The translations under genes and the position numbers were made by a program. Source: Hongsoonwoonella zoysiae (GTDB taxonomy: Bacteria; Pseudomonadota; Alphaproteobacteria; Rhizobiales; Stappiaceae). Taken from it: a stretch of DNA of 64,000 bases. Below the pieces are notes generated by a model. That model did not search any database. It saw only the letters and a program-made list of their open reading frames with translations, and was not told where the DNA came from. Positions within the stretch are counted from its first letter, which is position 1, and every line of letters starts with the position of its first letter. Below are positions 1-64,000 of this stretch, piece after piece. The stretch is taken from positions 186,001-250,000 of the forward strand of contig NZ_JABRXF010000003.1 in NCBI RefSeq assembly GCF_013266695.1. Direction: 5' to 3'.

Positions 1-1601
1 ATATTCTGAAGGAGTTCATGGTCCGCAACACCTACATCTATCCGCCGCAGCCCTCGATGCGGATCATCTCCGACATTTTCGCCTACACCTCCTCGCATAT
101 GCCGAAGTTCAACTCGATCTCGATCTCCGGCTACCACATGCAGGAAGCGGGCGCGACGGCGGATCTCGAGCTTGCCTATACGATAGCCGACGGCATCGAA
201 TACGCGCGCGCCGGCGTGGCCGCGGGTCTTGATATCGATGCCTTCGCCCCTCGCCTGTCCTTCTTCTGGGCGATCGGCATGAACTTCTTCATGGAAGTCG
301 CGAAGTTGCGCGCCGCCCGTCTCATCTGGGCGAAGCTCATGAAGGAGAATTTCAAGCCGAAGAACGCGAAATCGCTGTCGCTTCGCACCCACTCGCAAAC
401 CTCCGGCTGGTCGCTGACGGCGCAGGACGTCTATAACAACGTCATCCGCACCTGCGTGGAAGCCATGGCGGCAACGCAGGGCCACACCCAGTCGCTGCAC
501 ACCAATGCGCTTGACGAGGCGCTTGCTCTGCCGAGCGATTTTTCCGCCCGCATCGCCCGCAACACCCAGCTCTTCCTGCAGCAGGAATCGCAGACGACAA
601 GGACAATCGATATCTGGGGCGGCTCGCATTATGTGGAGCGGCTGACCGCCGATCTCACTGAGAAGGCGCTTTCCCATATCGCCGAGGTCGAGGGGCTCGG
701 CGGCATGGCCAAGGCCATCGAAAAGGGCGTGCCGAAGCTTCGCATCGAAGAGGCCGCCGCCAAGACACAGGCGCGCATCGACGGCGGCTCGCAGACGGTC
801 GTCGGCGTCAACCGTTATCGTCCGGAAACCGAAGACATGATCGACGTCCTGAAGGTCGATAATGCCGAGGTCCGCGCAAGGCAGATCGAAAAGCTCCAGA
901 GGCTTCGCGCGGAGCGTGACGAGGCGGAAACGCAAGCAGCCCTCGATGCGCTTCGCAATGGAGCCTCGTCGAACGGCAACCTGCTCGATCTCAGCATCAA
1001 GGCGGCGCGCGCGAAAGCGACCGTCGGCGAGATCAGCCAGGCGATGGAAGATGTCTTCGGGCGTCACAAGGCCGAGATCAAGACGATCTCCGGCGTTTAC
1101 AAGCGGGAGGCCGGCACCATGTCCGACCAGATCGCCAGGCTTCACAAGCTCGTCGAAAAATTTGAGGAAAACGAGGGCCGCAGGCCCCGCATCCTTGTCG
1201 CCAAGATGGGGCAGGACGGTCACGACCGCGGCCAGAAGGTAATCGCCTCCGCCTTTGCCGACCTCGGTTTCGACGTCGACATCGGTCCGCTTTTCGCAAC
1301 ACCCGAAGAAGCCGCCCGCCAGGCGGTGGAAAACGACGTTCACATCGTCGGCGTCTCCTCGCTTGCCGCCGGTCACCTCACCCTCGTACCTGCTCTAAAG
1401 AAGGCGCTGGAGGACCAGGGGCGCGGGGATATCATGATCGTCGTCGGCGGGGTTATCCCCCCTCAGGACTTCGACGCGCTCCGCAAGGCGGGCGCATCGG
1501 CGATCTTCCCCCCCGGCACCGTGATCGCCAAGGCCGCCGAAGACCTGATCGCCGAGCTCAACCGCTCGCTCGGTCATGACCCGGCGGAAGCGGCGGAGTA
1601 A
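1..1601 (+). CDS. Methylmalonyl-CoA mutase, 3' part (5' end outside window)
   Basis: This enzyme interconverts (R)-methylmalonyl-CoA and succinyl-CoA with adenosylcobalamin, feeding propionate and branched-chain carbon into the TCA cycle. The reading frame is open from the first bases (codons begin at base 3), and the residues before the first ATG at 18 still match the family, so the true start lies upstream. About 530 residues are visible against roughly 710 for the single-chain enzyme, so about a quarter is missing. The first 300 or so visible residues are the end of the catalytic barrel. The C-terminal B12 domain carries the cobalamin-ligand motif GQDGHDRG near 1208-1232. The B12 domain on the same chain indicates the large, catalytic subunit. 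MeaB lies 2 kb downstream. Identification is firm; scpA, mutA or mcmA would all be usual symbols. Confidence 0.95.
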
Positions 1602-1617
1602 ATAACTGGACATGAAA

Positions 1618-1649
1618 AAGCGGCCGTGGAATCCGCTCCACGGCCGCTT
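1618..1649. terminator. Hairpin terminator between mutase and outer-membrane gene
   Basis: A perfect 13-bp inverted repeat (AAGCGGCCGTGGA, loop 1631-1636, then its complement) lies between two convergent genes. Read on the minus strand it is followed by a run of five T, which fits a rho-independent terminator for the outer-membrane protein gene. Read on the plus strand it can close the mutase transcript, though no T run follows there. Confidence 0.7.
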
Positions 1650-1732
1650 ATGACATCCTGAAGAACCTTTTTCGCCCCTTTTGGAAACCTGTTCGCCGCG
1701 TCTGGAATTCTCCACGCCGCCGATGCTGCCCG

Positions 1733-2743
1733 TCAGAAGCGGTATTTCGCCTCTGCGATCACGCCGTAGCGCTCGCTCGTCACTTCTGTTTTGGAGGACT
1801 TCAATAGTGGAAATACTGTCGAGGCTGCATAGGTCGTCGGTACTTCTCCGCTGTTGAACCACCAATATCGCCCGCCGGCGCCGATGGTAAAATTCTCCGT
1901 TACGTCGTAGGTCAGTATCCCTTCCGCCTGCAAACCATAGGCGCCCGTTCCGTCACTCACGACATTCGGCGCGGGTCCAAGAGCCGGCACCTGGTACAAT
2001 ATGGTGGCTTCCGCATCATAATATCCGGCCGGTATCGCCGCTGCTTCCCCCTGAAAGAACAGCCCATTGCCGAGATCTGCATCGACACCGAGCCCCAGGC
2101 GCAAAAGATGCCAATTCGCATCGATATCATAGGCTTTTCTTGAGTTCGGATAAGGCAGCGCCCCCGGACATTTGGAAACGCCCAGTTGGACGGGATTGCA
2201 CCTCAGTCCGTCTGCTACGTAATTCTCGTTTACATACTGATACCCGGCGAAGGCAGTCGTTTTCACGCGCCCACCCCAGAAATCTCCCCAATGCACACCG
2301 GCATCGATATTGGCGTAGCTGATCGTCCCGTCACCGCCATCCGATGAGCTGTCCCAGACCGACAGGCTCGTGAAGGAATCGTAATCCCGCTCGCGGAAAT
2401 CGCCGCCGGAAAGCACCCCCAATGCCGCCGCGCCTTTCAGGAAAGCACCAGAATTATCGTCCTCGAGCGAAAAGAATACCTCCGCCGATGCCGAATCCGA
2501 CTGGGTGAAGTCATAATTTGCTATTGTCGCCCCACCTCCCCCTCTGAGTTTTTGCCGCAGTTCCGACCGGCTGATAAAGGTTCGCACGCCTATACTTCCC
2601 CTGAGCGCCGTCGTCTCCTGCAGGAACAACTCGCGTTCCTGACCGAGCACCGGCAGGCCTCTCAGATCATCGGCTGCATTTACGTCTCCGATTGATGCGA
2701 ACGAGGCCAGCGCAAGGCAGGAAAAACAGATGATCGATCTCAT
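1733..2743 (-). CDS. Outer-membrane beta-barrel protein
   Basis: A 336-residue exported protein. The start at 2743 is preferred because AAGAGG sits 7 bases upstream and a clean Sec signal peptide follows (MRSIICFSCLALASFASIG, cleavage near VNA-A). The 11-residue extension at the ORF's outer start has no such support. The mature part alternates polar and aromatic residues in short strands, is rich in Gly, Asp and Tyr, and ends in the Phe typical of BAM-assembled barrels (AEAKYRF). A Cys pair near the middle (RCNPVQLGVSKC) may form a surface-loop disulfide. It is monocistronic and interrupts the mutase-meaB neighbourhood. No substrate or enzymatic motif is recognised; an omptin-like or autotransporter-barrel-like fold is possible but unproven. 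Confidence 0.7.
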   Translation of the reverse strand: MRSIICFSCLALASFASIGDVNAADDLRGLPVLGQERELFLQETTALRGSIGVRTFISRSELRQKLRGGGGATIANYDFTQSDSASAEVFFSLEDDNSGAFLKGAAALGVLSGGDFRERDYDSFTSLSVWDSSSDGGDGTISYANIDAGVHWGDFWGGRVKTTAFAGYQYVNENYVADGLRCNPVQLGVSKCPGALPYPNSRKAYDIDANWHLLRLGLGVDADLGNGLFFQGEAAAIPAGYYDAEATILYQVPALGPAPNVVSDGTGAYGLQAEGILTYDVTENFTIGAGGRYWWFNSGEVPTTYAASTVFPLLKSSKTEVTSERYGVIAEAKYRF

Positions 2744-2964
2744 GAAAAGCCTCTTGAAAACTAATTGAGGTTGCAACCAAAGAGCGATTTCAACTGATCA
2801 TTTCCTGTTAAGGTTAATGCTGTGTAAATGCATATGCATTCATTCAACCAGAGGTCGTTTTTCTTCAAAACTTGATACACCGACTTTTTGGAAGGCCACT
2901 TCCCCTACGAATGCCCCTTTGCTATGCGGGTCGGGGAATTGAACAAACGGTCAAAGGACGATTC

Positions 2965-3552
2965 ATGCGCCGCACCGCAGCCGCATTCGCGCTCCTGCTC
3001 GGGTTTTCAGCCGCAGCTTGCTCGCCTGTTTACGATGACGGGCCGGTTCTTTCGTCGCGGAATCAAAGTACGGCCCTCGTTGAAATCTCGCGCGATAGTG
3101 TCGGTGGAATAGACCGTACAACCTCTTATTCCGAACGCGCGATAATGGCTGCTCTTCCCGGTTTTACGACCGAAGGCCTTCAATCCGCGACCGAATCGAA
3201 CACCGAATGGGTAACCGGCGCTTTCGATTCGGAAGGTTTTCAGATCCTCCAGGTCTACAAGGGCGGCGACGGGAAGGTGCGCGAGGTTCACGGTGTCAGC
3301 GACCGGCTCAAAGGGCCGAACGGCGAGCGGATCGGCATGCTTTTCTCCCAGGCCGGTATCAGCCGGTCGGATTGCCGCGTCGGGCGGGATCTTTGGCGCG
3401 GAATGGCGATCTGTCCGGCGCGCGGGGCGGAAAACGTCAGCCTGCTTTTCGCGATTTCGCAATACGACGGACCTTACGACAGGCTTGCACCCAGCTCCGA
3501 ACTCAAGGATGCAGAGCTTCAGCGCATCGTCTGGACACCGCCGGCAAGCTGA
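2965..3552 (+). CDS. Small lipoprotein, function unknown
   Basis: A 195-residue predicted lipoprotein. The start at 2965 has AAAGGA upstream and begins a basic-hydrophobic signal (MRRTAAAFALLLGF) ending in the lipobox SAAAC, with the lipidated Cys at residue 19. The mature part contains Cys pairs near residues 135 and 146 that could form a disulfide. It lies 79 bp upstream of meaB on the same strand and may be co-transcribed. I do not recognise the family. The membrane anchor is clear, the role is not. Confidence 0.65.
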   Translation: MRRTAAAFALLLGFSAAACSPVYDDGPVLSSRNQSTALVEISRDSVGGIDRTTSYSERAIMAALPGFTTEGLQSATESNTEWVTGAFDSEGFQILQVYKGGDGKVREVHGVSDRLKGPNGERIGMLFSQAGISRSDCRVGRDLWRGMAICPARGAENVSLLFAISQYDGPYDRLAPSSELKDAELQRIVWTPPAS

Positions 3553-3631
3553 ATTTGCCGGAACGTTCCCTTTTGCCTCTTCCCACAATGGCCACGGTGA
3601 CCCGGGACCCGTTTTCCGATAATCGATAGGC

Positions 3632-4642
3632 ATGATGACGAATCCGACCGTCGGCCGCCGCGAGATCGATATCGAAGCCCTTGCCGAAAAGATCCGGCAG
3701 GGCGACAGGGCATCCCTTGCCCGGGCCATCACCCTTGTGGAATCGCGCAAGGAAGCGCATCGGGCCAAGGCGCGCGAACTGCTGCAGTTGCTTCTGCCCG
3801 AAACGGGAAAGGCGCTCAGGGTCGGCATCACCGGCGTTCCGGGTGTGGGAAAATCGACCACGATCGACACGCTCGGCTCCAACCTGACGGCGGCGGGACA
3901 CAGGATCGCGGTGCTGGCGGTCGATCCGTCCTCGACGCGCACGGGCGGTTCTATCCTTGGCGACAAGACCCGCATGGCGCGCCTTGCGGTCGATGAAAAC
4001 GCCTTTATCCGCCCCTCTCCTTCTTCCGGCACGCTGGGCGGCGTGGCGGCCAAAACGCGCGAAACCATGCTTTTGTGCGAGGCTGCCGGCTTCGATGTGA
4101 TCCTGGTTGAAACCGTCGGTATCGGCCAGTCGGAGACGACGGTCGCCGATATGGTGGACTTTTTCCTGGTACTCATGCTTCCCGGAGCCGGTGACGAGCT
4201 GCAGGGCATCAAGAAGGGTGTCCTGGAAATTGCCGACATGATCGCCGTCAACAAGGCGGAGGGCGAAGGGGAAACGCGCGCCCGCGCGGCCGTCGCGGAT
4301 TATCGCGCGGCGCTGCACATCCTTGCGCCTCGCTCGCCCACATGGTCGCCCCCCGTGATAACCGTCTCCGGCCTTGCCAATCAGGGCCTCGACGAACTTT
4401 GGGAAAAGATCGAGCTTTACCGCGACAAGATGACTGCAAGCGGCGAATTGACGGAAAAGCGCGCGCGCCAGCAGGTCGCCTGGATGTGGACGATGCTGGA
4501 GGAACGCCTTCTCGAGGCGTTCCGCTCCCATCCGCAGGTCAAGGAACGGCTGGGTACGCTCGAAACGGCGGTTGCCAAGGGCGATCTCGCGGCGTCCATC
4601 GCGGTTGAAGAATTATCCGCGCTGTTCGGCCTCAAGAACTAG
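3632..4642 (+). CDS. meaB: Methylmalonyl-CoA mutase-associated GTPase MeaB
   Basis: A G3E-family GTPase that chaperones methylmalonyl-CoA mutase, gating adenosylcobalamin loading and protecting the enzyme from inactivation. The 336 residues fit the family length. Visible motifs are the P-loop GVPGVGKS (residues 68-75), the metal/switch region DPSSTRTGGSILGDKTRM, the ETVGIGQSE switch, and NKAEG as the guanine-specificity (NKxD-like) motif. The C-terminal helical dimerisation arm follows. The start is an ATGATG pair with only a weak upstream purine stretch. Its partner mutase is 2 kb upstream on the same strand, separated by the barrel and lipoprotein genes. Confidence 0.95.
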   Translation: MMTNPTVGRREIDIEALAEKIRQGDRASLARAITLVESRKEAHRAKARELLQLLLPETGKALRVGITGVPGVGKSTTIDTLGSNLTAAGHRIAVLAVDPSSTRTGGSILGDKTRMARLAVDENAFIRPSPSSGTLGGVAAKTRETMLLCEAAGFDVILVETVGIGQSETTVADMVDFFLVLMLPGAGDELQGIKKGVLEIADMIAVNKAEGEGETRARAAVADYRAALHILAPRSPTWSPPVITVSGLANQGLDELWEKIELYRDKMTASGELTEKRARQQVAWMWTMLEERLLEAFRSHPQVKERLGTLETAVAKGDLAASIAVEELSALFGLKN

Positions 4643-4920
4643 GCGCTGGTCTTTCCGGACAATTCGTCCTTGTGCTCCTTCATGAAGTGCCTGAGTACGG
4701 CCAGAAGGTCCTTGGCATGGGCCTTTTCGCCCCGTGCCAGCGCGTCGCGGATATCGTCCTCGATCATTTGCCTGATCTTCTCCGGCCCTTTTTTGCGGTG
4801 CAGGAGATATGTGCCGAGCGCTGCCGCCACAACCTCGGGAATGTGTTCATGCTCGGCCAGCGCCAGGATTTCGGCTTCGTCCAGGCCGCTCATGGCGATG
4901 CAGTCCTCGATGCTGATCAT
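4639..4920 (-). CDS. Small helical protein, function unknown
   Basis: A 93-residue soluble protein with a very good ribosome binding site (GGGGAGGA, 6 bases before the ATG at 4920). It is acidic and strongly helical, with two segments: an N-terminal EDCIAMSGLDEAEILALAEHE stretch and a C-terminal Lys/Glu-rich helix. The stop codon overlaps the stop of meaB tail to tail, the two genes sharing the palindrome CTAG. No catalytic or DNA-binding motif was recognised. The strong SD and clean frame make it a real gene; its function is open. Confidence 0.7.
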   Translation of the reverse strand: MISIEDCIAMSGLDEAEILALAEHEHIPEVVAAALGTYLLHRKKGPEKIRQMIEDDIRDALARGEKAHAKDLLAVLRHFMKEHKDELSGKTSA

Positions 4921-5081
4921 GGGCGTCCTCCCCGATTAAATCTCGCAGCGTAAGTTTAGCCGGCTCCGTGATCCCGACCATGACACGGATCAAGTGGGGC
5001 GGGGATATGTTTCGAAGTGGGACATCCAATCCGGCATGGCACTTGCGGTGAAGGAGCCGTGAGACCATTGCCGAGAGCCAC

Positions 5082-6479
5082 ATGCGCCACGACGACACAT
5101 CGCACCCGCCGCAAGGCCCGAAGTTCACCCGCCGGGGATTGTTTCTTGGCGCGGCCACGCTTGCCGCTGCGAAGCCTGCTTCCGCCGCGACGAAGATCGC
5201 GGATCTGCGTGGCACCATTGACGGGGCGGAATTCGGCCTGAGGCCCGGCGCGACGGATGACCAGAGCGCGCTGATGCAGGCGGCGATCGACAAGGCAGCC
5301 GCGCGCGGCCGCGCGCTGTTCATTCCGGGCGGGCGCTACCCGGTCGCCAACCTCAATCTCCCCTCGGGCGCAAGGCTCGTCGGCCTGCCGGGGCAGACGC
5401 ATTTCGTCTACCAGGGCGGCGGCGGGCATCTGATCTATTCGGAAAACAGCGAAAACGTCGGCGTTGAAGGTATTCATTTCGACGGCGCCAACAAGTCCTT
5501 GGGCGAATACACGCCGGGCCTGCTTCATTTTTCAAACGCCAGGCGTCTTTCCATTCAGGAATGCGATATTACGGGCAGCGTGAAGAACGGCATCGCGCTC
5601 GATCGCTCCTCGGGCCGGATTAGCGCGAACAACATCTCGGGAAGCGCCCACGGAGGCATTCGCTCCCTTGAGGCGAAGGGCCTGTCGATCATCGACAATG
5701 CCGTTACGGATTGCGCCAACGGCGGCATTCTGGTCTATCGCTGGCAGGAGGGCGAGGACGGAACGATCGTTTCCGGAAACCGGGTGGAGCGTATCGCCGC
5801 GCGAGAGGGCGGCACCGGACAATACGGCAACGGTATCAACGTGTTCCGCGCCCATGGGGTGATCGTCTCCAACAACCGCGTGGCCGATTGCGCATTTTCA
5901 GCGATCCGCTCCAACGCCGGATCGAACGTGACGATCCAGGCGAACTCATGCCTCAGGTCAGGCGAAACGGCGATTTATTCGGAATTCGGATTTCAGGGCG
6001 CGGTCATCTCCGACAATATCGTCGACGGCGCGACGATGGGAATATCCATCGCGAACTTCAAGGACGGCGGCAGGCTTGCGGTCTGTTCCGGCAACCTGAT
6101 CCGCAACCTCAAGACTGAGGCCCCCTACCCGCAGGAAGTTCAGGGGTTCGGCATCGGCATCAGCGTGGAAGCGGACACGAGCGTGACCGGCAACGTCATC
6201 GAAAATGCCCCCCTGTTCGGCATTATGCTTGGCTGGGGGCCGTATTTGCGCGATGTCATCGCCAGCCAGAACGTGATCCGCGATTGCGGCACGGGCATTG
6301 CCGTTTCCGTTGTTGAGGAAGCCGGCTCCGCCATGATCATCGACAACATGATCGGCGGGGCGAAAAGCGGCGCGATCGTCGGTTACCGCTGGCGCGAGGC
6401 CGCAACGGGCGACCTCGCCGAAGAAGGAGCCGGGCGCTTCGCCAATCTCGACGTTCGCGGCAATCACGTGCGCGCCTGA
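5082..6479 (+). CDS. Tat-exported right-handed beta-helix repeat protein
   Basis: A 465-residue protein with an N-terminal twin-arginine signal (FTRRGLFLGAATLAAA, about residues 15-31), so it should be exported folded through Tat. From about residue 45 it shows the DDQSALMQAAIDKAA and PGG-RYPV features of pectate-lyase-like proteins, then many short repeats of the N-x-V/I-x-x-C/G-x-x-G-I type that build a right-handed parallel beta-helix. This fits the twin-Arg repeat family found in rhizobia and relatives (described as TIGR03808). No catalytic Asp/Lys/Arg set of a known polysaccharide lyase was identified. It ends 4 bases before the end of the convergent asparaginase gene. Confidence 0.85.
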   Translation: MRHDDTSHPPQGPKFTRRGLFLGAATLAAAKPASAATKIADLRGTIDGAEFGLRPGATDDQSALMQAAIDKAAARGRALFIPGGRYPVANLNLPSGARLVGLPGQTHFVYQGGGGHLIYSENSENVGVEGIHFDGANKSLGEYTPGLLHFSNARRLSIQECDITGSVKNGIALDRSSGRISANNISGSAHGGIRSLEAKGLSIIDNAVTDCANGGILVYRWQEGEDGTIVSGNRVERIAAREGGTGQYGNGINVFRAHGVIVSNNRVADCAFSAIRSNAGSNVTIQANSCLRSGETAIYSEFGFQGAVISDNIVDGATMGISIANFKDGGRLAVCSGNLIRNLKTEAPYPQEVQGFGIGISVEADTSVTGNVIENAPLFGIMLGWGPYLRDVIASQNVIRDCGTGIAVSVVEEAGSAMIIDNMIGGAKSGAIVGYRWREAATGDLAEEGAGRFANLDVRGNHVRA

Positions 6480-6483
6480 ACGT

Positions 6484-7506
6484 CTACATACGCCCCAGAT
6501 ATCCCGAAAACTCCGCCACCGGTTGGACAACGCCGGCATGCGTGCCTCGCCTGTCGCAAACCTCGGGGCGGAGAAGGCGCTCCAGCCCCTTGGCCTCCTC
6601 CTCATCCTGCTCCACGAGAGCGTCCACAATCGCCGCCATCATGACTTCCGAAGCGCGAGTCGTGCCGTCATCGCATTTCAGCGCGATGCCAAGGCCAAGC
6701 TCCGGGATCGAGGCGCAGAAAACGCCCTCCGCTCCGGTTTTCGCATAAATGCGATCCCCGAAAACCGTCATGATATTCGTGCAGAAACGCTCGGTTCCCG
6801 CCACCATGAATGGGTGATCGACACTGGCGTCATAAAGCGCCTCAGCCGCCTTCGCGCGGCCCGGCTCAAGCCCCTCGCCCGTTCCGAATTTCGCGAATGC
6901 ATGAGCCAGATTCCGCAAAGGAACGGCGTAGGTCGGGATGGAGCAGCCGTCCAGCCCGCAAACGTCCTGACCGAGAACCGCCCCCGTCATGCTTTCCACC
7001 GCCGCCTTGATTTCAAGCTGAACCGGGTGTTCGGGCGCGACGTAGCCCTTTGTCGGCATGCCCATGACCTTGGCAAGCCCGAGAAACCCCGCGTGTTTGC
7101 CTGAACAGTTGTTGTGGATCGGGCATGGCGTTTCGTCGGCCCGGTGAAGGGTGGCGACATCTTCCATGCGCGCCGGCCACTGCGGGCCGCATTCCAGCGC
7201 GTCTTCGTCAAGCCCCGCCTTCATGAGCATGACCCGCGCGGCCTTCACATGGCGCTCTTCGCCATTGTGGGACGAACAGGCAAGCGCCAGTTCCGGCGCT
7301 TCGAAGCCCAGAGCTTCGGCCGCACCCGATTCCACGAGCGGCAGCGCCTGCAGCGCCTTGATGGCGGAGCGTGGATAGACGGGGCGCGCGATATCGCCGA
7401 TGGAGGCGACGATCTTTCCGCTCGCGTCGACGATCGCGAAAGCCCCGCGATGCATGCTTTCCACGAGCGGCCCGCGCGTGACCTCCACCAGTACCGGATT
7501 GTCCAT
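6484..7506 (-). CDS. ansA: Class 3 (ReAV-type) L-asparaginase
   Basis: Hydrolyses L-asparagine to aspartate and ammonia. The 340-residue protein belongs to the Rhizobium etli ReAV-like class, unrelated to the E. coli enzymes. Visible hallmarks are the SxxK pair (Ser47 and Lys50 in RSAIKALQ), a second serine in ACSSHNGE (residues 77-83), and the zinc ligands of NNCSGKHAGF (Cys134, Lys137) and VCGLDGC (Cys188). The start at 7506 is chosen because GGAGA lies about 7 bases upstream and the family begins NPVLVEVTRG. It lies 31 bp downstream of the aminotransferase gene and is probably co-transcribed, a nitrogen-scavenging pair. Confidence 0.9.
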   Translation of the reverse strand: MDNPVLVEVTRGPLVESMHRGAFAIVDASGKIVASIGDIARPVYPRSAIKALQALPLVESGAAEALGFEAPELALACSSHNGEERHVKAARVMLMKAGLDEDALECGPQWPARMEDVATLHRADETPCPIHNNCSGKHAGFLGLAKVMGMPTKGYVAPEHPVQLEIKAAVESMTGAVLGQDVCGLDGCSIPTYAVPLRNLAHAFAKFGTGEGLEPGRAKAAEALYDASVDHPFMVAGTERFCTNIMTVFGDRIYAKTGAEGVFCASIPELGLGIALKCDDGTTRASEVMMAAIVDALVEQDEEEAKGLERLLRPEVCDRRGTHAGVVQPVAEFSGYLGRM

Positions 7507-7537
7507 AAATGTCTCCAGATGCGCGTGAATCGCGCGT

Positions 7538-8707
7538 TTACACGACGGTTTTCCCGACCCATTCCGACAGTCGCTCAAGTGCGGCGTCGATTACCTCGTC
7601 ACGCTTGCAAAAGCAGAAGCGTATGAAATCGGCCGGCGCATCGGCGATGTAGAAGGCAGATACCGGAACTGCAGCCACGCCTCCTTCCTCGACCATGCGC
7701 TTGCAAACCTCGACATCGCCGCCCGAAAGCTTAAGCGGGGTGATGTCGCAGGTCGCGAAATAGGTTCCCTCGCACGGAAGCACGCCGAAGCCGATTTCCT
7801 TGAGCCCCTTGACGATACGGTCTCGCTTATCCTGCATTTCTGCGGCAAGGCCGGTGAAATATCCGTCCTCCTTGCCGAGTCCGTAGGCAACGGCCTTCTG
7901 CAGGTTCGGCGGGGTGGTGAAGGTGACGAACTGATGCGCCTTGGCAATCGGATCGAGCAGCTTCGGGCTTGCCGTGATGTAACCGACCTTCCAGCCGGTG
8001 AGCGAAAACGTCTTGCCGGCCGAACCGATCTTCACCGACCGGTCGCGCATGCCGGGGTAGCTCATCAGCGGCCTGTGCCGCCGCCCGTCGAAAAGCAGGT
8101 GCTCGTAAACCTCGTCGCAGATCGCGAAGACGTCGTACTCCCGGCACATCGCAGCGATTTCGCAAAGTTCCTCGTCGGAAAAGACCTTTCCCGCCGGGTT
8201 CATCGGGTTGTTGAGGAGCACTGCCTTGGTATTCTCGGTAAAGGCGGCGCGGAAGACGGGGATGTCGAGGCGCCAATCGGGCGGGGTGACCCGCACCCGC
8301 ACCGGAATGCCGCCGGCGCGCTTCACCAGCGGCAGGTAGCAATCGTACAAGGGCTCGATCAGGATCACTTCGTCGCCGGGCTCCAGCAGCGCCATCAGCG
8401 TATCGGCAAGCGCCTCCGTCGCGCCGGAGGTCACCATCACCTCGCTCGTCCAGTCGATATCGAGGTCGTAGAAGCGCTTTTCATGCTCGGCCACCGCACG
8501 GCGCAGGTCCGGCAGGCCCAGCATGGGAGGATACTGGTTGGGCCCGGCCATCAGCGCGTCGGCCGCCGCGCGGCGCACATCTTCCGGCCCGTCCACGTCC
8601 GGAAAGCCCTGGCCGAGGTTGATCGCGTCGGCTGCGATCGCCATCCGCGACATCGTCTCGAACACGGTCGTCGCCAGGCCGGTGAATACAGGATTGGTCG
8701 GCTTCAT
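7538..8707 (-). CDS. PLP-dependent class I aminotransferase
   Basis: A 389-residue fold-type I aminotransferase of the kynurenine/methionine aminotransferase-like group. Visible features are the N-terminal LGQGFPD, the substrate-binding NPMNPAGKVF (167-176), ICDEVYEHLLFDG with the PLP-contacting Asp198 and Tyr201, and the Schiff-base lysine in SAGKTFSLTGWK (Lys232). A conserved Arg near the C terminus (DFIRFCFCK) should bind the substrate carboxylate. The start at 8707 has GGAGGA upstream at slightly long spacing; a longer start at 8761 is possible. The exact amino donor cannot be read from sequence. It is the first gene of a two-gene unit with the asparaginase. Confidence 0.85.
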   Translation of the reverse strand: MKPTNPVFTGLATTVFETMSRMAIAADAINLGQGFPDVDGPEDVRRAAADALMAGPNQYPPMLGLPDLRRAVAEHEKRFYDLDIDWTSEVMVTSGATEALADTLMALLEPGDEVILIEPLYDCYLPLVKRAGGIPVRVRVTPPDWRLDIPVFRAAFTENTKAVLLNNPMNPAGKVFSDEELCEIAAMCREYDVFAICDEVYEHLLFDGRRHRPLMSYPGMRDRSVKIGSAGKTFSLTGWKVGYITASPKLLDPIAKAHQFVTFTTPPNLQKAVAYGLGKEDGYFTGLAAEMQDKRDRIVKGLKEIGFGVLPCEGTYFATCDITPLKLSGGDVEVCKRMVEEGGVAAVPVSAFYIADAPADFIRFCFCKRDEVIDAALERLSEWVGKTVV

Positions 8708-8897
8708 GCCCGCCGGTTTCCTCCGCCCTTTCACGCATTCTGAAAGCGTTCGTTCGTTCATCGCTTTGTAGTCGCTCGCAATCGCGCCGTCGAGAACGAA
8801 ACACCCGAACTTGCCGATTGAATGACGCGCGGGCTCTTTCCCGCCAATCGCAGGAATTGTGACGCCGGTCACAGGGGGAATCGGATATTACGCATAT

Positions 8898-8922
8898 GTT
8901 TGTTCTATCGAAACGAACAAAC
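8898..8922. promoter_or_regulatory. Palindromic operator-like site
   Basis: An 8-bp perfect inverted repeat GTTTGTTC with a 9-base spacer and then GAACAAAC. It lies in an AT-rich patch about 190 bp upstream of the aminotransferase start. The size and spacing suit a dimeric repressor; the general form is reminiscent of DeoR/GlpR-type sites, but no specific regulator can be named. Confidence 0.45.
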
Positions 8923-9203
8923 GAAACAGCACCGGCGAAGACCGGATCCGAAGGGGCGAAAGATGTCGGGAAAAACGGCGATTTCAGGTGCTGTTGCAAA
9001 CCGTGGCCGTTACGGCGATCAAGGACGCGCCGGGCGCCCCGGCCAGCCCCGGTCCGGGATGGGGCATCACCTCGAGTGGGATCCTTGCCGCCGCCGCTGG
9101 ATAACCAATCGCGAGCGCGTCTGCTACTGACGCATCGCCTTTACATCGGCCCGGTCTCGTTCGCCTCAACCTGCTCACGAACGGGCTTCGCGAAGCCGAT
9201 CCG

Positions 9204-9239
9204 CAGACCCCCGGCAAGTTGCGTACCGCCGGGGGTCTG
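9204..9239. terminator. Strong inverted repeat, possible terminator
   Basis: A perfect 12-bp GC-rich inverted repeat (CAGACCCCCGGC, 12-base loop, GCCGGGGGTCTG). On the plus strand it is followed by the weakly T-rich TGGTGTTTG; on the minus strand no T run follows. It could end a rightward transcript from the gene-poor stretch, or lie just beyond the end of the leftward small gene at 9297-9494. Confidence 0.5.
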
Positions 9240-9296
9240 TGGTGTTTGCGCAAGCCATGCATCCGTTTTGCGGCAAGGCTTGCCTCACCAGCCGCT

Positions 9297-9494
9297 TCAT
9301 TTCCGCCTGATCCCGTTCCCTCTCCCGTCGAGCATCCCCAGATCGCGTTTCAAGTGATCGGGCGCGCTGCGCGGGTCGATCATCGCCCGCCGCGGTTTGG
9401 CCTTGCCGCTCAATAATCTCCGCAATCGAGAGATCAGGCCGGGCGCCATCGTTTTCTTTTCCGCCAGATCGGACATGCGCGCACACTCATCCAT
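9297..9494 (-). CDS. Small DUF1127-like basic protein
   Basis: A putative 65-residue protein. The C-terminal half has an Arg-rich helix (ISRLRRLLSGKAKPRRAM) followed by SAPDHLKRDLGMLDGRG, which resembles the HLLRDIGL signature near the C terminus of DUF1127 proteins, small Arg-rich proteins common in Rhizobiales and linked elsewhere to phosphate, carbon or stress RNA regulation. The ATG at 9494 has AGG 9 bases upstream; an ATG at 9476 would give a shorter form. It diverges from the LysR gene. The match is by eye over a short segment, so confidence is moderate. Confidence 0.5.
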   Translation of the reverse strand: MDECARMSDLAEKKTMAPGLISRLRRLLSGKAKPRRAMIDPRSAPDHLKRDLGMLDGRGNGIRRK

Positions 9495-9595
9495 CCATGG
9501 ATGCCTTTGTTTGATGTACTGCACCTCATGTGCGCTAATATCTTCTTGTTTTCCAATCGAACGGCAGGCGTCTTGCATAAGGAGATTTTATTTAT

Positions 9596-10492
9596 ATGAC
9601 TTCCTCTCCTCCTCCGCTCGCAGCCCTTCGTGCGTTCGAAGCCGCCGCGCGTCACCAAAGCTTCACCCGCGCGGGCGAGGAGCTGGGCATGACCCAGGCT
9701 GCGGTGAGCTATCAGATCAAGGTGCTTGAGGACCGGCTTGGCGCGCCGTTGTTCTTCCGCCGGCCAAGACAGGTCACGCTGACGGAGACCGGACAAAGGC
9801 TCGCTCCGGAAATTTCAAGGGCTTTCGCGATCCTTGCCGATGCATTCACCGAAGCGCGCGGCATCGTCGAGGGAACGCTCACCATAAGCACCATGCAGAC
9901 ATTCGCCGCGCATTGGCTGGTGCAAAGGCTGGGCGCCTTCCAGTTGCAGAATCCATCTCTTGCCGTGCGCCTTGACCCTTCAGCCGACTTGGTGGATTTT
10001 TCGCGCGACTCGGTGGATGTCGCCATCCGCTCCGGCAATGGCAAATGGCCGGGGCTGAAAGCCCATCTCATCATGAAGGCCGACTTCACGCCAATGCTGA
10101 GTCCTGAACTTGCCGAACGCCACGGCGGGGTGAATTCGCCTGAAGACCTGCTCCGTCTGCCGCTCCTGGACCCGAGCGATCCGTGGTGGCCGAAGTGGTT
10201 TGCCAAGGTCGGCATCAACGCGGAAGAGGAACTTTCGAGGCTTCGCGGCAGCTATTACACGGTCCAGACGCTCGAGGCGGGAGCCGCGATGGCCGGTGCT
10301 GGCGTCGCCATTCTCACCCCTGCGTTCTACAAGGCTGAACTTGCTTCGCGGCGCTTGCTACAACCCTTTGATCTCGTTGCCGAAGACGGGCGCGGCTATT
10401 GGCTCGTCTATCCGGAGAACCGCGGCAATTCGCCGAAGATCCGCGCTTTCCGCGATTGGATCCTTGCCGAGGAAGAGGCTTCAGCCGACTGA
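9596..10492 (+). CDS. LysR-family regulator, GcvA-like
   Basis: A 298-residue LysR-type transcription factor. The N-terminal winged helix (LAALRAFEAAARHQSFTRAG through QAAVSYQIKVLE) and the long linker helix are standard. The effector domain has the GcvA-group features TLTISTMQTFAAHWLVQRL and the AIRSGNGKWPGL segment. The start is well supported by AAGGAG upstream. It stands alone, divergent from the small DUF1127-like gene and upstream of egtB by 264 bp, so its target could be either side or its own promoter. The effector is unknown. Confidence 0.85.
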   Translation: MTSSPPPLAALRAFEAAARHQSFTRAGEELGMTQAAVSYQIKVLEDRLGAPLFFRRPRQVTLTETGQRLAPEISRAFAILADAFTEARGIVEGTLTISTMQTFAAHWLVQRLGAFQLQNPSLAVRLDPSADLVDFSRDSVDVAIRSGNGKWPGLKAHLIMKADFTPMLSPELAERHGGVNSPEDLLRLPLLDPSDPWWPKWFAKVGINAEEELSRLRGSYYTVQTLEAGAAMAGAGVAILTPAFYKAELASRRLLQPFDLVAEDGRGYWLVYPENRGNSPKIRAFRDWILAEEEASAD

Positions 10493-10756
10493 ACTTCCCG
10501 GCCCAAGCCCAGCATCAGCCTCCGGAAATAACGCATAGTTCAACTATTGTTGACCCGACGTTGTTTCGCTTTCCGACCGTCACATTTGACGTCTATGAAG
10601 TGTCGAGACGCATGCCTGCCGGCCAGTGAAGGGCCGGGCGGGAATGGTGTGTTGCGAGAGCGAATATCGGTTCCCAGCGCCCCTGCGTCTCCGGCAAGGC
10701 GGTGCGTTAAGCCGGAACGCTTTCCGAAACGGACGACGAGACGGGAGCGAAAATCA

Positions 10757-12043
10757 ATGGCAAGCCCCACCGCGATCAAGGCTGATGCCGCCGTGCAGGA
10801 ATTCCCTGCCGAGCGGCTTTTCGAAACGCGCAAACAGAGCCTTAGGCTCACCGAGAACCTGTCGGACGCGGATCAGACCGTCCAGTCCATGGACGACGCA
10901 AGCCCCGCGAAGTGGCACCTTGCGCACACGACATGGTTTTTCGAGGCCTTCATCCTGCGCGACCACGCCCCCGGATATCGGCCTTTTTCCGAAGATTTCT
11001 TCTACCTCTTCAACTCCTATTACGAGAACGAAGGCGAGCGTCACCCGCGCCCTTTCCGGGGAATGGTCACCCGGCCGAGCGCTGCCGAAGTGCGTGACTA
11101 CCGGGCCCATGTCGACGAAGCTCTGGAAAAGCTCGTCTCCACCGCTGACGACGATCTGACGGCAAGGCTCGCACCGCTCGTGGAACTTGGCATTCACCAC
11201 GAACAGCAGCACCAGGAACTGCTGCTGACGGATATCCTGCATCTCTTCGCCCAGAACCCGCTTTATCCCTCCTATTCGGTGACCGAGCGCAAGATCGCAC
11301 CGCATGAGGCGACCGGCGACACCTGGTCGTCCTTCGACGGTGGCATTCGCCGCATCGGCCATGAAGGTGCAGGCTTCTTCTACGACAACGAAGGCCCGGC
11401 GCATGATGCGCTGATCCGCCCGTTCCGTCTTGCCGACAGGCTGGTGACGAACCGCGAGTGGCTGGAGTTCATGGCCGACGGTGCTTATTCCATCGCCACC
11501 CTGTGGCTTTCCGACGGTTGGGCGACGATCAACCGCGAAGGCTGGCGCGCGCCGCTGTACTGGCGCGAACGAAAGGACGGATGGCATCAGATGTCGCTTT
11601 ACGGCCTGCGCCCGGTAGACCCGGATGCTCCGGTCTGCCACATCAGCTACTACGAGGCGGAGGCATTCGCCCGCTGGGCCTGCAAGCGCCTGCCGACGGA
11701 AGCCGAATGGGAAGTCGCCGCCGAAGGCTTGAACCCGCGCGGCAACACGGTCGGCACGGGTGCGTTGCGCGCATTGCCGGCGGGCCATCCGCTTGGCGGC
11801 GAGCGCCAGATGTTCGGCGACGTTTGGGAGTGGACGGCGTCTTCCTACAGCCCCTACCCCGGCTTCAAGCCGGCGGAAGGTGCGGTCGGCGAATACAACG
11901 GTAAATTCATGATCAACCAGATGGTGCTGCGCGGCGGCTCCTGCGCGACGGCGGAAGGCCACATCCGCGCGACATATCGAAACTTCTTCTACCCCCATCA
12001 CCGCTGGCAGTTCATGGGCCTGCGGCTTGCGGAGGATGCGTAG
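10757..12043 (+). CDS. egtB: Ergothioneine biosynthesis sulfoxide synthase EgtB
   Basis: Non-heme iron enzyme that joins hercynine (trimethylhistidine) to a thiol donor (cysteine or gamma-glutamylcysteine) with oxygen to give the sulfoxide precursor of ergothioneine. The 428-residue protein has an N-terminal DinB-like domain with a first histidine in KWHLAHTTWFFE (54/57) and the iron motif HxxxHxE in HEQQHQE (148-154), then a C-terminal FGE-sulfatase-like domain (RLPTEAEWEVAAEG, GDVWEWTASSY, VLRGGSC). The start at 10757 follows GGGAG; the upstream extension is not family-like. It forms an operon with egtD 3 bp downstream. A gamma-glutamylcysteine-forming egtA, the amidase egtC and the lyase egtE are not present here. 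Confidence 0.93.
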   Translation: MASPTAIKADAAVQEFPAERLFETRKQSLRLTENLSDADQTVQSMDDASPAKWHLAHTTWFFEAFILRDHAPGYRPFSEDFFYLFNSYYENEGERHPRPFRGMVTRPSAAEVRDYRAHVDEALEKLVSTADDDLTARLAPLVELGIHHEQQHQELLLTDILHLFAQNPLYPSYSVTERKIAPHEATGDTWSSFDGGIRRIGHEGAGFFYDNEGPAHDALIRPFRLADRLVTNREWLEFMADGAYSIATLWLSDGWATINREGWRAPLYWRERKDGWHQMSLYGLRPVDPDAPVCHISYYEAEAFARWACKRLPTEAEWEVAAEGLNPRGNTVGTGALRALPAGHPLGGERQMFGDVWEWTASSYSPYPGFKPAEGAVGEYNGKFMINQMVLRGGSCATAEGHIRATYRNFFYPHHRWQFMGLRLAEDA

Positions 12044-12046
12044 CCC

Positions 12047-13030
12047 ATGTCCGTCGTCATGCTGAAAGACCGCGCGGAAGCTTTTGAGTCCATCGATGGC
12101 CTGCAGGAGGGCGGTTTTCGCGACGCCGTCCTGCGCGGCCTCGCCCTGCCGCAAAAGATGATCCCGAGCCGCTTCTTCTACGACGAGCGCGGCTCGGAGC
12201 TTTTCGAGGAAATCACCCGACTGGAAGTCTATTATCCGACCCGCTCGGAAATGGAGATCTTCGACAGGCACGGCGCTGATATGGGCGCCTATTTGCCCGA
12301 AGCGCGTGCCCTTGTCGAATTCGGATCGGGCTCGAGCCTCAAGATCCGGGCGATGCTCAAGGCGATGCCGCAATTGACGCACTACGCGCCGATCGACATT
12401 TCAGGCGAAATTCTGACCCGGGAGGCCGAAGCCCTTTCCGCCGATTTTCGCGGCCTCAAGGTCGTGCCGATCCACGCCGACTTCATGAGCCCGGTCGAAC
12501 TGCCTCAGGAACTGAAGGATATCGGCAAGCTGGCCTTCTTCCCGGGCTCGACCATCGGCAATCTTGAACCTTACGAGGCGCTTGAATTCCTCACCCGCGT
12601 GCGCGAAACGGTCGGCACGGGCGGACACCTGCTGATCGGCGTCGACCGAAAGAAGGACACGGAAACGCTGGTCCGCGCCTATGACGACCCACAAGGCGTT
12701 ACGGCGGCTTTCAACCTCAATCTGCTGACGCGCGCAAACCGCGAGCTCGATGCGAATTTCGATCTCCCCAGCTTCATCCATGAGGCGCGCTACAATGCGG
12801 ATCGCGGGCGCATCGAGATGCATCTGAAAAGCCTGAAGGACCAGGCGGTTTCAATCGGCGACTGTCATTTCGAATTTACCGAGAACGAGACGATCCACAC
12901 GGAAAACTCGTACAAATACACGCCCGAGGAATTCCGCCTGCTGGCAAGGGCAGCGCGCTTCGAGCCGCTCGCCACATGGACCGACACCAACGAGCGGTTC
13001 GGCGTCTATCTCCTTCGAAGCGAAGGATAG
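12047..13030 (+). CDS. egtD: L-histidine N-alpha-methyltransferase EgtD
   Basis: SAM-dependent enzyme that trimethylates the alpha-amino group of histidine to hercynine, the first committed step of ergothioneine synthesis. The 327 residues fit the family. Visible motifs are the SAM-binding LVEFGSGSSLKIR, YAPIDIS, FFPGSTIGNLEP and LIGVDRKKD, with the substrate region FNLNLLTRANRELDANFDL and a conserved Glu/Ser pattern (IHTENSYKY) near the end. The gene starts 3 bases after the egtB stop, so the two are translationally coupled and supply consecutive steps. The product is a low-molecular-weight antioxidant thiol. Confidence 0.95.
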   Translation: MSVVMLKDRAEAFESIDGLQEGGFRDAVLRGLALPQKMIPSRFFYDERGSELFEEITRLEVYYPTRSEMEIFDRHGADMGAYLPEARALVEFGSGSSLKIRAMLKAMPQLTHYAPIDISGEILTREAEALSADFRGLKVVPIHADFMSPVELPQELKDIGKLAFFPGSTIGNLEPYEALEFLTRVRETVGTGGHLLIGVDRKKDTETLVRAYDDPQGVTAAFNLNLLTRANRELDANFDLPSFIHEARYNADRGRIEMHLKSLKDQAVSIGDCHFEFTENETIHTENSYKYTPEEFRLLARAARFEPLATWTDTNERFGVYLLRSEG

Positions 13031-13039
13031 GAATATTGG

Positions 13040-13076
13040 CCCCGCTACTTGCCGCCAGCCGCGAGAGCGGGGTTTT
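13040..13076 (+). terminator. Probable terminator of the egtBD operon
   Basis: CCCCGC and GCGGGG form the base of a stem and are followed by TTTT at 13073-13076. The structure begins 10 bases after the egtD stop and lies inside the 3' end of the convergent PilZ gene. The loop is long (21 bases), so the call is tentative. Confidence 0.45.
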
Positions 13077-13404
13077 CGTCTTCGAGAATACGCTTTACCT
13101 TCAACATTTCCTGCGGCGAATAGACAAAGCGCCAGCCTGACAGCTTGCCGTCGATCCAGCGGCGCTCCGCGCGCAACAACAGGCCATATTCAACGATATT
13201 AAGCTTCACGCTAAGCGAGATCGCCGGCAGGTCGTCGCAATGGATGCAACAGCCTGATACGCTGATGTTGACCATCCGCCCCTCGACGGGGCCCCGCATT
13301 GTCAGAATGATGACCCTTGCATCGCAAGGCACGCGCAACGCTTTCCTGCGTTCACGGCCGGCGTACTGACCCTTCAGGCTCGTTCGTATCCGGGTTATCG
13401 TCAA
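13045..13404 (-). CDS. PilZ-domain protein (c-di-GMP binding)
   Basis: A 119-residue single-domain PilZ protein. The c-di-GMP motifs are visible: RxxxR within ERRKALRVP and the [D/N]xSxxG motif as NISVSG, followed by the barrel strands ending in GWRFVY. Such proteins change motility, cellulose or other exopolysaccharide output through partner contacts when the second messenger rises. The only workable start is a TTG at 13404 with a moderate GGCGGG upstream. It converges on egtD. No partner enzyme lies next to it, so its target is unknown. Confidence 0.8.
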   Translation of the reverse strand: MTITRIRTSLKGQYAGRERRKALRVPCDARVIILTMRGPVEGRMVNISVSGCCIHCDDLPAISLSVKLNIVEYGLLLRAERRWIDGKLSGWRFVYSPQEMLKVKRILEDENPALAAGGK

Positions 13405-13683
13405 ATTCCCGCCCTGAGATGCTTTTTGTCGCAGCGCACCGAAGGCAAATCACGAGTGACGGCCTCCGAATCTCAGGTATTAAAATATATTCCATTACGT
13501 GAATCTAGCGCTTATCTATTTTCACCTATGTATTTATTATTCCAAATTAATTTATTAATTTCGGATTATCGAATCTTATATAAGATATATTATTTTCTGC
13601 TACCGCCTCATCAGCACCTTTTAAGTGTATCTTTCAAAAAAACACCAAGCCAATGCCTGCACATTAGTCTTTTATTTTCAACA

Positions 13684-15147
13684 TCATACTCCACCCGACG
13701 GTAGGACCACCCGCGCCTTTAGCCCCCTCTCCTCGCCGTTTTCCAGTTCAAGCGTGCCGCCATGCGCGTGAACGATCGAGCGTGCGATCGACAGCCCGAG
13801 CCCGATGCCGCCGGTCTCCTCGCTGCGCGATTCCTCCAGTCTGACAAAGGGCTCGAACACGTCCTTCAGCTTGTCGGCCGGAATTCCGGGGCCTTCGTCG
13901 GAAATTACGATGACAGCCGCTTGATCGCCCGCGGACAGCGAAATCCGCGCCTTCCCGCCGTAGCGCACGGCGTTGTCGACAAGGTTGCGAAGGGCGCGTC
14001 TCAGGCTATCCGGGCGACAAGTCAGCACGACACGACCGGCCGGCGGATCGAACGCCACATCCGCGCCCATGTCCCGGTAGTCCTCAGCCATCGCGTCGAG
14101 ATATTCACCGAGATCCACCTTCGCGGGCGGTTCGCTGGCGGCTTCGTCACGGGCGAAAGCGAGGGTGGCCTCCGTCATCCGCTGCATCTCGTCGAGCGTG
14201 GCGACGATGCGCTCGCGGTTCTCTTCGTCCTCGATGAATTCCGCGCGGATCCTGAGCGAGGTGATCGGCGTCCTGAGATCGTGACTGATCGCCGCCAGCA
14301 TCTTTGTCCGGTCCTTCACGAAGCGCGTCAGGCGTTCCTGCATGACGTTGAAGGCCGCCACCGTGCCCCTGACTTCGGACGGACCGGTTTCCGGCAGGCG
14401 CTCCACGTCCTCGCCGCGCCCCAGCCGGTCAGCCGCGCCCGCGAGGTCGCGCAGCGGACGCGTGAGCCTGCGCACGGTGAGCGCCACCGCGAAAACGATC
14501 GCCAGCGCCATGACGCCGATAGATGCCAGGACCGGCAGGAACGAGCGGCGCGGCAGCCTGAACCCGCCGGCAAGGTTCAGCCATTGCCCACCAGCCAATT
14601 CGACCGACGCATTGAGGCTCAGCGCCCCCCGCCAGTGGCGTTCCCCGGAAAACCAGCGCCGGCGCGCACGATCCGGCTCGCCACGTTCCACAGGCCCTTC
14701 GACGCGCGCATCATCGTGCTTTTCGTCATCTTCTTGCCGTTCGAACCGGTCATCGTCGCGACCTCGCGGCGGGCCCGACATCCTTACATGGGACACATTG
14801 GCGAATATCCGCCGGCCTTCGCCAAGCTCATCATGCATATAGCCCAGCAATTGCCGGTCGGCCCAGCCTTTGCCGCTTTCCCTGACCGCCGGAACATCCG
14901 ATATCCAGTAGCGAAGGAACGGGCTGGAAACGGTTGCCGTGATCCTGTCATGAAGATCGATCGGGGTTACTTCCAGCAGCTCGACCAGCGAAGCCGTACG
15001 CTGGGCGGAACCGACGCGCGCCTGGGCGACGAGAGCGCCGTGTCGTTCGCCTGCGAAAATCCACAGGCTCACGAACTGCGAGACGACGAGAGCTGCCAAC
15101 AGGAGTGCGATCAGCTGGCCGCCGAGGCTTTTCGGCCAGAACTTCAT
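13684..15147 (-). CDS. Sensor histidine kinase, EnvZ-like, with acidic periplasmic loop
   Basis: A 487-residue membrane kinase. TM1 is about residues 11-32 and TM2 about 203-225, enclosing a periplasmic sensor of about 170 residues. A HAMP domain follows, then the H-box AAISHDLRTPITSLR with phosphoacceptor His289, the N-box NLVDNAVRYG and the G-box DEGPGIP and GIGLGLSIA. The sensor loop holds an unusual charged cluster at about 128-162 (GRDDDRFERQEDDEKHDD and on), which could bind divalent cations or cationic peptides. Its start overlaps the response-regulator stop (ATGA), so the pair is translationally coupled. The neighbouring EF-hand gene suggests calcium as a stimulus, which is inference. 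Confidence 0.9.
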   Translation of the reverse strand: MKFWPKSLGGQLIALLLAALVVSQFVSLWIFAGERHGALVAQARVGSAQRTASLVELLEVTPIDLHDRITATVSSPFLRYWISDVPAVRESGKGWADRQLLGYMHDELGEGRRIFANVSHVRMSGPPRGRDDDRFERQEDDEKHDDARVEGPVERGEPDRARRRWFSGERHWRGALSLNASVELAGGQWLNLAGGFRLPRRSFLPVLASIGVMALAIVFAVALTVRRLTRPLRDLAGAADRLGRGEDVERLPETGPSEVRGTVAAFNVMQERLTRFVKDRTKMLAAISHDLRTPITSLRIRAEFIEDEENRERIVATLDEMQRMTEATLAFARDEAASEPPAKVDLGEYLDAMAEDYRDMGADVAFDPPAGRVVLTCRPDSLRRALRNLVDNAVRYGGKARISLSAGDQAAVIVISDEGPGIPADKLKDVFEPFVRLEESRSEETGGIGLGLSIARSIVHAHGGTLELENGEERGLKARVVLPSGGV

Positions 15148-15872
15148 TGGCCCGCTTCCCTGACCTCTGCCGTGAAGGTATAGCCTCCGCCCCAAACGGT
15201 CTTGATCAGTTCGGGCGATTTCGGATCGCGCTCGATCTTGCGACGCAGGCGGCTGACCTGATTGTCGATCGACCTGTCGAAGATGTTTGGCGTACGCCCC
15301 GATGTGAGGTCGAGCAGCTGATCGCGCGAAAGCACCATTTGCGGGCGTTTGAGAAGGGCGACAAGGAGTTGATATTCGCCCGTCGACAAGGCAACGGAAA
15401 CGCCATCTTCTCCGATGAGCTGGCGCCTTGACACGTCGAGCGTCCATCTGTCGAAGGCAAGCTTTCCAGCTTCGACCGGGTCCCGCTCCTTCGGCACGTG
15501 CGATGTACGCCGCAGCACGGCGCGGATACGGGCCAGAAGCTCACGCGGGTTGAACGGCTTGGTGACATAATCGTCAGCGCCGATTTCAAGCCCGACGACC
15601 CTGTCCGTGTCCTCCGCCATCGCCGTCAAGAGGATAACCGGTGTCGAACTTGCCTCCACCAGGTGCCGGCAGAGCGACAGCCCGTCCTCGCCCGGCATCA
15701 TGATGTCGAGCACGACAAGGTCTATCACCGCCGCCTTCAGGACCTTGCGCGCCTGCGCAGCACTTTCCGCCGCCGTTGCCCGCATGCCGTTCTTGACGAG
15801 ATAACGCGCCAGCGTTTCGCGAATGTCCCTGTGGTCGTCCACGACGAGGATATGCGGGTTCGGATCGCTCAT
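15144..15872 (-). CDS. OmpR-family response regulator
   Basis: A 242-residue two-domain regulator. The receiver has the acidic pocket VVDD (11-13), the phosphoacceptor Asp56 in VLDIMMPGEDG and the conserved lysine in DDYVTKPFNP. The C-terminal winged helix of the OmpR/PhoB type contains LLDLTSGRTPNIFDRSIDNQVSRLRRKIE and the hairpin TVWGGGYTF. It is the first gene of the pair with the kinase and is divergent from the EF-hand gene. A 10-bp-period direct repeat (15951-15967) in the shared promoter region is a good candidate binding site. Confidence 0.92.
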   Translation of the reverse strand: MSDPNPHILVVDDHRDIRETLARYLVKNGMRATAAESAAQARKVLKAAVIDLVVLDIMMPGEDGLSLCRHLVEASSTPVILLTAMAEDTDRVVGLEIGADDYVTKPFNPRELLARIRAVLRRTSHVPKERDPVEAGKLAFDRWTLDVSRRQLIGEDGVSVALSTGEYQLLVALLKRPQMVLSRDQLLDLTSGRTPNIFDRSIDNQVSRLRRKIERDPKSPELIKTVWGGGYTFTAEVREAGQ

Positions 15873-15950
15873 TTGCGCCGGTTTGACTTCGGTTTCGTTT
15901 TATCCATTTGAGAGAAGTAATCGGACTCGGAGCCCTGATGGAAGGTAATT

Positions 15951-15967
15951 TGTATCAGGATGTATCA
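15951..15967. promoter_or_regulatory. Direct-repeat site for an OmpR-type regulator
   Basis: Two identical TGTATCA heptamers start exactly 10 bp apart (15951 and 15961), placing them on the same helix face, as OmpR/PhoB-type dimers require. The site lies in the 209-bp divergent region between the response regulator and the EF-hand gene, 79 bp from one start and 115 bp from the other. Function is inferred from spacing and position. Confidence 0.55.
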
Positions 15968-16081
15968 AGACCGCTTTTCAGCATGCTTTGCGACACAATC
16001 GCGCCCCTGAGGGCGAAGTTCTGCGACAAACGACACCTATCTCCAGTGTGGTGAGTTTGAAATACGCTCAGGAGAATTACG

Positions 16082-17062
16082 ATGAAACGTTTCAAGACAT
16101 TGTCGATCGCTCTTCTTACGACTGCCATGGTCGGCGCGGTTGCACTGCCCGCCGTCGCCGACCGGGGCGAAGGCCGGGGCTGGCGAGGCGACGGCCACCA
16201 CGGCTGGCACCATCGCGGCGAGGGCCGCGGCGGGTGGCATCACGGCGGCCGGCATGGCGCGCGCTTCGGCGGGATGGAGCATGCCATGATGTTCATGGAA
16301 CGCTTCGATACGAACTCGGACGGCAAGGTCACGCAGGAGGAAATCGATGCGGTCGTCACCGAGCGTTACGCCGTGGCCGATGGCAACGGCGACGGAGGCG
16401 TCGACCTGGATGAATTCAAGGCCGCCTACGCCGGGGAGTTCGCGCTGCGCAAGGTGCGCGCATTCCAGCGACTCGACCGAGATGGCGACGGAAACGTAAC
16501 CGAAGCAGAATTCAACCGCAGCGTCGAACGCCGTTTCAGCCGTCTCGACCGCAATGATGACGACGTCCTCGAAAGGCGTCGCCGCCACGGCGCAGACGGA
16601 GAGCGAGGTGAACGGCGCGGGCGGCGCGGCGGCATGCACCTTGGCATGTTCGAGGAACTGGATACCGACGGCGATGGCACCATTTCGCGCGAGGAGTTCA
16701 CCGCCGAAACCGCCGAGCGGTTTTCTTCAGCCGACAAGGACAACAACGGCTCCATTACTCTGGAGGAATTCGAAACCGTCTGGCTTGACCGTGCCGACAG
16801 GCGAATGGTGCGCGCCTTCCAGCACTTCGACCGCGATGGCGACCTCAAAATAAGCAAGGAGGAGGCCGGCCGTGTCTTCGGCTCCCTCGTCGCCCGGATG
16901 GACAGAAACGGCGACGGCGCGCTTTCCATCGCGGATCGGCCTCACGGCGGCGGGGGCGGACACCACCGCTGGGGCCGCGGTCAAGGCTACGGGCACCACT
17001 GGATGATGGACCGGAATGGCGACGATGCTCCCGGTGAAGAATCGGATGGCGACGACAACTAA
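16082..17062 (+). CDS. Secreted multi-EF-hand calcium-binding protein
   Basis: A 326-residue exported protein. A Sec signal (about residues 1-26, ending LPAVA-DRG) is followed by a His/Gly-rich stretch (WRGDGHHGWHHRGEGRGGWHH) that could bind metal. Then come about seven to eight EF-hand loops, including DTNSDGKVTQEE, DGNGDGGVDLDE, DRDGDGNVTEAE, DTDGDGTISREE, DKDNNGSITLEE, DRDGDLKISKEE and DRNGDGALSIAD. One loop (DRNDDDVLERRRRH) looks degenerate. The tail is again His/Gly rich. AGGAG precedes the ATG. It is transcribed away from a two-component system and probably controlled by it. It likely acts as a periplasmic or extracellular calcium buffer or sensor. Confidence 0.85.
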   Translation: MKRFKTLSIALLTTAMVGAVALPAVADRGEGRGWRGDGHHGWHHRGEGRGGWHHGGRHGARFGGMEHAMMFMERFDTNSDGKVTQEEIDAVVTERYAVADGNGDGGVDLDEFKAAYAGEFALRKVRAFQRLDRDGDGNVTEAEFNRSVERRFSRLDRNDDDVLERRRRHGADGERGERRGRRGGMHLGMFEELDTDGDGTISREEFTAETAERFSSADKDNNGSITLEEFETVWLDRADRRMVRAFQHFDRDGDLKISKEEAGRVFGSLVARMDRNGDGALSIADRPHGGGGGHHRWGRGQGYGHHWMMDRNGDDAPGEESDGDDN

Positions 17063-17088
17063 ACCAGGCTTACGCGCTCAACGAGGAC

Positions 17089-17110
17089 GGGCGGCGGAAA
17101 ACTGCCGCCC
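17089..17110 (+). terminator. Hairpin downstream of the EF-hand gene
   Basis: A 7-bp GC stem (GGGCGGC, 8-base loop, GCCGCCC) starts 27 bases after the stop codon. No T run follows, so this is a weak terminator candidate. Confidence 0.35.
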
Positions 17111-17612
17111 ACCCGCGTTCCAGCATCATCGAAAAGCCCGAAATCGCCATTGATTCATCTTTGAAATCATCAGAGCCGAAAAAAATTTCGCAAACCTCAA
17201 ATTTCCTCTTGATCATGAAGCCAATATACGCCATCTCCGTCTTGCCCAAATTCGCACGTGCCCGTGGTCGTCCATGAATTGAGTGGCAGCCGCTTGGTCC
17301 AACCCGGAAACGGTTCCGGCAAGGCGGCAAAACCGGACGGCTTAAAGCAACGACGTAAGAGGGCTTTTTTGGTCTCTGCCGGGGTCTCCAACCTCCGGGG
17401 TTACTGAAGAGGCACTTGTTACATCCTTGCCGGCCGTGCGGTTCGGGGCTCTCCGATCCAAGCCAAGGCATCACACGCGGGAAGCGATTCCGGCGATAGC
17501 CGTTTTGCGCACCCGTTCGCGTTGACGCGATATGAGCCGCCGTCTCCACAGCGGGGGAGGTCTCGTATCCGTTTGCGCGCCCTGCGACGTGAACTTGAAC
17601 GGGAGCAACCCG
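17111..17612. other. Long leader region of the polyamine operon
   Basis: About 500 bases between the EF-hand gene and the decarboxylase start contain no convincing CDS. The left part (17150-17230) is AT-rich and may hold the promoter. The middle (about 17270-17460) is structured and is annotated separately as a probable leader RNA. The short ORFs here lack ribosome sites and family similarity. Confidence 0.55.
17270..17460 (+). ncRNA. Probable speF-type leader RNA upstream of ornithine decarboxylase
   Basis: A conserved cis-acting RNA (speF motif, Rfam RF00518) is known upstream of alphaproteobacterial COG0019 ornithine decarboxylase genes, the family of the gene at 17613. This region has the right place and looks like structured RNA: a perfect hairpin CCGGAA-ACGG-TTCCGG (17304-17319), a T6 run at about 17365, and a repeated CCGGGGT block around AACCTCC at 17378-17402 that could pair. 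The motif was not computed against a covariance model, so boundaries are approximate and identity is inferred from context. Confidence 0.55.
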
Positions 17613-18743
17613 ATGACTGAGCGTATCCGCGAATTCCTCCGCACCCGCCGCGACGAAGGCCCCTGCGTCGTCGTTGATCTCGATGTCGTGCGCGACAACT
17701 ACCAGGCCTTCGCGCATTCGCTGCCCGATACCCGCGTCTTCTACGCGGTCAAGGCGAACCCCGCGCCCGAAATCCTGAACCTCCTGGCCGAGCTTGGCTC
17801 CTCCTTCGACTGCGCCTCTACGCAGGAGATCGAGATGGCGCTTGCAACAGGCGCTGGCCCCGAGCGCGTTTCCTTCGGCAACACGATCAAGAAGGAGCGC
17901 GATATCGCCCGCGCCTATGAGCTTGGCGTGCGCCTGTTCGCTGTCGACTGCGAGGCGGAAGTGGAAAAGATCGCCCGCGCGGCCCCGGGTGCGCGCGTGT
18001 TCTGCCGCATCCTTTGCGACGGCGCCGGCGCCGACTGGCCGCTTTCACGCAAGTTTGGCTGCGCGCCCGAAATGGCGCCGCGCGTGCTGGAGCATGCCCA
18101 CACCCTTGGCCTCGTGGCCTATGGCGTCTCTTTCCACGTCGGCTCGCAGCAGAGCAATGTCGATGCCTGGGATTCCGCGCTTGCCTCCGCTTCCGGCATC
18201 TTCCGCGAAATGTCTGAGCGCGGCATCCAGCTTTCCATGGTCAACATGGGCGGCGGCTTTCCCGCGAAATACCTGAAGGAAATGCCGGGCGTGCCCTCCT
18301 ACGGCGATGCGATCTTCCGTGCGCTGACGCGCCACTTCGGCAACCGTCTGCCGGAAACGATCATCGAGCCGGGCCGTGGCATGGTCGGCAACGCCGGTGT
18401 GATCGAAGCCGAAGTCGTGCTGATCTCGAAGAAGTCCGACGACGACGAAATGCGCTGGGTCTACCTCGATATCGGCAAGTTCAACGGTCTTGCCGAGACG
18501 ATGGACGAGGCGATCCGCTATCCGATCCGCACCGACCGCGATCATGACCGCAAGGAACGTTGCGTACTCGCCGGGCCGACCTGCGACAGCGTCGACGTTC
18601 TCTACGAAAAGGAGCCGTATGAGCTTCCCGTTTCGCTTTCGATCGGCGACAAGGTGCTGATCGAGGCCTGCGGCGCCTATACGACGACCTATTCGTCCGT
18701 CGCTTTCAACGGCTTTCCGCCGCTCACCTCCTACGTGATCTGA
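17613..18743 (+). CDS. Lysine/ornithine decarboxylase (type III PLP fold)
   Basis: Decarboxylates ornithine (and possibly lysine) to putrescine (cadaverine), the entry to polyamines. The 376-residue protein is of the eukaryotic-like alanine-racemase fold. It shows the PLP lysine in FYAVKANP (Lys47), SFHVGSQ, the phosphate-binding glycine loop MVNMGGGFP, EPGRGMVGN, and the catalytic LAGPTCDSVDV cysteine supplied across the dimer. The start at 17613 follows GGGAG; an upstream in-frame start at 17532 adds 27 residues that are not family-like. It heads an operon with a GNAT protein and homospermidine synthase, matching the rhizobial putrescine-homospermidine route. Confidence 0.93.
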   Translation: MTERIREFLRTRRDEGPCVVVDLDVVRDNYQAFAHSLPDTRVFYAVKANPAPEILNLLAELGSSFDCASTQEIEMALATGAGPERVSFGNTIKKERDIARAYELGVRLFAVDCEAEVEKIARAAPGARVFCRILCDGAGADWPLSRKFGCAPEMAPRVLEHAHTLGLVAYGVSFHVGSQQSNVDAWDSALASASGIFREMSERGIQLSMVNMGGGFPAKYLKEMPGVPSYGDAIFRALTRHFGNRLPETIIEPGRGMVGNAGVIEAEVVLISKKSDDDEMRWVYLDIGKFNGLAETMDEAIRYPIRTDRDHDRKERCVLAGPTCDSVDVLYEKEPYELPVSLSIGDKVLIEACGAYTTTYSSVAFNGFPPLTSYVI

Positions 18744-18753
18744 GGGGGCTGTC

Positions 18754-19332
18754 ATGATCGGCATTCGTGACGAGGCGCCGTGGGACCGCAGCGCCCGCGA
18801 GGAGTTGCTCGACCGGGCTTTCGGGCCGGCACGCTTCGAAAAAACGTCGGAGCGCCTGCGCGAAGGCCGGATACCGGCGATCGCGCTCAGCGCATTCGAA
18901 AACTCAGAAGACGACGGGGAGACCCTTGTCGGCTCCGTTCGTCTGTGGAACGCTGAGACGGCGGACGGACGCTCCGTGCTTATGCTCGGGCCGCTTGCGG
19001 TCGACGAGGCCTGCCGTGGTTCAGGCATCGGTGCGCGGCTCATGCGCGCCGCGCTGAACCGGGCCGCGGTTGGTGGCCATTCGGCGGTCGTTCTGGTCGG
19101 GGATGCGTCCTACTACAGTCGTTTCGGCTTCTCGCCGGCGTCGACCCTTGGCCTTGACCTGCCGGGGCCCGTCGAGCGTGAGCGTTTCCTTGGGCTGGAG
19201 TTTGCCGAAGGCGCTCTCGGCGGTGCGATGGGTTGCCTGAAGCCGACCGGTCCTTTGGCGGACAAGCCATTTGGTGTCGGAGAAGAAGAGATCGATCTGG
19301 TTCTTCTGCGCCCCTGGCCGCCCGCGCGTTGA
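18754..19332 (+). CDS. GNAT-family N-acetyltransferase
   Basis: A 192-residue acyltransferase of the YhbS-like group. The acetyl-CoA motif is visible as LAVDEACRGSGIGARLMRAAL, preceded by the strand MLGPLAV and followed by VVLVGDASYYSRFGF, a signature of this subgroup. It begins 10 bases after the decarboxylase stop behind GAGGGGG. Its position between two polyamine genes suggests a polyamine or related amine as acceptor, but the substrate is not determined by sequence. Confidence 0.85.
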   Translation: MIGIRDEAPWDRSAREELLDRAFGPARFEKTSERLREGRIPAIALSAFENSEDDGETLVGSVRLWNAETADGRSVLMLGPLAVDEACRGSGIGARLMRAALNRAAVGGHSAVVLVGDASYYSRFGFSPASTLGLDLPGPVERERFLGLEFAEGALGGAMGCLKPTGPLADKPFGVGEEEIDLVLLRPWPPAR

Positions 19333-19397
19333 AATCGCGAATTTTATATTCGAACTGCCGTGAGAACTCTCGGCCATAGAAAAAGAAGGATAGTTCC

Positions 19398-20909
19398 ATG
19401 ACCGAAGAGATCGCCAGCAAGCCCGCCGCGACCGCCGGGACGAAAGTTGCGGAGAAAAAAGCGGCGGCAGTGCCCGCCACTGCGGAGCATCCCGTCCACG
19501 CCACGATCACCGGGCCGGTCGTCATGATCGGCTTCGGCTCGATCGGCAAGGGCACGCTTCCCCTCATCGAGCGACACTTCGATTACGACAGGAAGCGCTT
19601 CACGGTGATCGACCCGGTCGATGTCGACCGCAAGCTCGTGGACGAGCGCGGCTACCGCTTCGAAAAGGTGGAAATCACGCGTGAGAATTACCGCGACGTG
19701 CTCACCCCCCTGCTGACGGAGGGAGAGGGCCAGGGTTTTTGCGTCAATCTCTCGGTCGACACCTCCTCGCTCGACATCATGAAGCTCTGCCGCGAGCTCG
19801 GCGTCCTCTATATCGACACGGTGGTCGAACCCTGGCCCGGATTCTATTTCGATCATGACGCCGGCATGGAAGCGCGCACGAACTACGCGCTGCGCGAAAC
19901 CGTGCGCCGGGAAAAGCGCAAGAATCCGGGCGGCACGACCGCCGTTTCCTGTTGTGGCGCAAACCCCGGCATGGTTTCCTGGTTCGTCAAGCAGGCGCTC
20001 GTCGACATCGCGACCGATACCGGCCTCAAATTCGAGGCGCCGACCGACCGCAAGGGCTGGGCGAAGCTCATGAAGAAGGTCGGCGTCAAAGGCATCCACA
20101 TCGCAGAGCGCGACACCCAGCGCGCGAAGAAGCCGAAGCCGATGGGCGTGTTCTGGAATACCTGGTCGGTCGAGGGCTTTCTTTCGGAAGGCTTCCAGCC
20201 GGCGGAACTCGGCTGGGGCACGCACGAAAACTGGAAACCGAAAAACGCCCGCAAGCACGAGAAGGGCTGCAAGGCGGCGATATTCCTGGAACAGCCGGGC
20301 GCCAATACGCGCGTGCGCACCTGGTGTCCGACGCCGGGCGCGCAGTTCGGCTTTCTTGTAACGCACAATGAATCGATCTCCATCGCCGACTATTTCACGG
20401 TGGAGAAGGACGGCAAGGCCGTCTATCGCCCGACCTGCCACTACGCCTATCACCCGGCAAATGACGCAGTCCTTTCACTGCATGAGCTTTTCGGTGCGGC
20501 CGGCAAGATCCAGGAAGAGCTTCACGTGCTGGACGAAAGCGAAATCGCCGACGGCATCGACGAACTTGGCGTGCTGCTTTATGGCCACGAAAAGAACGCC
20601 TATTGGTATGGTTCGCAACTTTCGATCGAGGAAACCCGCGAGCTTGCGCCCTACCAGAACGCCACCGGCCTTCAGGTGACCTCTGCCGTGCTCGCCGGCA
20701 TGGTCTGGGCGCTTGAAAACCCGGAAGCCGGCATCGTCGAGACCGACGAGATGGATTACAGGCGTTGCCTCGAAATCCAGATGCCCTACCTCGGCCCGGT
20801 CAAGGGTTATTACACTGACTGGACGCCTCTCGACGACCGTCCGGGCTTCTTCCCCGAGGACCTGGACACGAGCGACCCCTGGCAGTTCCGCAATATCCTC
20901 GTGCGCTGA
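19398..20909 (+). CDS. hss: Homospermidine synthase
   Basis: NAD-dependent enzyme that makes sym-homospermidine from two putrescines (or putrescine plus spermidine), the main long polyamine of many Rhizobiales. The 503-residue protein has an Ala/Lys-rich N-terminal extension of about 35 residues, then the Rossmann motif VVMIGFGSIGKG. Family blocks such as FCVNLSVDTSSLDIM, YIDTVVEPWPGFYFD, SCCGANPGMVSWFVKQAL and NTWSVEGFLSEGFQPAELGWG are present. It is the last gene of the operon begun by the ornithine decarboxylase, so substrate production and use are linked. Confidence 0.95.
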   Translation: MTEEIASKPAATAGTKVAEKKAAAVPATAEHPVHATITGPVVMIGFGSIGKGTLPLIERHFDYDRKRFTVIDPVDVDRKLVDERGYRFEKVEITRENYRDVLTPLLTEGEGQGFCVNLSVDTSSLDIMKLCRELGVLYIDTVVEPWPGFYFDHDAGMEARTNYALRETVRREKRKNPGGTTAVSCCGANPGMVSWFVKQALVDIATDTGLKFEAPTDRKGWAKLMKKVGVKGIHIAERDTQRAKKPKPMGVFWNTWSVEGFLSEGFQPAELGWGTHENWKPKNARKHEKGCKAAIFLEQPGANTRVRTWCPTPGAQFGFLVTHNESISIADYFTVEKDGKAVYRPTCHYAYHPANDAVLSLHELFGAAGKIQEELHVLDESEIADGIDELGVLLYGHEKNAYWYGSQLSIEETRELAPYQNATGLQVTSAVLAGMVWALENPEAGIVETDEMDYRRCLEIQMPYLGPVKGYYTDWTPLDDRPGFFPEDLDTSDPWQFRNILVR

Positions 20910-20933
20910 AACGAACTCCCGCGCTAAAACGAA

Positions 20934-20965
20934 AAAGGGCGGCCCAATCGGCCGCCCTTTCCTTT
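20934..20965. terminator. Bidirectional terminator between hss and malate synthase
   Basis: A perfect 11-bp stem (AAAGGGCGGCC, loop CAATC, GGCCGCCCTTT) is flanked by A-rich sequence on the left and CCTTTT on the right. It works as a rho-independent terminator in both directions for the convergent genes. Confidence 0.85.
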
Positions 20966-20980
20966 TGCGCTTTTCGTCGC

Positions 20981-23158
20981 TCAACCTTTGGCTGCGGCTT
21001 TCACCTCCAACCGGCGCCGGTGCAGGACCGGTTCGGTATAGCCGGACGGTTGCTCGCGCCCCTTGAAGACGAGGTCGCAGGCCGCCTGGAAGGCGATCGA
21101 ACCGTCGAAATCATCCGCCATCGGCCGGTAGGCCGGGTCGCCGGCGTTTTGCCCGTCGACGACCTTCGCCATGCGCTTCATCGTCTCCATGACCTGCTCT
21201 TTGGAGCAGACATCGTGGTGCAGCCAATTGGCAATGTGCTGGGAGGAGATGCGCAGCGTCGCGCGGTCTTCCATCAGGCCAACATCGTTGATATCCGGCA
21301 CTTTCGAACAGCCGACGCCCTGGTCCACCCAGCGCACGACGTATCCGAGGATGCCTTGGGCATTGTTGTCGAGTTCGGCCTGGATTTCCTCGTTCGACCA
21401 GTTCGGGCGTTCCGCCACCGGAATGGAGAGGATATCGTCGAGCTTCGCCCGCCCGCGCGACTTCAGTTCCTCCTGGCGCGCCTTCACATCCACCTTGTGA
21501 TAGTGGAGCGCATGCAGCGCCGCTGCCGTTGGCGACGGCACCCATGCCGTGTTGGCGCCGGCCATCGGGTGGCCGATCTTCTGCTCCAGCATCGCGTGCA
21601 TCAGGTCCGGCATCGCCCACATGCCCTTGCCGATCTGCGCATGGCCCGGCAAGCCGCACTCAAGCCCTATGTCGACGTTCCAGTTTTCATAGGCCTGGAT
21701 CCAGGCGGCCGCCTTCATGTCACCCTTTCGGATCATCGGGCCGGCCTCCATGGAGGTGTGGATCTCGTCGCCCGTGCGGTCGAGGAAGCCTGTATTGATG
21801 AAGAAGACGCGGGCTGAGGCCTGGCGGATGCACTCCTTGAGGTTCACGGTGGTGCGCCGCTCCTCGTCCATGATGCCCATCTTCAGCGTGTTTTCCGAAA
21901 GGCCCAGCGCCTTTTCCACACGCGTGAAAAGCTTGTTGGCGAAGGCGACCTCTTCCGGCCCGTGCATCTTTGGCTTGACGATATAGATCGAGCCGGCGCG
22001 GCTGTTCTTCCGGTTTCCACCCCCGTTCGCCCCGCCCGTGCCGACATCATGCATGGCGATTGCGGATGTCACCATGCAATCGAGAAGGCCTTCCGGCACT
22101 TCGTTGCCTTGCGCATCCAGAACGGCGGGGTTGGTCATCAGATGGCCGACGTTGCGAACCAGCATCAGCGAACGGCCGTGGAGAGTGATTTCGCCCTTGC
22201 CGTCGGCGGATGTGTAGACGCGGTCCGCATTGAGTGTACGCTCCACCGTCTTGCCGCCCTTTTCGAACGTCTCCTTGAGGTCGCCCTTGATGAGGCCCAG
22301 CCAATTGCGATAGGCGAGAACCTTGTCTTCGGCATCCACCGCCGCAACCGAATCCTCGCAGTCCATGATCGTGGAAAGTGCCGCTTCGACGATCACGTCG
22401 GAAATGCCGGCCTTGTCCGTCTTCCCGACCGACGTCGTCGGATCGATCACAATCTCCAGATGCAGCCCGTTCTGCCGCAGCAAAACCGTATCCGGCTTGT
22501 CTGCGGGTCCGGTGTAGCCCACGAACTGAGCCGGATCCTTCAGCCCCATCTTGCCGTCGGGAAGCGAAACGGCGAGCTTGCCATCGTCGACGACGATCGC
22601 GCCGACCTCTTCCCACGCGCCGGTCTTGAGCGGCACGCTCTCGTTAAGCACCTTGCGGGCATAGGCGATCACCTCCGCCCCGCGTGCCGGGTCATATCCG
22701 CCGCCTTCGGGCAACGAGCCCATGGCATCCGTGCCGTAAAGCGCATCATAAAGCGAACCCCAGCGCGCGTTCGCGGCGTTAAGCGCGTAGCGCGCGTTCA
22801 TGACCGGCACGACAAGCTGCGGTCCGGCGATCGAAGAAATTTCCGGATCGACATCGGCGGTCGTGACCTTGAACGCGCCGCCTTCGTCCTGAAGGTAACC
22901 AATGTCTTTCAAAAAGGCCTTGTAGGCATCGAGATCGACCGGCCCGGAATTCTCCCGGTGCCATTTGTCGATCTTCGTCTGCAGCATGTCGCGCTTTTCA
23001 AGAAGCGCCCGGTTTTCCGGCGCCAGATCGCCCACGATTGCCGCAAACCCGCTCCAGAACGCATCCGGCGCAACGCCCGTTCCCGGCAGCACTTCACTTT
23101 CGACGAACTTATGAAGTTCGGTAGCGATCTTCAGTCCGGCGACTTCGATCCGATCCAT
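20981..23158 (-). CDS. glcB: Malate synthase G
   Basis: Condenses glyoxylate with acetyl-CoA to malate, completing the glyoxylate shunt or glycolate use. The start at 23158 is an ATG with AAGGAG 11 bases upstream and gives 725 residues, the usual length of isoform G; a longer GTG start at 23206 adds only 16 residues. Visible family blocks include the N-terminal [38 protein letters not shown], the active-site region [18 protein letters not shown]-like segment, [21 protein letters not shown] and [23 protein letters not shown]-like C-terminal region. It is monocistronic; no isocitrate lyase is visible in the window. Confidence 0.95.
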
Positions 23159-23485
23159 GGCTTCGGCTACTCCTTGATCAAGCGCGAACGCGAACGGGTT
23201 CGGCACTGCGAAGCCGAACCATCCGTCCCGTTATTTTGGCCGGAAACTGCCAAAATCAACAGAGCGCGGTCAATACGTCATAAATAGAAATCACTTTTTC
23301 CAAATCGGAATTACTCACGGTTGAAGCCATACTTTCCAGGGCCCGGCTCCTTCCATGCGCGTCATGCATGCCTGTCCGTCGATTGATCATACGAATATCC
23401 GCAGCTATAGACGTCACAAGGAAGGTTGGCGAATTCAAGGAAATCGAGCGCCCCGTTCCGCCTGCCGCAGAAATCCGGATACCTC
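23159..23485. promoter_or_regulatory. Divergent promoter region, malate synthase / EamA permease
   Basis: About 330 bases separate the two divergent starts. An AT-rich section at 23270-23320 probably holds promoters. No RNA gene or strong palindrome was seen. Confidence 0.4.
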
Positions 23486-24394
23486 ATGATCGCCGCCCTC
23501 AATTCCCAGCCCGTCCTGCTTTTGACGCTGACGACCCTTATGTGGGGCGGCAATACCATTGCAGGGCGACTTGCCGTTGGCGAAGTATCACCCTTCGCGG
23601 TGGTGCTATTGCGCTGGGTGATCGTCGCCGGGCTTCTGGTCGCCATTTACGGGCGCCAGCTCGTGGCGGAATGGGTAACGCTCAAGCGCCATCTCATTCT
23701 CATCGTGCTATCGGCCACATTTGGCTTTACGGCGTTCAACTCGCTTTTTTATCTGGCCGCCCATTCCACAACCGCGCTGAACCTGGGCATCATCCAAGGC
23801 TCCATGCCGATGTTCGTGCTCCTGGGGGCGCTGATTTTCTACCGCACGCCAATCACGCCGCTGCAAATGGCAGGCGTCCTCATCACGATCCTGGGTGTGA
23901 TCTACATTTCCTCCCGCGGCGAGCTCGCCCGCCTTGCCAACCTTGAGATCAATCCCGGCGACGGATTGATGATTATCGCTTGTTTCTTTTACTCCGCCTA
24001 TGCGGTCACCCTCAGAAACAGGCCGAAAGTGCCGGGCATCGTCTTCTTCACTGCACTGGCCGTGGTCGCCGCGGTGACTTCGGTTCCCGCGGTCGTGGTC
24101 GAGGCATCGAACGGCAGCCTGCAGTGGCCGACGGCAAAGGGGTGGATCGTCGTCGCCTACATCGCGCTCGCGCCCTCGTTCCTGTCCCAGATCTTCTTCA
24201 TGCGCGCCATTGAGCTCATTGGTCCCGGGCGCGCGGGCGTTTTCATCAACCTCGTGCCGATATTTTCCTCGATCATGGCGGTCATGCTGTTGTCCGAGCC
24301 TTTCAGGGCGTATCACGCCGTCGCGCTTGCGCTGGTGCTTGCCGGAATCTGGCTTTCGGAGCGCAAGTCCGCGGCAAAAGCGGAACAGAGCTGA
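23486..24394 (+). CDS. EamA/DMT-family permease
   Basis: A 302-residue inner-membrane protein with ten predicted membrane helices in two EamA repeats (first about residues 10-135, second about 150-295). Typical features are the MWGGNTIAGRLAVGEVSPF start of repeat one and the GPGRAGVFINLVPIFSSIMAVMLLSEP block in repeat two. An upstream TTG start at 23426 would add 20 residues but its purine run lies too close, so the ATG at 23486 is preferred. Members export amino acids or other metabolites; the substrate is unknown. Confidence 0.85.
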   Translation: MIAALNSQPVLLLTLTTLMWGGNTIAGRLAVGEVSPFAVVLLRWVIVAGLLVAIYGRQLVAEWVTLKRHLILIVLSATFGFTAFNSLFYLAAHSTTALNLGIIQGSMPMFVLLGALIFYRTPITPLQMAGVLITILGVIYISSRGELARLANLEINPGDGLMIIACFFYSAYAVTLRNRPKVPGIVFFTALAVVAAVTSVPAVVVEASNGSLQWPTAKGWIVVAYIALAPSFLSQIFFMRAIELIGPGRAGVFINLVPIFSSIMAVMLLSEPFRAYHAVALALVLAGIWLSERKSAAKAEQS

Positions 24395-24480
24395 CATCAG
24401 GTTCAAGGACGGGGGAGAAATCACCTGGCCGAACCGCATTTCGCCTTGCACTTGCCGCTAAGTCATTGGATGACGGTGCG

Positions 24481-27036
24481 ATGGAAGCACCTCTGATAAT
24501 AGCGGCGGTCGCCGGCCTTTTGGTGATCATCAGCCTGATACAGCCGCTTGCGGCCCGCCTCGGTCTTGCGCCGTCAGTGCTGCTCGCCATCGTCGGCGTC
24601 GCCATCGGAACGGTCGCCGCCCAGCTTCTGTTCACGACGAAGACCGATGCTTTCAACGAGATCGCCCGGATATTCGTTTTTCTGCCGATCGATTCCCAGA
24701 CAATCCTTTTCACGTTCCTGCCGATCCTGCTTTTCCAGACCACGCTCACGCTCGACGTGCGCCGGATGGCGGAAGATGCAGGCGTGATCTTCGTGCTTGC
24801 GGTCGTCGCGGTTTTGATCGCAACCGCTTTCATCGGCATCGCGCTTTATCCGCTCGCCGGGGTGCCGCTGGTCGCTTGCCTGCTGCTGGGTGCGATCGTC
24901 GCCACGACCGACCCTGTCGCCGTCGTCGCCATATTCCGCGACATCGGCGCTCCGGCTCGGCTCGGCCGGCTGGTGGAGGGCGAAAGCCTGCTCAACGACG
25001 CTGCGGCAATTGCTGTCTTCGCAATCCTGTTCGGAATCCTCACCGGCACGGAATCCCGCCAGCCCGCCATGGCCTTCCTCGCCTTCGTCAATGATTTCGT
25101 CGGCGGTATCTTGCTGGGCTACATTGGCGGGCAGATGCTTGTGCGTCTGTTTCCATTGGTGCGCGAGTACCGCCTGGCGCATGTGACGCTGAGCGTCGCC
25201 TTCCCTTACCTGATCTACATCATCGCGGACCAGTTGGCCGGCGTGTCGGGCGTCGTGGCCGTGGTGGCTGCCGGCATGGTTATCAATGTCATGGGGCCGT
25301 CCCGCATCACGCCGGACGGCTGGAGCTATCTCCAGGACGTGTGGGAGCAGATCGCCTTCTGGGCCTCGTCTCTCATCTTCGTCATCGCCTCCATCGTCGT
25401 CCCGCGCCTCATGGTGGATATGACGTGGTTCGACATTGCGCTCGTCGGCATGGTGATTGTCGCAGCACTTGCCGCGCGGGCCTTCGTGCTCTTCGGTTTC
25501 CTGCCGCTCTTGAGCATCCTTCGCATCAGCCAACCGGTATCGACGCCCTACAAGATCGTGATGCTTTGGGGGGGAATGCGCGGCGCCGTAACGCTGACCC
25601 TCGCGCTCGGCATAACCGAACACACCTCGATCGCCCCGGACATCAAGAGTTTCATCACCGTTGGCGCCACCGGCTTCGTCTTCTTCACATTGCTTGTGTA
25701 CGGCACGACGCTGAAGCCGCTGATCCGCCTCCTAAAGCTCGACAGGCTGTCGCCGATAGACGCGGCCCTCAGAAACCAGGTTCTGGCGCTTGCCCTTGAA
25801 GATGTCCGCGAAGGCGTGGCGCAGGCGGCAAGCGCCTATCGCATCGCGCCCTCCATCGCCGAAACGGTCGCAAGCCCATATCACACCCGTGCCGAAACCG
25901 CCGCCCAGGCCAACGAGCTTGCGGAAGGCGTGCTCGACCGCGACCGCATCACGCTTGGCCTCGTCGCCGTCACGAACCGCGAGCGGGAGGCGGTGCTTCG
26001 CCATTTCCGCGAACGCACGGCTTCCACGCAATCCGTGCAGACACTCATGGCGCAGATCGGCAGGCTGGGCGACCGCGCCCGCGCCGGCGGGCGGCTGGAA
26101 TACAACCGCGCCGCCCGCCAGATCCTCGCCTTTCCCTTGAGCTTCCGCATCGCCCAGGCGATGCAGCGCTGGTTCAAGCGGGATCGCTGGCTGGCCGGCC
26201 TCATCGCCGACCGATACGAAACGCTGCTCTTGAGCCATATCGTGCTCAGCGAGATCGCCGAGTTTATCCCGCAAAAGATTTCACCGCTTCTCGGCGCCCG
26301 CGTTGGCGAGATCCTCTGCGAAATCATCGATCAGCGCATGGAGGCGACCGCGTTGGCGCTCAAGGCCGTACGTTTGCAATATCCCGATTACGCGGACCGG
26401 CTGGACCAGCGTTTTCTCAAGAAGGCTGCACTGCGACTTGAAGAAAACACCTATCGCTCGCTTTTCCAGCAAAACGTCATCGGCGCGGAGCTGCACAACG
26501 ACCTGCAGAACGTCGTGAGCGAAGCGCGCGAGGAAGCGGACCGGCGCCCACGCCTCGATCTCGGCCTAAATACCGAAACACTGGCCGCCCAACTGCCTTT
26601 CTTCTCCGATCTGCCCGCAGACCGCATCAAGGCGATCGCAAGGCTCATGCGCCCGCGTTTCGCCGTGCCGGGCGAAGCCCTGATCCGAAAGGGAGAAAGA
26701 GGAGACGCCGCCTATTTCATCTCCTCAGGCGCGGTGGAAGTGAAAACACAGTCGATGAGCATCCCGCTCGGACGGGGCGAGGTTTTCGGTGAAATCGCCC
26801 TCATCAAGGGCACGCCTCGCACCGCAGACGTCGTTGCGCTGGGCTATTGCCGACTGCTCGTACTTTCCACCCACGATTTCAAGCAGCTTCTGTCCAGGGA
26901 CGAGCAACTGCGCCTCCACATCGACAGGGTCGTGCAGGAGCGCCTGTCAATGAACAGGGACAGCGCGGATGGCCCCGACGGTTCCTCCGGAGCGCAAGAT
27001 AGTGGCGAACCGATTGCTGCCTCCGGGCAGGAATAA
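24481..27036 (+). CDS. Cation/proton antiporter (CPA1/NhaP type) with C-terminal cNMP-binding domain
   Basis: An 851-residue membrane protein. The first 400 or so residues form about 12 helices with the CPA1 ion-site signature GAIVATTDPVAVVAIF and ESLLNDAAAIAVF. A long cytosolic, largely helical segment follows (about 420-690), then a Crp-like cyclic-nucleotide-binding fold near residues 700-820: FFSDLPADRIKAIARLMRP, GEALIRKGERGDAAYFISSGAVEV and the phosphate-binding-cassette-like FGEIALIKGTPRTADVVA. Exchange of Na+ or K+ for protons may thus be gated by cAMP or a related ligand. The arginine of the cassette is present. The ATG at 24481 has a weak upstream site. Confidence 0.88.
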   Translation: MEAPLIIAAVAGLLVIISLIQPLAARLGLAPSVLLAIVGVAIGTVAAQLLFTTKTDAFNEIARIFVFLPIDSQTILFTFLPILLFQTTLTLDVRRMAEDAGVIFVLAVVAVLIATAFIGIALYPLAGVPLVACLLLGAIVATTDPVAVVAIFRDIGAPARLGRLVEGESLLNDAAAIAVFAILFGILTGTESRQPAMAFLAFVNDFVGGILLGYIGGQMLVRLFPLVREYRLAHVTLSVAFPYLIYIIADQLAGVSGVVAVVAAGMVINVMGPSRITPDGWSYLQDVWEQIAFWASSLIFVIASIVVPRLMVDMTWFDIALVGMVIVAALAARAFVLFGFLPLLSILRISQPVSTPYKIVMLWGGMRGAVTLTLALGITEHTSIAPDIKSFITVGATGFVFFTLLVYGTTLKPLIRLLKLDRLSPIDAALRNQVLALALEDVREGVAQAASAYRIAPSIAETVASPYHTRAETAAQANELAEGVLDRDRITLGLVAVTNREREAVLRHFRERTASTQSVQTLMAQIGRLGDRARAGGRLEYNRAARQILAFPLSFRIAQAMQRWFKRDRWLAGLIADRYETLLLSHIVLSEIAEFIPQKISPLLGARVGEILCEIIDQRMEATALALKAVRLQYPDYADRLDQRFLKKAALRLEENTYRSLFQQNVIGAELHNDLQNVVSEAREEADRRPRLDLGLNTETLAAQLPFFSDLPADRIKAIARLMRPRFAVPGEALIRKGERGDAAYFISSGAVEVKTQSMSIPLGRGEVFGEIALIKGTPRTADVVALGYCRLLVLSTHDFKQLLSRDEQLRLHIDRVVQERLSMNRDSADGPDGSSGAQDSGEPIAASGQE

Positions 27037-27054
27037 GGATTCAACATCGGCTTT

Positions 27055-28503
27055 TCAGTTCCCGCTTTCGCGCGGCTGCTGCCGGTCCGGCGTCTCTTCC
27101 CAGGCCTGAAGCCTGCGATAGATCGTGGACGGACTTACCTTCAGCGCCGCGGCTGCCTTGGGGATGCTGCCTCCGCACCGGTCGATCGCGCTTTCGATCG
27201 CCTCACGTATCACGGTATCAAGCGGAAGGATCGCGCCCTCCCGGCAATCTCCCTGCCCTTCCGAAACGCCTGTATTGGAAGAAGCTCGTCCGCCTATGCG
27301 TGCAACCGCGGGCGCCGCGCATGCGAGGGCGCGAAGCTCCCCCGGCAGCATGGACAACTCAAGCTGCTCGGCATCGTTAAGGACCACAGCCGTGCGGATA
27401 ACGTTTTGCAGCTGGCGGACGTTCCCGGGCCAGGAATAGTTCAGGAACGCGGCTTCGACCTCGGGAGACAGATCCTTGAAGCGCTTGCCGTCCTCCCTTG
27501 CGAATTCGCTCAGAAGCGCGCGCGCGATAATAAGCACATCGTCGTCACGTTCGCGCAGGGGCGGCAGTTCGACCGGGACCACATGCAGGCGATAATAAAG
27601 ATCCTCTCGAAACCGCCCGCTCGCCACCTCCTGCAAGGGGTCGCGGTTCGAAGCGCAGACAATGCGCACGTCAGCGGAGCGGGCATGGTCTTCACCGACG
27701 CGCCGAATGCTGCGCTCCTGGAGGAAGCGTAGCATCTTCGATTGCAAGGCAAGATCCATCTCGCAGACTTCGTCGAGGAAAAGAGTGCCGCCATCGGCGC
27801 TCAGCACCGCGCCCTTGCGCTCCGAAACCGCGCCTGTGAACGCCCCGCGGGCATGGCCGAAAATCTCGCTCTCCAGCAGGTCACGCGGAATGGCGGCGCA
27901 ATTCAGCGTAATAAACGGGCCGGTACGGCGCTTTCCAAGATCGTGGAGTGCGCGCGCGCAAAGCTCCTTTCCGGTTCCGCTCTCGCCGGTGATAAAGACG
28001 GTCGCATCCGTTGAAGCAGCATTCTGCAGGACACGATAGGTCGTCTGCATGACGAAGGAACGCCCGATCAGCCCCTGGAATCGGTCCCGGTCGAAGGCTT
28101 CGCCTATTTCCTCGATGCGGTCGCTGAGCTTGCGGTGCTTGATTGCGTTCATCACCGTTACCCTGAGCCGGTCCGCGGAAAAGGGCTTCATGATGAAGTC
28201 GAACGCCCCCTTGCGCATCGCCTCGACAGCCAGGTTGACCGACGCCTGCCCGGTGATGACGACGACTTCCGAGGCAAGGCCGTCCGCCTTGATCCTGCCG
28301 AGCAGCTCAAGCCCATCCATATCCGGCAGTTTCACATCGAGCACGATGACATCCGGCGCCGTCCCGGACAGGGCGGATAGCGCCTCTGCAGCCGTTCCGG
28401 CAATTTCGACGTCGGCCGCCTCCGGCTCGAGATAGGCCGCATAGGCCGTCGCCAACGACACAGTGTCTTCAACAAGCAAGACCTTCGCGCGCGCTTTTGC
28501 CAT
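27055..28503 (-). CDS. Sigma-54-dependent response regulator (NtrC family)
   Basis: A 482-residue enhancer-binding protein. The receiver domain has VEDT, the phosphoacceptor Asp56 in VLDVKLPDMDG and the conserved lysine in FIMKPFSADR. The AAA+ domain shows the Walker A GESGTGKE, the sigma-54-contacting GAFTGA (as ARGAFTGAVSE), Walker B GGTLFLDEV and the arginine-finger region. The Fis-type helix-turn-helix (GGSIPKAAAALKVSPSTIYRRLQ) is at the C terminus. It starts at 28503; the longer upstream frame is not family-like. No cognate kinase lies beside it and the regulon is unknown. Confidence 0.92.
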   Translation of the reverse strand: MAKARAKVLLVEDTVSLATAYAAYLEPEAADVEIAGTAAEALSALSGTAPDVIVLDVKLPDMDGLELLGRIKADGLASEVVVITGQASVNLAVEAMRKGAFDFIMKPFSADRLRVTVMNAIKHRKLSDRIEEIGEAFDRDRFQGLIGRSFVMQTTYRVLQNAASTDATVFITGESGTGKELCARALHDLGKRRTGPFITLNCAAIPRDLLESEIFGHARGAFTGAVSERKGAVLSADGGTLFLDEVCEMDLALQSKMLRFLQERSIRRVGEDHARSADVRIVCASNRDPLQEVASGRFREDLYYRLHVVPVELPPLRERDDDVLIIARALLSEFAREDGKRFKDLSPEVEAAFLNYSWPGNVRQLQNVIRTAVVLNDAEQLELSMLPGELRALACAAPAVARIGGRASSNTGVSEGQGDCREGAILPLDTVIREAIESAIDRCGGSIPKAAAALKVSPSTIYRRLQAWEETPDRQQPRESGN

Positions 28504-28561
28504 ACGGATTATTGCTCTCGTCAATTTCACTATCAGGACGCTTCCCGGCGGACATAGAGCG

Positions 28562-28595
28562 CTTGTCCTGAAAGCGGGATCGCTTTCGTGACAAG
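28562..28595. repeat. Palindrome with two nested arms
   Basis: CTTGTC-CT-GAAAGCG-GGAT-CGCTTTC-GT-GACAAG forms a nearly perfect hairpin with a 2x2 internal mismatch. It lies 60 bp upstream of the sigma-54 regulator start and could be an operator or part of an extragenic repeat. Confidence 0.5.
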
Positions 28596-28619
28596 AATTC
28601 ACTCCAGATCCAATATCCT

Positions 28620-28668
28620 GAGCATATCCTTATCGCGAAATCCGACTCAGATTTTGCGGGATATGCTC
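28620..28668. repeat. Extragenic palindromic element
   Basis: The ends GAGCATATCC and GGATATGCTC are perfect inverted copies, and the interior (CGCGAAATC with GATTTTGCG) pairs again around a short loop with one bulge. The pattern is like palindromic repeats scattered in rhizobial genomes whose ends read GAGCAT and whose centre reads GATTTTGC. Another palindrome with similar ends is at 60681-60725. Confidence 0.55.
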
Positions 28669-28970
28669 TAGATTTGCCCCAAGGCTTCGCAAACCGCGGT
28701 TGCGATCCGCCACAAAGTCCCACCCGTTTCCTTGCGATGTATGAGCCGAAGCCCGCTGCCGTTCAAGGCCAAGCATCGCACCCATAGCCAGGTCTGCCTA
28801 TTCCCAAATCAGGAGCGCTGACCGTCACGGCAGTCAACAAAAGAAAAAATCGGAAATAACGAAGAAATAACGATGAAGTTACGCTGCAGTTTAAGTATTC
28901 ACAATTCGATAACGCTCAGTTGACGGGCGGCGTGCCTGTATCCAATACAAGAATTATAGGGGTGTCGGAC

Positions 28971-30647
28971 ATGCATAGCGCGTCGACGAAGCAATCTCTC
29001 TCCTCGTTTATCGCCCGCTTCAACGCTAAAAGACGGTCGGCAAAACCTGTGGGCTTCGCCGAAACTGCGACACCGCCACTCGTCCCGCAGGAAATCTACG
29101 TCGGAGTGGAAAAGGCCGACGGAAGCGGTGAAATCGACGAGGCTCGTACGAAGCGGCTTTTCGCCGGCCTGACCAAAAAGATCGAACGGACCCGCTTTCC
29201 CTTCGCCGACAATATCGGCCACACCAATCCGTACATTCCGGCCGGTTACACGTATCTTGCGCAATTCGTCGCCCATGATCTGACGATTAACAGCGGGCTC
29301 GACGAAGGTCTTGAGCCGGAATCTCAGCCGATAAACCTGCGAAGCCATCCGCTTCATCTGGATTGCCTTTATGGCTATGGCCCGTCTATCGAGCCCGCTT
29401 GCTACGAACTTTTCACCAGAAGGCCGCTTCCGCAACGCATCGGCTGGCCACGGACGCGTTTCCGCCTCGACGGGATGTCCGACGACAATTTCACCAGGCC
29501 CGCGGACCCGGCCCGTCATCCGCGGCGCGATATCGGCCGCCTTGTCGAACCGCGCGGCGCAAACACTGCCGGGATTGCGCTTGTCGCCGACCTGCGCAAC
29601 GACGATAACGCGGTGATCTCACAGCTTACCGCCCTTCTGCAGCTCACCCACAACACGGCGATGGAAGTTCTGGAAGCGGGACTGGACCCCGCCTCGCCGG
29701 AAGAAAGCTTCCGCAATTTTTCCAGGGTGCGCGGCGCCCTTACCCACGTTTACCGAAAAATCATCCGCCACGACCTCCTGCCGAGGCTCTTGAACGGCGA
29801 AGTGGTTGCGCACTACGAAACAAAAGACAGTCCGTTTTTCGACAAGCTCGGTGATGACGTTTTCGTCACGCCCGAATTCGCGCATGCTGCCTATCGCGCC
29901 GGGCACGCGATGGTTCGAGAATCCTATTTCTTCAACAGCGAGCCACCGGTCGAACACAACCTGATGGACGTCTTGCGGCGCAATTCGGAGCGCAATCCGC
30001 CAAAGACCCCGCACAATCGCGACTGGATCATCGCCTGGTCCTATTTTTTCGATCTCGGCATACGCGAGGCGCGCGCCTCCGGGCGGCTGGAACCGCGCTT
30101 CGAAACGCCGCTGCACGACGACACGCTCTTTCCCTCCATGGAAGACAGCGAACCCGCCGGCCTTGCCTATCGCGACCTTGTCAGGAGCGCGACAACTGGC
30201 GTGCGCAAGATAGATACTCTCGCCGAACAGATAGCCTACAGCCAGCCGGAGCTTGCCGCCGCAAGCCCCTGGATCGGCTCGCCGGCCATCCGGCAGGAAG
30301 CGATGCGCCGCTGGATCGAAGCGGACAAGACGATCGACCTTGGCGATTTGAAGGAAGAGGCGGTCAACAACCCTCCGCCGATGATCTACTTCCTCGTCGA
30401 GGCTGCAGCCGCCGAAGACGGCTTCCGTCTCGGCCCTCTCGGCTCGGTCGTCCTTGCCGAGACTTTCTACCGCGCGCTGTCGCACCGCCGCTCCGTCCCG
30501 TTCGGCGGAAGAGACCCGCAGGAAGACGCCGAGAGAATTTTCGGCACGCCCACACCGGCAAGCATGCCAGACCTTATCCGTTGGGTGGACGAGAACATGC
30601 CCTTGGAAGACAAGACATTTCTCGAGACGGATATTCCATTGATCTGA
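28971..30647 (+). CDS. Animal-type heme peroxidase
   Basis: A 558-residue member of the peroxidase-cyclooxygenase (animal heme peroxidase) superfamily. Visible motifs are AQFVAHDLT with the distal His102, DLRNDDNAVISQLTALLQLTHN (206-228) typical of the family, the distal-arginine helix SRVRGALTHVYRKIIRHDLLPRLL (251-274), and YRAGHAMV with proximal His312. No signal peptide is seen, so it is either cytosolic or exported by another route. The ATG at 28971 has GGGG at 9 bases; a TTG at 28920 would add 17 residues. It begins a two-gene operon with the 130-residue NHLP-like protein 36 bp downstream and converges on the regulator-ycaO unit. Confidence 0.88.
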   Translation: MHSASTKQSLSSFIARFNAKRRSAKPVGFAETATPPLVPQEIYVGVEKADGSGEIDEARTKRLFAGLTKKIERTRFPFADNIGHTNPYIPAGYTYLAQFVAHDLTINSGLDEGLEPESQPINLRSHPLHLDCLYGYGPSIEPACYELFTRRPLPQRIGWPRTRFRLDGMSDDNFTRPADPARHPRRDIGRLVEPRGANTAGIALVADLRNDDNAVISQLTALLQLTHNTAMEVLEAGLDPASPEESFRNFSRVRGALTHVYRKIIRHDLLPRLLNGEVVAHYETKDSPFFDKLGDDVFVTPEFAHAAYRAGHAMVRESYFFNSEPPVEHNLMDVLRRNSERNPPKTPHNRDWIIAWSYFFDLGIREARASGRLEPRFETPLHDDTLFPSMEDSEPAGLAYRDLVRSATTGVRKIDTLAEQIAYSQPELAAASPWIGSPAIRQEAMRRWIEADKTIDLGDLKEEAVNNPPPMIYFLVEAAAAEDGFRLGPLGSVVLAETFYRALSHRRSVPFGGRDPQEDAERIFGTPTPASMPDLIRWVDENMPLEDKTFLETDIPLI

Positions 30648-30683
30648 TTTCGGGCCACCCGCAACATTGAAGGAGATAATTTG

Positions 30684-31076
30684 ATGAACAAGCAGCTCGA
30701 ACGCATTCAAATATTCGACCATAAGGCCTTCGGACGCCTGATCGCCGATTACGCCACCGGCAGGAAGGCCTGGCCCGAGTCGATCGAGGAATTCAGGGCA
30801 GAGGTTGAAGGCCCCAATATCGCGAAGATTCCCGAGCACATGCGGGCGATCCAGGTGGTGCAGCCGTCGGACGAAATCTTCTTCCTGCGCCTGCCGCCGA
30901 AAACGCTCTTTTCACAGTCGTTGGAACGTTATGCGGCGAACGATGCGAACGGCAGCACCGAGCCCTATCCAGCGCCGCCGTTCTATTCCGACATGGTCTG
31001 CCGGGAAGAACGCCTGACGCACACGGACTTCTTCCTGAGCCGCGTCGCCGATTACACGATTTCCGTTTGCTCGTAA
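30684..31076 (+). CDS. NHLP-like 130-residue protein, candidate modified substrate
   Basis: A 130-residue protein with an excellent ribosome site (AAGGAG, 8 bases before ATG), suggesting high expression. The middle has a KAWPESIEEFRAEVE stretch (28-42) followed by IPEHMRAIQVVQPSDEIFFLRLPPK (49-73). This pattern, a KAW-x-F block then IPEGV-like, a VV-x-(D)-x turn and an L-x-LPP end, resembles nitrile-hydratase-type leader peptides (NHLP) of RiPP precursors. The remaining 57 residues would be the core: Ser, Thr, Tyr and Pro rich with two Cys (106 and 129) and the terminal ISVCS. It is co-transcribed with the heme peroxidase and faces a YcaO gene. The similarity was judged by eye; an alternative is a small nonmodified accessory protein. 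Confidence 0.6.
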   Translation: MNKQLERIQIFDHKAFGRLIADYATGRKAWPESIEEFRAEVEGPNIAKIPEHMRAIQVVQPSDEIFFLRLPPKTLFSQSLERYAANDANGSTEPYPAPPFYSDMVCREERLTHTDFFLSRVADYTISVCS

Positions 31077-31102
31077 GCATCGGCGTCCGTCTGAAACTCA
31101 TG

Positions 31103-31132
31103 CCCCCGGGTCATCGGTCCGGGGGTTTTTTT
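31103..31132 (+). terminator. Strong terminator of the peroxidase operon
   Basis: A 7-bp GC stem (CCCCCGG, 9-base loop, CCGGGGG) is followed directly by seven T at 31126-31132. It lies 26 bases after the small gene and separates the two convergent operons. Confidence 0.9.
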
Positions 31133-31205
31133 GAGCAGAGCCCGAGCGATATCGGACAGGGATTCGACTTTTGGCCCGCCTAGCCGGTGCCCCTTCGCCC
31201 GGACA

Positions 31206-33320
31206 TCAGCTTGTAATGGGGTTGTCTCGCGCGGGAAACGGTGGGAAATCCATTCCGGCAATACGCAATCCCTCGCGAAGACGTTCCCAACCCTCCCCGT
31301 CGTTCAACGGGAAGCATTGGCCAAGCCAACGTGCGATCTCTTCGCGTATGGGTTCCTCCGAGCCGGTCCAGTGCGATTTCAGATGCCACTCCATCATCGA
31401 AAGATGCTTTCGCGCGCTCTCCAGATCGCCCGCGTGTGCAAGGGCTGCGACATACCAGGCCTCGACCCCCGGATAGCCGGAACTGAAATGCGGAAATGCG
31501 TCGAGCACGGCTTCATAGTCGCCGCAGAGGAACATGATGCCGATATAGTAGCTCCAGTGGATCGGAGAGGTCAGCATGCCGGCATCATGAAGTTGCCTTG
31601 CCAGCACCATCGCGTCTTCCCGGCGGCCGTAGAACGCGAAGGCATGCGCAACCGACAGCACCGTCCACGGATCGTTGTTGTTCAGGTCGAGCGCAAAGCG
31701 ATGCTGCTCTTCGGCCGCTTCATAGTTCCCCTGAAGCGCAAGCGTCCAGCCCGCGCAGAGATACGCCCGTGAATCAAACGGATCCAGGCTGATCGCCGTC
31801 CGGGCCAGTTCCGTCGCACGGGCGATATTCTGCGCGGTGCGCGGCTGCCCGGGAAAGACGATGTGGCGGGAATTCAGTATCTGCGCCAGCGTGCAATAGG
31901 CCGGTCCGAACTGGGGATCCTCCTGGATGATCGCCTCGAGGATCGACTGAGCGCGATGGGAATCTTCAAGTTTCCATGTGTAGTGCAGCTGCTGGCCCTT
32001 GAGCAGGCGGTCGTAGGACATCAATGATGCGACCGGCACCCTGGAAAGCTGGGCCAGACGCTCAGCCGATATATTGACGTTCATTGCCATGGCGATGTTG
32101 CTGACGAGGCGGCCCTGCAACTCGAAGAATTGCGCCGCGTCCAGCTTGAAATCCTGCCCCCAGATGTAGGCGTTGGAACGTGAATTGCGCACGGCGACGG
32201 ATATCGACGTCCGGTCCCGAGAACTGACGCTGCTTATGGACACTTTGTAGACGGGCGTTCCCGAACGCACGAGTTCCTCCGTCTCCGCCTCCACGACCGA
32301 CCATTCGCGAAACCGGACCAGACGGGATATTAGATCGTGCCGAAAGACCTGTGCCGCGCGGATATTACGTGCAGGCTCGTCAAGCTGGAGTACATGCTCG
32401 ACAATTATGACCGGCCACACTTCGCCCGGCCAGGGAGGTGTCCTTCGCGATCCGCCGGGCTGGGCAACAACAGGTTTTTCCCTTTCGGCAAAGCCGGCGC
32501 TCGTACTGACCGCGGCTTCCGCCGCTTGCGGGTATCTTTCCAGTTTGATGCTTACGACAAGCGCCTGCGTCCGTTCGGAAGGTTGTGTGTCGAACTCCTC
32601 ATCCAGAACACGCCAAAGGTCCTCATATGCCCTTACAGCCCCGGCAAAATCTCCCGCTGCTGCGCGCGCGTTCATCAAAGCCCTGCAGGCAGGCTCGTGC
32701 GTGGGGTCAAGATTGAGAAGAGCTATCGCCGCTTCCTGGTTGGGGCTCTGGTCGAGGGACGCTTTCAATCGATCTTCAAGCGACGTCCGCAACCTGTCCT
32801 GCAAGTGCTGGCGCCTGACCCTCAGCCAGCCGATGAAGCTTTCCTCGCTCAGCCCCTCGAGACCCTCGAGCAAACGATCCGACAAGCGTTTTTCGTTCAG
32901 AAGCGGCTTCGGGATTCCACCCCCTTCGGCAAGTTCGTCGAGCAAGGCGTCGACATCCGTGACGACCCGCGTCTTGTCGAGGTATATGGTGAGCTTGTCG
33001 GGATGAAGGCCTTCGAATCCCGCCGCCTCCAGCTCTCTTCTCAGGATCAGAAGCGTCTGGCGCAGCGAAGAGCGCGCCCTTTCCTCCGAACTTTCTCCCC
33101 ACAACAAGCCCGCCGCCATTTCGCGAGTGAGGCGTCCGTCCGCCGTCAGGCACATATAGGCAAGCAGCGCCTCTGCCTTGCGGGAGCGAAATCTCAACGG
33201 GCGTCCGGCAACGGCGAAGCCCGGCAAACCGAACAGCGTGGCGCGAAGCTCCTCGCCTCCGCCTTGATGTTCCGCGCCGATGCGTTCGTCCCTTGGCACC
33301 TTGTTCTCCGGTAATTCCAT
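31206..33320 (-). CDS. SARP/BTAD-type transcription regulator with TPR domain
   Basis: A 704-residue regulator. Residues about 25-100 form the SARP winged helix (RKAEALLAYMCL through SSLRQTLLILRREL), about 105-260 the BTAD helical domain, about 290-410 a TolB-N-like segment also seen in rhizobial cyclase-type regulators (NSRSNAYIWGQDF), and about 420-700 TPR repeats (AYCTLAQILNSRH, AYLCAGWTLALQGNYEAAEEQH and following). The start at 33320 lies one base after the ycaO stop (TGA-A-ATG), so it is translationally coupled to ycaO. A longer start at 33356 overlaps ycaO. It likely controls this locus, sensing a ligand or peptide through the TPRs; that is inference. Confidence 0.85.
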   Translation of the reverse strand: MELPENKVPRDERIGAEHQGGGEELRATLFGLPGFAVAGRPLRFRSRKAEALLAYMCLTADGRLTREMAAGLLWGESSEERARSSLRQTLLILRRELEAAGFEGLHPDKLTIYLDKTRVVTDVDALLDELAEGGGIPKPLLNEKRLSDRLLEGLEGLSEESFIGWLRVRRQHLQDRLRTSLEDRLKASLDQSPNQEAAIALLNLDPTHEPACRALMNARAAAGDFAGAVRAYEDLWRVLDEEFDTQPSERTQALVVSIKLERYPQAAEAAVSTSAGFAEREKPVVAQPGGSRRTPPWPGEVWPVIIVEHVLQLDEPARNIRAAQVFRHDLISRLVRFREWSVVEAETEELVRSGTPVYKVSISSVSSRDRTSISVAVRNSRSNAYIWGQDFKLDAAQFFELQGRLVSNIAMAMNVNISAERLAQLSRVPVASLMSYDRLLKGQQLHYTWKLEDSHRAQSILEAIIQEDPQFGPAYCTLAQILNSRHIVFPGQPRTAQNIARATELARTAISLDPFDSRAYLCAGWTLALQGNYEAAEEQHRFALDLNNNDPWTVLSVAHAFAFYGRREDAMVLARQLHDAGMLTSPIHWSYYIGIMFLCGDYEAVLDAFPHFSSGYPGVEAWYVAALAHAGDLESARKHLSMMEWHLKSHWTGSEEPIREEIARWLGQCFPLNDGEGWERLREGLRIAGMDFPPFPARDNPITS

Positions 33321-33321
33321 T

Positions 33322-34653
33322 TCAGTAGAGCTCAACCCGGTCCCCGGGGATTTCACCGGTCACGGCCAGCGCTCGTTGGTGGGACAGGCGCTTCGACACG
33401 AGCTCTGATGGGTCCGGTTGCAGTCCGGTAACGATCGCCCGCGCGACCGGGATATCGAAATCGGGCCGGGTCAAGTCTATAATGCGAACCGCGTGCCCGC
33501 GACTGCCAAGGCGCGTCGCAAGGAGATTGAGGCGATTGTCCTGGTCATCGTCGACCGGGGACAGGGTCTCGTGAGGAGCAATGCAAACGGGCTGAAGGTT
33601 CAGCCAGTCGCCTCTCACCATTCCGGCACGGGCCACATGCTTGCGATCCGTCTCGTTCAGCCCTTCGTCCCCGCGCTCGGCGCGCTTCGCCGCGACAACC
33701 CTATCGGCAAGTTCGATCTGCAGAAGTTCCTCGATGGCGCCGCGCAACGCCTCCTCCATCGATCCACCCGCCGCAAAACCGTATGCCACTCCCGCCCCGT
33801 CCCTGTCCGAGGAAAGAGCGGCCGCCACCGGAATGCCGACATCATTCGTCAGGTTCAGGAACCACGAACGCCTCTCGGTACGGCCTTGGCGATAATGCTT
33901 GAGCAATTCTACAACGCCACTTGAAGCCAGCGTTTCCAGATCGACGGCGCCCGGGCGTCGGCCGCCCCTCCACCAAAGGGCGACGGCATCCCGTTCAGCC
34001 CATTCGAGGATGGCGCGATACGCCGCCTCCTCACGGGTTCGGCCGGCGGCGACACCGATCCCCATCAGATACGGCAACCCGTTGGGCCTGCGCCCCCCGG
34101 ACCTGCGCCAACACAGGTCTGCGGGAACCGCATCCCTCGACCGGTTCGGCAATCGCACCGCTTCCACCCAATCCGTGGGGTTGACCGAATTTCCGCCGTG
34201 AAGCTCCTGAAATTCGCAATCGTCGATACTTCCCGGGCTCACGCTGTCAGGTTCGACGATGCGCACGCGCGCATCCTCCGGTATTTCGAACTGGCTCGCA
34301 AACTCGCAAGCTTCCGCCACACAGGCGCGAAAAGCCGCAAGCCGGCTTGGACCCACCCCGGAAACGGAAGTGCCGGCGTTCACCTTGGCGCCATAGGCAG
34401 CGACGGATACCGAAGCGCCGAAACACGCCAGACCCGGCGCATCGGGCACCGGCAGTTCGAACAGGCGGTCAAGGCCCGCCGCAAATCGCAAAAGGTTTGC
34501 GAGGTCGCGCCGGTCCGCCTCATCAAGTTCCGGCGTCACACCGAGCCATTTCAGAAATTCCGGCCCTAGGCCGCCACTCTCCGGATCATTCGCGCCGGTA
34601 ACGAGATCGGCCGCAGAAACAAGTGTTTGCCTTGTTTCCGATTGCATGGTCAT
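33322..34653 (-). CDS. Standalone YcaO-domain protein (TOMM-type)
   Basis: YcaO proteins use ATP to activate peptide amides, making azolines, thioamides or amidines in RiPPs, or act on proteins such as ribosomal S12. The 443-residue protein has the three nucleotide/magnesium blocks: EACEFAS (Glu114, Glu117), AILEWAERDA (Glu217, Glu220, Arg221) and EALRGAIEELLQ (Glu308/309, Gln312). The C-terminal block IIDLTRPDFDIPVARAIVTGL matches TOMM cyclodehydratases rather than E. coli YcaO. The Arg after the first Glu pair is Phe, and no proline-rich PxPxP tail is present. The ATG at 34653 follows AAGGGG. No E1-like, dehydrogenase or TfuA partner is visible. It is co-transcribed with the SARP regulator. 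Confidence 0.85.
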   Translation of the reverse strand: MTMQSETRQTLVSAADLVTGANDPESGGLGPEFLKWLGVTPELDEADRRDLANLLRFAAGLDRLFELPVPDAPGLACFGASVSVAAYGAKVNAGTSVSGVGPSRLAAFRACVAEACEFASQFEIPEDARVRIVEPDSVSPGSIDDCEFQELHGGNSVNPTDWVEAVRLPNRSRDAVPADLCWRRSGGRRPNGLPYLMGIGVAAGRTREEAAYRAILEWAERDAVALWWRGGRRPGAVDLETLASSGVVELLKHYRQGRTERRSWFLNLTNDVGIPVAAALSSDRDGAGVAYGFAAGGSMEEALRGAIEELLQIELADRVVAAKRAERGDEGLNETDRKHVARAGMVRGDWLNLQPVCIAPHETLSPVDDDQDNRLNLLATRLGSRGHAVRIIDLTRPDFDIPVARAIVTGLQPDPSELVSKRLSHQRALAVTGEIPGDRVELY

Positions 34654-35547
34654 CTGTTGACGTCCCCTTCCACCCCATTCAACAATTGCGACGCGATAGC
34701 AGGTGACGTCAAGTGCAACCGGGCATGCTTTTTTCTACATTCCGCTGCGTATTCCCCTGCTGATGCGCCCAATTGCGGAAAATGGTTCGCCTTTCCTGCC
34801 TCACGCGATGGCTGCACAGAAAATCACGCAAAAATAACGCGAATTCTGATGTCATTCACTTGTCGTTTTTTCCAAGCGAGCGGGGTTCCGCAGAGGAGCG
34901 ACATTGGGGGAATGATAATCATCGGTTGTGACCGAGTAACCGGCTGAACGCATATCTACAAGCAAATCGGGTGCCTGGAGAAGGACGGTCGAGGCGTGCA
35001 TTGGAAGATCCTTGAAACTGGTCTTCGCTGCCGTTCAACTCCGCACTTGCGAAGCCACGGTGGGAATTGCCCGTCGGAAACGCACGTGACCCAACTTGAC
35101 CGGGTCCCGCGCCGGCCCGGTTTCCTTTCGCCGTCAACTTCTTCATCGGGGTTATCGGCGTGGAAAGGAAAGCCTGACAAGGCTTTGAAATTCAAAGCAA
35201 AAAGCCACGGCTTCGAATCATACGCTCAAGCCGGAATTTAAGCACCAAGTCCTATTAAAGATCTTTTGAAAAAATTGGCCATCCATACGTTTCATTCGCG
35301 TGGGTCGTATGGATGGCCGTTTATTTTATTTTCTGGCTTGGTTCAAGCCGTTTATCCGTAATATTTGAAAATATCCTCGATGTCCGAAAGGTATTCGAGC
35401 CTTCGGACGCCTCCCATTTCATGAACTGCCCGCGCTCCATCGCGAAGCGGATTTTGCACCCTCCATCTATTGGGGCGTCGATTCCCGGGCGATTTCTTAT
35501 CTACGGCATGTTCCCGCTTTTCTTGGGATGTGATCCGGGCGTATGAA
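34654..35547. other. Long region without convincing gene between ycaO and the LysR gene
   Basis: Nearly 900 bases. ORFs on both strands overlap, lack good ribosome sites and show no family similarity. The ycaO promoter must lie near 34660-34850, which is AT-rich around 34820-34880. A strong inverted repeat with a T-rich tail is at 35277-35318, and a smaller ACCGGG/CCCGGT hairpin at 35099-35121. The stretch may contain a short RNA or a small peptide gene read rightwards. Confidence 0.5.
35277..35318 (+). terminator. Orphan rho-independent terminator
   Basis: A perfect 13-bp inverted repeat (GGCCATCCATACG, 16-base loop, CGTATGGATGGCC) is preceded by an A-rich run and followed by GTTTATTTTATTTT. 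It has the form of a terminator for rightward transcription, yet no recognised gene ends upstream of it within about 600 bases. Confidence 0.7.
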
Positions 35548-36513
35548 ATGGAGCCAGTTCAAATTCCGCATCGGGGACCCAGTGAATTGAACCCCATACC
35601 ACCGATCGATCTCGCCGACCTCAGGGTATTGGTGGCTCTCGCCGATTTTCGACATTTCGCCAAGGCGGCCGATGCCTGCAACCTTTCCCAACCCGCCCTA
35701 TCCGCGCGAATTCGGAAAATGGAACATGCCCTTGGCACGCCGCTGGTGGAGCGCAGCCGGCGCTTTGAAGGCTTCACGACCGCGGGAGAGCGGGTATTGG
35801 CGCGAGCCAGGCAGCTTATGAACGACGTCGACGGCCTTGTGCAGGACGCCAAATCCGGAGAGAGGCTGGGCGGACTGCTTCGCATCGGGGTAATCCCGAC
35901 CGCGACGCCGCTTGCAGGCGTGCTTGCCTCTTCGATTTCCGCCATTCATCCGAACATTCGTTTGCGCGCATCGAGCCTGTCGTCGCGCGCGATCGATCAG
36001 GGGCTGAAGGAATTTGCGCTTGACGCAGGTATCACCTATCTCAACAACGAGCCCATTCCCGATGTAAAAGCGTTGCCCCTGGCGAGGGAACGATATTGCC
36101 TGGTGGGCGCTCCCGCGCTTTTGGGAGAAGACACGACCCCGGCGGAATGGAGCGACCTTGCAAACGTTCCCCTGGCGCTCATGACGCCGGACATGCAAAA
36201 CAGGCGCATCCTTAACCGCGCGTTTTCGGATGCCGGTATAGAACCGAACGTGGATTTCGAAGCCAACAGCTTCCTGGCGATCGTCAGCCGGGCGAGCGCG
36301 GGCGACGTTGCGGCGATCCTTCCTCGGGCCATGGCCGACATGGTTTGCATCGGCGGCCTTGCCCGGCGCGATCTCGCGGACCTTGCGGTGCAGCCGGTGA
36401 TCGGCTTGATTGCGGCGCGGCGCGAGCCGCTTTTGCCGCTAGTTTCGGCACTATGGTCGCGCGCCGCCGCCAATGTCGCCGAATCCGGCCTTGCGTCTGA
36501 TAACGCGACATGA
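35548..36513 (+). CDS. LysR-family regulator, probably of formate dehydrogenase
   Basis: A 321-residue LysR protein. The winged helix is LRVLVALADFRHFAKAADACNLSQPALSARIRKME, followed by a standard effector domain (LRIGVIPTATPLAGVLASSI). It lies 84 bp upstream of the formate dehydrogenase genes on the same strand, the arrangement of FdsR/FdhR-like regulators, so formate or related control is a fair inference. The ATG at 35548 has no strong ribosome site, and a TTG at 35587 is an alternative that starts closer to the usual LysR N terminus. Confidence 0.85.
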   Translation: MEPVQIPHRGPSELNPIPPIDLADLRVLVALADFRHFAKAADACNLSQPALSARIRKMEHALGTPLVERSRRFEGFTTAGERVLARARQLMNDVDGLVQDAKSGERLGGLLRIGVIPTATPLAGVLASSISAIHPNIRLRASSLSSRAIDQGLKEFALDAGITYLNNEPIPDVKALPLARERYCLVGAPALLGEDTTPAEWSDLANVPLALMTPDMQNRRILNRAFSDAGIEPNVDFEANSFLAIVSRASAGDVAAILPRAMADMVCIGGLARRDLADLAVQPVIGLIAARREPLLPLVSALWSRAAANVAESGLASDNAT

Positions 36514-36597
36514 TCGATTGATCGGCATAAACGATTTGCCATTTTCGCATGTGGCGATCTTTTAGGGCTTTCGACCAGTTCGGGAGGATCGAAGGCG

Positions 36598-38277
36598 ATG
36601 CTTGGAGGCAGCCGGGCGGACATCATCAAGAAGTCGTCGCGTCCGAAAGGACGGCAATTGAGCGAGGACGCGATCGAAGAAGTTCGGAGCCTTCTTGGCG
36701 ACGAGCCGCGCCGGCGTGATCTGCTGATCGAATTTCTGCACCGGATTCAGGACCGTCACGGCCATCTGGGCGCGGCCCACCTAAAGGCGCTTGCGGTTGA
36801 AATGCGACTTTCGGAGGCTGAGATCTTCGAAGTGGCGAGCTTCTATCATCACTTCGATATCGTGAAGGATGACGAGGAAGCGCCGGCTCCCGTGACGGTC
36901 AGGGTTTGCGATTCGCTTTCCTGCGAACTGGCCGGCGCGGACAATCTGATCGCGGCGTTGGAAGCGGGCTGCGATCCGGCCAATGTGCGCATCATACGCG
37001 CGCCATGCCAGGGCCGCTGCGCCGAAGCCCCGTCCGCATGTGTCGGCCGACGCGAAGTCGGTTATGCGAGTGTGGATGCCATCGGCCGGATCATCGACGA
37101 AAACGCCATCGGCGCGATCGTCCCCGGCTACATCGATCTTGAGCAATATCGTGCCGAGGGTGGCTATTCACTTTATGAATCCTGCCTGAGAGGCGAGCGC
37201 ACGCCGGAAGAACTTGTCGAAATGCTGTCGGACGCCGGCCTGCGCGGGCTGGGTGGTGCGGGCTTTCCGGCAGGCAAGAAATGGCAGATCGTCCGCTCCT
37301 TCGAGGGACCACGCCTGATGACCGTGAACGGCGACGAGGGCGAACCCGGCACGTTCAAGGACCGCTACTATCTTGAGCGCGATCCGCACCGGATGCTTGA
37401 GGGTGCGCTGGTCGCCGCATGGGCGGTGGAAGCGGAGCGGCTATATATCTACATGCGCGACGAGTACCCCGGCGTTCTTGAAGTCCTGAAGCGGGAGGTC
37501 GAGGCCCTCACCGACGCGGGGCTTTGCGACCTTTGTCCGATCGAGATCCGCCGTGGCGCGGGCGCCTATATCTGCGGCGAGGAAAGCGCCATGATCGAAT
37601 CGATCGAAGGAAAGCGCGGCCTGCCCCGCCACCGCCCACCGTATATCGCCGAAGTGGGCCTGTTCGGCCGCCCGACGCTGAACCACAACGTCGAAACGCT
37701 CTACTGGATACGCACGATCGTGGAGAAAGGGCCCGGCTGGTTCGCAAATCAGGGCAAGGAAGGCCACAAGGGCCTTCGTTCCTTCTCCGTTTCCGGCCGC
37801 GTTGCCGAGCCCGGCGTGAAGATCGTACCTGCCGGCACGTCCATCGACGAATTGATCGAGGCTTGCGGCGGCATGGCGGAGGGCCATGAATTTCGCGCAT
37901 TCCTTCCAGGCGGCGCATCGGGGGGCATCTTTCCCGCATCCATGAGCGACATGCCGCTCGACTTCGGAACGTTTGAGCCGCACGGGGGCTTCGTCGGCTC
38001 CCATGCGGTGGTAATCCTTTCGCACAAGGACGACCTCAAGAAGGCCGCGCTCAATCTTCTGCGGTTCTTCAAGCATGAAAGCTGCGGCCAATGTACGCCC
38101 TGCCGCTCCGGCACGGAGAAAATGGTCGCCGTGCTCGAGGCGGGCGACTGGGATCCAGGCCTTCTTTCCGACCTCGAACAGGTCATGCGCGACGCCTCGA
38201 TCTGCGGACTCGGTCAGGCCGCGCCAAATCCCGTCCGTTCGGTTCTCAGGATCATGCAGGAGGAGGCTGGCCAATGA
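36598..38277 (+). CDS. NAD-dependent formate dehydrogenase beta subunit (NuoE-NuoF fusion)
   Basis: Diaphorase subunit that passes electrons from formate oxidation to NAD+. The 559-residue chain fuses a NuoE-like part (residues about 20-170, with a 2Fe-2S set in RVCDSLSCEL and CQGRCAEAPSACV) to a NuoF-like part with the NADH/FMN sites GLRGLGGAGFPAGKKW, GDEGEPGTFKDR and ICGEESAMIESIEGKRG. The 4Fe-4S ligands are in ESCGQCTPCRSG and the later ICGLGQ. This two-subunit layout matches FDH1 of Methylobacterium extorquens, a cytoplasmic, oxygen-tolerant enzyme. GGAGG precedes the start. The stop overlaps the alpha-subunit start (ATGA). Confidence 0.93.
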   Translation: MLGGSRADIIKKSSRPKGRQLSEDAIEEVRSLLGDEPRRRDLLIEFLHRIQDRHGHLGAAHLKALAVEMRLSEAEIFEVASFYHHFDIVKDDEEAPAPVTVRVCDSLSCELAGADNLIAALEAGCDPANVRIIRAPCQGRCAEAPSACVGRREVGYASVDAIGRIIDENAIGAIVPGYIDLEQYRAEGGYSLYESCLRGERTPEELVEMLSDAGLRGLGGAGFPAGKKWQIVRSFEGPRLMTVNGDEGEPGTFKDRYYLERDPHRMLEGALVAAWAVEAERLYIYMRDEYPGVLEVLKREVEALTDAGLCDLCPIEIRRGAGAYICGEESAMIESIEGKRGLPRHRPPYIAEVGLFGRPTLNHNVETLYWIRTIVEKGPGWFANQGKEGHKGLRSFSVSGRVAEPGVKIVPAGTSIDELIEACGGMAEGHEFRAFLPGGASGGIFPASMSDMPLDFGTFEPHGGFVGSHAVVILSHKDDLKKAALNLLRFFKHESCGQCTPCRSGTEKMVAVLEAGDWDPGLLSDLEQVMRDASICGLGQAAPNPVRSVLRIMQEEAGQ

Positions 38278-41087
38278 GCGACAAGATCCGCTTCACGCTC
38301 GACGGCCGCGACGTCGAGGCAAGCCCGGGCGAAAGCATCTGGGAAGTTGCCAAACGCGAAGGCATCGCGATACCCCACCTCTGTCACAAGGACGCGCCGG
38401 GCTATCGTTCCGACGGTAATTGCCGCGCCTGCATGGTGGAGATCGAGGGCGAGCGCGTCCTCGCCGCCTCCTGCCAGAGAAAGGCAGCGGAAGGGCTGAA
38501 CGTAACCACGGCGGGCGAGCGCGCCACGAAGGCGCGCGAGATGGTATTCGAGCTCCTGATGGCCGACATGCCGGAGAAGAATGCCGCCCCCGACCCCGAG
38601 GCAGACTTCTGGAAATGGTCGGATCGTCTTGGCGTTACCGGTTCGCGTTACGCAAGCCGCTTCGGCGATAATGGTGAGAGCGGAGACGGTCACGCACCAA
38701 CCCCGCGCGAAGCCCGGATCGACGCCAGCCACCCGGCGATCGCCGTCAATCTCGACGCCTGCATCGCCTGTGGCCTGTGCGAGCGCGCCTGCCGAGAAGT
38801 TCAAGTGAACGATGTCATTGGCATGGGCTTTCGCGGCGGCGAAACGAGACCGGTGTTCGACCTCTCCGACCCGATGGGCGGCTCCACCTGCGTTGCCTGC
38901 GGGGAATGCGTGCAGGCCTGCCCGACGGGAGCGCTTTTCGAAAAGAGCCTGATGGACGAACAGGCGCGAAAGCGCACGATCTACCCCGACAAGGTGGTGG
39001 ATACGCTCTGCCCCTTCTGCGGCGTCGGCTGCCAGACGCGTGTCTACGTAAAGGACGACAGGATCGTCCAAGTGGACGGGCGCAATGGCCCGGCGAACGA
39101 AAACCGCCTTTGTGTGAAAGGCCGCTTCGGTTTCGACTATGTGCGCCATCCGCACCGGCTGACAAAGCCGCTGATCCGCCGCGACGACGCGCCAAAGGAC
39201 GGTGCTATGATGCTCAACCCGGCCAACCCCTGGGAGGTGTTTCGCGAGGCGAGCTGGGAGGAAGCGCTTGATCGTGCTGCGCTCGGCCTGTCGAGAACGA
39301 TCAACAGCCGTGGCGGAAGTGCTCTTGCCGGCTTCGGCTCGGCAAAAGGCTCCAACGAAGAGGCCTATCTATTCCAGAAGCTCGTACGCCAGGGCTTCGG
39401 CACGAACAATGTCGATCACTGCACACGGCTTTGCCATGCCTCATCCGTCGCAGCCCTTATGGAGGGCGTGGGCTCAGGTGCGGTTTCCGCTCCCTTCAAT
39501 GCGGCCAATGAAGCCGACTGCATGATCGTCATCGGCGCCCGGCCCGCGCAGAACCACCCCGTTGCCGCCACCTATCTCAAGCAGGCGGCCAAGCGCGGCG
39601 CGACGCTGATCGTCATGGACCCGCGCGGCCAGAACCTCATGCGCCACGCCAAATACGGCCTTCAGTTCAAGCCGGGCACGGATGTGGCGATGCTCAACGC
39701 GATGATCCACACGATCATCGAGGAAAATCTCTACGACGAGCAATACATCCAGGCGAATGTCGAGGGCTTCGAGGCGCTGAAGGAGAAGGTCAGGGATTTC
39801 TCTCCCGAAAGCATGGCCGCCGTTTGCGGTATCGACGCGGATACGCTTCGCGCGGTTGCCCGCGAATATGCGACGAGCCCGCGTTCCATCATCTTCTGGG
39901 GAATGGGCATTTCGCAGCACGTTCATGGAACGGACAATGCCCGCTGCCTGATCGCGCTTGCTCTGATTACCGGCCAGGTGGGGCGCCCGGGCACGGGTCT
40001 TCACCCCTTGCGTGGACAAAACAACGTGCAAGGCGCGTCCGACGCGGGACTAATTCCCATGGTCTTTCCGGACTACAAATCGGTGGAAGATGCCGACATC
40101 CGCGCGAAATACGAGGACGCCTGGGGCCGCACGCTCGATCCCGCTCGCGGCCTGACGGTCGTGGAAATCATGGATGCGATCCATGAAGGCAGGATCAGCG
40201 CCATGTACATCATGGGCGAAAACCCGGCCATGTCCGATCCCGATCAGATTCACGCCCGCGAGGCGCTCGCCAAGCTCGATCACCTGGTCGTGCAGGATAT
40301 TTTCCTGACCGAAACCGCATGGCACGCCGACGTGGTGCTTCCAGCCTCCGCCCATGCGGAGAAGACGGGCACATTCACGAACACCAACCGGCAGGTACAG
40401 CTCGGCCGCCCGGCGCTCGATCTGCCGGGCGAAGCGCGCCAGGACTGGGAGTTGATCGTCGAGATCGCCAGGCGCATCGGGCTGGATTGGAACTATGCCG
40501 ACATCGGCGAGGTCTATACCGAGATGGCGTCCATGATGCCTTCGCTCGACCACATCACATGGGAGCGGCTGCTCAGGGAGGAATGCGTCACCTATCCTGC
40601 GACCTCGGACGACGGACCGGGCACGGAAATCCTGTTCGCGCAAGGCTTCCCGACCAAGTCGGGCAAGGGCAGGATCGTTCCGGCCGACCTTCTTCCGCCG
40701 GATGAAGTGCCTGACGACACCTATCCGCTGGTACTGACCACGGGGCGCCTGCTCGAGCATTGGCACACCGGCGCAATGACCCGCCGCTCAGCGGCACTTT
40801 CAGCGATCGAGCCGGAGGCGACGGCGGCCATGAACCCTCACGAAATCCGCAAGCGCGGCTTACGGGCGGGCGAACCGGTCACCGTCACGACACGGCGCGG
40901 CTCGATTACGGCTCTCCTGCGCGAAGACCGGGAAGTCGCCGACGGGATGGTTTTCATCCCCTTCTGCTTTGTGGAAGCACCGGCAAACCGGCTGACGAAC
41001 CCGCAACTTGATCCTTTCGGAAAGATCCCGGAGTTCAAATACTGCGCTGTCCGCGTCGACCAGATGAGAGCCGAAGCGGCGGAATAG
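38274..41087 (+). CDS. NAD-dependent formate dehydrogenase alpha subunit (Mo/W)
   Basis: Catalytic subunit, 937 residues, oxidising formate to CO2 at a molybdenum- or tungsten-bis-MGD centre. The N-terminal 2Fe-2S domain has CHKDAPGYRSDGNCRAC, followed by two 4Fe-4S sets (CIACGLCERAC, CVACGECVQACP) and the CPFCGVGC cluster of the molybdopterin domain. The metal-ligand cysteine with its adjacent catalytic histidine is in CTRLCHASSV, so this is a Cys, not selenocysteine, enzyme. The start at 38274 overlaps the beta stop. FDH1-type enzymes often carry tungsten, but the metal cannot be read from sequence. No fdhD or small delta subunit follows. Confidence 0.94.
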   Translation: MSDKIRFTLDGRDVEASPGESIWEVAKREGIAIPHLCHKDAPGYRSDGNCRACMVEIEGERVLAASCQRKAAEGLNVTTAGERATKAREMVFELLMADMPEKNAAPDPEADFWKWSDRLGVTGSRYASRFGDNGESGDGHAPTPREARIDASHPAIAVNLDACIACGLCERACREVQVNDVIGMGFRGGETRPVFDLSDPMGGSTCVACGECVQACPTGALFEKSLMDEQARKRTIYPDKVVDTLCPFCGVGCQTRVYVKDDRIVQVDGRNGPANENRLCVKGRFGFDYVRHPHRLTKPLIRRDDAPKDGAMMLNPANPWEVFREASWEEALDRAALGLSRTINSRGGSALAGFGSAKGSNEEAYLFQKLVRQGFGTNNVDHCTRLCHASSVAALMEGVGSGAVSAPFNAANEADCMIVIGARPAQNHPVAATYLKQAAKRGATLIVMDPRGQNLMRHAKYGLQFKPGTDVAMLNAMIHTIIEENLYDEQYIQANVEGFEALKEKVRDFSPESMAAVCGIDADTLRAVAREYATSPRSIIFWGMGISQHVHGTDNARCLIALALITGQVGRPGTGLHPLRGQNNVQGASDAGLIPMVFPDYKSVEDADIRAKYEDAWGRTLDPARGLTVVEIMDAIHEGRISAMYIMGENPAMSDPDQIHAREALAKLDHLVVQDIFLTETAWHADVVLPASAHAEKTGTFTNTNRQVQLGRPALDLPGEARQDWELIVEIARRIGLDWNYADIGEVYTEMASMMPSLDHITWERLLREECVTYPATSDDGPGTEILFAQGFPTKSGKGRIVPADLLPPDEVPDDTYPLVLTTGRLLEHWHTGAMTRRSAALSAIEPEATAAMNPHEIRKRGLRAGEPVTVTTRRGSITALLREDREVADGMVFIPFCFVEAPANRLTNPQLDPFGKIPEFKYCAVRVDQMRAEAAE

Positions 41088-41099
41088 ACGGCAAAATCC

Positions 41100-41131
41100 C
41101 CCGCATTCAGGCGATTTTGCCTGAATGCGGG
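41100..41131. terminator. Bidirectional hairpin between formate dehydrogenase and dodecin
   Basis: A perfect 13-bp stem (CCCGCATTCAGGC, loop GATTTT, GCCTGAATGCGGG) lies 12 bases past the alpha-subunit stop. Short T stretches follow within 10 bases on both strands. Confidence 0.7.
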
Positions 41132-41194
41132 CGGCCCATTTTCATCGACTGGCGATCGAACGGCTCTCTTCCCGGTCGACTGCAGGATCCTGCC

Positions 41195-41395
41195 TCAATC
41201 AAGCATGAATGAGATCTTCGCGTTGATGCGATAGGTCTTGATCTGGTTGTTGTCGACGGACGCCTCGAAATTCTTGATGTAGATCGATTTGATGCCGCGT
41301 AGGGTTTTCGCCGCATCTGAAACGGCGTTTTGCGCAGCGTCTTCCCAGCTCTTGTCGGATTCTGCGAGGACTTCGACTACCTTTAGCATGGACAT
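41195..41395 (-). CDS. Dodecin, flavin-storage protein
   Basis: A 66-residue dodecin. These proteins form hollow dodecamers that bind flavins (and CoA in some) and serve as storage or quenching devices. The pattern KVVEVLAESDKSWEDAAQNAV, the flavin-sandwiching tryptophan in that block and the central SIYIKNFEASVDNNQIKTYRIN fit the family, as does the length. AAGGAGA lies 6 bases before the ATG. It is convergent with the flavin-dependent formate dehydrogenase operon and divergent from the MscS gene. It has its own promoter. Confidence 0.92.
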   Translation of the reverse strand: MSMLKVVEVLAESDKSWEDAAQNAVSDAAKTLRGIKSIYIKNFEASVDNNQIKTYRINAKISFMLD

Positions 41396-41546
41396 GACGC
41401 TCTCCTTTTGAGTGCCCCCCGGCCAGAACGCTTCATATTTGACCTTTTATCGCGCCGTCGCACAATCTTTCTCGCTAAATTTTCGTCACGCCCTAGCTCT
41501 AACAAGTTAAACCAACAGGCAATCAGAACGACCAAGCGGAAAAAAG

Positions 41547-43880
41547 ATGCGAATTTCGAGAACTATTGAAAGATCCAACGGCGTAAAGGTCTTCTTATTA
41601 TTGATTACGGGAATTTTGGCAGCCGCTCTGACGCCGGGCGAAGCTACCGCTCAACTTCTACCCACACAGCCGTCAGCCGATCAGCAGCAGGGCGCGAGCG
41701 ACGGCGAGGTCATGCAGCAGTTTATCGACGTTCTACGGGATGATCGGAAACGCCAGGTTCTGATCGAAAGCCTGGAGGCGGCGACGAAAGGCGAAGCGAC
41801 ACAGGAAACAGGGCGCAGCGCCATTGAGGAAGTGCCGCTCACCTTCGGCCGGAAAATTGCAGACTACACGCAGAAAGCGGCGGAAACCGCACTTGCCAGG
41901 GCGCAATTCTTCTGGCTGCACCTCAAGACCGCTCCTGCCGCCCTTTCGGCGCTGGATGGCGACCAGATCGGCGTGATCCTGGATGCATTGCGCGATCTTG
42001 CGCTCGTCATCGTCACGACCTACGCGATTTTCATCGTCCTCAGAACGCTGGCAAAACGTATCTATCATTCCCTGGGAAGGGTCGCGTCGGCTTCCGATAC
42101 GCTCAGGACCCTCGCACTCGCCGCCGGCTCAACCGTTATCGACATTGGCGTCGTCATCCTCGCTTGGGCGAGCGGTTATCTGATCACGCTTCTTTTCTTC
42201 GGCGAATTCGGCTCCATCGGCATCCGCCAGACGCTATACCTCAACGCATTTCTGATCGTCGAACTCATCAAGGTTGCGCTTCGCTTCACCCTTTCGCCGA
42301 CGACCGGCGACCTTCGCCTCATCCCCTTCAGCGATGCCGCGGCGAAAACCATGACGCGCGGGTTTACCGCCATAATCTCCATTCTGGGATACGGGCAGTT
42401 GCTTGTCGTGCCGATCTTCAATCAGAACGTCTCCTTCGCTGCCGGACGGGCCGTTTCCGTCCTGCTCGCCCTTACCGCGATAGGCGTCGCAGCGACCATG
42501 ACGATCCTTTATCGCCGGAAAGTAACGGTTTGGCTCATCGAAAAATCAGAAAACATGGTCCGCGGCGGTTTCGCTCGCGCTCTCGCGCGGCGCTGGCATT
42601 TGGCGACTCTTACCTATCTCATCTTTCTGGCCGCAATCGTCCTTGCGCAGCCGGGCGGCGTGCTGATCCCCGTGCTTTACGCGAGTTTTCAGGTCTTGGC
42701 AGGTTTCATGGCCGGGTTTGCCATTTCCGGCTGGATCGCAGGCGCGGTAAGCCGCGGGATCGAGCTGCCGGACTCTGTGAACCAGAGGTTGCCGCTGCTT
42801 GAGCGCCGTTTGAACACCTTCATTCCCCAGGCCCTGACCGTGCTACGCTTCACGATCCTGATTGCCGTCACCGTGTTCGCCCTTCACACGGTCGGCCTTG
42901 TCGACGCGTCCGGATGGCTGCAGTCGCAGATCGGGGTGCGCGCGACTTCGGCACTCATAACCGTGGCGATGATCCTGATCGTCGCCTTCGCGGTGTGGCT
43001 GGCGCTTTCTTCCTGGGTGGACTACCGCACCAACCCGGAATTCGGCAAGGTTCCATCGGCGCGCGAGCAAACGCTTCTCACGCTCCTCAAGAACGCGGCG
43101 ACGATCGCCATCATCGTGATGACGCTGATGTTCACCCTTTCGGAAATCGGCATCAACATCGCCCCGCTTATCGCCTCGGCCGGCGTTCTTGGCCTTGCCA
43201 TCGGCTTCGGCGCGCAGAAACTGGTGCAGGACATCATCACCGGCGTTTTCATTCAGCTCGACAACGCCATCAATGTGGGCGATGTCATCACCGTCGGCGG
43301 CATGACCGGATCGGTGGAGAAGCTTTCCGTTCGTGCCGTCGGCCTGCGTGACGTACATGGCTCATACCACATCATCCCCTTTTCCTCGGTGGATATGGTG
43401 ACGAACTTCATGCGCGATTTCGCCTACCATGTCTGCGACATGGGCATCGCCTATCGCGAGGACCACGACGAAGCACGCAAGGCGATGTTCGACGCATTCG
43501 AAATCCTGCGGGAAGACCAGGAACACTCCCGCGAAATCCTGGGCGATATGGAATGGTTCGGCGTGCAGGCCCTTGGCGACAGCGCTGTCGTACTGCGCTC
43601 TCGCATCAAGACGCGTCCGGGAAAGCAATGGGCAATCGGCCGCGCCTACAACGGCATCTTGAAGAAGGTCTTCGACGAACGCGGCATCGAGATCCCCTTC
43701 CCGCATCAGACGATCTATTTCGGCGAGGACAAAAAGGGCAACGCTCCACCGGCACACATTCGCTTTTCGAGAGAAGACACCCAGGCAAAAATACCGGAAA
43801 AGGAGGACAGTGCATCAAGGACGGTCGATGAGCCCCGCTTGGAGGACGCATCACCCATGGAAGAGAAGGCGCATCAATAA
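41547..43880 (+). CDS. Large MscS-family mechanosensitive channel
   Basis: A 777-residue channel of the YbiO/MscM type. An N-terminal signal (MRISRTIERSNGVKVFLLLI and on) leads to a periplasmic region up to about residue 125. At least ten membrane helices follow. The pore helix and beta domain are visible as LIASAGVLGLAIGFGAQKLVQDIITGVFIQLDNAINVGDVI and the MTGSVEKLSVRAVGLRD segment. The C-terminal cytosolic cage ends in an acidic tail. It protects against hypo-osmotic shock by opening under membrane tension. The gene is monocistronic and divergent from dodecin. Confidence 0.92.
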   Translation: MRISRTIERSNGVKVFLLLITGILAAALTPGEATAQLLPTQPSADQQQGASDGEVMQQFIDVLRDDRKRQVLIESLEAATKGEATQETGRSAIEEVPLTFGRKIADYTQKAAETALARAQFFWLHLKTAPAALSALDGDQIGVILDALRDLALVIVTTYAIFIVLRTLAKRIYHSLGRVASASDTLRTLALAAGSTVIDIGVVILAWASGYLITLLFFGEFGSIGIRQTLYLNAFLIVELIKVALRFTLSPTTGDLRLIPFSDAAAKTMTRGFTAIISILGYGQLLVVPIFNQNVSFAAGRAVSVLLALTAIGVAATMTILYRRKVTVWLIEKSENMVRGGFARALARRWHLATLTYLIFLAAIVLAQPGGVLIPVLYASFQVLAGFMAGFAISGWIAGAVSRGIELPDSVNQRLPLLERRLNTFIPQALTVLRFTILIAVTVFALHTVGLVDASGWLQSQIGVRATSALITVAMILIVAFAVWLALSSWVDYRTNPEFGKVPSAREQTLLTLLKNAATIAIIVMTLMFTLSEIGINIAPLIASAGVLGLAIGFGAQKLVQDIITGVFIQLDNAINVGDVITVGGMTGSVEKLSVRAVGLRDVHGSYHIIPFSSVDMVTNFMRDFAYHVCDMGIAYREDHDEARKAMFDAFEILREDQEHSREILGDMEWFGVQALGDSAVVLRSRIKTRPGKQWAIGRAYNGILKKVFDERGIEIPFPHQTIYFGEDKKGNAPPAHIRFSREDTQAKIPEKEDSASRTVDEPRLEDASPMEEKAHQ

Positions 43881-44091
43881 CGCTTGGTTTATTGCCGGTT
43901 TTTTGGGCATGTCGGGCCAAAAAATATGCAAACCCCGGGTTCTGATACGGCCATTCTCAGGATTGAATTTCCGAATAAAGGTCGAATAGGCGAAAGCCGC
44001 TGCGGCAAATGCAAATCGGCAAGAAACTTGCTCGACATGCCTCGGGTTGAGGACAATACGCGGAAAGGCCGCGAGCCGGATCGGGGAGAGT

Positions 44092-44970
44092 ATGCCGCAG
44101 GCGACCGCCAGAATCGCCGGACAAAAGGCGTTTGAAGACCCGGGTACGGCGGAGTTGACCCCTCCCGCACTTCAGCGTGCGATCGGCGAGGCTCGCATCT
44201 CCTTCAAGAAGCGTGGCGAACGGAGCGCACTTGCCGATCTTTATCAGGCAGGCTCCTGCAAGGTGCGCCTTCCGCGCAGCGTCAATGCGGAACCTGAAGC
44301 CGTTCTCATCAATACGTCCGGCGGCCTGACCGACGGCGACCGGTTTTCCGTGGATGCAAGTTGGCAGGCGTCCTCGAAAGCCACGATCACAACGCAAGCC
44401 TGCGAGCGAATCTACCGTGCACGGGAAGGGAGTGCGGAAGTCGTCAACGCCTTGCACATCGCGGATGGCGCGACCGCGCATTGGCTGCCGCAGGAAACGA
44501 TCCTGTTCGACGGCGGCAGGTTGAAACGCCACGCGACGGTGCGCCTTGAAGGCTCTGCGCGTTTCCTTGGGATCGAGGCGGTCATCCTGGGGCGCCCCGC
44601 CATGGGCGAGACTGTTCGTTCCGGCTACCTTTCCGACAATTGGCGTATCGAACAGGATGGCGAGTTGAGGTTCGTCGACCGGTTCGCGGTTGCCGGCGAT
44701 ATTGCGGCCAAATTCGACCGGCCCGGCTGCGGTGCCGGTGCACGCGCCTTCGCGACACTTCTCTATGCCGACCCCGAAAGCGCTGAAATATGCGAGATAC
44801 TGCGCAGCCTGCGTCCGACATCGGCTGCCGCGTTCGGCTGTACCGATCTCGATGGCATCGTCCTTGCGCGCTTTCTTGCGCCGAACGGACAGGCCTTGAG
44901 GGCGGCTCTCAGGCCCGTGCTGGAAAAGTTTCGCGGCGGCGAAGGCCTGCCGCGCGTATGGATGATGTGA
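44092..44970 (+). CDS. ureD: Urease accessory protein UreD
   Basis: Scaffold protein, 292 residues, that binds apo-urease with UreF and UreG and channels nickel. The beta-sandwich pattern is visible in [47 protein letters not shown] and the late [15 protein letters not shown]. The ATG at 44092 follows GGGGAG; the upstream in-frame region is not family-like. It is the first gene of ureDABCEFG, 25 bp before ureA. Confidence 0.93.
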
Positions 44971-44995
44971 AGCGATTGTAAGGAAGAGGCGAAAA

Positions 44996-45298
44996 ATGAA
45001 CCTCACGCCCCGTGAAAAGGACAAGCTTCTGGTCAGCATGGCCGCCATGGTCGCCCGCCGCAGGCTGGAACGCGGCGTCAAGCTGAACCACCCCGAAGCC
45101 ATCGCGCTGATCACCGATTTCGTCGTGGAAGGCGCGCGTGACGGACGTTCCGTCGCCGATCTCATGGCCGATGGCGCGAAAGTCATCACTCGCGAACAGG
45201 TGATGGAGGGCGTTGCGGAGATGATCCACGATGTCCAGGTGGAGGCGACATTTCCAGACGGTACGAAGCTCGTCACCGTCCATGAACCGATAAGATAG
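44996..45298 (+). CDS. ureA: Urease gamma subunit
   Basis: The 100-residue structural gamma subunit ([22 protein letters not shown] start, [14 protein letters not shown] and VTVHEPIR end). It packs with beta and alpha in the (alpha-beta-gamma)3 enzyme that hydrolyses urea to ammonia and carbamate. It is the usual length and is unfused, as in most bacteria. It lies 9 bp upstream of ureB. Confidence 0.97.
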
Positions 45299-45307
45299 GA
45301 GCGCGCC

Positions 45308-45616
45308 ATGATCCCCGGAGAAATCATCGCGGCGAGCGGCGAGATCGAGCTGAACGCCGGTCAGCCGACCGTAACCCTTTCCGTCGCCAACACCGGCGAC
45401 CGGCCGGTTCAGGTCGGAAGCCACTATCATTTCTACGAGACCAACCCTGCGCTCGATTTCGACCGCGAAAAAGCGCGCGGGATGCGGCTTGACATTGCCG
45501 CCGGCACCGCCGTGCGTTTCGAGCCCGGCCAGACGCGCGATATCACACTTGTCCCGGTCGCCGGAGCGCGCACGGTCTACGGCTTCAACGCCAGGGTCAT
45601 GGGGGAGCTTGACTGA
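45308..45616 (+). CDS. ureB: Urease beta subunit
   Basis: The 102-residue structural beta subunit, beginning [16 protein letters not shown] and containing [17 protein letters not shown] and GFNARVMG. It is normal in length and separate from gamma. Its TGA stop overlaps the ATG of ureC by one base (TGATG), giving tight translational coupling for subunit balance. Confidence 0.97.
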
Positions 45617-47325
45617 TGCCGGCTCGTATATCCCGGGATACTTACGCCGCAATGTACGGCCCCACCGTCGGCGACAAGGTTCGACTTGCCGATACGGAAC
45701 TTTTCATCGAGGTTGAAAAAGACCTGACAACCTATGGCGAGGAAGTGAAATTCGGCGGCGGAAAGGTCATCCGCGACGGCATGGGCCAGAGCCAGCTTTC
45801 GCGCGCGGACGGCGCTGTCGATACGGTGATCACCAATGCGCTGATCGTCGATCACACCGGCATCTACAAGGCCGACGTCGGCCTCAGGAACGGGCGCATC
45901 GCCGGTATTGGCAAGGCGGGCAACCCCGATACGCAGCCGGGGGTGGACATCATCGTCGGACCCGGCACGGAGGCGATCGCAGGCGAAGGCAAGATCCTGA
46001 CCGCGGGCGGGTTCGATGCGCATATCCACTTCATCTGCCCGCAGCAGATAGACGAGGCGCTTTATTCCGGCGTCACCACGATGCTTGGCGGCGGGACGGG
46101 CCCTGCAACCGGCACCAACGCAACGACTTGCACGCCCGGCCCCTGGCATATCTCGCGCATGCTGGAGGCCGCCGAAGCCTTCCCGATGAACCTTGCCTTT
46201 GCCGGCAAGGGCAATGCTTCATTGCCCGATGGCCTTCTTGAACAGATCAGGGCCGGTGCCTGCGCACTCAAGCTGCATGAAGACTGGGGCACTACACCGG
46301 CGGCCATCGACAATTGCCTTTCGGTTGCCGACGATACGGGCGTCCAGGTGATGATCCACACCGACACGCTGAACGAGTCCGGCTTTGTCGAAAACACCGT
46401 CGCTGCCTTCAAGAACCGGACGATCCATGCGTTCCATACCGAAGGTGCGGGCGGTGGACACGCGCCCGACATCATCAAGGTCTGCGGAGAGGCGAACGTG
46501 CTTCCCTCCTCCACCAACCCGACACGGCCCTATACCGTCAACACGGTCGACGAACACCTCGACATGCTGATGGTTTGCCACCATCTCGATCCGTCGATAC
46601 CGGAAGACATCGCCTTTGCCGAAAGCCGCATCCGCAAGGAAACGATTGCGGCAGAGGATATTCTGCACGACATCGGCGCCTTTTCGATCATCGCGTCGGA
46701 CAGTCAGGCCATGGGCCGCGTCGGCGAGGTGCTGATCCGCACATGGCAGACGGCCGACAAGATGAAACGTCAGCGCGGGCGCCTGGCGGAGGAAACTGGC
46801 GACAACGACAATTTCCGCGTCCGCCGCTACATCGCCAAATACACCATCAACCCGGCCGTCGCCCACGGCATGTCGGCGCATATCGGTTCCGTGGAAGCCG
46901 GCAAGCTTGCCGATCTGGTGCTCTGGTCGCCGGCCTTCTTCGGCGTGAAGCCGGATCTCGTCCTCAAAATGGGCTCGATTGCCGCCGCCCCCATGGGCGA
47001 CCCGAATGCGTCGATCCCCACGCCGCAGCCCGTGCACTACCGGCCGATGTTCGCAAGCTTCGGCAAAATGCTCACGCGCAGCCGCGTCAGCTTCGTCTCG
47101 CAAGCTGCGGTCGAAGCGGGCATCGCCGAAAAGCTCGGCCTTGAGAGCGAGGTTCTGGCCGTCGACAACACCCGCTCGGTGACGAAACGCGATATGCGGC
47201 TGAACGACAGCCTGCCGAAAATCGAAGTCGATCCCGAAACCTATGAAGTGCGAGCGGACGGCGAATTGCTCACCTGCGAGCCGGCGGATGTTCTGCCCAT
47301 GGCACAGCGCTATTTTCTGTTTTGA
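45616..47325 (+). CDS. ureC: Urease alpha (catalytic) subunit
   Basis: The 569-residue catalytic subunit with the dinickel site. Visible are [14 protein letters not shown] (nickel histidines), the carbamylated lysine in [19 protein letters not shown], the [16 protein letters not shown] block and the mobile flap [22 protein letters not shown] with the active-site Cys and His. Near the C terminus [18 protein letters not shown] is typical. All key residues appear present, so the enzyme should be active when assembled by UreDEFG. Confidence 0.98.
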
Positions 47326-47341
47326 ATTTGGAGCCGAGATC

Positions 47342-47824
47342 ATGGCGCTTCGCGCATCCGAAGTCTTGCCGGCAAAACATTGGTCAGGCAATGCCGTGGA
47401 TGAGATCACCCTGGAAAAAGACCGGCGTCACCGCCGCCGCGTCCTTTTGAAGAGTGACGGTGGCATTGAGTTCCTACTCGATCTGGCCGAAGCCACGTTG
47501 CTTCGCCATGGTGATGGCCTGAAGCTTGATGACGGGCGCATTATCGCGGTGCGCGCCGTTCCCGAGCCGCTTCTGGAAGTACGGGCGTCCTCCCCGCTTC
47601 ATCTGCTGCAACTCGCCTGGCACCTCGGAAACCGGCACCTGGAAGCGCAGATCGAGGAGAGCCGTATCCTGATTCGCCGCGACCATGTGATCGCCAACAT
47701 GCTTGAAAAGCTCGGCGCGACGACGGCTGAGGTCATTGAGCCGTTCGATCCGGAAGGCGGTGCTTATGCCGGCGGGCATAATCATGATCACTCCCATCAT
47801 CACGGGCATGGCCATGGTCACTGA
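47342..47824 (+). CDS. ureE: Urease accessory protein UreE, nickel metallochaperone
   Basis: A 160-residue nickel carrier. The N-terminal peptide-binding domain and the central metal-binding domain (LLQLAWHLGNRHLEAQ with the conserved His) are followed by a His-rich tail ([17 protein letters not shown]) for nickel storage. The start at 47342 follows a GGAG; the longer frame is a shadow of ureC. The last 11 bases, coding the tail, overlap the start of ureF. Confidence 0.95.
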   Translation: MALRASEVLPAKHWSGNAVDEITLEKDRRHRRRVLLKSDGGIEFLLDLAEATLLRHGDGLKLDDGRIIAVRAVPEPLLEVRASSPLHLLQLAWHLGNRHLEAQIEESRILIRRDHVIANMLEKLGATTAEVIEPFDPEGGAYAGGHNHDHSHHHGHGHGH

Positions 47825-48494
47825 CGCCGCCCTCTATCGCCTGCTTACCTGGCTTTCGCCGTCCTATCCCGTCGGTGCCTTCGCCTACAGCCAGGGGCTG
47901 GAAAGCGCGATATCCGGCGGCGGCGTACGGGACGTGGACACTGTCAGGCAGTGGCTTTTGGATAGTCTGGAGTTCGGAGCGCTCTGGAGCGACGCCATGA
48001 TCTTCGCCCGCAGCCACGATGCGGCGTTTGCCGGCGACCGGGATGCGCTTTTTGAGATCAACGCCTTCGCCTGCGCCTTTCAGCCGACGCGCGAATTGCG
48101 CCTGGAAACGCTTGCTCAAGGCCGCGCGTTCATGGAAGTGACCGCAAAGGCATGGCCCTGCGACGCCATCGCTCACCTCTCAGGGTCAGGCCGAGAGATC
48201 GCCTATCCGCTCGCTGTGGCAAGTGCCGCCGCCGGACACGGAATTGCTTGCAATGCCGCGCTCGATGCATGGCTTCACGCCGCCGTTTCCAATCTCGTCT
48301 CGGCGGCGATCCGTCTCGTTCCCCTTGGCCAGACGGAAGGCCAGTGCCTCATCGCCGGAATCGAGGACGATCTTCGGAACACGAGAGATCGCGCGATCGA
48401 CACTCCGCTCGATGCGCTTTCCACGGCGTCGCTCGCTATGGAAATCTTGTCCATGAACCACGAAATGCAGGAAACGAGGCTCTTCCGCTCATGA
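47814..48494 (+). CDS. ureF: Urease accessory protein UreF
   Basis: A 226-residue helical protein that acts with UreD and UreG in apo-urease activation and is thought to gate UreG GTPase. Family motifs are [21 protein letters not shown] near the start and [11 protein letters not shown] later. The ATG at 47814 overlaps the end of ureE; an alternative ATG lies 6 bases upstream at 47808. Its stop overlaps the start of ureG (ATGA). Confidence 0.93.
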
Positions 48495-49123
48495 CTTCGC
48501 AACATGGCCCCCTTCGCATCGGCATCGGCGGCCCGGTCGGTTCGGGCAAGACCACCCTCACCCAGCGTCTTTGCGAGGCGATGCGGGGCCGCTTTTCAAT
48601 CGGCGTCGTCACCAACGACATCTACACCCGCGAGGATGCGCTTTATCTCGCCCGTCATCAGGCGCTTTCGGAAGACCGTATCATCGGCGTGGAGACCGGC
48701 GGCTGCCCGCATACCGCGATCCGCGAGGATGCTTCCATCAATCTGGCCGCAATCGCCGATCTGGCCCGCCGCCATCCGGATCTCGACGTGGTCTTCATCG
48801 AATCCGGGGGCGACAATCTCGCCGCGACCTTCTCTCCCGAGCTTGCCGATCTCACGATCTATGTCATCAGCGTGTGCCAGGGCGGGGACATCCCGCGAAA
48901 AGGCGGTCCGGGCATCACGCGCTCCGATCTCCTCATCATCAACAAGGCGGACCTCGCGCCCCATGTCGGGGTCGGTCTTGAGGCCATGGCGCAAGACGCC
49001 GAAGCATCGCGCAAGGGCGCACCCTTCGTCTTCACCGATCTGAAACGCGGCGAAAGTGCCAGCGAAATTGTGGATTTTATCGTCCGGCAAGGCGGCCTCG
49101 TGGCGCATGAACCGGCGAATTGA
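48491..49123 (+). CDS. ureG: Urease accessory GTPase UreG
   Basis: A 210-residue SIMIBI-class GTPase that uses GTP hydrolysis to deliver nickel to urease. It has the P-loop [11 protein letters not shown], the invariant nickel motif CPH in [26 protein letters not shown] and the guanine motif NKADLAP. The start at 48491 overlaps the ureF stop, the upstream frame being a shadow. It is the last gene of the operon; no urea transporter follows. Confidence 0.97.
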
Positions 49124-49218
49124 TGTCGCCTTACCGATCTTCCATCGTCAGTAGCCCTGCCCTCACCGCTCGAGCTATCGTCGCCGCAGGTTTTTGATGC
49201 GCGACGAATCGGGGACGG

Positions 49219-50295
49219 ATGATGGCGAAAAGGTTGAGGGTTGCGGTTCTTTTCGGCGGGCGGCCGCATGAGCATGTGGTTTCCCTCATGTCGGCTCAAA
49301 ACGTTGTCGCAAGCCTCGATCCTTCGAAATACGAGGTCGTGCCGATTGCCGTGAGCCGTTCTGGCCGCTGGTTTTCAATGGAATTGAATGATGGAACGCT
49401 GCCAGGCAAAATCTCCGAAGAGGGCGACGAGATCTGCCTGTTTCCCGGCGGAGGCGGCCGGGCTCTTCTGGTTCCGCACTTCGGAACACCTCGAGAGATC
49501 GCGCCGATAGATATCCTTTTTCCGGTCCTGCATGGCCTGCATGGCGAAGACGGCACGATACAAGGTGCTGCCGAGGTTGCGGGCGTTCCGCTTGCCGGCT
49601 GCGCTCTTGCGGGCTCTGCATGTGCGATAGACAAGGATATCGCCAAGCGCCTATTGCGCGAGGCTGGATTGCCGGTCGCAAAGTCGGTGACGATCCGATC
49701 CGGCGAAAAACCGTCGTTCGAAGAGATCGCCGAAGTTCTCGGAACACCCGTGTTTGTGAAGCCGGCACGGCAGGGTTCGTCCGTCGGTGTTGGCAGGGCG
49801 AGCTCGGCGGAAGAGTTCGAAAGCGCTCTCGCGGAGGCATTTCGGTGCGACCGGAAGGTACTGGCAGAGGAATTCATCCAGGGTCGCGAGATCGAATTCG
49901 GCATCCTCGAAAAGCCTGACGGATCGGTCCTCGTATCCGTTCCGCGCGAAATCGCTCCCGCCGACACGCATCGCTTCTACACCTACGAGGCCAAATATAT
50001 TGACGCGGATGGCGCTCATCTGAGTGCACCCGCAGACCTTTCGCCGGATGTGGCGGAGAAGCTTCGGGGAACGGCTCGCCGGGCCTTCAGGACGCTTGAA
50101 TGCGACGGCATGGCCCGTGTCGATTTCTTCGTGCGGCCCGACATGAGCTTCGTCGTCAACGAAATCAACACGATCCCGGGTTTCACCGATATCAGCATGT
50201 ACGCGAGGGCTTTTGCGGCAAGCGGCATTCCCTATCCGGAAATTCTCGATTGTCTGATAGAATTCGGCTTCTCCCGGGCAGAACAAACTGTCTGA
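49219..50295 (+). CDS. ddl: D-alanine--D-alanine ligase
   Basis: ATP-grasp enzyme making the D-Ala-D-Ala dipeptide of peptidoglycan. The 358 residues contain the N-terminal LFGGRPHEHVVSLMSA, HGLHGEDGTIQG, the ATP-grasp FVKPARQGSSVGVG, EEFIQGREIEFGIL, and the metal site FVVNEINTIPGFTDISMYARAF. The first block has Pro where most homologs have Ser/Thr (GGxSxE), while the Glu is kept. It stands alone after the urease operon and is convergent with the TRAP operon. A second copy in the mur cluster is usual elsewhere in such genomes. Confidence 0.9.
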   Translation: MMAKRLRVAVLFGGRPHEHVVSLMSAQNVVASLDPSKYEVVPIAVSRSGRWFSMELNDGTLPGKISEEGDEICLFPGGGGRALLVPHFGTPREIAPIDILFPVLHGLHGEDGTIQGAAEVAGVPLAGCALAGSACAIDKDIAKRLLREAGLPVAKSVTIRSGEKPSFEEIAEVLGTPVFVKPARQGSSVGVGRASSAEEFESALAEAFRCDRKVLAEEFIQGREIEFGILEKPDGSVLVSVPREIAPADTHRFYTYEAKYIDADGAHLSAPADLSPDVAEKLRGTARRAFRTLECDGMARVDFFVRPDMSFVVNEINTIPGFTDISMYARAFAASGIPYPEILDCLIEFGFSRAEQTV

Positions 50296-50380
50296 GAACG
50301 ATCCACTGCCAGCAGAGCCTCGATTTCGGGTTCCTGGATTGGGAACCTATACAAGCTTCTCAACCAAACAACCCCAGATC

Positions 50381-51661
50381 CTATTCAACCAATCCGGGCA
50401 GAAATAGCGATACCTGCGGTACGAAGGTCACGAGCATAAGGACTGCAAGCACCGCAAGGTAGAACGGCAGGATCGTCCGCACCGTTTCTTCCATCTTTAT
50501 GCCGCCGATGGAACATCCAACGAAAAGGCACGTCCCCACGGGTGGTGTGGTTAACCCCAGACCGAGGTTCATCATCAAAAGAATTCCGAATTGCGTCGGA
50601 TCCATTCCCAATTCGCGTGCGACGGGCAGAAAGATCGGCGTCGTGATCAGGATGAGCGCCGCCATGTCCATGAATGTTCCCAGCGCCAGTAGCGCCAGGT
50701 TGACAAGCAGGAGAAGGACAACCTTGTTGTCCGAGACCGACAAGAGCCCTTCCAGGACCAGAGACGGTACCCGGTACAGGGACAGGAGATAGGCGAACGC
50801 GGAGGCGGTTGCGACCAGGATCAGAACCATCGAGGTGGTGCGCACGGTGGCCAGAAGGCTGTCCCGCAAGACCGCATAGCTGAGCGTGCGGTATAGAAGG
50901 GCCGTGACGACAAGAGTGTAAATCACCCCGATTGCTGCGGATTCCGTGACAGTGAAGATGCCGGACAGCACACCGCCCACGATCAGCACACCGGTCAGAA
51001 GGCCCGGAACAGCACCCGCCGCAAATCGCAGTGTCTGCGCCAGCCCCGGGAAAGGAACCGAAGGGTAGTCCCGGCGCAAGGCCACAAGATAGGCCGCGGC
51101 GCCGAGTGACAGGCACATAAGAACGCCCGGCACGATTCCGGCGAGAAATAGCCCGGTCACCGAGGCCGCGCCGCCCGCGGCCAGGGAATAAAGGATCATG
51201 TTATGGCTCGGCGGGATGACGATCCCGGCAAGAGAGGACGTGACGGTGACATTGACGGCGTAGTCCTTGTCGTAACCCGCCTTTTCCATCATCGGGATCA
51301 TCATCGACCCGATGGCCGACGTATCCGCCACCGCCGATCCTGAAATGCCGCCAAACAGCATGCTCGTCATGACGTTGACCGTCCCGAGCCCGCCCCTGAT
51401 ACGACCGAAAAGCGCCGTGCAGAGGTTTATCAGGCGTTCGCCGATTCCGCCTCGCAGCATAAGTTCTCCCGCGAAGACAAAGAACGGCACGGCAATCAGG
51501 GAGTAGCTGTTGATCCCGCCTATGGCCCGCTGAAATGCGATGGCGACGGGGATACCCTCCCAAAGGAAGGTCGCCACGGCCGCAAGGCCCAGCGCATAGG
51601 CGATCGGCAAGTTGATCGCGAGCAGCAGGATGAAGAGAAAGAACAGAATTGCCAGGCCCAT
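50381..51661 (-). CDS. TRAP transporter large permease (DctM), first system
   Basis: The 426-residue large membrane subunit of a TRAP transporter, with about 12-13 helices and the ion-transporter signatures GGISGSAVADTSAIGSMMIPMM and GIVIPPSHNMI. It moves an organic acid delivered by the binding protein, driven by a sodium gradient. It is the last gene of a five-gene minus-strand operon behind a FadR-type regulator (kduI, kduD, dctP, dctQ, dctM), so the substrate is probably a uronate or unsaturated uronate product. Confidence 0.93.
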   Translation of the reverse strand: MGLAILFFLFILLLAINLPIAYALGLAAVATFLWEGIPVAIAFQRAIGGINSYSLIAVPFFVFAGELMLRGGIGERLINLCTALFGRIRGGLGTVNVMTSMLFGGISGSAVADTSAIGSMMIPMMEKAGYDKDYAVNVTVTSSLAGIVIPPSHNMILYSLAAGGAASVTGLFLAGIVPGVLMCLSLGAAAYLVALRRDYPSVPFPGLAQTLRFAAGAVPGLLTGVLIVGGVLSGIFTVTESAAIGVIYTLVVTALLYRTLSYAVLRDSLLATVRTTSMVLILVATASAFAYLLSLYRVPSLVLEGLLSVSDNKVVLLLLVNLALLALGTFMDMAALILITTPIFLPVARELGMDPTQFGILLMMNLGLGLTTPPVGTCLFVGCSIGGIKMEETVRTILPFYLAVLAVLMLVTFVPQVSLFLPGLVE

Positions 51662-51667
51662 AGGCGT

Positions 51668-52234
51668 TCAGGCCTCTATCACCGGCCGTGGGCGGGATAT
51701 GAACCGCTCGGCGCAAAACAGAATTGTCAGACCGCCAGACAGCACTAGCGGCAGATAGGTCCAGGCCTGACTGATCCCCAGTAGCGGCATCTTGCTGGTG
51801 GCAGTCCGCCCGATCAGCAACGCGCCGCCCCACACCATCGCAACGCCGAAAAGCAAGACCGCCACGTATCCGGCAAGATCAAGCCAGACACGCGCGTGCG
51901 GTGGCAACATGTCTCTGAGCATCGTCACCGACAGGTGTGTGGCCTCCCGCAATCCAACAGCTGCCGACAGGAAGACGACATACTGGATCGTGAGCAAGGT
52001 GACCGAGGTGGTCCAGGTCGGTGTATCGTTCAGGACGTAGCGGCCCCAAACCTGCCAACCGGCCATCGCGATCATTGCGATGAGCGCCAGCGCGGACGCT
52101 GTCTTGACCAGAAAGGCCAGACCGTCACACAGACGGGCAAGGGCGACCGTCACGACCGCCGGCTTGCCAGAATGCGTAAGGAATGGGAGCAGCCTGTGGC
52201 CAGGACGCTCCAGTTCGTTGAGATCATTCCTCAA
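51668..52234 (-). CDS. TRAP transporter small permease (DctQ), first system
   Basis: The 188-residue small membrane subunit with four helices and the family segment GWQVWGRYVLNDTPTWT followed by LREATHLSV. The only reasonable start is a TTG at 52234, with AGGA 8 bases upstream. It lies 10 bp after dctP and 6 bp before dctM, so the three are co-translated. Confidence 0.88.
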   Translation of the reverse strand: MRNDLNELERPGHRLLPFLTHSGKPAVVTVALARLCDGLAFLVKTASALALIAMIAMAGWQVWGRYVLNDTPTWTTSVTLLTIQYVVFLSAAVGLREATHLSVTMLRDMLPPHARVWLDLAGYVAVLLFGVAMVWGGALLIGRTATSKMPLLGISQAWTYLPLVLSGGLTILFCAERFISRPRPVIEA

Positions 52235-52244
52235 GTCATCGATC

Positions 52245-53228
52245 CTATTGAACGGCCTGAATGTCCTTCAGGAACACCTCGATCTTCGGATCGGTGATCA
52301 ATTGCTTATACGCGCTGTCCATCGCATCGACGAAGGGCTGCTTGTCGGCGACTTCGATAATCTCGACACCAGCCGCCTTGATAGCCTCCAATGCCGTTTC
52401 CTCGCGCTCATGCCACAACTTTCGCTGAAGCTCGGCGGATTCCACCGCCGCCTCGCGGAAGATCTGCTTATCTTCGTCGGACAGGCTGTCCCACAGTGTC
52501 TTGGTAACGACCAGCGCCTCGGGAACTCGCAAGTGTTCATCCAGCGTATAGTATTTGATTACCTCATGATGGCGCGTGGAGACCACCGAGGGCGGGTTGT
52601 TTTCCGCACCGTCGATCACGCCGGTCTGAAGCGACGGGAAAACCTCGGCAAACGCCATGGGCGTTGCATTTGCGCCAAGCGCCTCGGCCGTCGCGACGAA
52701 GATCTCCGCATTCGGAACCCGGATTTTCTGCCCTGCCACATCGGCAGGCGTCTTGATCGGCTTTTCCACGGTGTAAAAGCTGCGCGCACCCGCATCGTAC
52801 CAGGCCAACGCCACCATGTTGGCCGGCGCCAATTCGTCGGACAGGCGCTTTCCGACCTCACCGTCCACGACATTGAACATGTGCTCGGTGCTCCGAAACA
52901 CGTAAGGTAGGCCAACCACCTTTAGCGCGGGCGCGACATCGCCCAACTGCCCGCCGTTGAAGACGGCGAAATCGATACCGTCGAAAGTCATCTGCTCCAC
53001 GGCCTGCTGCTGGTTTCCAAGCTCGGCGCTATGGAATGTGCTGGGTACGAAGCGGCCGTTGGTGCGCTCGGCGACGAGTTCGCCGAATTTTTCCATGCCC
53101 AACGACACCGGATAATCGGGAACATGAACGTTCCAGCCACGCAGGTCGCGCGCCTCGACCGGTCCCGCCACGGCGGCGAGCGCCGCGGCGGTGAGTAATA
53201 TTTTCGTCAACGATCCAAAGTGTTTCAT
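52245..53228 (-). CDS. TRAP substrate-binding protein (DctP), first system
   Basis: The 327-residue periplasmic receptor with a Sec signal (MKHFGSLTKILLTAAALAAVAGPVEA). DctP-family landmarks are VPDYPVSLGMEKFGELV, LGLPYVFR-like GLPYVFRSTEHMF, the ligand-carboxylate arginine region KIRVPNAEIF and the FPSLQTGVIDGAENNP block. The context beside kduI and kduD points to hexuronate-derived ligands, which is inference. It starts 89 bp after kduD. Confidence 0.92.
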   Translation of the reverse strand: MKHFGSLTKILLTAAALAAVAGPVEARDLRGWNVHVPDYPVSLGMEKFGELVAERTNGRFVPSTFHSAELGNQQQAVEQMTFDGIDFAVFNGGQLGDVAPALKVVGLPYVFRSTEHMFNVVDGEVGKRLSDELAPANMVALAWYDAGARSFYTVEKPIKTPADVAGQKIRVPNAEIFVATAEALGANATPMAFAEVFPSLQTGVIDGAENNPPSVVSTRHHEVIKYYTLDEHLRVPEALVVTKTLWDSLSDEDKQIFREAAVESAELQRKLWHEREETALEAIKAAGVEIIEVADKQPFVDAMDSAYKQLITDPKIEVFLKDIQAVQ

Positions 53229-53317
53229 GGTTTCCTCCCATTTTTTCTCGATACATCTGCGATCGGCTTTCCAGGCCGCTCGTCAGAATTTGGTGCAACC
53301 CGCAGCCCGCCTCCCCT

Positions 53318-54076
53318 TCATCGCGCAAGCCATCCACCGTCCACGGGAAGGGTAATCCCGTGCACGTAATCGGCAGCGCTCGATGCGAGAAAAAGTACGG
53401 CGCCGGAGATGTCCGATGCCTCAGCCCAACGCCCGGCCGGAATGCGCTCGACAATAGCGCGGTTGCGCTCGGGATCCTCCTGCAGGGCCTTGGTGTTGTT
53501 CGTCCTTACGTAACCGGGCGCGACCGCATTCACGTTGATGCCCTTGGACGCCCATTCACAGGCCAGGAGCCGCGTCAGGCCTGCGACCCCGCTCTTGCTC
53601 GCCGTATAGGACGGGATCCGGATACCTCCCTGGAACGACAGGAGCGAGGCGATATTGACGATCTTGCCACGCCCCTCGGGCACCATCACACGCGCCACCG
53701 CCTGGCTCAGGAAGAACAGTGATTTCAGGTTGACCTGCATCACGTCGTCCCAGTCCGTTTCGGTGAAGTCGAGCGCATCGGCCCGACGGATAATGCCTGC
53801 ATTGTTTACAAGAATGTCGATCCTGCCCGCCCAGGCGAGGACTTCGGAGACAATGCGGTCGATCGGCTCGAGGCTGCTGAGATCGGCCTCGATCGCAAGC
53901 GTGCGGTCCGGCGCATCGATCGCGGCGAGCGTCTCGTCCATCGACGATCTGCCGACGCAAGCCACCAGCGCTCCCGCCGCGGCCATATCGCGGGCAAAGG
54001 CCTGGCCAAGCCCGGTATTCGCCCCCGTGACGATCGCCACCTTGCCTTCGAGCGCGGAACCGAATGTCGCAGTCAT
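53318..54076 (-). CDS. kduD: 2-dehydro-3-deoxy-D-gluconate 5-dehydrogenase (KduD-like SDR)
   Basis: A 252-residue short-chain dehydrogenase. It has the cofactor motif VTGANTGLGQAFA, NNAGI, the catalytic Ser and YxxxK in SYTASKSGVAGLT, and the KduD-type end VHGITLPVDGGWLAR. In pectin and uronate catabolism it reduces 2,5-diketo-3-deoxygluconate to 2-keto-3-deoxygluconate with NADH. Its start overlaps the kduI stop (ATGA), supporting consecutive steps. The assignment over general gluconate dehydrogenases rests on context and on that C-terminal pattern. Confidence 0.88.
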   Translation of the reverse strand: MTATFGSALEGKVAIVTGANTGLGQAFARDMAAAGALVACVGRSSMDETLAAIDAPDRTLAIEADLSSLEPIDRIVSEVLAWAGRIDILVNNAGIIRRADALDFTETDWDDVMQVNLKSLFFLSQAVARVMVPEGRGKIVNIASLLSFQGGIRIPSYTASKSGVAGLTRLLACEWASKGINVNAVAPGYVRTNNTKALQEDPERNRAIVERIPAGRWAEASDISGAVLFLASSAADYVHGITLPVDGGWLAR

Positions 54077-54903
54077 CTGAGATCCGCCATATCTACGAAA
54101 TCCATGTCGTTGAAGTCCTGATTGTCGCCGGCCATCGACCAGATGAAACCGTACCGCCCCGTTCCAGCGCCGCTATGGATGGACCAGCCGGGAGAAAGCA
54201 CCGCCTGTTCGTTCGCCACGATCAGGTGCCGCGTCTCATCGGGCTCGCCCATCAGATGGACGACGCGCGTATCCTCGGCCATGTCGAAATAGAGATAAGC
54301 CTCCGTCCGCCGGTCATGGGTGTGGCATGGCATGGTGTTCCAAACGCTTCCGTCCGCGATCAGCGTCACTCCCATCGTCAACTGGCACGACGTACAGACG
54401 TCCGGATGGATGTATTGCCGGAGCGTTCGAATGTTCGCGCCCGACTGAGTGCCGAGCTCGATACGATTGGCTTCGTCCATGGTAATCTTCTTGAGCGGAT
54501 GCGAGGCATGAGCCGGCGTGCTGATACCGTAAAAGCGCGCCGGCGCTCCGGTATCACGGCTTGCGAAGCGGACGTTCTGCGCGCCCTTCGGGAGGTAGAC
54601 CGCCTCAAGTCGACCGACGTCATGCCGCTCATCACCGACCAGCACCGTTCCGGGCCCACCGATATTGAAAACACCCAGCTCGCGCCTGTCGAGGAAGCCT
54701 GGAGATCCAATTTGCTTGTTCGAGATCAACTCGATCGGCTCATCCAGCGGCACAACGCCCAACAGGACCGTGCGATCCAAATGACTATAGGTCATTGCCA
54801 ATTCGCCCGGTCTGAACAAACCCTCCACGAGATAATGCGCACGAAGGGCGGCGGTGTCGTAACCTCTTGACTCGCCAGGGCTGCTGACCTGTCTGACATC
54901 CAT
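54073..54903 (-). CDS. kduI: 5-dehydro-4-deoxy-D-glucuronate isomerase KduI
   Basis: Isomerises 4-deoxy-5-keto-uronate (from unsaturated uronates released by pectinases) to 2,5-diketo-3-deoxygluconate. The protein is a bicupin of 276 residues, near the E. coli length, beginning MDVRQ as E. coli KduI does, so the ATG at 54903 is preferred over the one at 54915. Metal-binding histidines are visible in WNTMPCHTHDRRTEAYLYF and VLSPGWSIHSGAGTGRYGFIW. It starts four bases after the regulator stop. Confidence 0.94.
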   Translation of the reverse strand: MDVRQVSSPGESRGYDTAALRAHYLVEGLFRPGELAMTYSHLDRTVLLGVVPLDEPIELISNKQIGSPGFLDRRELGVFNIGGPGTVLVGDERHDVGRLEAVYLPKGAQNVRFASRDTGAPARFYGISTPAHASHPLKKITMDEANRIELGTQSGANIRTLRQYIHPDVCTSCQLTMGVTLIADGSVWNTMPCHTHDRRTEAYLYFDMAEDTRVVHLMGEPDETRHLIVANEQAVLSPGWSIHSGAGTGRYGFIWSMAGDNQDFNDMDFVDMADLR

Positions 54904-54907
54904 ATTG

Positions 54908-55666
54908 CTATCCATCGTAATACCGGGCGGAATGCGATTCCGCGAAGGAGCGCCGGTTCAGCTCCAACCCGCGCATAAGGTGAGCCCGCATTGATTCCGC
55001 GGCGGCTTTCGGATCCCTCCTCTTGATTGCACCGGCGATCTCGGCGTGCTCGTCCCTCAGGCTCGCCTGGTAGATTTCGCGCTCGTCGTCCGGCATCTGC
55101 CTCATGGCAGATTGGGGGATGATGAAAGGTCCGAGAAAACGCAGGAAATCGGCGACATAATTGTTCTGCGTCGCCTCTGCGATGGCCAGATGAAAGGCGA
55201 AATCCTCCTTCTGACCTCCCGCGCCGACAAGATGTGCGGCGTGATGGCTTCGCATCGCCGCCTCGATCGCCTCGAGATCGGTATCGGTTCGCCGCGCGGC
55301 CGCCAGTTCGGCGCTCGCGACCTCCATGCTGAGCCGCAATTCCATGGTTTGCAGCATATGCTCCGCAAGGCTGAGTTCCTCTCGGTCGAGGCGGAAAGGC
55401 TGATGACTGAGATCGTCCGAGACGAACACTCCGCGCCCTTGGTGCGCACGCACGAGACCATCCACGCGAAGCCCGGAAATCGCCTCGCGCACTACGGTCC
55501 GGCTGACACCGAACAGGGCGACCAAAGCGCTTTCGGTTGGCAACCTGTCTCCGGGAGCAAGATCCCCGCGCTGGATCATCGCGCGCAATTCTCCTCCCAC
55601 CTGCTCGCTCAATTTCGGACGAGGGCGCGCATGCAATCCTCTTATGGTCTCACCGCTCCGCACCAT
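54908..55666 (-). CDS. GntR/FadR-family regulator of uronate operons
   Basis: A 252-residue regulator. The winged helix (EQVGGELRAMIQRGDLAPGDRLPTESALVALFGVSRTVVREAISGL) is GntR-type and the all-helical FCD effector domain has the metal-binding histidines expected for FadR members (HLAIAEATQNNYV, HAEIAGAIK and the following His). The start at 55666 has AAGGAGG 8 bases upstream; the longer frame is not family-like. It is the first gene of the kdu-TRAP operon and divergent from the second TRAP operon, so it likely controls both, probably relieved by a uronate. Confidence 0.92.
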   Translation of the reverse strand: MVRSGETIRGLHARPRPKLSEQVGGELRAMIQRGDLAPGDRLPTESALVALFGVSRTVVREAISGLRVDGLVRAHQGRGVFVSDDLSHQPFRLDREELSLAEHMLQTMELRLSMEVASAELAAARRTDTDLEAIEAAMRSHHAAHLVGAGGQKEDFAFHLAIAEATQNNYVADFLRFLGPFIIPQSAMRQMPDDEREIYQASLRDEHAEIAGAIKRRDPKAAAESMRAHLMRGLELNRRSFAESHSARYYDG

Positions 55667-55730
55667 CCGGCTTGCCTCCTTACTCTTAACTCTTGTCCGC
55701 AAGCCTCGCGCCGCGGTTCGCGAACTGTTA

Positions 55731-55785
55731 TTGACACTTATCAGTTCATCATACAACTTACAACATATAACATACAAATAGCGAC
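55731..55785. promoter_or_regulatory. Divergent promoter and probable GntR operator
   Basis: The 163-bp intergenic region contains TTGACA at 55731, a plausible -35 for the rightward TRAP operon, followed by an AT-rich stretch (55748-55780) in which ACAAC/ATACA repeat at short intervals, as in GntR/FadR sites. The exact operator is not resolved by eye. Confidence 0.45.
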
Positions 55786-55829
55786 TTTGGCCGCCGTCCT
55801 GGCGGCCCGCATTCAGGGAGGAGAGATTA

Positions 55830-56849
55830 ATGACGCTTTTCAAGCTAGCCGCGGCGAGTCTTGTATCAACGTGCCTTGGCGCCTCCGCCGCGCTCGCAGC
55901 GGACTACAACCTGCGGATTCAGACCCATTTCAGTGCTGAATCCCTGAAGGGACAGAATGCTCAAGCCTTCGCCGACGACGTGGAGCGGATGTCGGGCGGC
56001 CGTGTGGATATCGAGATGTTTTTCTCCGCTTCGCTCGTCCGCGCGACCGAAACCTTCGATGCCGCCGTCAACGGCGTTCTTGATGGCGACATGACGGGCG
56101 GCGCCTACCAGACCGGCAAAAACCCGGCCTTCCAGTTCGTTGGTGACATCCTCGGCGGCTATGACACGCCTTGGCAGATGTACTCCTGGCTCTATTACGG
56201 CGGAGGACTGGAAAAGGCGCAGGAGCTTTACAACGCGAACGGCATGCATTTCGTCGGCTGGTGGATCCCGGGCCAGGAATCGCTTTCGTCGACGAGCCCG
56301 CTCGCGAGCGTCGAGGACTTCAAGGACTGGAAGTTCCGCTCGCCCCCCGGCATCGAGACCGAAATCTTCGCCGCCCTTGGCGCGAGCCCGATCGTGATGG
56401 ACTTCGGCGAAGTCTTCACCGCGCTCGAGACGAAGGTCATCGACGGCGCTGACGCGTCCAACATCGCCACAAACAGCGAGATCGGCCTTTACGACATCGC
56501 CAAGCACGCGACCTACCCCGGCTTTCACTCGATGCCAGCCGATCACCTCGCAATCAACAAGGAAGTGTGGGATGAACTGCCCGACGATATTCGGGCGATC
56601 ATCGAAGTTGCGATGGAAAAGCTTGCCTTCCGCGACACGCTGAGCCATTCGCTGGAAATGGAAAAGGCGGCCAAACGGCTCGCAGCCGGGGACGTCACCC
56701 TTTACGACTGGAACGCCGAACAGCGTGCAGCATTTCGCAAATTTTCGCGCGGGAAATGGGAGGCATGGGCGGAAAAGTCTCCCGAGGCCAATATCCTCGT
56801 ATCGAGTCACATCGATTTCATGAAGGAACTCGGGCTGATTTCCGAGTAA
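55830..56849 (+). CDS. TRAP substrate-binding protein, second system
   Basis: The 339-residue DctP-family receptor with a Sec signal (about residues 1-24, ALA-AD). Features are the LRIQTHFSAESLKGQNAQAFADDV start, WWIPGQESLSS, the ligand region KDWKFRSPPGIETEIFAALGASP and EVFTALETKVIDGADASN. Aromatic residues are frequent, and the sequence differs clearly from the first DctP, so the two bind different ligands. GGAGGAGA precedes the start. A hairpin (56872-56907) follows before dctQ. Confidence 0.92.
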   Translation: MTLFKLAAASLVSTCLGASAALAADYNLRIQTHFSAESLKGQNAQAFADDVERMSGGRVDIEMFFSASLVRATETFDAAVNGVLDGDMTGGAYQTGKNPAFQFVGDILGGYDTPWQMYSWLYYGGGLEKAQELYNANGMHFVGWWIPGQESLSSTSPLASVEDFKDWKFRSPPGIETEIFAALGASPIVMDFGEVFTALETKVIDGADASNIATNSEIGLYDIAKHATYPGFHSMPADHLAINKEVWDELPDDIRAIIEVAMEKLAFRDTLSHSLEMEKAAKRLAAGDVTLYDWNAEQRAAFRKFSRGKWEAWAEKSPEANILVSSHIDFMKELGLISE

Positions 56850-56871
56850 CCGGAAGCTTCGGGACGAGCCT

Positions 56872-56907
56872 GGGGCATCCGGCGTTCATTCGAATGCCGG
56901 ATGCCCC
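56872..56907 (+). terminator. Intra-operon hairpin after the second dctP
   Basis: A perfect 12-bp stem (GGGGCATCCGGC with GCCGGATGCCCC) extended by four inner pairs lies 23 bases after the dctP stop, with no T run. It is likely an RNA-stability or partial-termination element raising binding-protein over permease expression. Confidence 0.55.
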
Positions 56908-57014
56908 GGAATCTTGAACGTTATCAACATCTCCGCGTCCGGGTGGCTTCACCAGAACGCATGTTGTCCCGGCACGCACCGCCCTTCCTTCATAAACGCA
57001 ACTGAAGTTCCATT

Positions 57015-57650
57015 ATGCCAACTCTAACACCATCCGGGTACGCCTGGGTTGCCGCGATCGGCGCGGGCTTGCTTCTCTGGATGATCTTCCTCGCCCCAAG
57101 GCTGATGCCGGTCTTGACCCGCAGTCTCCACGGGCAGGCTCCACCCCCCTTGACCGTTGTGGACCGGATCACGCTTGCGGTGTCGTCGGTCCTGATGTTT
57201 TTCGTGGCGGTGATCACGACGATCATGATGTTCGAAGTCGTGTTGCGCTATGTCTTCGAGGCTCCAACGCTATGGGTCGAGGAACTTTCACGCTGGCTCG
57301 GTGGCGTGATTTTCCTTGTCGCCGGTCTCTACGCCATGCAGCAGCGCAGCCACATCCGCGTGGTCATCCTCTATGAGGCGGTACCCCGCGACGTCCAACG
57401 CGTCATGGATGTCGCCGCCACACTTTGTATCTGCGTCTTCTGTTGGGCCGTCGCGTGGGGCTATTGGGGTAACGCGCTCCGGAAATTCGAAGCCTGGGAA
57501 CTATACGGATCGGCATGGAACCCGCCGATCCCCGCCATCATGAAACCGCTGATCTGCATCACCTGCGTCTGGATGAGCGTGCAGGCGATCAACAACCTGA
57601 TCGTCGACTGGCGCCGCGCGCACGCGATCGTTCCTGCCGAGGACGCCTGA
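57015..57650 (+). CDS. TRAP transporter small permease (DctQ), second system
   Basis: A 211-residue membrane subunit. An extra N-terminal helix (about residues 8-28) precedes the usual four-helix DctQ domain, which contains FEVVLRYVFEAPTLWVEELSRWLGG and MQQRSHIRV. The stop overlaps the dctM start (TGATG). The ribosome site is weak, and the gene is 165 bp from dctP behind a hairpin. Confidence 0.88.
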   Translation: MPTLTPSGYAWVAAIGAGLLLWMIFLAPRLMPVLTRSLHGQAPPPLTVVDRITLAVSSVLMFFVAVITTIMMFEVVLRYVFEAPTLWVEELSRWLGGVIFLVAGLYAMQQRSHIRVVILYEAVPRDVQRVMDVAATLCICVFCWAVAWGYWGNALRKFEAWELYGSAWNPPIPAIMKPLICITCVWMSVQAINNLIVDWRRAHAIVPAEDA

Positions 57651-58987
57651 TGGGCATCGCGGAACTGTCAATCCTGCTGGTCGTCGGCATCATCGCACTT
57701 CTGGCAATCGGCGTCCCTCTCGGGTTGGCCTCTGGCTTTCTCGGGGTTCTCGTAGCTTATTGGAAGCTCGGGGATCGGGGGTTCTTCATCCTCGGTCAGC
57801 GGATGTACGACCTGACAATCGAACACGCGCTTCTCGCGGTGCCGCTCTTCATCTTCATGGCGATGCTCCTCGAACGCAGCAACATCGCCCGCGACATGTA
57901 CGATGCGCTTAACGTCTGGCTGGCGCGGACCCGCGGCGGGATCGCGATCGTCACCTCGATCATGGCGATAATTATGGCCGCCATGTCGGGCATCATCGGC
58001 GGTGAGATCGTGCTGCTCGGCCTTGTGGCGCTGCCGCAGATGCTTCGCCTGAACTATAACCGGAACCTCGCCTGCGGCACGATCTGCGCAGCGGGATCGC
58101 TGGGAACCATGATCCCGCCCTCAATTGTTCTCATAATCTATGGGGTCGTAACCGAAACTTCGATCCATGCGTTGTTCAAGGCGGCGATCATCCCGGGTCT
58201 GCTTCTCGGCGGATGCTACATTGTCTACATCGCATTTCGCGCCCGGCTTCACCCCGAGGATGCTCCCCTGCCGGAGCGCGAGGCCGATGTCACTTTCGGC
58301 GAAAAGATCGTCGCCCTGAAAGGCCTCCTGCCCCCGGTCATGCTGGTGGGTGCGATCCTCGGCTCGATATATGGCGGCATTACGGGTATCACCGAAGCGG
58401 CGGCGATCGGATGTGTCGGCACGCTTTTGCTGATCGCGGTCCGACGGGAGTTGACCGGCCCGCTGTTTCTCCAAGCACTGCAACGGACGATGCGGTCCAC
58501 CGGCACAATCCTTTGGGTAACCTTCGGCGCGACGGCGCTGGCGGGCGCCTATTCTCTGGCTGGAGGCCCTACCTTTATCGCCGGGTCGATTCTGGGCCTC
58601 GACATTCCCGCCATGGGGATTATCGCGGTCATGATGCTGATCTTCCTGTTTCTCGGCGCGCTTCTTGATTGGATTGGCATTGTTCTGCTTGCGATGCCCG
58701 TTTTCCTTCCCATCGTCGCGCGCATGGACCCTGCGGACTTCGGCGTCCTCGGCACGCTTTCCGCCTCCGAGGTGTCGGTCTGGTTCGGCATCCTGTTCTG
58801 CATCAACATGCAGGTGAGCTTTCTGAGCCCACCTTTCGGCCCTGCTGCGTTCTACCTGAAATCTGTGGCGCCACCAGAAATCAGCCTGACAGACATCTTC
58901 CGCGGGTTCCTTCCGTTCATCGGCATCCAGCTTTTGGTGCTGACGATCATGATGGTCTTTCCCGAGATCACGACGATATTGCTTTGA
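57650..58987 (+). CDS. TRAP transporter large permease (DctM), second system
   Basis: The 445-residue large permease with about 13 helices. DctM motifs are GVPLGLASGFLGVLVAY, MSGIIGGEIVLLGLVALPQM, GSLGTMIPPSIVLIIYG and the late FLSPPFGPAAFYLK. The start at 57650 overlaps the dctQ stop; the upstream in-frame part is a shadow. With dctP and dctQ it completes a second sodium-driven carboxylate importer. Confidence 0.93.
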   Translation: MGIAELSILLVVGIIALLAIGVPLGLASGFLGVLVAYWKLGDRGFFILGQRMYDLTIEHALLAVPLFIFMAMLLERSNIARDMYDALNVWLARTRGGIAIVTSIMAIIMAAMSGIIGGEIVLLGLVALPQMLRLNYNRNLACGTICAAGSLGTMIPPSIVLIIYGVVTETSIHALFKAAIIPGLLLGGCYIVYIAFRARLHPEDAPLPEREADVTFGEKIVALKGLLPPVMLVGAILGSIYGGITGITEAAAIGCVGTLLLIAVRRELTGPLFLQALQRTMRSTGTILWVTFGATALAGAYSLAGGPTFIAGSILGLDIPAMGIIAVMMLIFLFLGALLDWIGIVLLAMPVFLPIVARMDPADFGVLGTLSASEVSVWFGILFCINMQVSFLSPPFGPAAFYLKSVAPPEISLTDIFRGFLPFIGIQLLVLTIMMVFPEITTILL

Positions 58988-59000
58988 GGAAACCGATCCT

Positions 59001-59789
59001 ATGTCGCATTCGATTCACCCGTCCGTCATGCCGCTGGTGCGCGCCTACTCGATGCCCGACGCACGCGTCGACAGGTTGCAGGTTCCGCCCCGTGACCTCC
59101 AGACGGCCTACCGGATCCAGAACGAGATGATTTCCGAGATCGCAGCACCGGTCGTCGGATGGAAGCTTGCCCTATCGACGAAAGGTGCGCAGGAGGCCAA
59201 CGGCCTCAGCGCCCCTACTGTCGGACGCCTGATTGGCGACGCTCTGCAACCCTCCGGAACGGTATTGGCCGGAGAAACCCTCAACCGGCCCGAGGTGGAG
59301 CCGGAAATCGCCATAACGCTTTCCAGGGACATTCCTCCGCATGCGCCGCTTAAGGACAGGGACGCGGCACGTGCGGCAATAGGGCGGATTCAGATCGCGA
59401 TAGAACTTGCCGATAGCCGCTACATCGACAAGCCCGGCATGAGCCAACCGGAGATCATCGCCGACAACAACGCGGCCGCATATCTGATCCTTGGACCGGA
59501 TATCCCCTTTGACGATCTCGAAAGGCTCATCGCATCACCTATCGAGGTGGAACTCGGCGACGGAACCTTGGTTGAGGCGTTTCCTCCCGAAAACCGCCCC
59601 GATCCGGTGGAAGCCCTTATGTTTTTGTCGGCTTTCGCGGCCGAACACGGCCTTGTGCTCGGCACGGGCCATGTCGTCACAACCGGCACCTGCGCACCGC
59701 CGACCCCGGCCGCCCCTGGCCGGAACAAGGCCTCGTTTGGAGACTTCGGAACCGTGGTCGTCACGTTGGCGACCCAACAGGACACTTGA
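59001..59789 (+). CDS. 2-keto-4-pentenoate hydratase-like / FAH-family protein
   Basis: A 262-residue member of the 2-keto acid hydratase/decarboxylase group in the fumarylacetoacetase superfamily. Visible are VVGWKLALSTKGAQEANGL near the start, the metal-binding ExE in VEPEIAITL, IELADSRY, the NAAAYLILG block and the late VVTTGTCAPPTPAAPG. Such enzymes act on short 2-keto acids made from sugars or aromatic ring cleavage. Its place after the second TRAP operon suggests use of the imported acid. GAGGA lies 12 bases before the ATG. The precise reaction is unknown. Confidence 0.85.
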   Translation: MSHSIHPSVMPLVRAYSMPDARVDRLQVPPRDLQTAYRIQNEMISEIAAPVVGWKLALSTKGAQEANGLSAPTVGRLIGDALQPSGTVLAGETLNRPEVEPEIAITLSRDIPPHAPLKDRDAARAAIGRIQIAIELADSRYIDKPGMSQPEIIADNNAAAYLILGPDIPFDDLERLIASPIEVELGDGTLVEAFPPENRPDPVEALMFLSAFAAEHGLVLGTGHVVTTGTCAPPTPAAPGRNKASFGDFGTVVVTLATQQDT

Positions 59790-59804
59790 AGAAAGGACCT
59801 CATC

Positions 59805-60323
59805 ATGATGATGACCAAACCCGTCGCCGGAGGCGCCATGCCCCGGATATCGTTTCCGAAACTCGGAGGCGGCACGTTGGCCGTCGGCGGACCGGGTGAC
59901 CGCCACACCCTGTTCGTGATCTATCGCGGCAAGCACTGCGGGCGGTGCAAGCCTTATCTCAACAAACTCGATTCCCTCCTTGGCGCCTGGCAGGAAGCCG
60001 GGTTTGACGTCTTGGCATGCTCCGCTGATCCCGAGGAAAAGGCGCAGGCGGACTTGGACGAATACGGCTGGCGCTTTCCGGTCGGCTACGGGCTGACCGA
60101 AGAGCAGATGCGCACGCTCGGCGTGTATGTTTCCGACCCTCTCTCGCCTGACGAAACGGACCGGCGCTTTGCCGAACCCGCCGTCTTCTGCATCCGTCCC
60201 GACGGTGTGATCCAGGTGGTCTGTCTCTCGAACGGGCCCGCCGCGCGCCCCGATCTCGAAGAACTGCTGGACGGCATGAAGTTCAACATCGCTCACAACC
60301 GTCCCGCTCGCGGAACTGTTTGA
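59805..60323 (+). CDS. Thioredoxin-fold AhpC/TSA-like protein
   Basis: A 172-residue redoxin of the YRGKHCGRCKPYL type, with a CxxC pair (Cys45 and Cys48). The downstream strand order (DVLACSADPEEKAQ, FPVGYGLTEEQM, EPAVFCIRPDGVIQVV) fits a peroxiredoxin-like fold with the CxxC at the nucleophile position. It has no signal peptide. It lies 15 bp after the hydratase gene as the last gene of the unit; why a redoxin sits with carbohydrate-acid uptake is unclear. Confidence 0.8.
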   Translation: MMMTKPVAGGAMPRISFPKLGGGTLAVGGPGDRHTLFVIYRGKHCGRCKPYLNKLDSLLGAWQEAGFDVLACSADPEEKAQADLDEYGWRFPVGYGLTEEQMRTLGVYVSDPLSPDETDRRFAEPAVFCIRPDGVIQVVCLSNGPAARPDLEELLDGMKFNIAHNRPARGTV

Positions 60324-60904
60324 GAAACAGGCGCGATTGCGGCCGTCTCTCCTCCTATGGACCTATCTTCGGCAGGCCGAAGAGGAACCGCACCCACTGC
60401 GCCGCTTTCTGAACATGATTCACCCTGGCGACAGTGTTTGCCGGGGTGATCATGCCAGGCGAACGAGACGGTGAAACGACGTTCGGTGATCTGAACGTTG
60501 AGAACGCGTGCCGGCATATCCCGCAAGTTTTTGACAGTGCGCCCGGCCGACGCGAAATCGAGGTGCCGCGTTCCGACGAACCCCTCCCGGTCGGCGGAGC
60601 CTCTGTCAAAAACCCGGAAGGCTCTCCGGTCGAGTGCGTTCTCCCGGCTTGATGGAAAATACTTCAGGATTGATATATCGGATCATTTCCTGCCAATACC
60701 GCTTCGGATTTGGCAGGGAATGCTCAATGCGCGGTTTAGAGAATTTCAGCCTGGCACCGAAAGCACGCGGCCCGACGGTGCAAGCTCGATCAATTTCACC
60801 GGTGAATGAAGGGACTTACGTACAGCACACGTGTACGACAATTTGCCCAAATCAGAGTCCAGCCAACCCGAAACACAAGAAAATCTGCGAAAAGATTGAT
60901 TGGA
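60324..60904. other. Region without convincing gene upstream of tRNA-Gln
   Basis: About 580 bases. Two hairpins (CTTCGG-CAGG-CCGAAG at 60367-60382 and an imperfect ATGATTCACCC palindrome at about 60415-60453) and one extragenic palindrome (60681-60725) are present. Short ORFs on both strands show no family similarity. It may be degraded coding sequence or simple intergenic DNA. Confidence 0.5.
60681..60725. repeat. Extragenic palindromic element
   Basis: Left arm GATCATTTCCTGCCAAT and right arm ATTTGGCAGGGAATGCTC pair around the loop ACCGCTTCGG with few mismatches. The ends and size are like the element at 28620-28668, suggesting a dispersed genomic repeat. Confidence 0.5.
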
Positions 60905-60979
60905 TGGCTGGGGCGGCAGGATTCGAACCTGCGCATGCCGGTACCAAAAACCGGTGCCTTACCGCTTGGCTACGCCCCA
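60905..60979 (-). tRNA. tRNA-Gln (anticodon TTG)
   Basis: The minus strand folds as a 75-nt tRNA including an encoded CCA. The acceptor arms TGGGGCG and CGCCCCA pair, the anticodon stem CCGGT/ACCGG encloses loop TTTTGGT with anticodon TTG (reads CAA), and the T arm carries GGTTCGAATCC. Confidence 0.96.
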
Positions 60980-61230
60980 TCGAAGAATGAACGCCTGTAT
61001 AGCGAGGGGCCCGTGCCCATGCAAGTGGCCCGATAAGGCAACTTCCGCGACGATCCACAACCTCTCTTCGTATTTTGACGCTGCGCAGCCTGCCGTCATC
61101 CACAACCATGCGAAAAAAGCGATACGAGCAGGGTTGCTAAGGCCAAAGGCGGGTGATATTAGACCGCCTCACGACGCGGCGGGAAACCCGATGATCTTTC
61201 TTGAAGATCAACCATCGCGATGCCAAAAAT

Positions 61231-61307
61231 CGGAGTGTAGCGCAGCCTGGTAGCGCACCTCGTTCGGGACGAGGGGGTCGCAGGTTCGAATCCTGCCACT
61301 CCGACCA
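61231..61307 (+). tRNA. tRNA-Pro (anticodon CGG)
   Basis: A 77-nt tRNA with encoded CCA. Acceptor CGGAGTG pairs with CACTCCG, the anticodon stem CCTCG/CGAGG encloses TTCGGGA with anticodon CGG (reads CCG), and the T arm has AGGTTCGAATCCT. It is divergent from tRNA-Gln, 250 bp away. No integrase lies beside it. Confidence 0.97.
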
Positions 61308-61547
61308 TAATTTCAAGCACTTACCCCCCCTCTCTTCCTGCACCGATACGTCTATTTGGCGCGGCGCAATTTTACATGTCGGCGAATACAAAATTGTGGG
61401 GGCGGTTACAATCGCTGTTCGATACCCGGTCAAAATACATTCGAAACGCATTTTCCCGTATTGATCTTCCCCACCCGGAATCTAATTCCATTCGTGAATA
61501 TCGATTCTCTTCCAAGCTTTCCTTTTGAATTGGCGCGAGACAGGACA

Positions 61548-61853
61548 ATGAGAAAACACGGCAAGTCTTGTATATCGCTGATCTGCGTTTTACTCGCACT
61601 GGCAAACACGGCGTCACTCGCTCAGGCGCGGCCCGACACGCGGTCCATGACCTGTGCTCAGGCGCAGGCAATCGTGAACCAGCGCGGTGCGGTCGTCATG
61701 TCGACAGGTCAGTATACGTACGACCGCTTCGTGGCGTCCCGCGCCTATTGCATGCGCGATGAAATCCTGAAGCCGCTTTATGCGCCGACGCGCGACACGG
61801 CCCAGTGCCCTGTCGCTTATGAATGCAGGCAGATCTTTCGCCCTACGAATTAA
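61548..61853 (+). CDS. Small secreted Cys-containing protein, copy 1
   Basis: A 101-residue exported protein. The ATG at 61548 (AGGA just upstream) begins a signal peptide (MRKHGKSCISLICVLLALAN, cleavage near LAQA-RPD). The mature part has DTRSMTCAQAQAIV, GAVVMSTGQYTYDRFV and CPVAYECRQIF, with four cysteines that could form two disulfides. A close paralog follows at 62038. Similar small proteins are common in Rhizobiales, but none that I can name with a function. Confidence 0.75.
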   Translation: MRKHGKSCISLICVLLALANTASLAQARPDTRSMTCAQAQAIVNQRGAVVMSTGQYTYDRFVASRAYCMRDEILKPLYAPTRDTAQCPVAYECRQIFRPTN

Positions 61854-62037
61854 GCTGCGGTGGCGGATTGCTCAAAAGATTGCAACCCGAGGCATTCGCA
61901 AGCAGGCGCAGCTTTTCGGCGATTTAAGCCTGCCTCCGGTGGAATCCGTAAAAATGTCAATTGACGTTACGTAATTATAACAAGACGATATTCTGAGGGC
62001 TTTTGTTTGTTTATTGGATGACCAGCGAGGTACTTCC

Positions 62038-62367
62038 ATGATTTACGGGCCCATTCGTCTTGCAAGCTCTATCGCCGTTGGAACCCTGACGCTTTTGCTT
62101 GCGGCAGTGCAATCTCATGCTCAAGCGCTGCCGGACACGCGCGCGATGACATGCGCCCAGGCGCAAGCGTTCGTAGTGCAAAGCGGCGCCGTCGTCATGG
62201 CAACCGGCCGATACACCTATGACCGGTTCGTCAGTTCACAGGCCTACTGCACCCCGGAACTTAATTTGAAGGCGTTCTACGCCCCGACCGCCGACGTTTA
62301 CGAATGTCCCGTAGCCTATCGTTGCGCGGATATTTTCCACGGCAACGGAGACCGGGACACGGATTGA
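62038..62367 (+). CDS. Small secreted Cys-containing protein, copy 2
   Basis: A 109-residue exported paralog of the preceding gene. After its own signal peptide (about residues 1-29, ending HAQA) come DTRAMTCAQAQAFV, GAVVMATGRYTYDRFV and CPVAYRCADIF, with the same four-cysteine spacing. More than half of the mature residues match copy 1, while the signal peptides and C termini differ, indicating an older tandem duplication. GAGG precedes the start. Function is unknown. Confidence 0.75.
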   Translation: MIYGPIRLASSIAVGTLTLLLAAVQSHAQALPDTRAMTCAQAQAFVVQSGAVVMATGRYTYDRFVSSQAYCTPELNLKAFYAPTADVYECPVAYRCADIFHGNGDRDTD

Positions 62368-62413
62368 TTTCCGCATCCGCGCATAGAACGCCGCCTGAAG
62401 CCGATAAGAAACG

Positions 62414-63892
62414 CTAACCCGTCGCCCGTCCCGCCACTGCTGCGGTTTGCCAGCCGAGATCCGGCAGCGTGACGATCCGGTTGCCGCGCAAATCGCTCGC
62501 GCAAACAATGAAGCCGCGCTCTTCAAGGTGTGTCAGCAGCCACCGCGCGCGACCCAGCGAACGTGTGCCGTAAGCGCGCGCGATCTCTTCCTCGGAAGGA
62601 CAAGGCTCGCCGCGTGCGGCCGCTTCCGCGATCAGCAGAAAGATGCCGCGCATATCTTCGCTCACACTTTCGGCGATGAGTTCGGCCTGCGCCCATTCGG
62701 CCTCGTCGATCTCGCCGGCGCCCACACCGGCCCGCGCGAGCGTCACCAGCCGGCGGAATTCCGAAAGGTCCGGGGGCGGTGCCGTAACGCGGGCGATCCT
62801 GAGCCTCACCTGGAAATCCTGATAAAGCTGCGCGATCGGCTGATAAGCGGCTTCGGGTTCGGACATGAGGCCTGCGAGAACCGCCTGCAGGGCGGCTTGC
62901 CGTTCCGCAGCGTCCTCCGGTTCCGCCTCCGCGCCCTCGCGCATCTCGCCCTGCTTTTGCCTGCGGCTCAGTTGCTCCAGGATTTCGGCGGGCGCCGCAG
63001 ATGGCGTGGGCCTGCGCTGTATTTCGCTTCGCTCTTCATCGCTCGCCGGCTGAAAGAGAAGGTCCTCAACGTTTTCCGGCGCGGTCTCGGGCAACGGCGT
63101 CAGCTTCGGCCCGCCGCCGCGTGCCGCCGTTTCCACCTCGCCGATAACGAGTTTCACCGGGCGGCGGTAAAGCGCGGGGCCGAGCGCGACGAACTGCCCG
63201 CGCTGGAGATCGCGGAAGGTTTCGGCCTGCCGCTTTTCCATGCCAAGCAGGTCGGCCGCGCGCGCCATGTCGATATCGAGGAAGGTGCGCCCCATCAGGA
63301 AGTTGGAGGCTTCCGCGGCGACGTTCTTGGCAAGCTTCGCCAGGCGCTGCGTGGCGATGACGCCGGCAAGCCCACGCTTTCGGCCCCGGCACATGAGGTT
63401 CGTCATCGCGCCCAGCGCCACGCGCCGCGCCTCCTCACCCGCGTCCCCTGAGGCTGCGGGCGCGAAAAGCTGCGCCTCGTCGACGACGACCAGCATGGGG
63501 TACCAGTGATCGCGCTCGATCTCGAAAAGCGCGTTCAGGAAGACGGATGCAGCCTTCATCTGGCGGTCGACGTCGAGCCCTTCCAGATTAAGAACCACGG
63601 AAATGCGGTGCTTGCGCACCCTTGTGCCGATCACCGCAAGCTCGCGCTCGCAGGCGGCCGCATCGATGACAACCTGCCCGAACTTGTCGGCCAGAGTGAC
63701 GAAATCCCCTTCCGGGTCGATCACCGCCTGCTGCACCCAGGTGGCGCTTTGCTCCAGAAGACGGCGCAGAAGATGCGACTTTCCGGACCCGGAATTGCCC
63801 TGCACCAGCAGGCGGGTCGCCAGAAGCTCTTCCAGATCGAGCACGGCCGTCTCGCCCGAGACGGTCCGGCCCATGTCGATACTCACCGTCAT
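62414..63892 (-). CDS. HerA-like ATP-binding protein (DUF87 type)
   Basis: A 492-residue P-loop ATPase of the HerA/FtsK-like group. Walker A is VQGNSGSGKSHLLR (30-43), DPEGDFVTLADKFG follows, and Walker B is MLVVVDEAQLF. A sensor-like block GRKRGLAGVIATQRLAKLAK is typical. The C-terminal third is helical and ends in a winged-helix-like segment (RAYGTRSLGRARWLLTHLEERGFI). Related proteins translocate along DNA or act in repair or defence; here no nuclease partner (NurA or SIR2) lies adjacent in the window. The ATG at 63892 lacks a good ribosome site, and the ATG at 63874 (GGTGAG upstream) is an alternative start. Confidence 0.82.
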   Translation of the reverse strand: MTVSIDMGRTVSGETAVLDLEELLATRLLVQGNSGSGKSHLLRRLLEQSATWVQQAVIDPEGDFVTLADKFGQVVIDAAACERELAVIGTRVRKHRISVVLNLEGLDVDRQMKAASVFLNALFEIERDHWYPMLVVVDEAQLFAPAASGDAGEEARRVALGAMTNLMCRGRKRGLAGVIATQRLAKLAKNVAAEASNFLMGRTFLDIDMARAADLLGMEKRQAETFRDLQRGQFVALGPALYRRPVKLVIGEVETAARGGGPKLTPLPETAPENVEDLLFQPASDEERSEIQRRPTPSAAPAEILEQLSRRQKQGEMREGAEAEPEDAAERQAALQAVLAGLMSEPEAAYQPIAQLYQDFQVRLRIARVTAPPPDLSEFRRLVTLARAGVGAGEIDEAEWAQAELIAESVSEDMRGIFLLIAEAAARGEPCPSEEEIARAYGTRSLGRARWLLTHLEERGFIVCASDLRGNRIVTLPDLGWQTAAVAGRATG

Positions 63893-64000
63893 GGATTAGG
63901 AGTGCTTTCGAAATTTCGCCGATTTCCGCGAGTTTGAACGATTCGGCTGACCGGTTCAAAGCGAAGAGCAAGGCGCGTGTGGACAAGGGGTGCGCATTGA

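Follow-up and report, generated by a model that had tools for sequence, protein, structure and literature searches.

A recurring four-gene module of a standalone YcaO, a heme enzyme, a small protein and a SARP-like regulator looks like an undescribed pathway for modification of a protein tail

Introduction

The known products of YcaO enzymes are azolines, amidines and thioamides. The conserved Glu, Arg and Gln positions of these enzymes have a role with ATP, and a C-terminal PxPxP is a feature of the azoline-forming cyclodehydratases. The ribosomal precursors of mycofactocin and PQQ carry a nearly constant C-terminal core. Among heme enzymes, the distal Arg is a feature of the true peroxidases. 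According to PMC8442711, the two YcaOs of bottromycin, one of which forms thiazoline from Cys, need no partner, and most standalone YcaOs have no known substrate, the latter being stated there for actinobacteria.

The window, i.e. the whole stretch of 64,000 nucleotides of Hongsoonwoonella zoysiae DNA that was analysed, contains a YcaO gene within two convergent gene pairs. The heme enzyme (POX) and a small protein (SML) are encoded on the plus strand and are faced by the regulator and the YcaO on the minus strand. The features are the following:

28971–30647, plus strand: POX, heme enzyme of the peroxidase-cyclooxygenase superfamily, 558 aa (PF03098, 31.5 bits against a cut-off of 25)
29262–29279, plus strand: distal heme motif of POX, Q98-x3-H102-D103 (Q, H and D in 69/69 ungapped POX rows)
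29895–29906, plus strand: proximal heme motif of POX, R309-x2-H312 (R and H in 71/71 ungapped rows)
30684–31076, plus strand: SML, precursor-like small protein and substrate candidate, 130 aa, ATG start (family alignment)
30837–30905, plus strand: residues 52–74 of SML, weak local resemblance to NHLP leaders (hhalign against 11 NHLPs, score 23.2)
31041–31073, plus strand: C-terminal tail of SML, RVADYTISVCS, with Cys129 as the penultimate residue (family alignment)
31102–31126, plus strand: terminator-like stem-loop of 11 pairs followed by a T-run, between the convergent pairs (stem scan and sequence reading)
31206–33320, minus strand: SARP-like regulator (BTAD and TPR), 704 aa from ATG 33320 (PF03704 and TPR families)
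33322–34653, minus strand: standalone YcaO, 443 aa (PF02624, 146.8 bits, E 1.3e-42)

As in the bottromycin type, the YcaO stands without a partner and a Cys-derived thiazoline would be possible (PMC8442711). Unlike in that type, the candidate substrate is a folded protein of about 130 residues with a constant C-terminal Cys tail, the companion is a heme enzyme and the hosts are alphaproteobacteria. With the YcaO-associated NHLP precursors (TIGR03793) the locus shares a long leader-like body encoded together with a YcaO and the weak local profile resemblance, whereas SML has no TIGR03793 match and no GG site, ends in a constant tail instead of a variable core, and has no E1-like partner. The enzyme and the precursor occur as separate genes or as a single polypeptide, similarly to the split and fused borosins described in PMC8429565, but a heme enzyme takes the place of the methyltransferase and a YcaO is added. 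By analogy with the YcaO of McrA thioamidation (TIGR03266), the substrate of the YcaO would be a protein and not a peptide that is released; unlike in that system, no TfuA was detected in the H. zoysiae genome. McrA itself is unexpected in H. zoysiae. The enzymes of mycofactocin and PQQ, the systems with a similarly constant core, differ from those described here, and no radical SAM protein is among the four genes. POX shares the fold, the distal Gln and His and the proximal His with DdPoxA, the Cyanobacterium TDX16 peroxidase, COX and MPO; unlike these, most POXs of the module have lost both the distal Arg and the Asp that adjoins the distal His, and they are fused or coupled to SML. No published description of the module was found in the literature search.

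Results

All four genes were confirmed at the positions given by the initial annotation. The spacing of 36 bp between the POX stop and the SML ATG, the one-base gap between the YcaO end (33322) and the regulator ATG (33320), and the stem with the T-run between the pairs were also found as it had placed them. The ribosome site of SML, AAGGAG, lies at 30670–30675. An alternative GTG start of the regulator at 33356 is present in the ORF list, and the ATG at 33320 is the one which fits the one-base gap. The stem scan resulted in 8 sites of this kind compared with a shuffle mean of 7.6, the stem at 31102–31126 being the richest in G-C pairs.

The same four-gene arrangement was determined in 53 of 75 distinct loci from elsewhere (ten duplicate loci were removed first and the window was counted separately), and in 7 more of the 75 only POX was absent while the other three genes were present. 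The claim of the initial annotation that the four genes belong together was thus borne out, and their homologs, whose failure to co-occur elsewhere it had named as the refuting outcome, clearly do co-occur. The carriers include Stappia, Bradyrhizobium, Acetobacteraceae-type MAGs, Thalassobaculum and others; isolates of both Stappia and Bradyrhizobium carry the module, and two additional copies were plasmid-borne. The regulator adjoins SML in 70 of the 75 loci. When the count was led by the YcaO, 27 matches including the window were obtained from 297 genomes of the order; a tail-bearing SML was located at the same locus in 22 of them and POX as well in 19, and because the set recurs in this way, chance adjacency is ruled out. 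The four genes are a recurring module rather than chance neighbours, and they are kept together although the surroundings differ between loci. The divergence of the four proteins was correlated (r 0.92–0.98 over 46 loci, with distances that include species divergence). POX and SML were accompanied by no YcaO match at 1e-5 in three genomes (G917, G921 and G922), all of which are MAG records of unstated completeness, and two of these three loci end at a contig end.

Beyond the four genes, the neighbours that recur included no identified protease or transporter; the counts are based on plain ORF predictions of 100 aa or more within 4 kb, made without gene-finding software. The neighbours recurrent in at least three lineage groups were a protein of 184 aa, of no known family, and larger genes forming four small clusters: two of common families, enoyl-CoA hydratase and aldehyde dehydrogenase, and two without an assigned identity. 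Among 1599 ORFs of 25–110 aa at 34 representative loci, no second short ORF common to at least three lineages was detected beside the module.

SML had no Pfam or NCBIfam family match. Its structure model was confident (pLDDT 91.6) and predicted a mostly helical, well-folded domain. The tail follows the pattern R-x2-[DE]-Y-x4-C-x-COOH, in which R, Y and C, the only three residues that are invariant in the protein, were identical in 30/30 and D in 29/30 sequences. This 30-protein set includes two plasmid SMLs found solely via the neighbouring POX, but also two proteins first recognised via the tail pattern (L066, L067) and four retrieved with a profile of the entire family, tail included (L079–L082); the 58 loci chosen by the tail pattern are uninformative on tail conservation. 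In one SML (L081) the Cys is third from the end rather than penultimate. The conserved R, D and Y are placed by the model inside the helix 113–126, which leaves just the four C-terminal residues free in the prediction. A free tail of four residues is less like a typical flexible core, and a near-constant tail differs from the variable cores of most RiPPs; both count against the modification of SML.

The dN/dS values of SML were 0.03–0.28 over nine pairs, six of them between POX-less loci, as estimated pairwise by the Nei-Gojobori method, with high dS in some of the estimates. In other Stappia loci without POX, the SML, regulator and YcaO genes are retained under purifying selection; the absence of POX refers to searches with the POX of the window alone, which a very divergent POX could escape.

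The middle of SML had been described as NHLP-like. The TIGR03793 profile gave no match at E≤1 for SML or for any of 24 family members, and in the search of 199 genomes, including H. zoysiae, none at the locus was among the matches listed. The H. zoysiae genome has five TIGR03793 matches, of which three were among the matches listed, all on another contig. The GG motif is absent from SML and a constant tail stands in place of a variable core. What remains of the description is a weak local profile-profile resemblance (P 0.0028, probability 11%, 23 columns, 23–30 columns overall); its score was reached by none of 200 column shuffles and none of 38 unrelated windows, the reversed profile giving 19.9. 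Membership of SML in NHLP, as judged by the family model, is not supported.

The YcaO of the module is the only PF02624 match in the H. zoysiae genome, and its phmmer matches were LynD and TruD. Against TIGR03266 it scored 60.1 bits, below the cut-off of 365. The residues E114, E117, E217, E220, R221, E309, Q312 and E314 were each at least 93% conserved in 72 rows, a few of which are off-family or partial, and a C-terminal PxPxP was present in 0 of the 72 rows, a few being off-family. That no E1-like partner is visible, as the initial annotation had stated, held genome-wide with TIGR03882: none was detected in H. zoysiae, and in 1 of 13 module genomes such proteins were on other contigs. For TfuA (PF07812) the corresponding number was 2 of 13, again on other contigs, and none in H. 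zoysiae.

POX matches both the family profile and the fold of the peroxidase-cyclooxygenase superfamily, and the distal and proximal heme-binding His are retained in every ungapped row. In the position of the distal Arg the window has Leu, and R or K was found in 4/68 ungapped rows compared with 4/4 standalone relatives. Residue 101 is Ala in the window, and Asp occupied this position in 1/69 ungapped rows compared with 4/4 standalone relatives. The rows include two fused proteins, the second POX of L082 and fragments, gapped rows being set aside; the four relatives, selected among 28 plasmid records, were judged standalone from their neighbourhood. In two loci (L126 and L129) POX and SML are fused as a single polypeptide with the tail retained. 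The predicted model of the fused protein has a disordered linker at 505–538 and holds no interface information.

In the regulator, the BTAD domain was matched by PF03704 with E 8e-12 and 46.1 bits against 22.1, and the match to the N-terminal winged-helix DNA-binding family PF00486 was weak (E 0.063, 13.8 bits against a cut-off of 26.2).

Discussion

The four-gene set looks like an undescribed pathway which chemically modifies the SML tail. That the module is dedicated to post-translational modification of this tail is considered about as likely as not. This reading is favoured by the recurrence of the four genes, the tail residues kept in the 30 proteins, the fused forms, the low dN/dS of SML, the correlated divergence, the absence of TfuA and E1-like matches in H. 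zoysiae and of another recurrent short ORF, and the partnerless YcaOs of bottromycin (PMC8442711). Besides the short free end and the constant tail, the neighbours without an identified protease or transporter, the YcaO rows without PxPxP, the shifted Cys of L081 and the three genomes without a YcaO match speak against it. The set of YcaO, precursor-like protein, oxidase and regulator proposed initially stood as one recurring unit, whereas the precursor as an NHLP did not. The initial annotation had not noticed the invariant Cys tail of SML, the POX-SML fusions and the lost distal Arg of POX. The module would be switched on by the SARP-like regulator, and the YcaO would bind the folded body of SML. 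With ATP, the YcaO may activate the backbone amide beside the penultimate Cys and give a thiazoline or a related product, by analogy with standalone YcaOs, which can make such products. POX would then oxidise the same tail, for example the azoline to an azole, or the invariant Tyr, acting in trans or, where it is fused to SML, in cis. Since SML, regulator and YcaO are retained at loci where POX is absent, the core would be the action of the YcaO on SML, with POX adding a tailoring step. The outcome could be either a released peptide or a tail that stays attached to SML and serves there in redox chemistry or binding. A more specific and more tentative proposal is that the partnerless YcaO and the cyclooxygenase-like POX without the peroxidase Arg make the constant Asp-Tyr...Cys tail a redox cofactor or reactive group, split or fused, in a new YcaO-dependent class.

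Somewhat unlikely is the alternative that SML is a non-catalytic subunit of POX whose tail reaches the heme pocket and is matured in place by the YcaO, as in methyl-coenzyme M reductase, the product being an enzyme and not a peptide. The adjacency of POX and SML on the same strand, twice as one polypeptide, is consistent with such a subunit, and so are the nearly constant tail and recurring neighbours among which a protease or transporter was not identified. However, SML, regulator and YcaO are under purifying selection in genomes without a match to the POX of the window, and the predicted model of the fused protein, which has a disordered linker, gives no interface information.

It is improbable that SML replaces the E1-like or RRE protein as a partner of the YcaO and presents another peptide or protein encoded elsewhere. 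The lack of detected E1-like and TfuA proteins in H. zoysiae, the predicted well-folded domain and the weak resemblance to NHLP leaders would fit a partner, but a second short ORF shared by at least three lineages was not seen beside the module at the 34 loci, and neither the invariant Cys near the C-terminal end nor the fusion of SML to the POX C-terminus would be explained. A reading of the locus as an operon for oxidative stress or lipid oxidation, with POX acting on small molecules and the YcaO and SML having unrelated roles, accords with the superfamily of POX and its distal pocket without the peroxidase Arg, but is the least probable, and highly so, since YcaO and SML are retained together without POX and the four genes stay linked in differing surroundings.

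For the modification pathway, conservation singles out a candidate YcaO substrate and even a candidate residue. If true, a YcaO paired with a cyclooxygenase-superfamily heme enzyme, which in two loci is even fused to the candidate substrate, would add chemistry that is absent from the RiPP papers searched. With four genes the module is small and open to direct testing.

The four-gene locus

The four genes were found in two convergent pairs, at the positions and on the strands of the initial annotation, and the terminator it had placed between the pairs corresponds to a terminator-like hairpin of 11 pairs with a T-run.

28971-30647, plus strand: POX, heme enzyme of the peroxidase-cyclooxygenase superfamily (modest PF03098 match, 31.5 bits, cut-off 25)
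30684-31076, plus strand: SML, precursor-like small protein without Pfam or NCBIfam match at E<=1
31206-33320, minus strand: SARP, regulator with BTAD domain and TPRs
33322-34653, minus strand: YcaO, strong PF02624 match

The YcaO protein scored 111.7 bits with TIGR03604, below the cut-off of that model (219). The 24 SML family members gave few scattered matches with Pfam and NCBIfam, the best at E 0.024.

Recurrence of the module

In the order-level sample of 297 genomes, the window's genome included, SML was detected in 19 genomes and YcaO, at 1e-20, in 24. One SML match (L020) carries internal stops and is probably spurious. Among 27 YcaO places, an SML with the C-terminal tail R-x2-[DE]-Y-x4-C-x was located in the same locus in 22, POX as well in 19, and SARP in 24. 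The SML alignment was also used to scan GTDB contigs, which yielded 58 loci, the hosts being Bradyrhizobium, Stappia, Hyphomicrobium, Acetobacteraceae-type MAGs, Roseomonas relatives, Thalassobaculum, Desertibaculum and one gammaproteobacterial MAG. All searches were pooled and ten duplicates removed, resulting in 75 loci. Neighbourhood comparison bore out the co-occurrence of the four genes elsewhere, which the initial annotation had named as a check.

Gene content of the 75 loci
[POX SML>][<SARP YcaO]: 53, two with fused POX-SML
SML, SARP and YcaO without POX: 7
Cut by contig end: 5
YcaO elsewhere in the locus: 4, one (L052) without SARP
POX, SML and SARP, no YcaO in the locus: 3
POX and SML only: 2
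SML and YcaO only: 1

The distances of the four proteins correlated at 0.92-0.98 (46 loci). The flanking genes were common mainly to close relatives, and the module is therefore self-contained. Plasmid copies were present in Paroceanicella profunda (L155:5923-11315) and Mesorhizobium huakuii (L158:4701-10373), with SML and SARP annotated merely as hypothetical. At L053:5929-7592, an intact SML is preceded by a POX whose coding sequence falls into two frames, through sequencing error or decay.

A 184-residue protein without a Pfam family at 0.01 adjoins the module in 26 loci (e.g. L099:11989-12543). Its gene lies 3' of YcaO in Bradyrhizobium, 5' of POX in Acetobacteraceae-type MAGs and downstream in Falsiroseomonas. 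Among 22 genomes searched it was detected in two, both module-bearing and of the Bradyrhizobium group, and it was not detected in three SML-less genomes of that group or in the Stappia-family genomes searched.

Association of SML with YcaO and POX

The window's POX had no match at 1e-5 in three Stappia-group genomes (G116, G146, G173) or in the genomes of loci L123 and L131. In the L119 genome, POX is reduced to a C-terminal remnant containing a stop; if contig G912:C5 is the L119 contig, its position fits the stretch immediately upstream of SML. All six genomes kept SML, SARP and YcaO, and SML dN/dS between POX-less loci was 0.03-0.28; SML therefore has a role with YcaO that is independent of POX.

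The window's genome (4.36 Mb, 99.99% complete) contains one PF02624 match in total and neither TfuA nor an E1-like cyclodehydratase partner was found in it; for the E1-like partner, this extends to the whole genome the remark of the initial annotation on the locus. Among 13 module genomes, TfuA was detected in two and an E1-like protein in one, each on a contig other than the module's. The YcaO C-terminus tends towards a short hydrophobic stretch, and C-terminal PxPxP occurred in 0 of 72. Bottromycin, as described in the portion of PMC8442711 consulted, is a precedent for YcaO chemistry without a partner.

POX and SML form a single reading frame in L126 (6381-8372; Rhodobacteraceae DSL-40, 663 residues) and L129 (5083-6909; 608 residues), with the tail intact and SARP-YcaO adjoining. 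Borosins, according to the part of PMC8429565 consulted, likewise have enzyme and core-bearing precursor as one protein or two. A POX relative with distal Arg was observed on Sinorhizobium meliloti pSymA (L156:4398-6266); the ORF list of its surroundings contained no tail-bearing partner.

Relation of SML to NHLP

The initial annotation had proposed an NHLP-like middle for SML. The TIGR03793 profile did not match SML, and what stood was a weak local resemblance. A profile was built from 11 NHLPs, ten of them in G081 (six over the TIGR03793 cut-off and four just under it) and one in G137 (over it). Its stretch ending in VLP aligned with SML 52-74 at a score of 23.2. This score was reached by 0 of 200 column shuffles (maximum 17.2) and 0 of 38 unrelated windows (maximum 15.6), whereas the reversed SML profile gave 19.9. 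Judged from these alignments, the resemblance is a lead, not membership.

An NHLP precursor of 88.7 bits (L069; G137:C155:17917-18126) adjoins a 786-residue YcaO protein whose N-terminal part is a winged helix; the two belong to a different YcaO system of the same order, one of a more usual kind. Five weak matches to TIGR03793 occur in the window's genome. The three of them that were listed score under the cut-off and lie on contig C1 (e.g. 637214-637384), in frames of 224-268 residues.

Proposed function and novelty

That the SML tail is the substrate of the module's enzymes was given an even chance; the variant in which SML is an enzyme subunit was considered rather improbable. With the tail as substrate, SARP would induce the module, and YcaO would engage the SML body and activate, with ATP, the amide before or near Cys129, yielding a thiazoline or related product. 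The modified tail would then be oxidised by POX, which would act in cis in the fused forms and in trans otherwise. The near constancy of the tail argues for one conserved product or function, e.g. a redox or binding group, over a diversified antibiotic. No transporter had been seen at the locus, and no recurring transporter, protease or second short gene was identified beside the module, which agrees with a product that remains inside the cell or a modification staying on the protein.

The literature search yielded no description of the module, and "peroxidase" scored zero in the term counts of two YcaO surveys (PMC8120280, PMC4603692). Each component family is already known; the combination, the fused POX-SML form and the Cys tail are undescribed as far as found. 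To that extent, the module would represent a variant of YcaO-dependent modification with a new gene combination.
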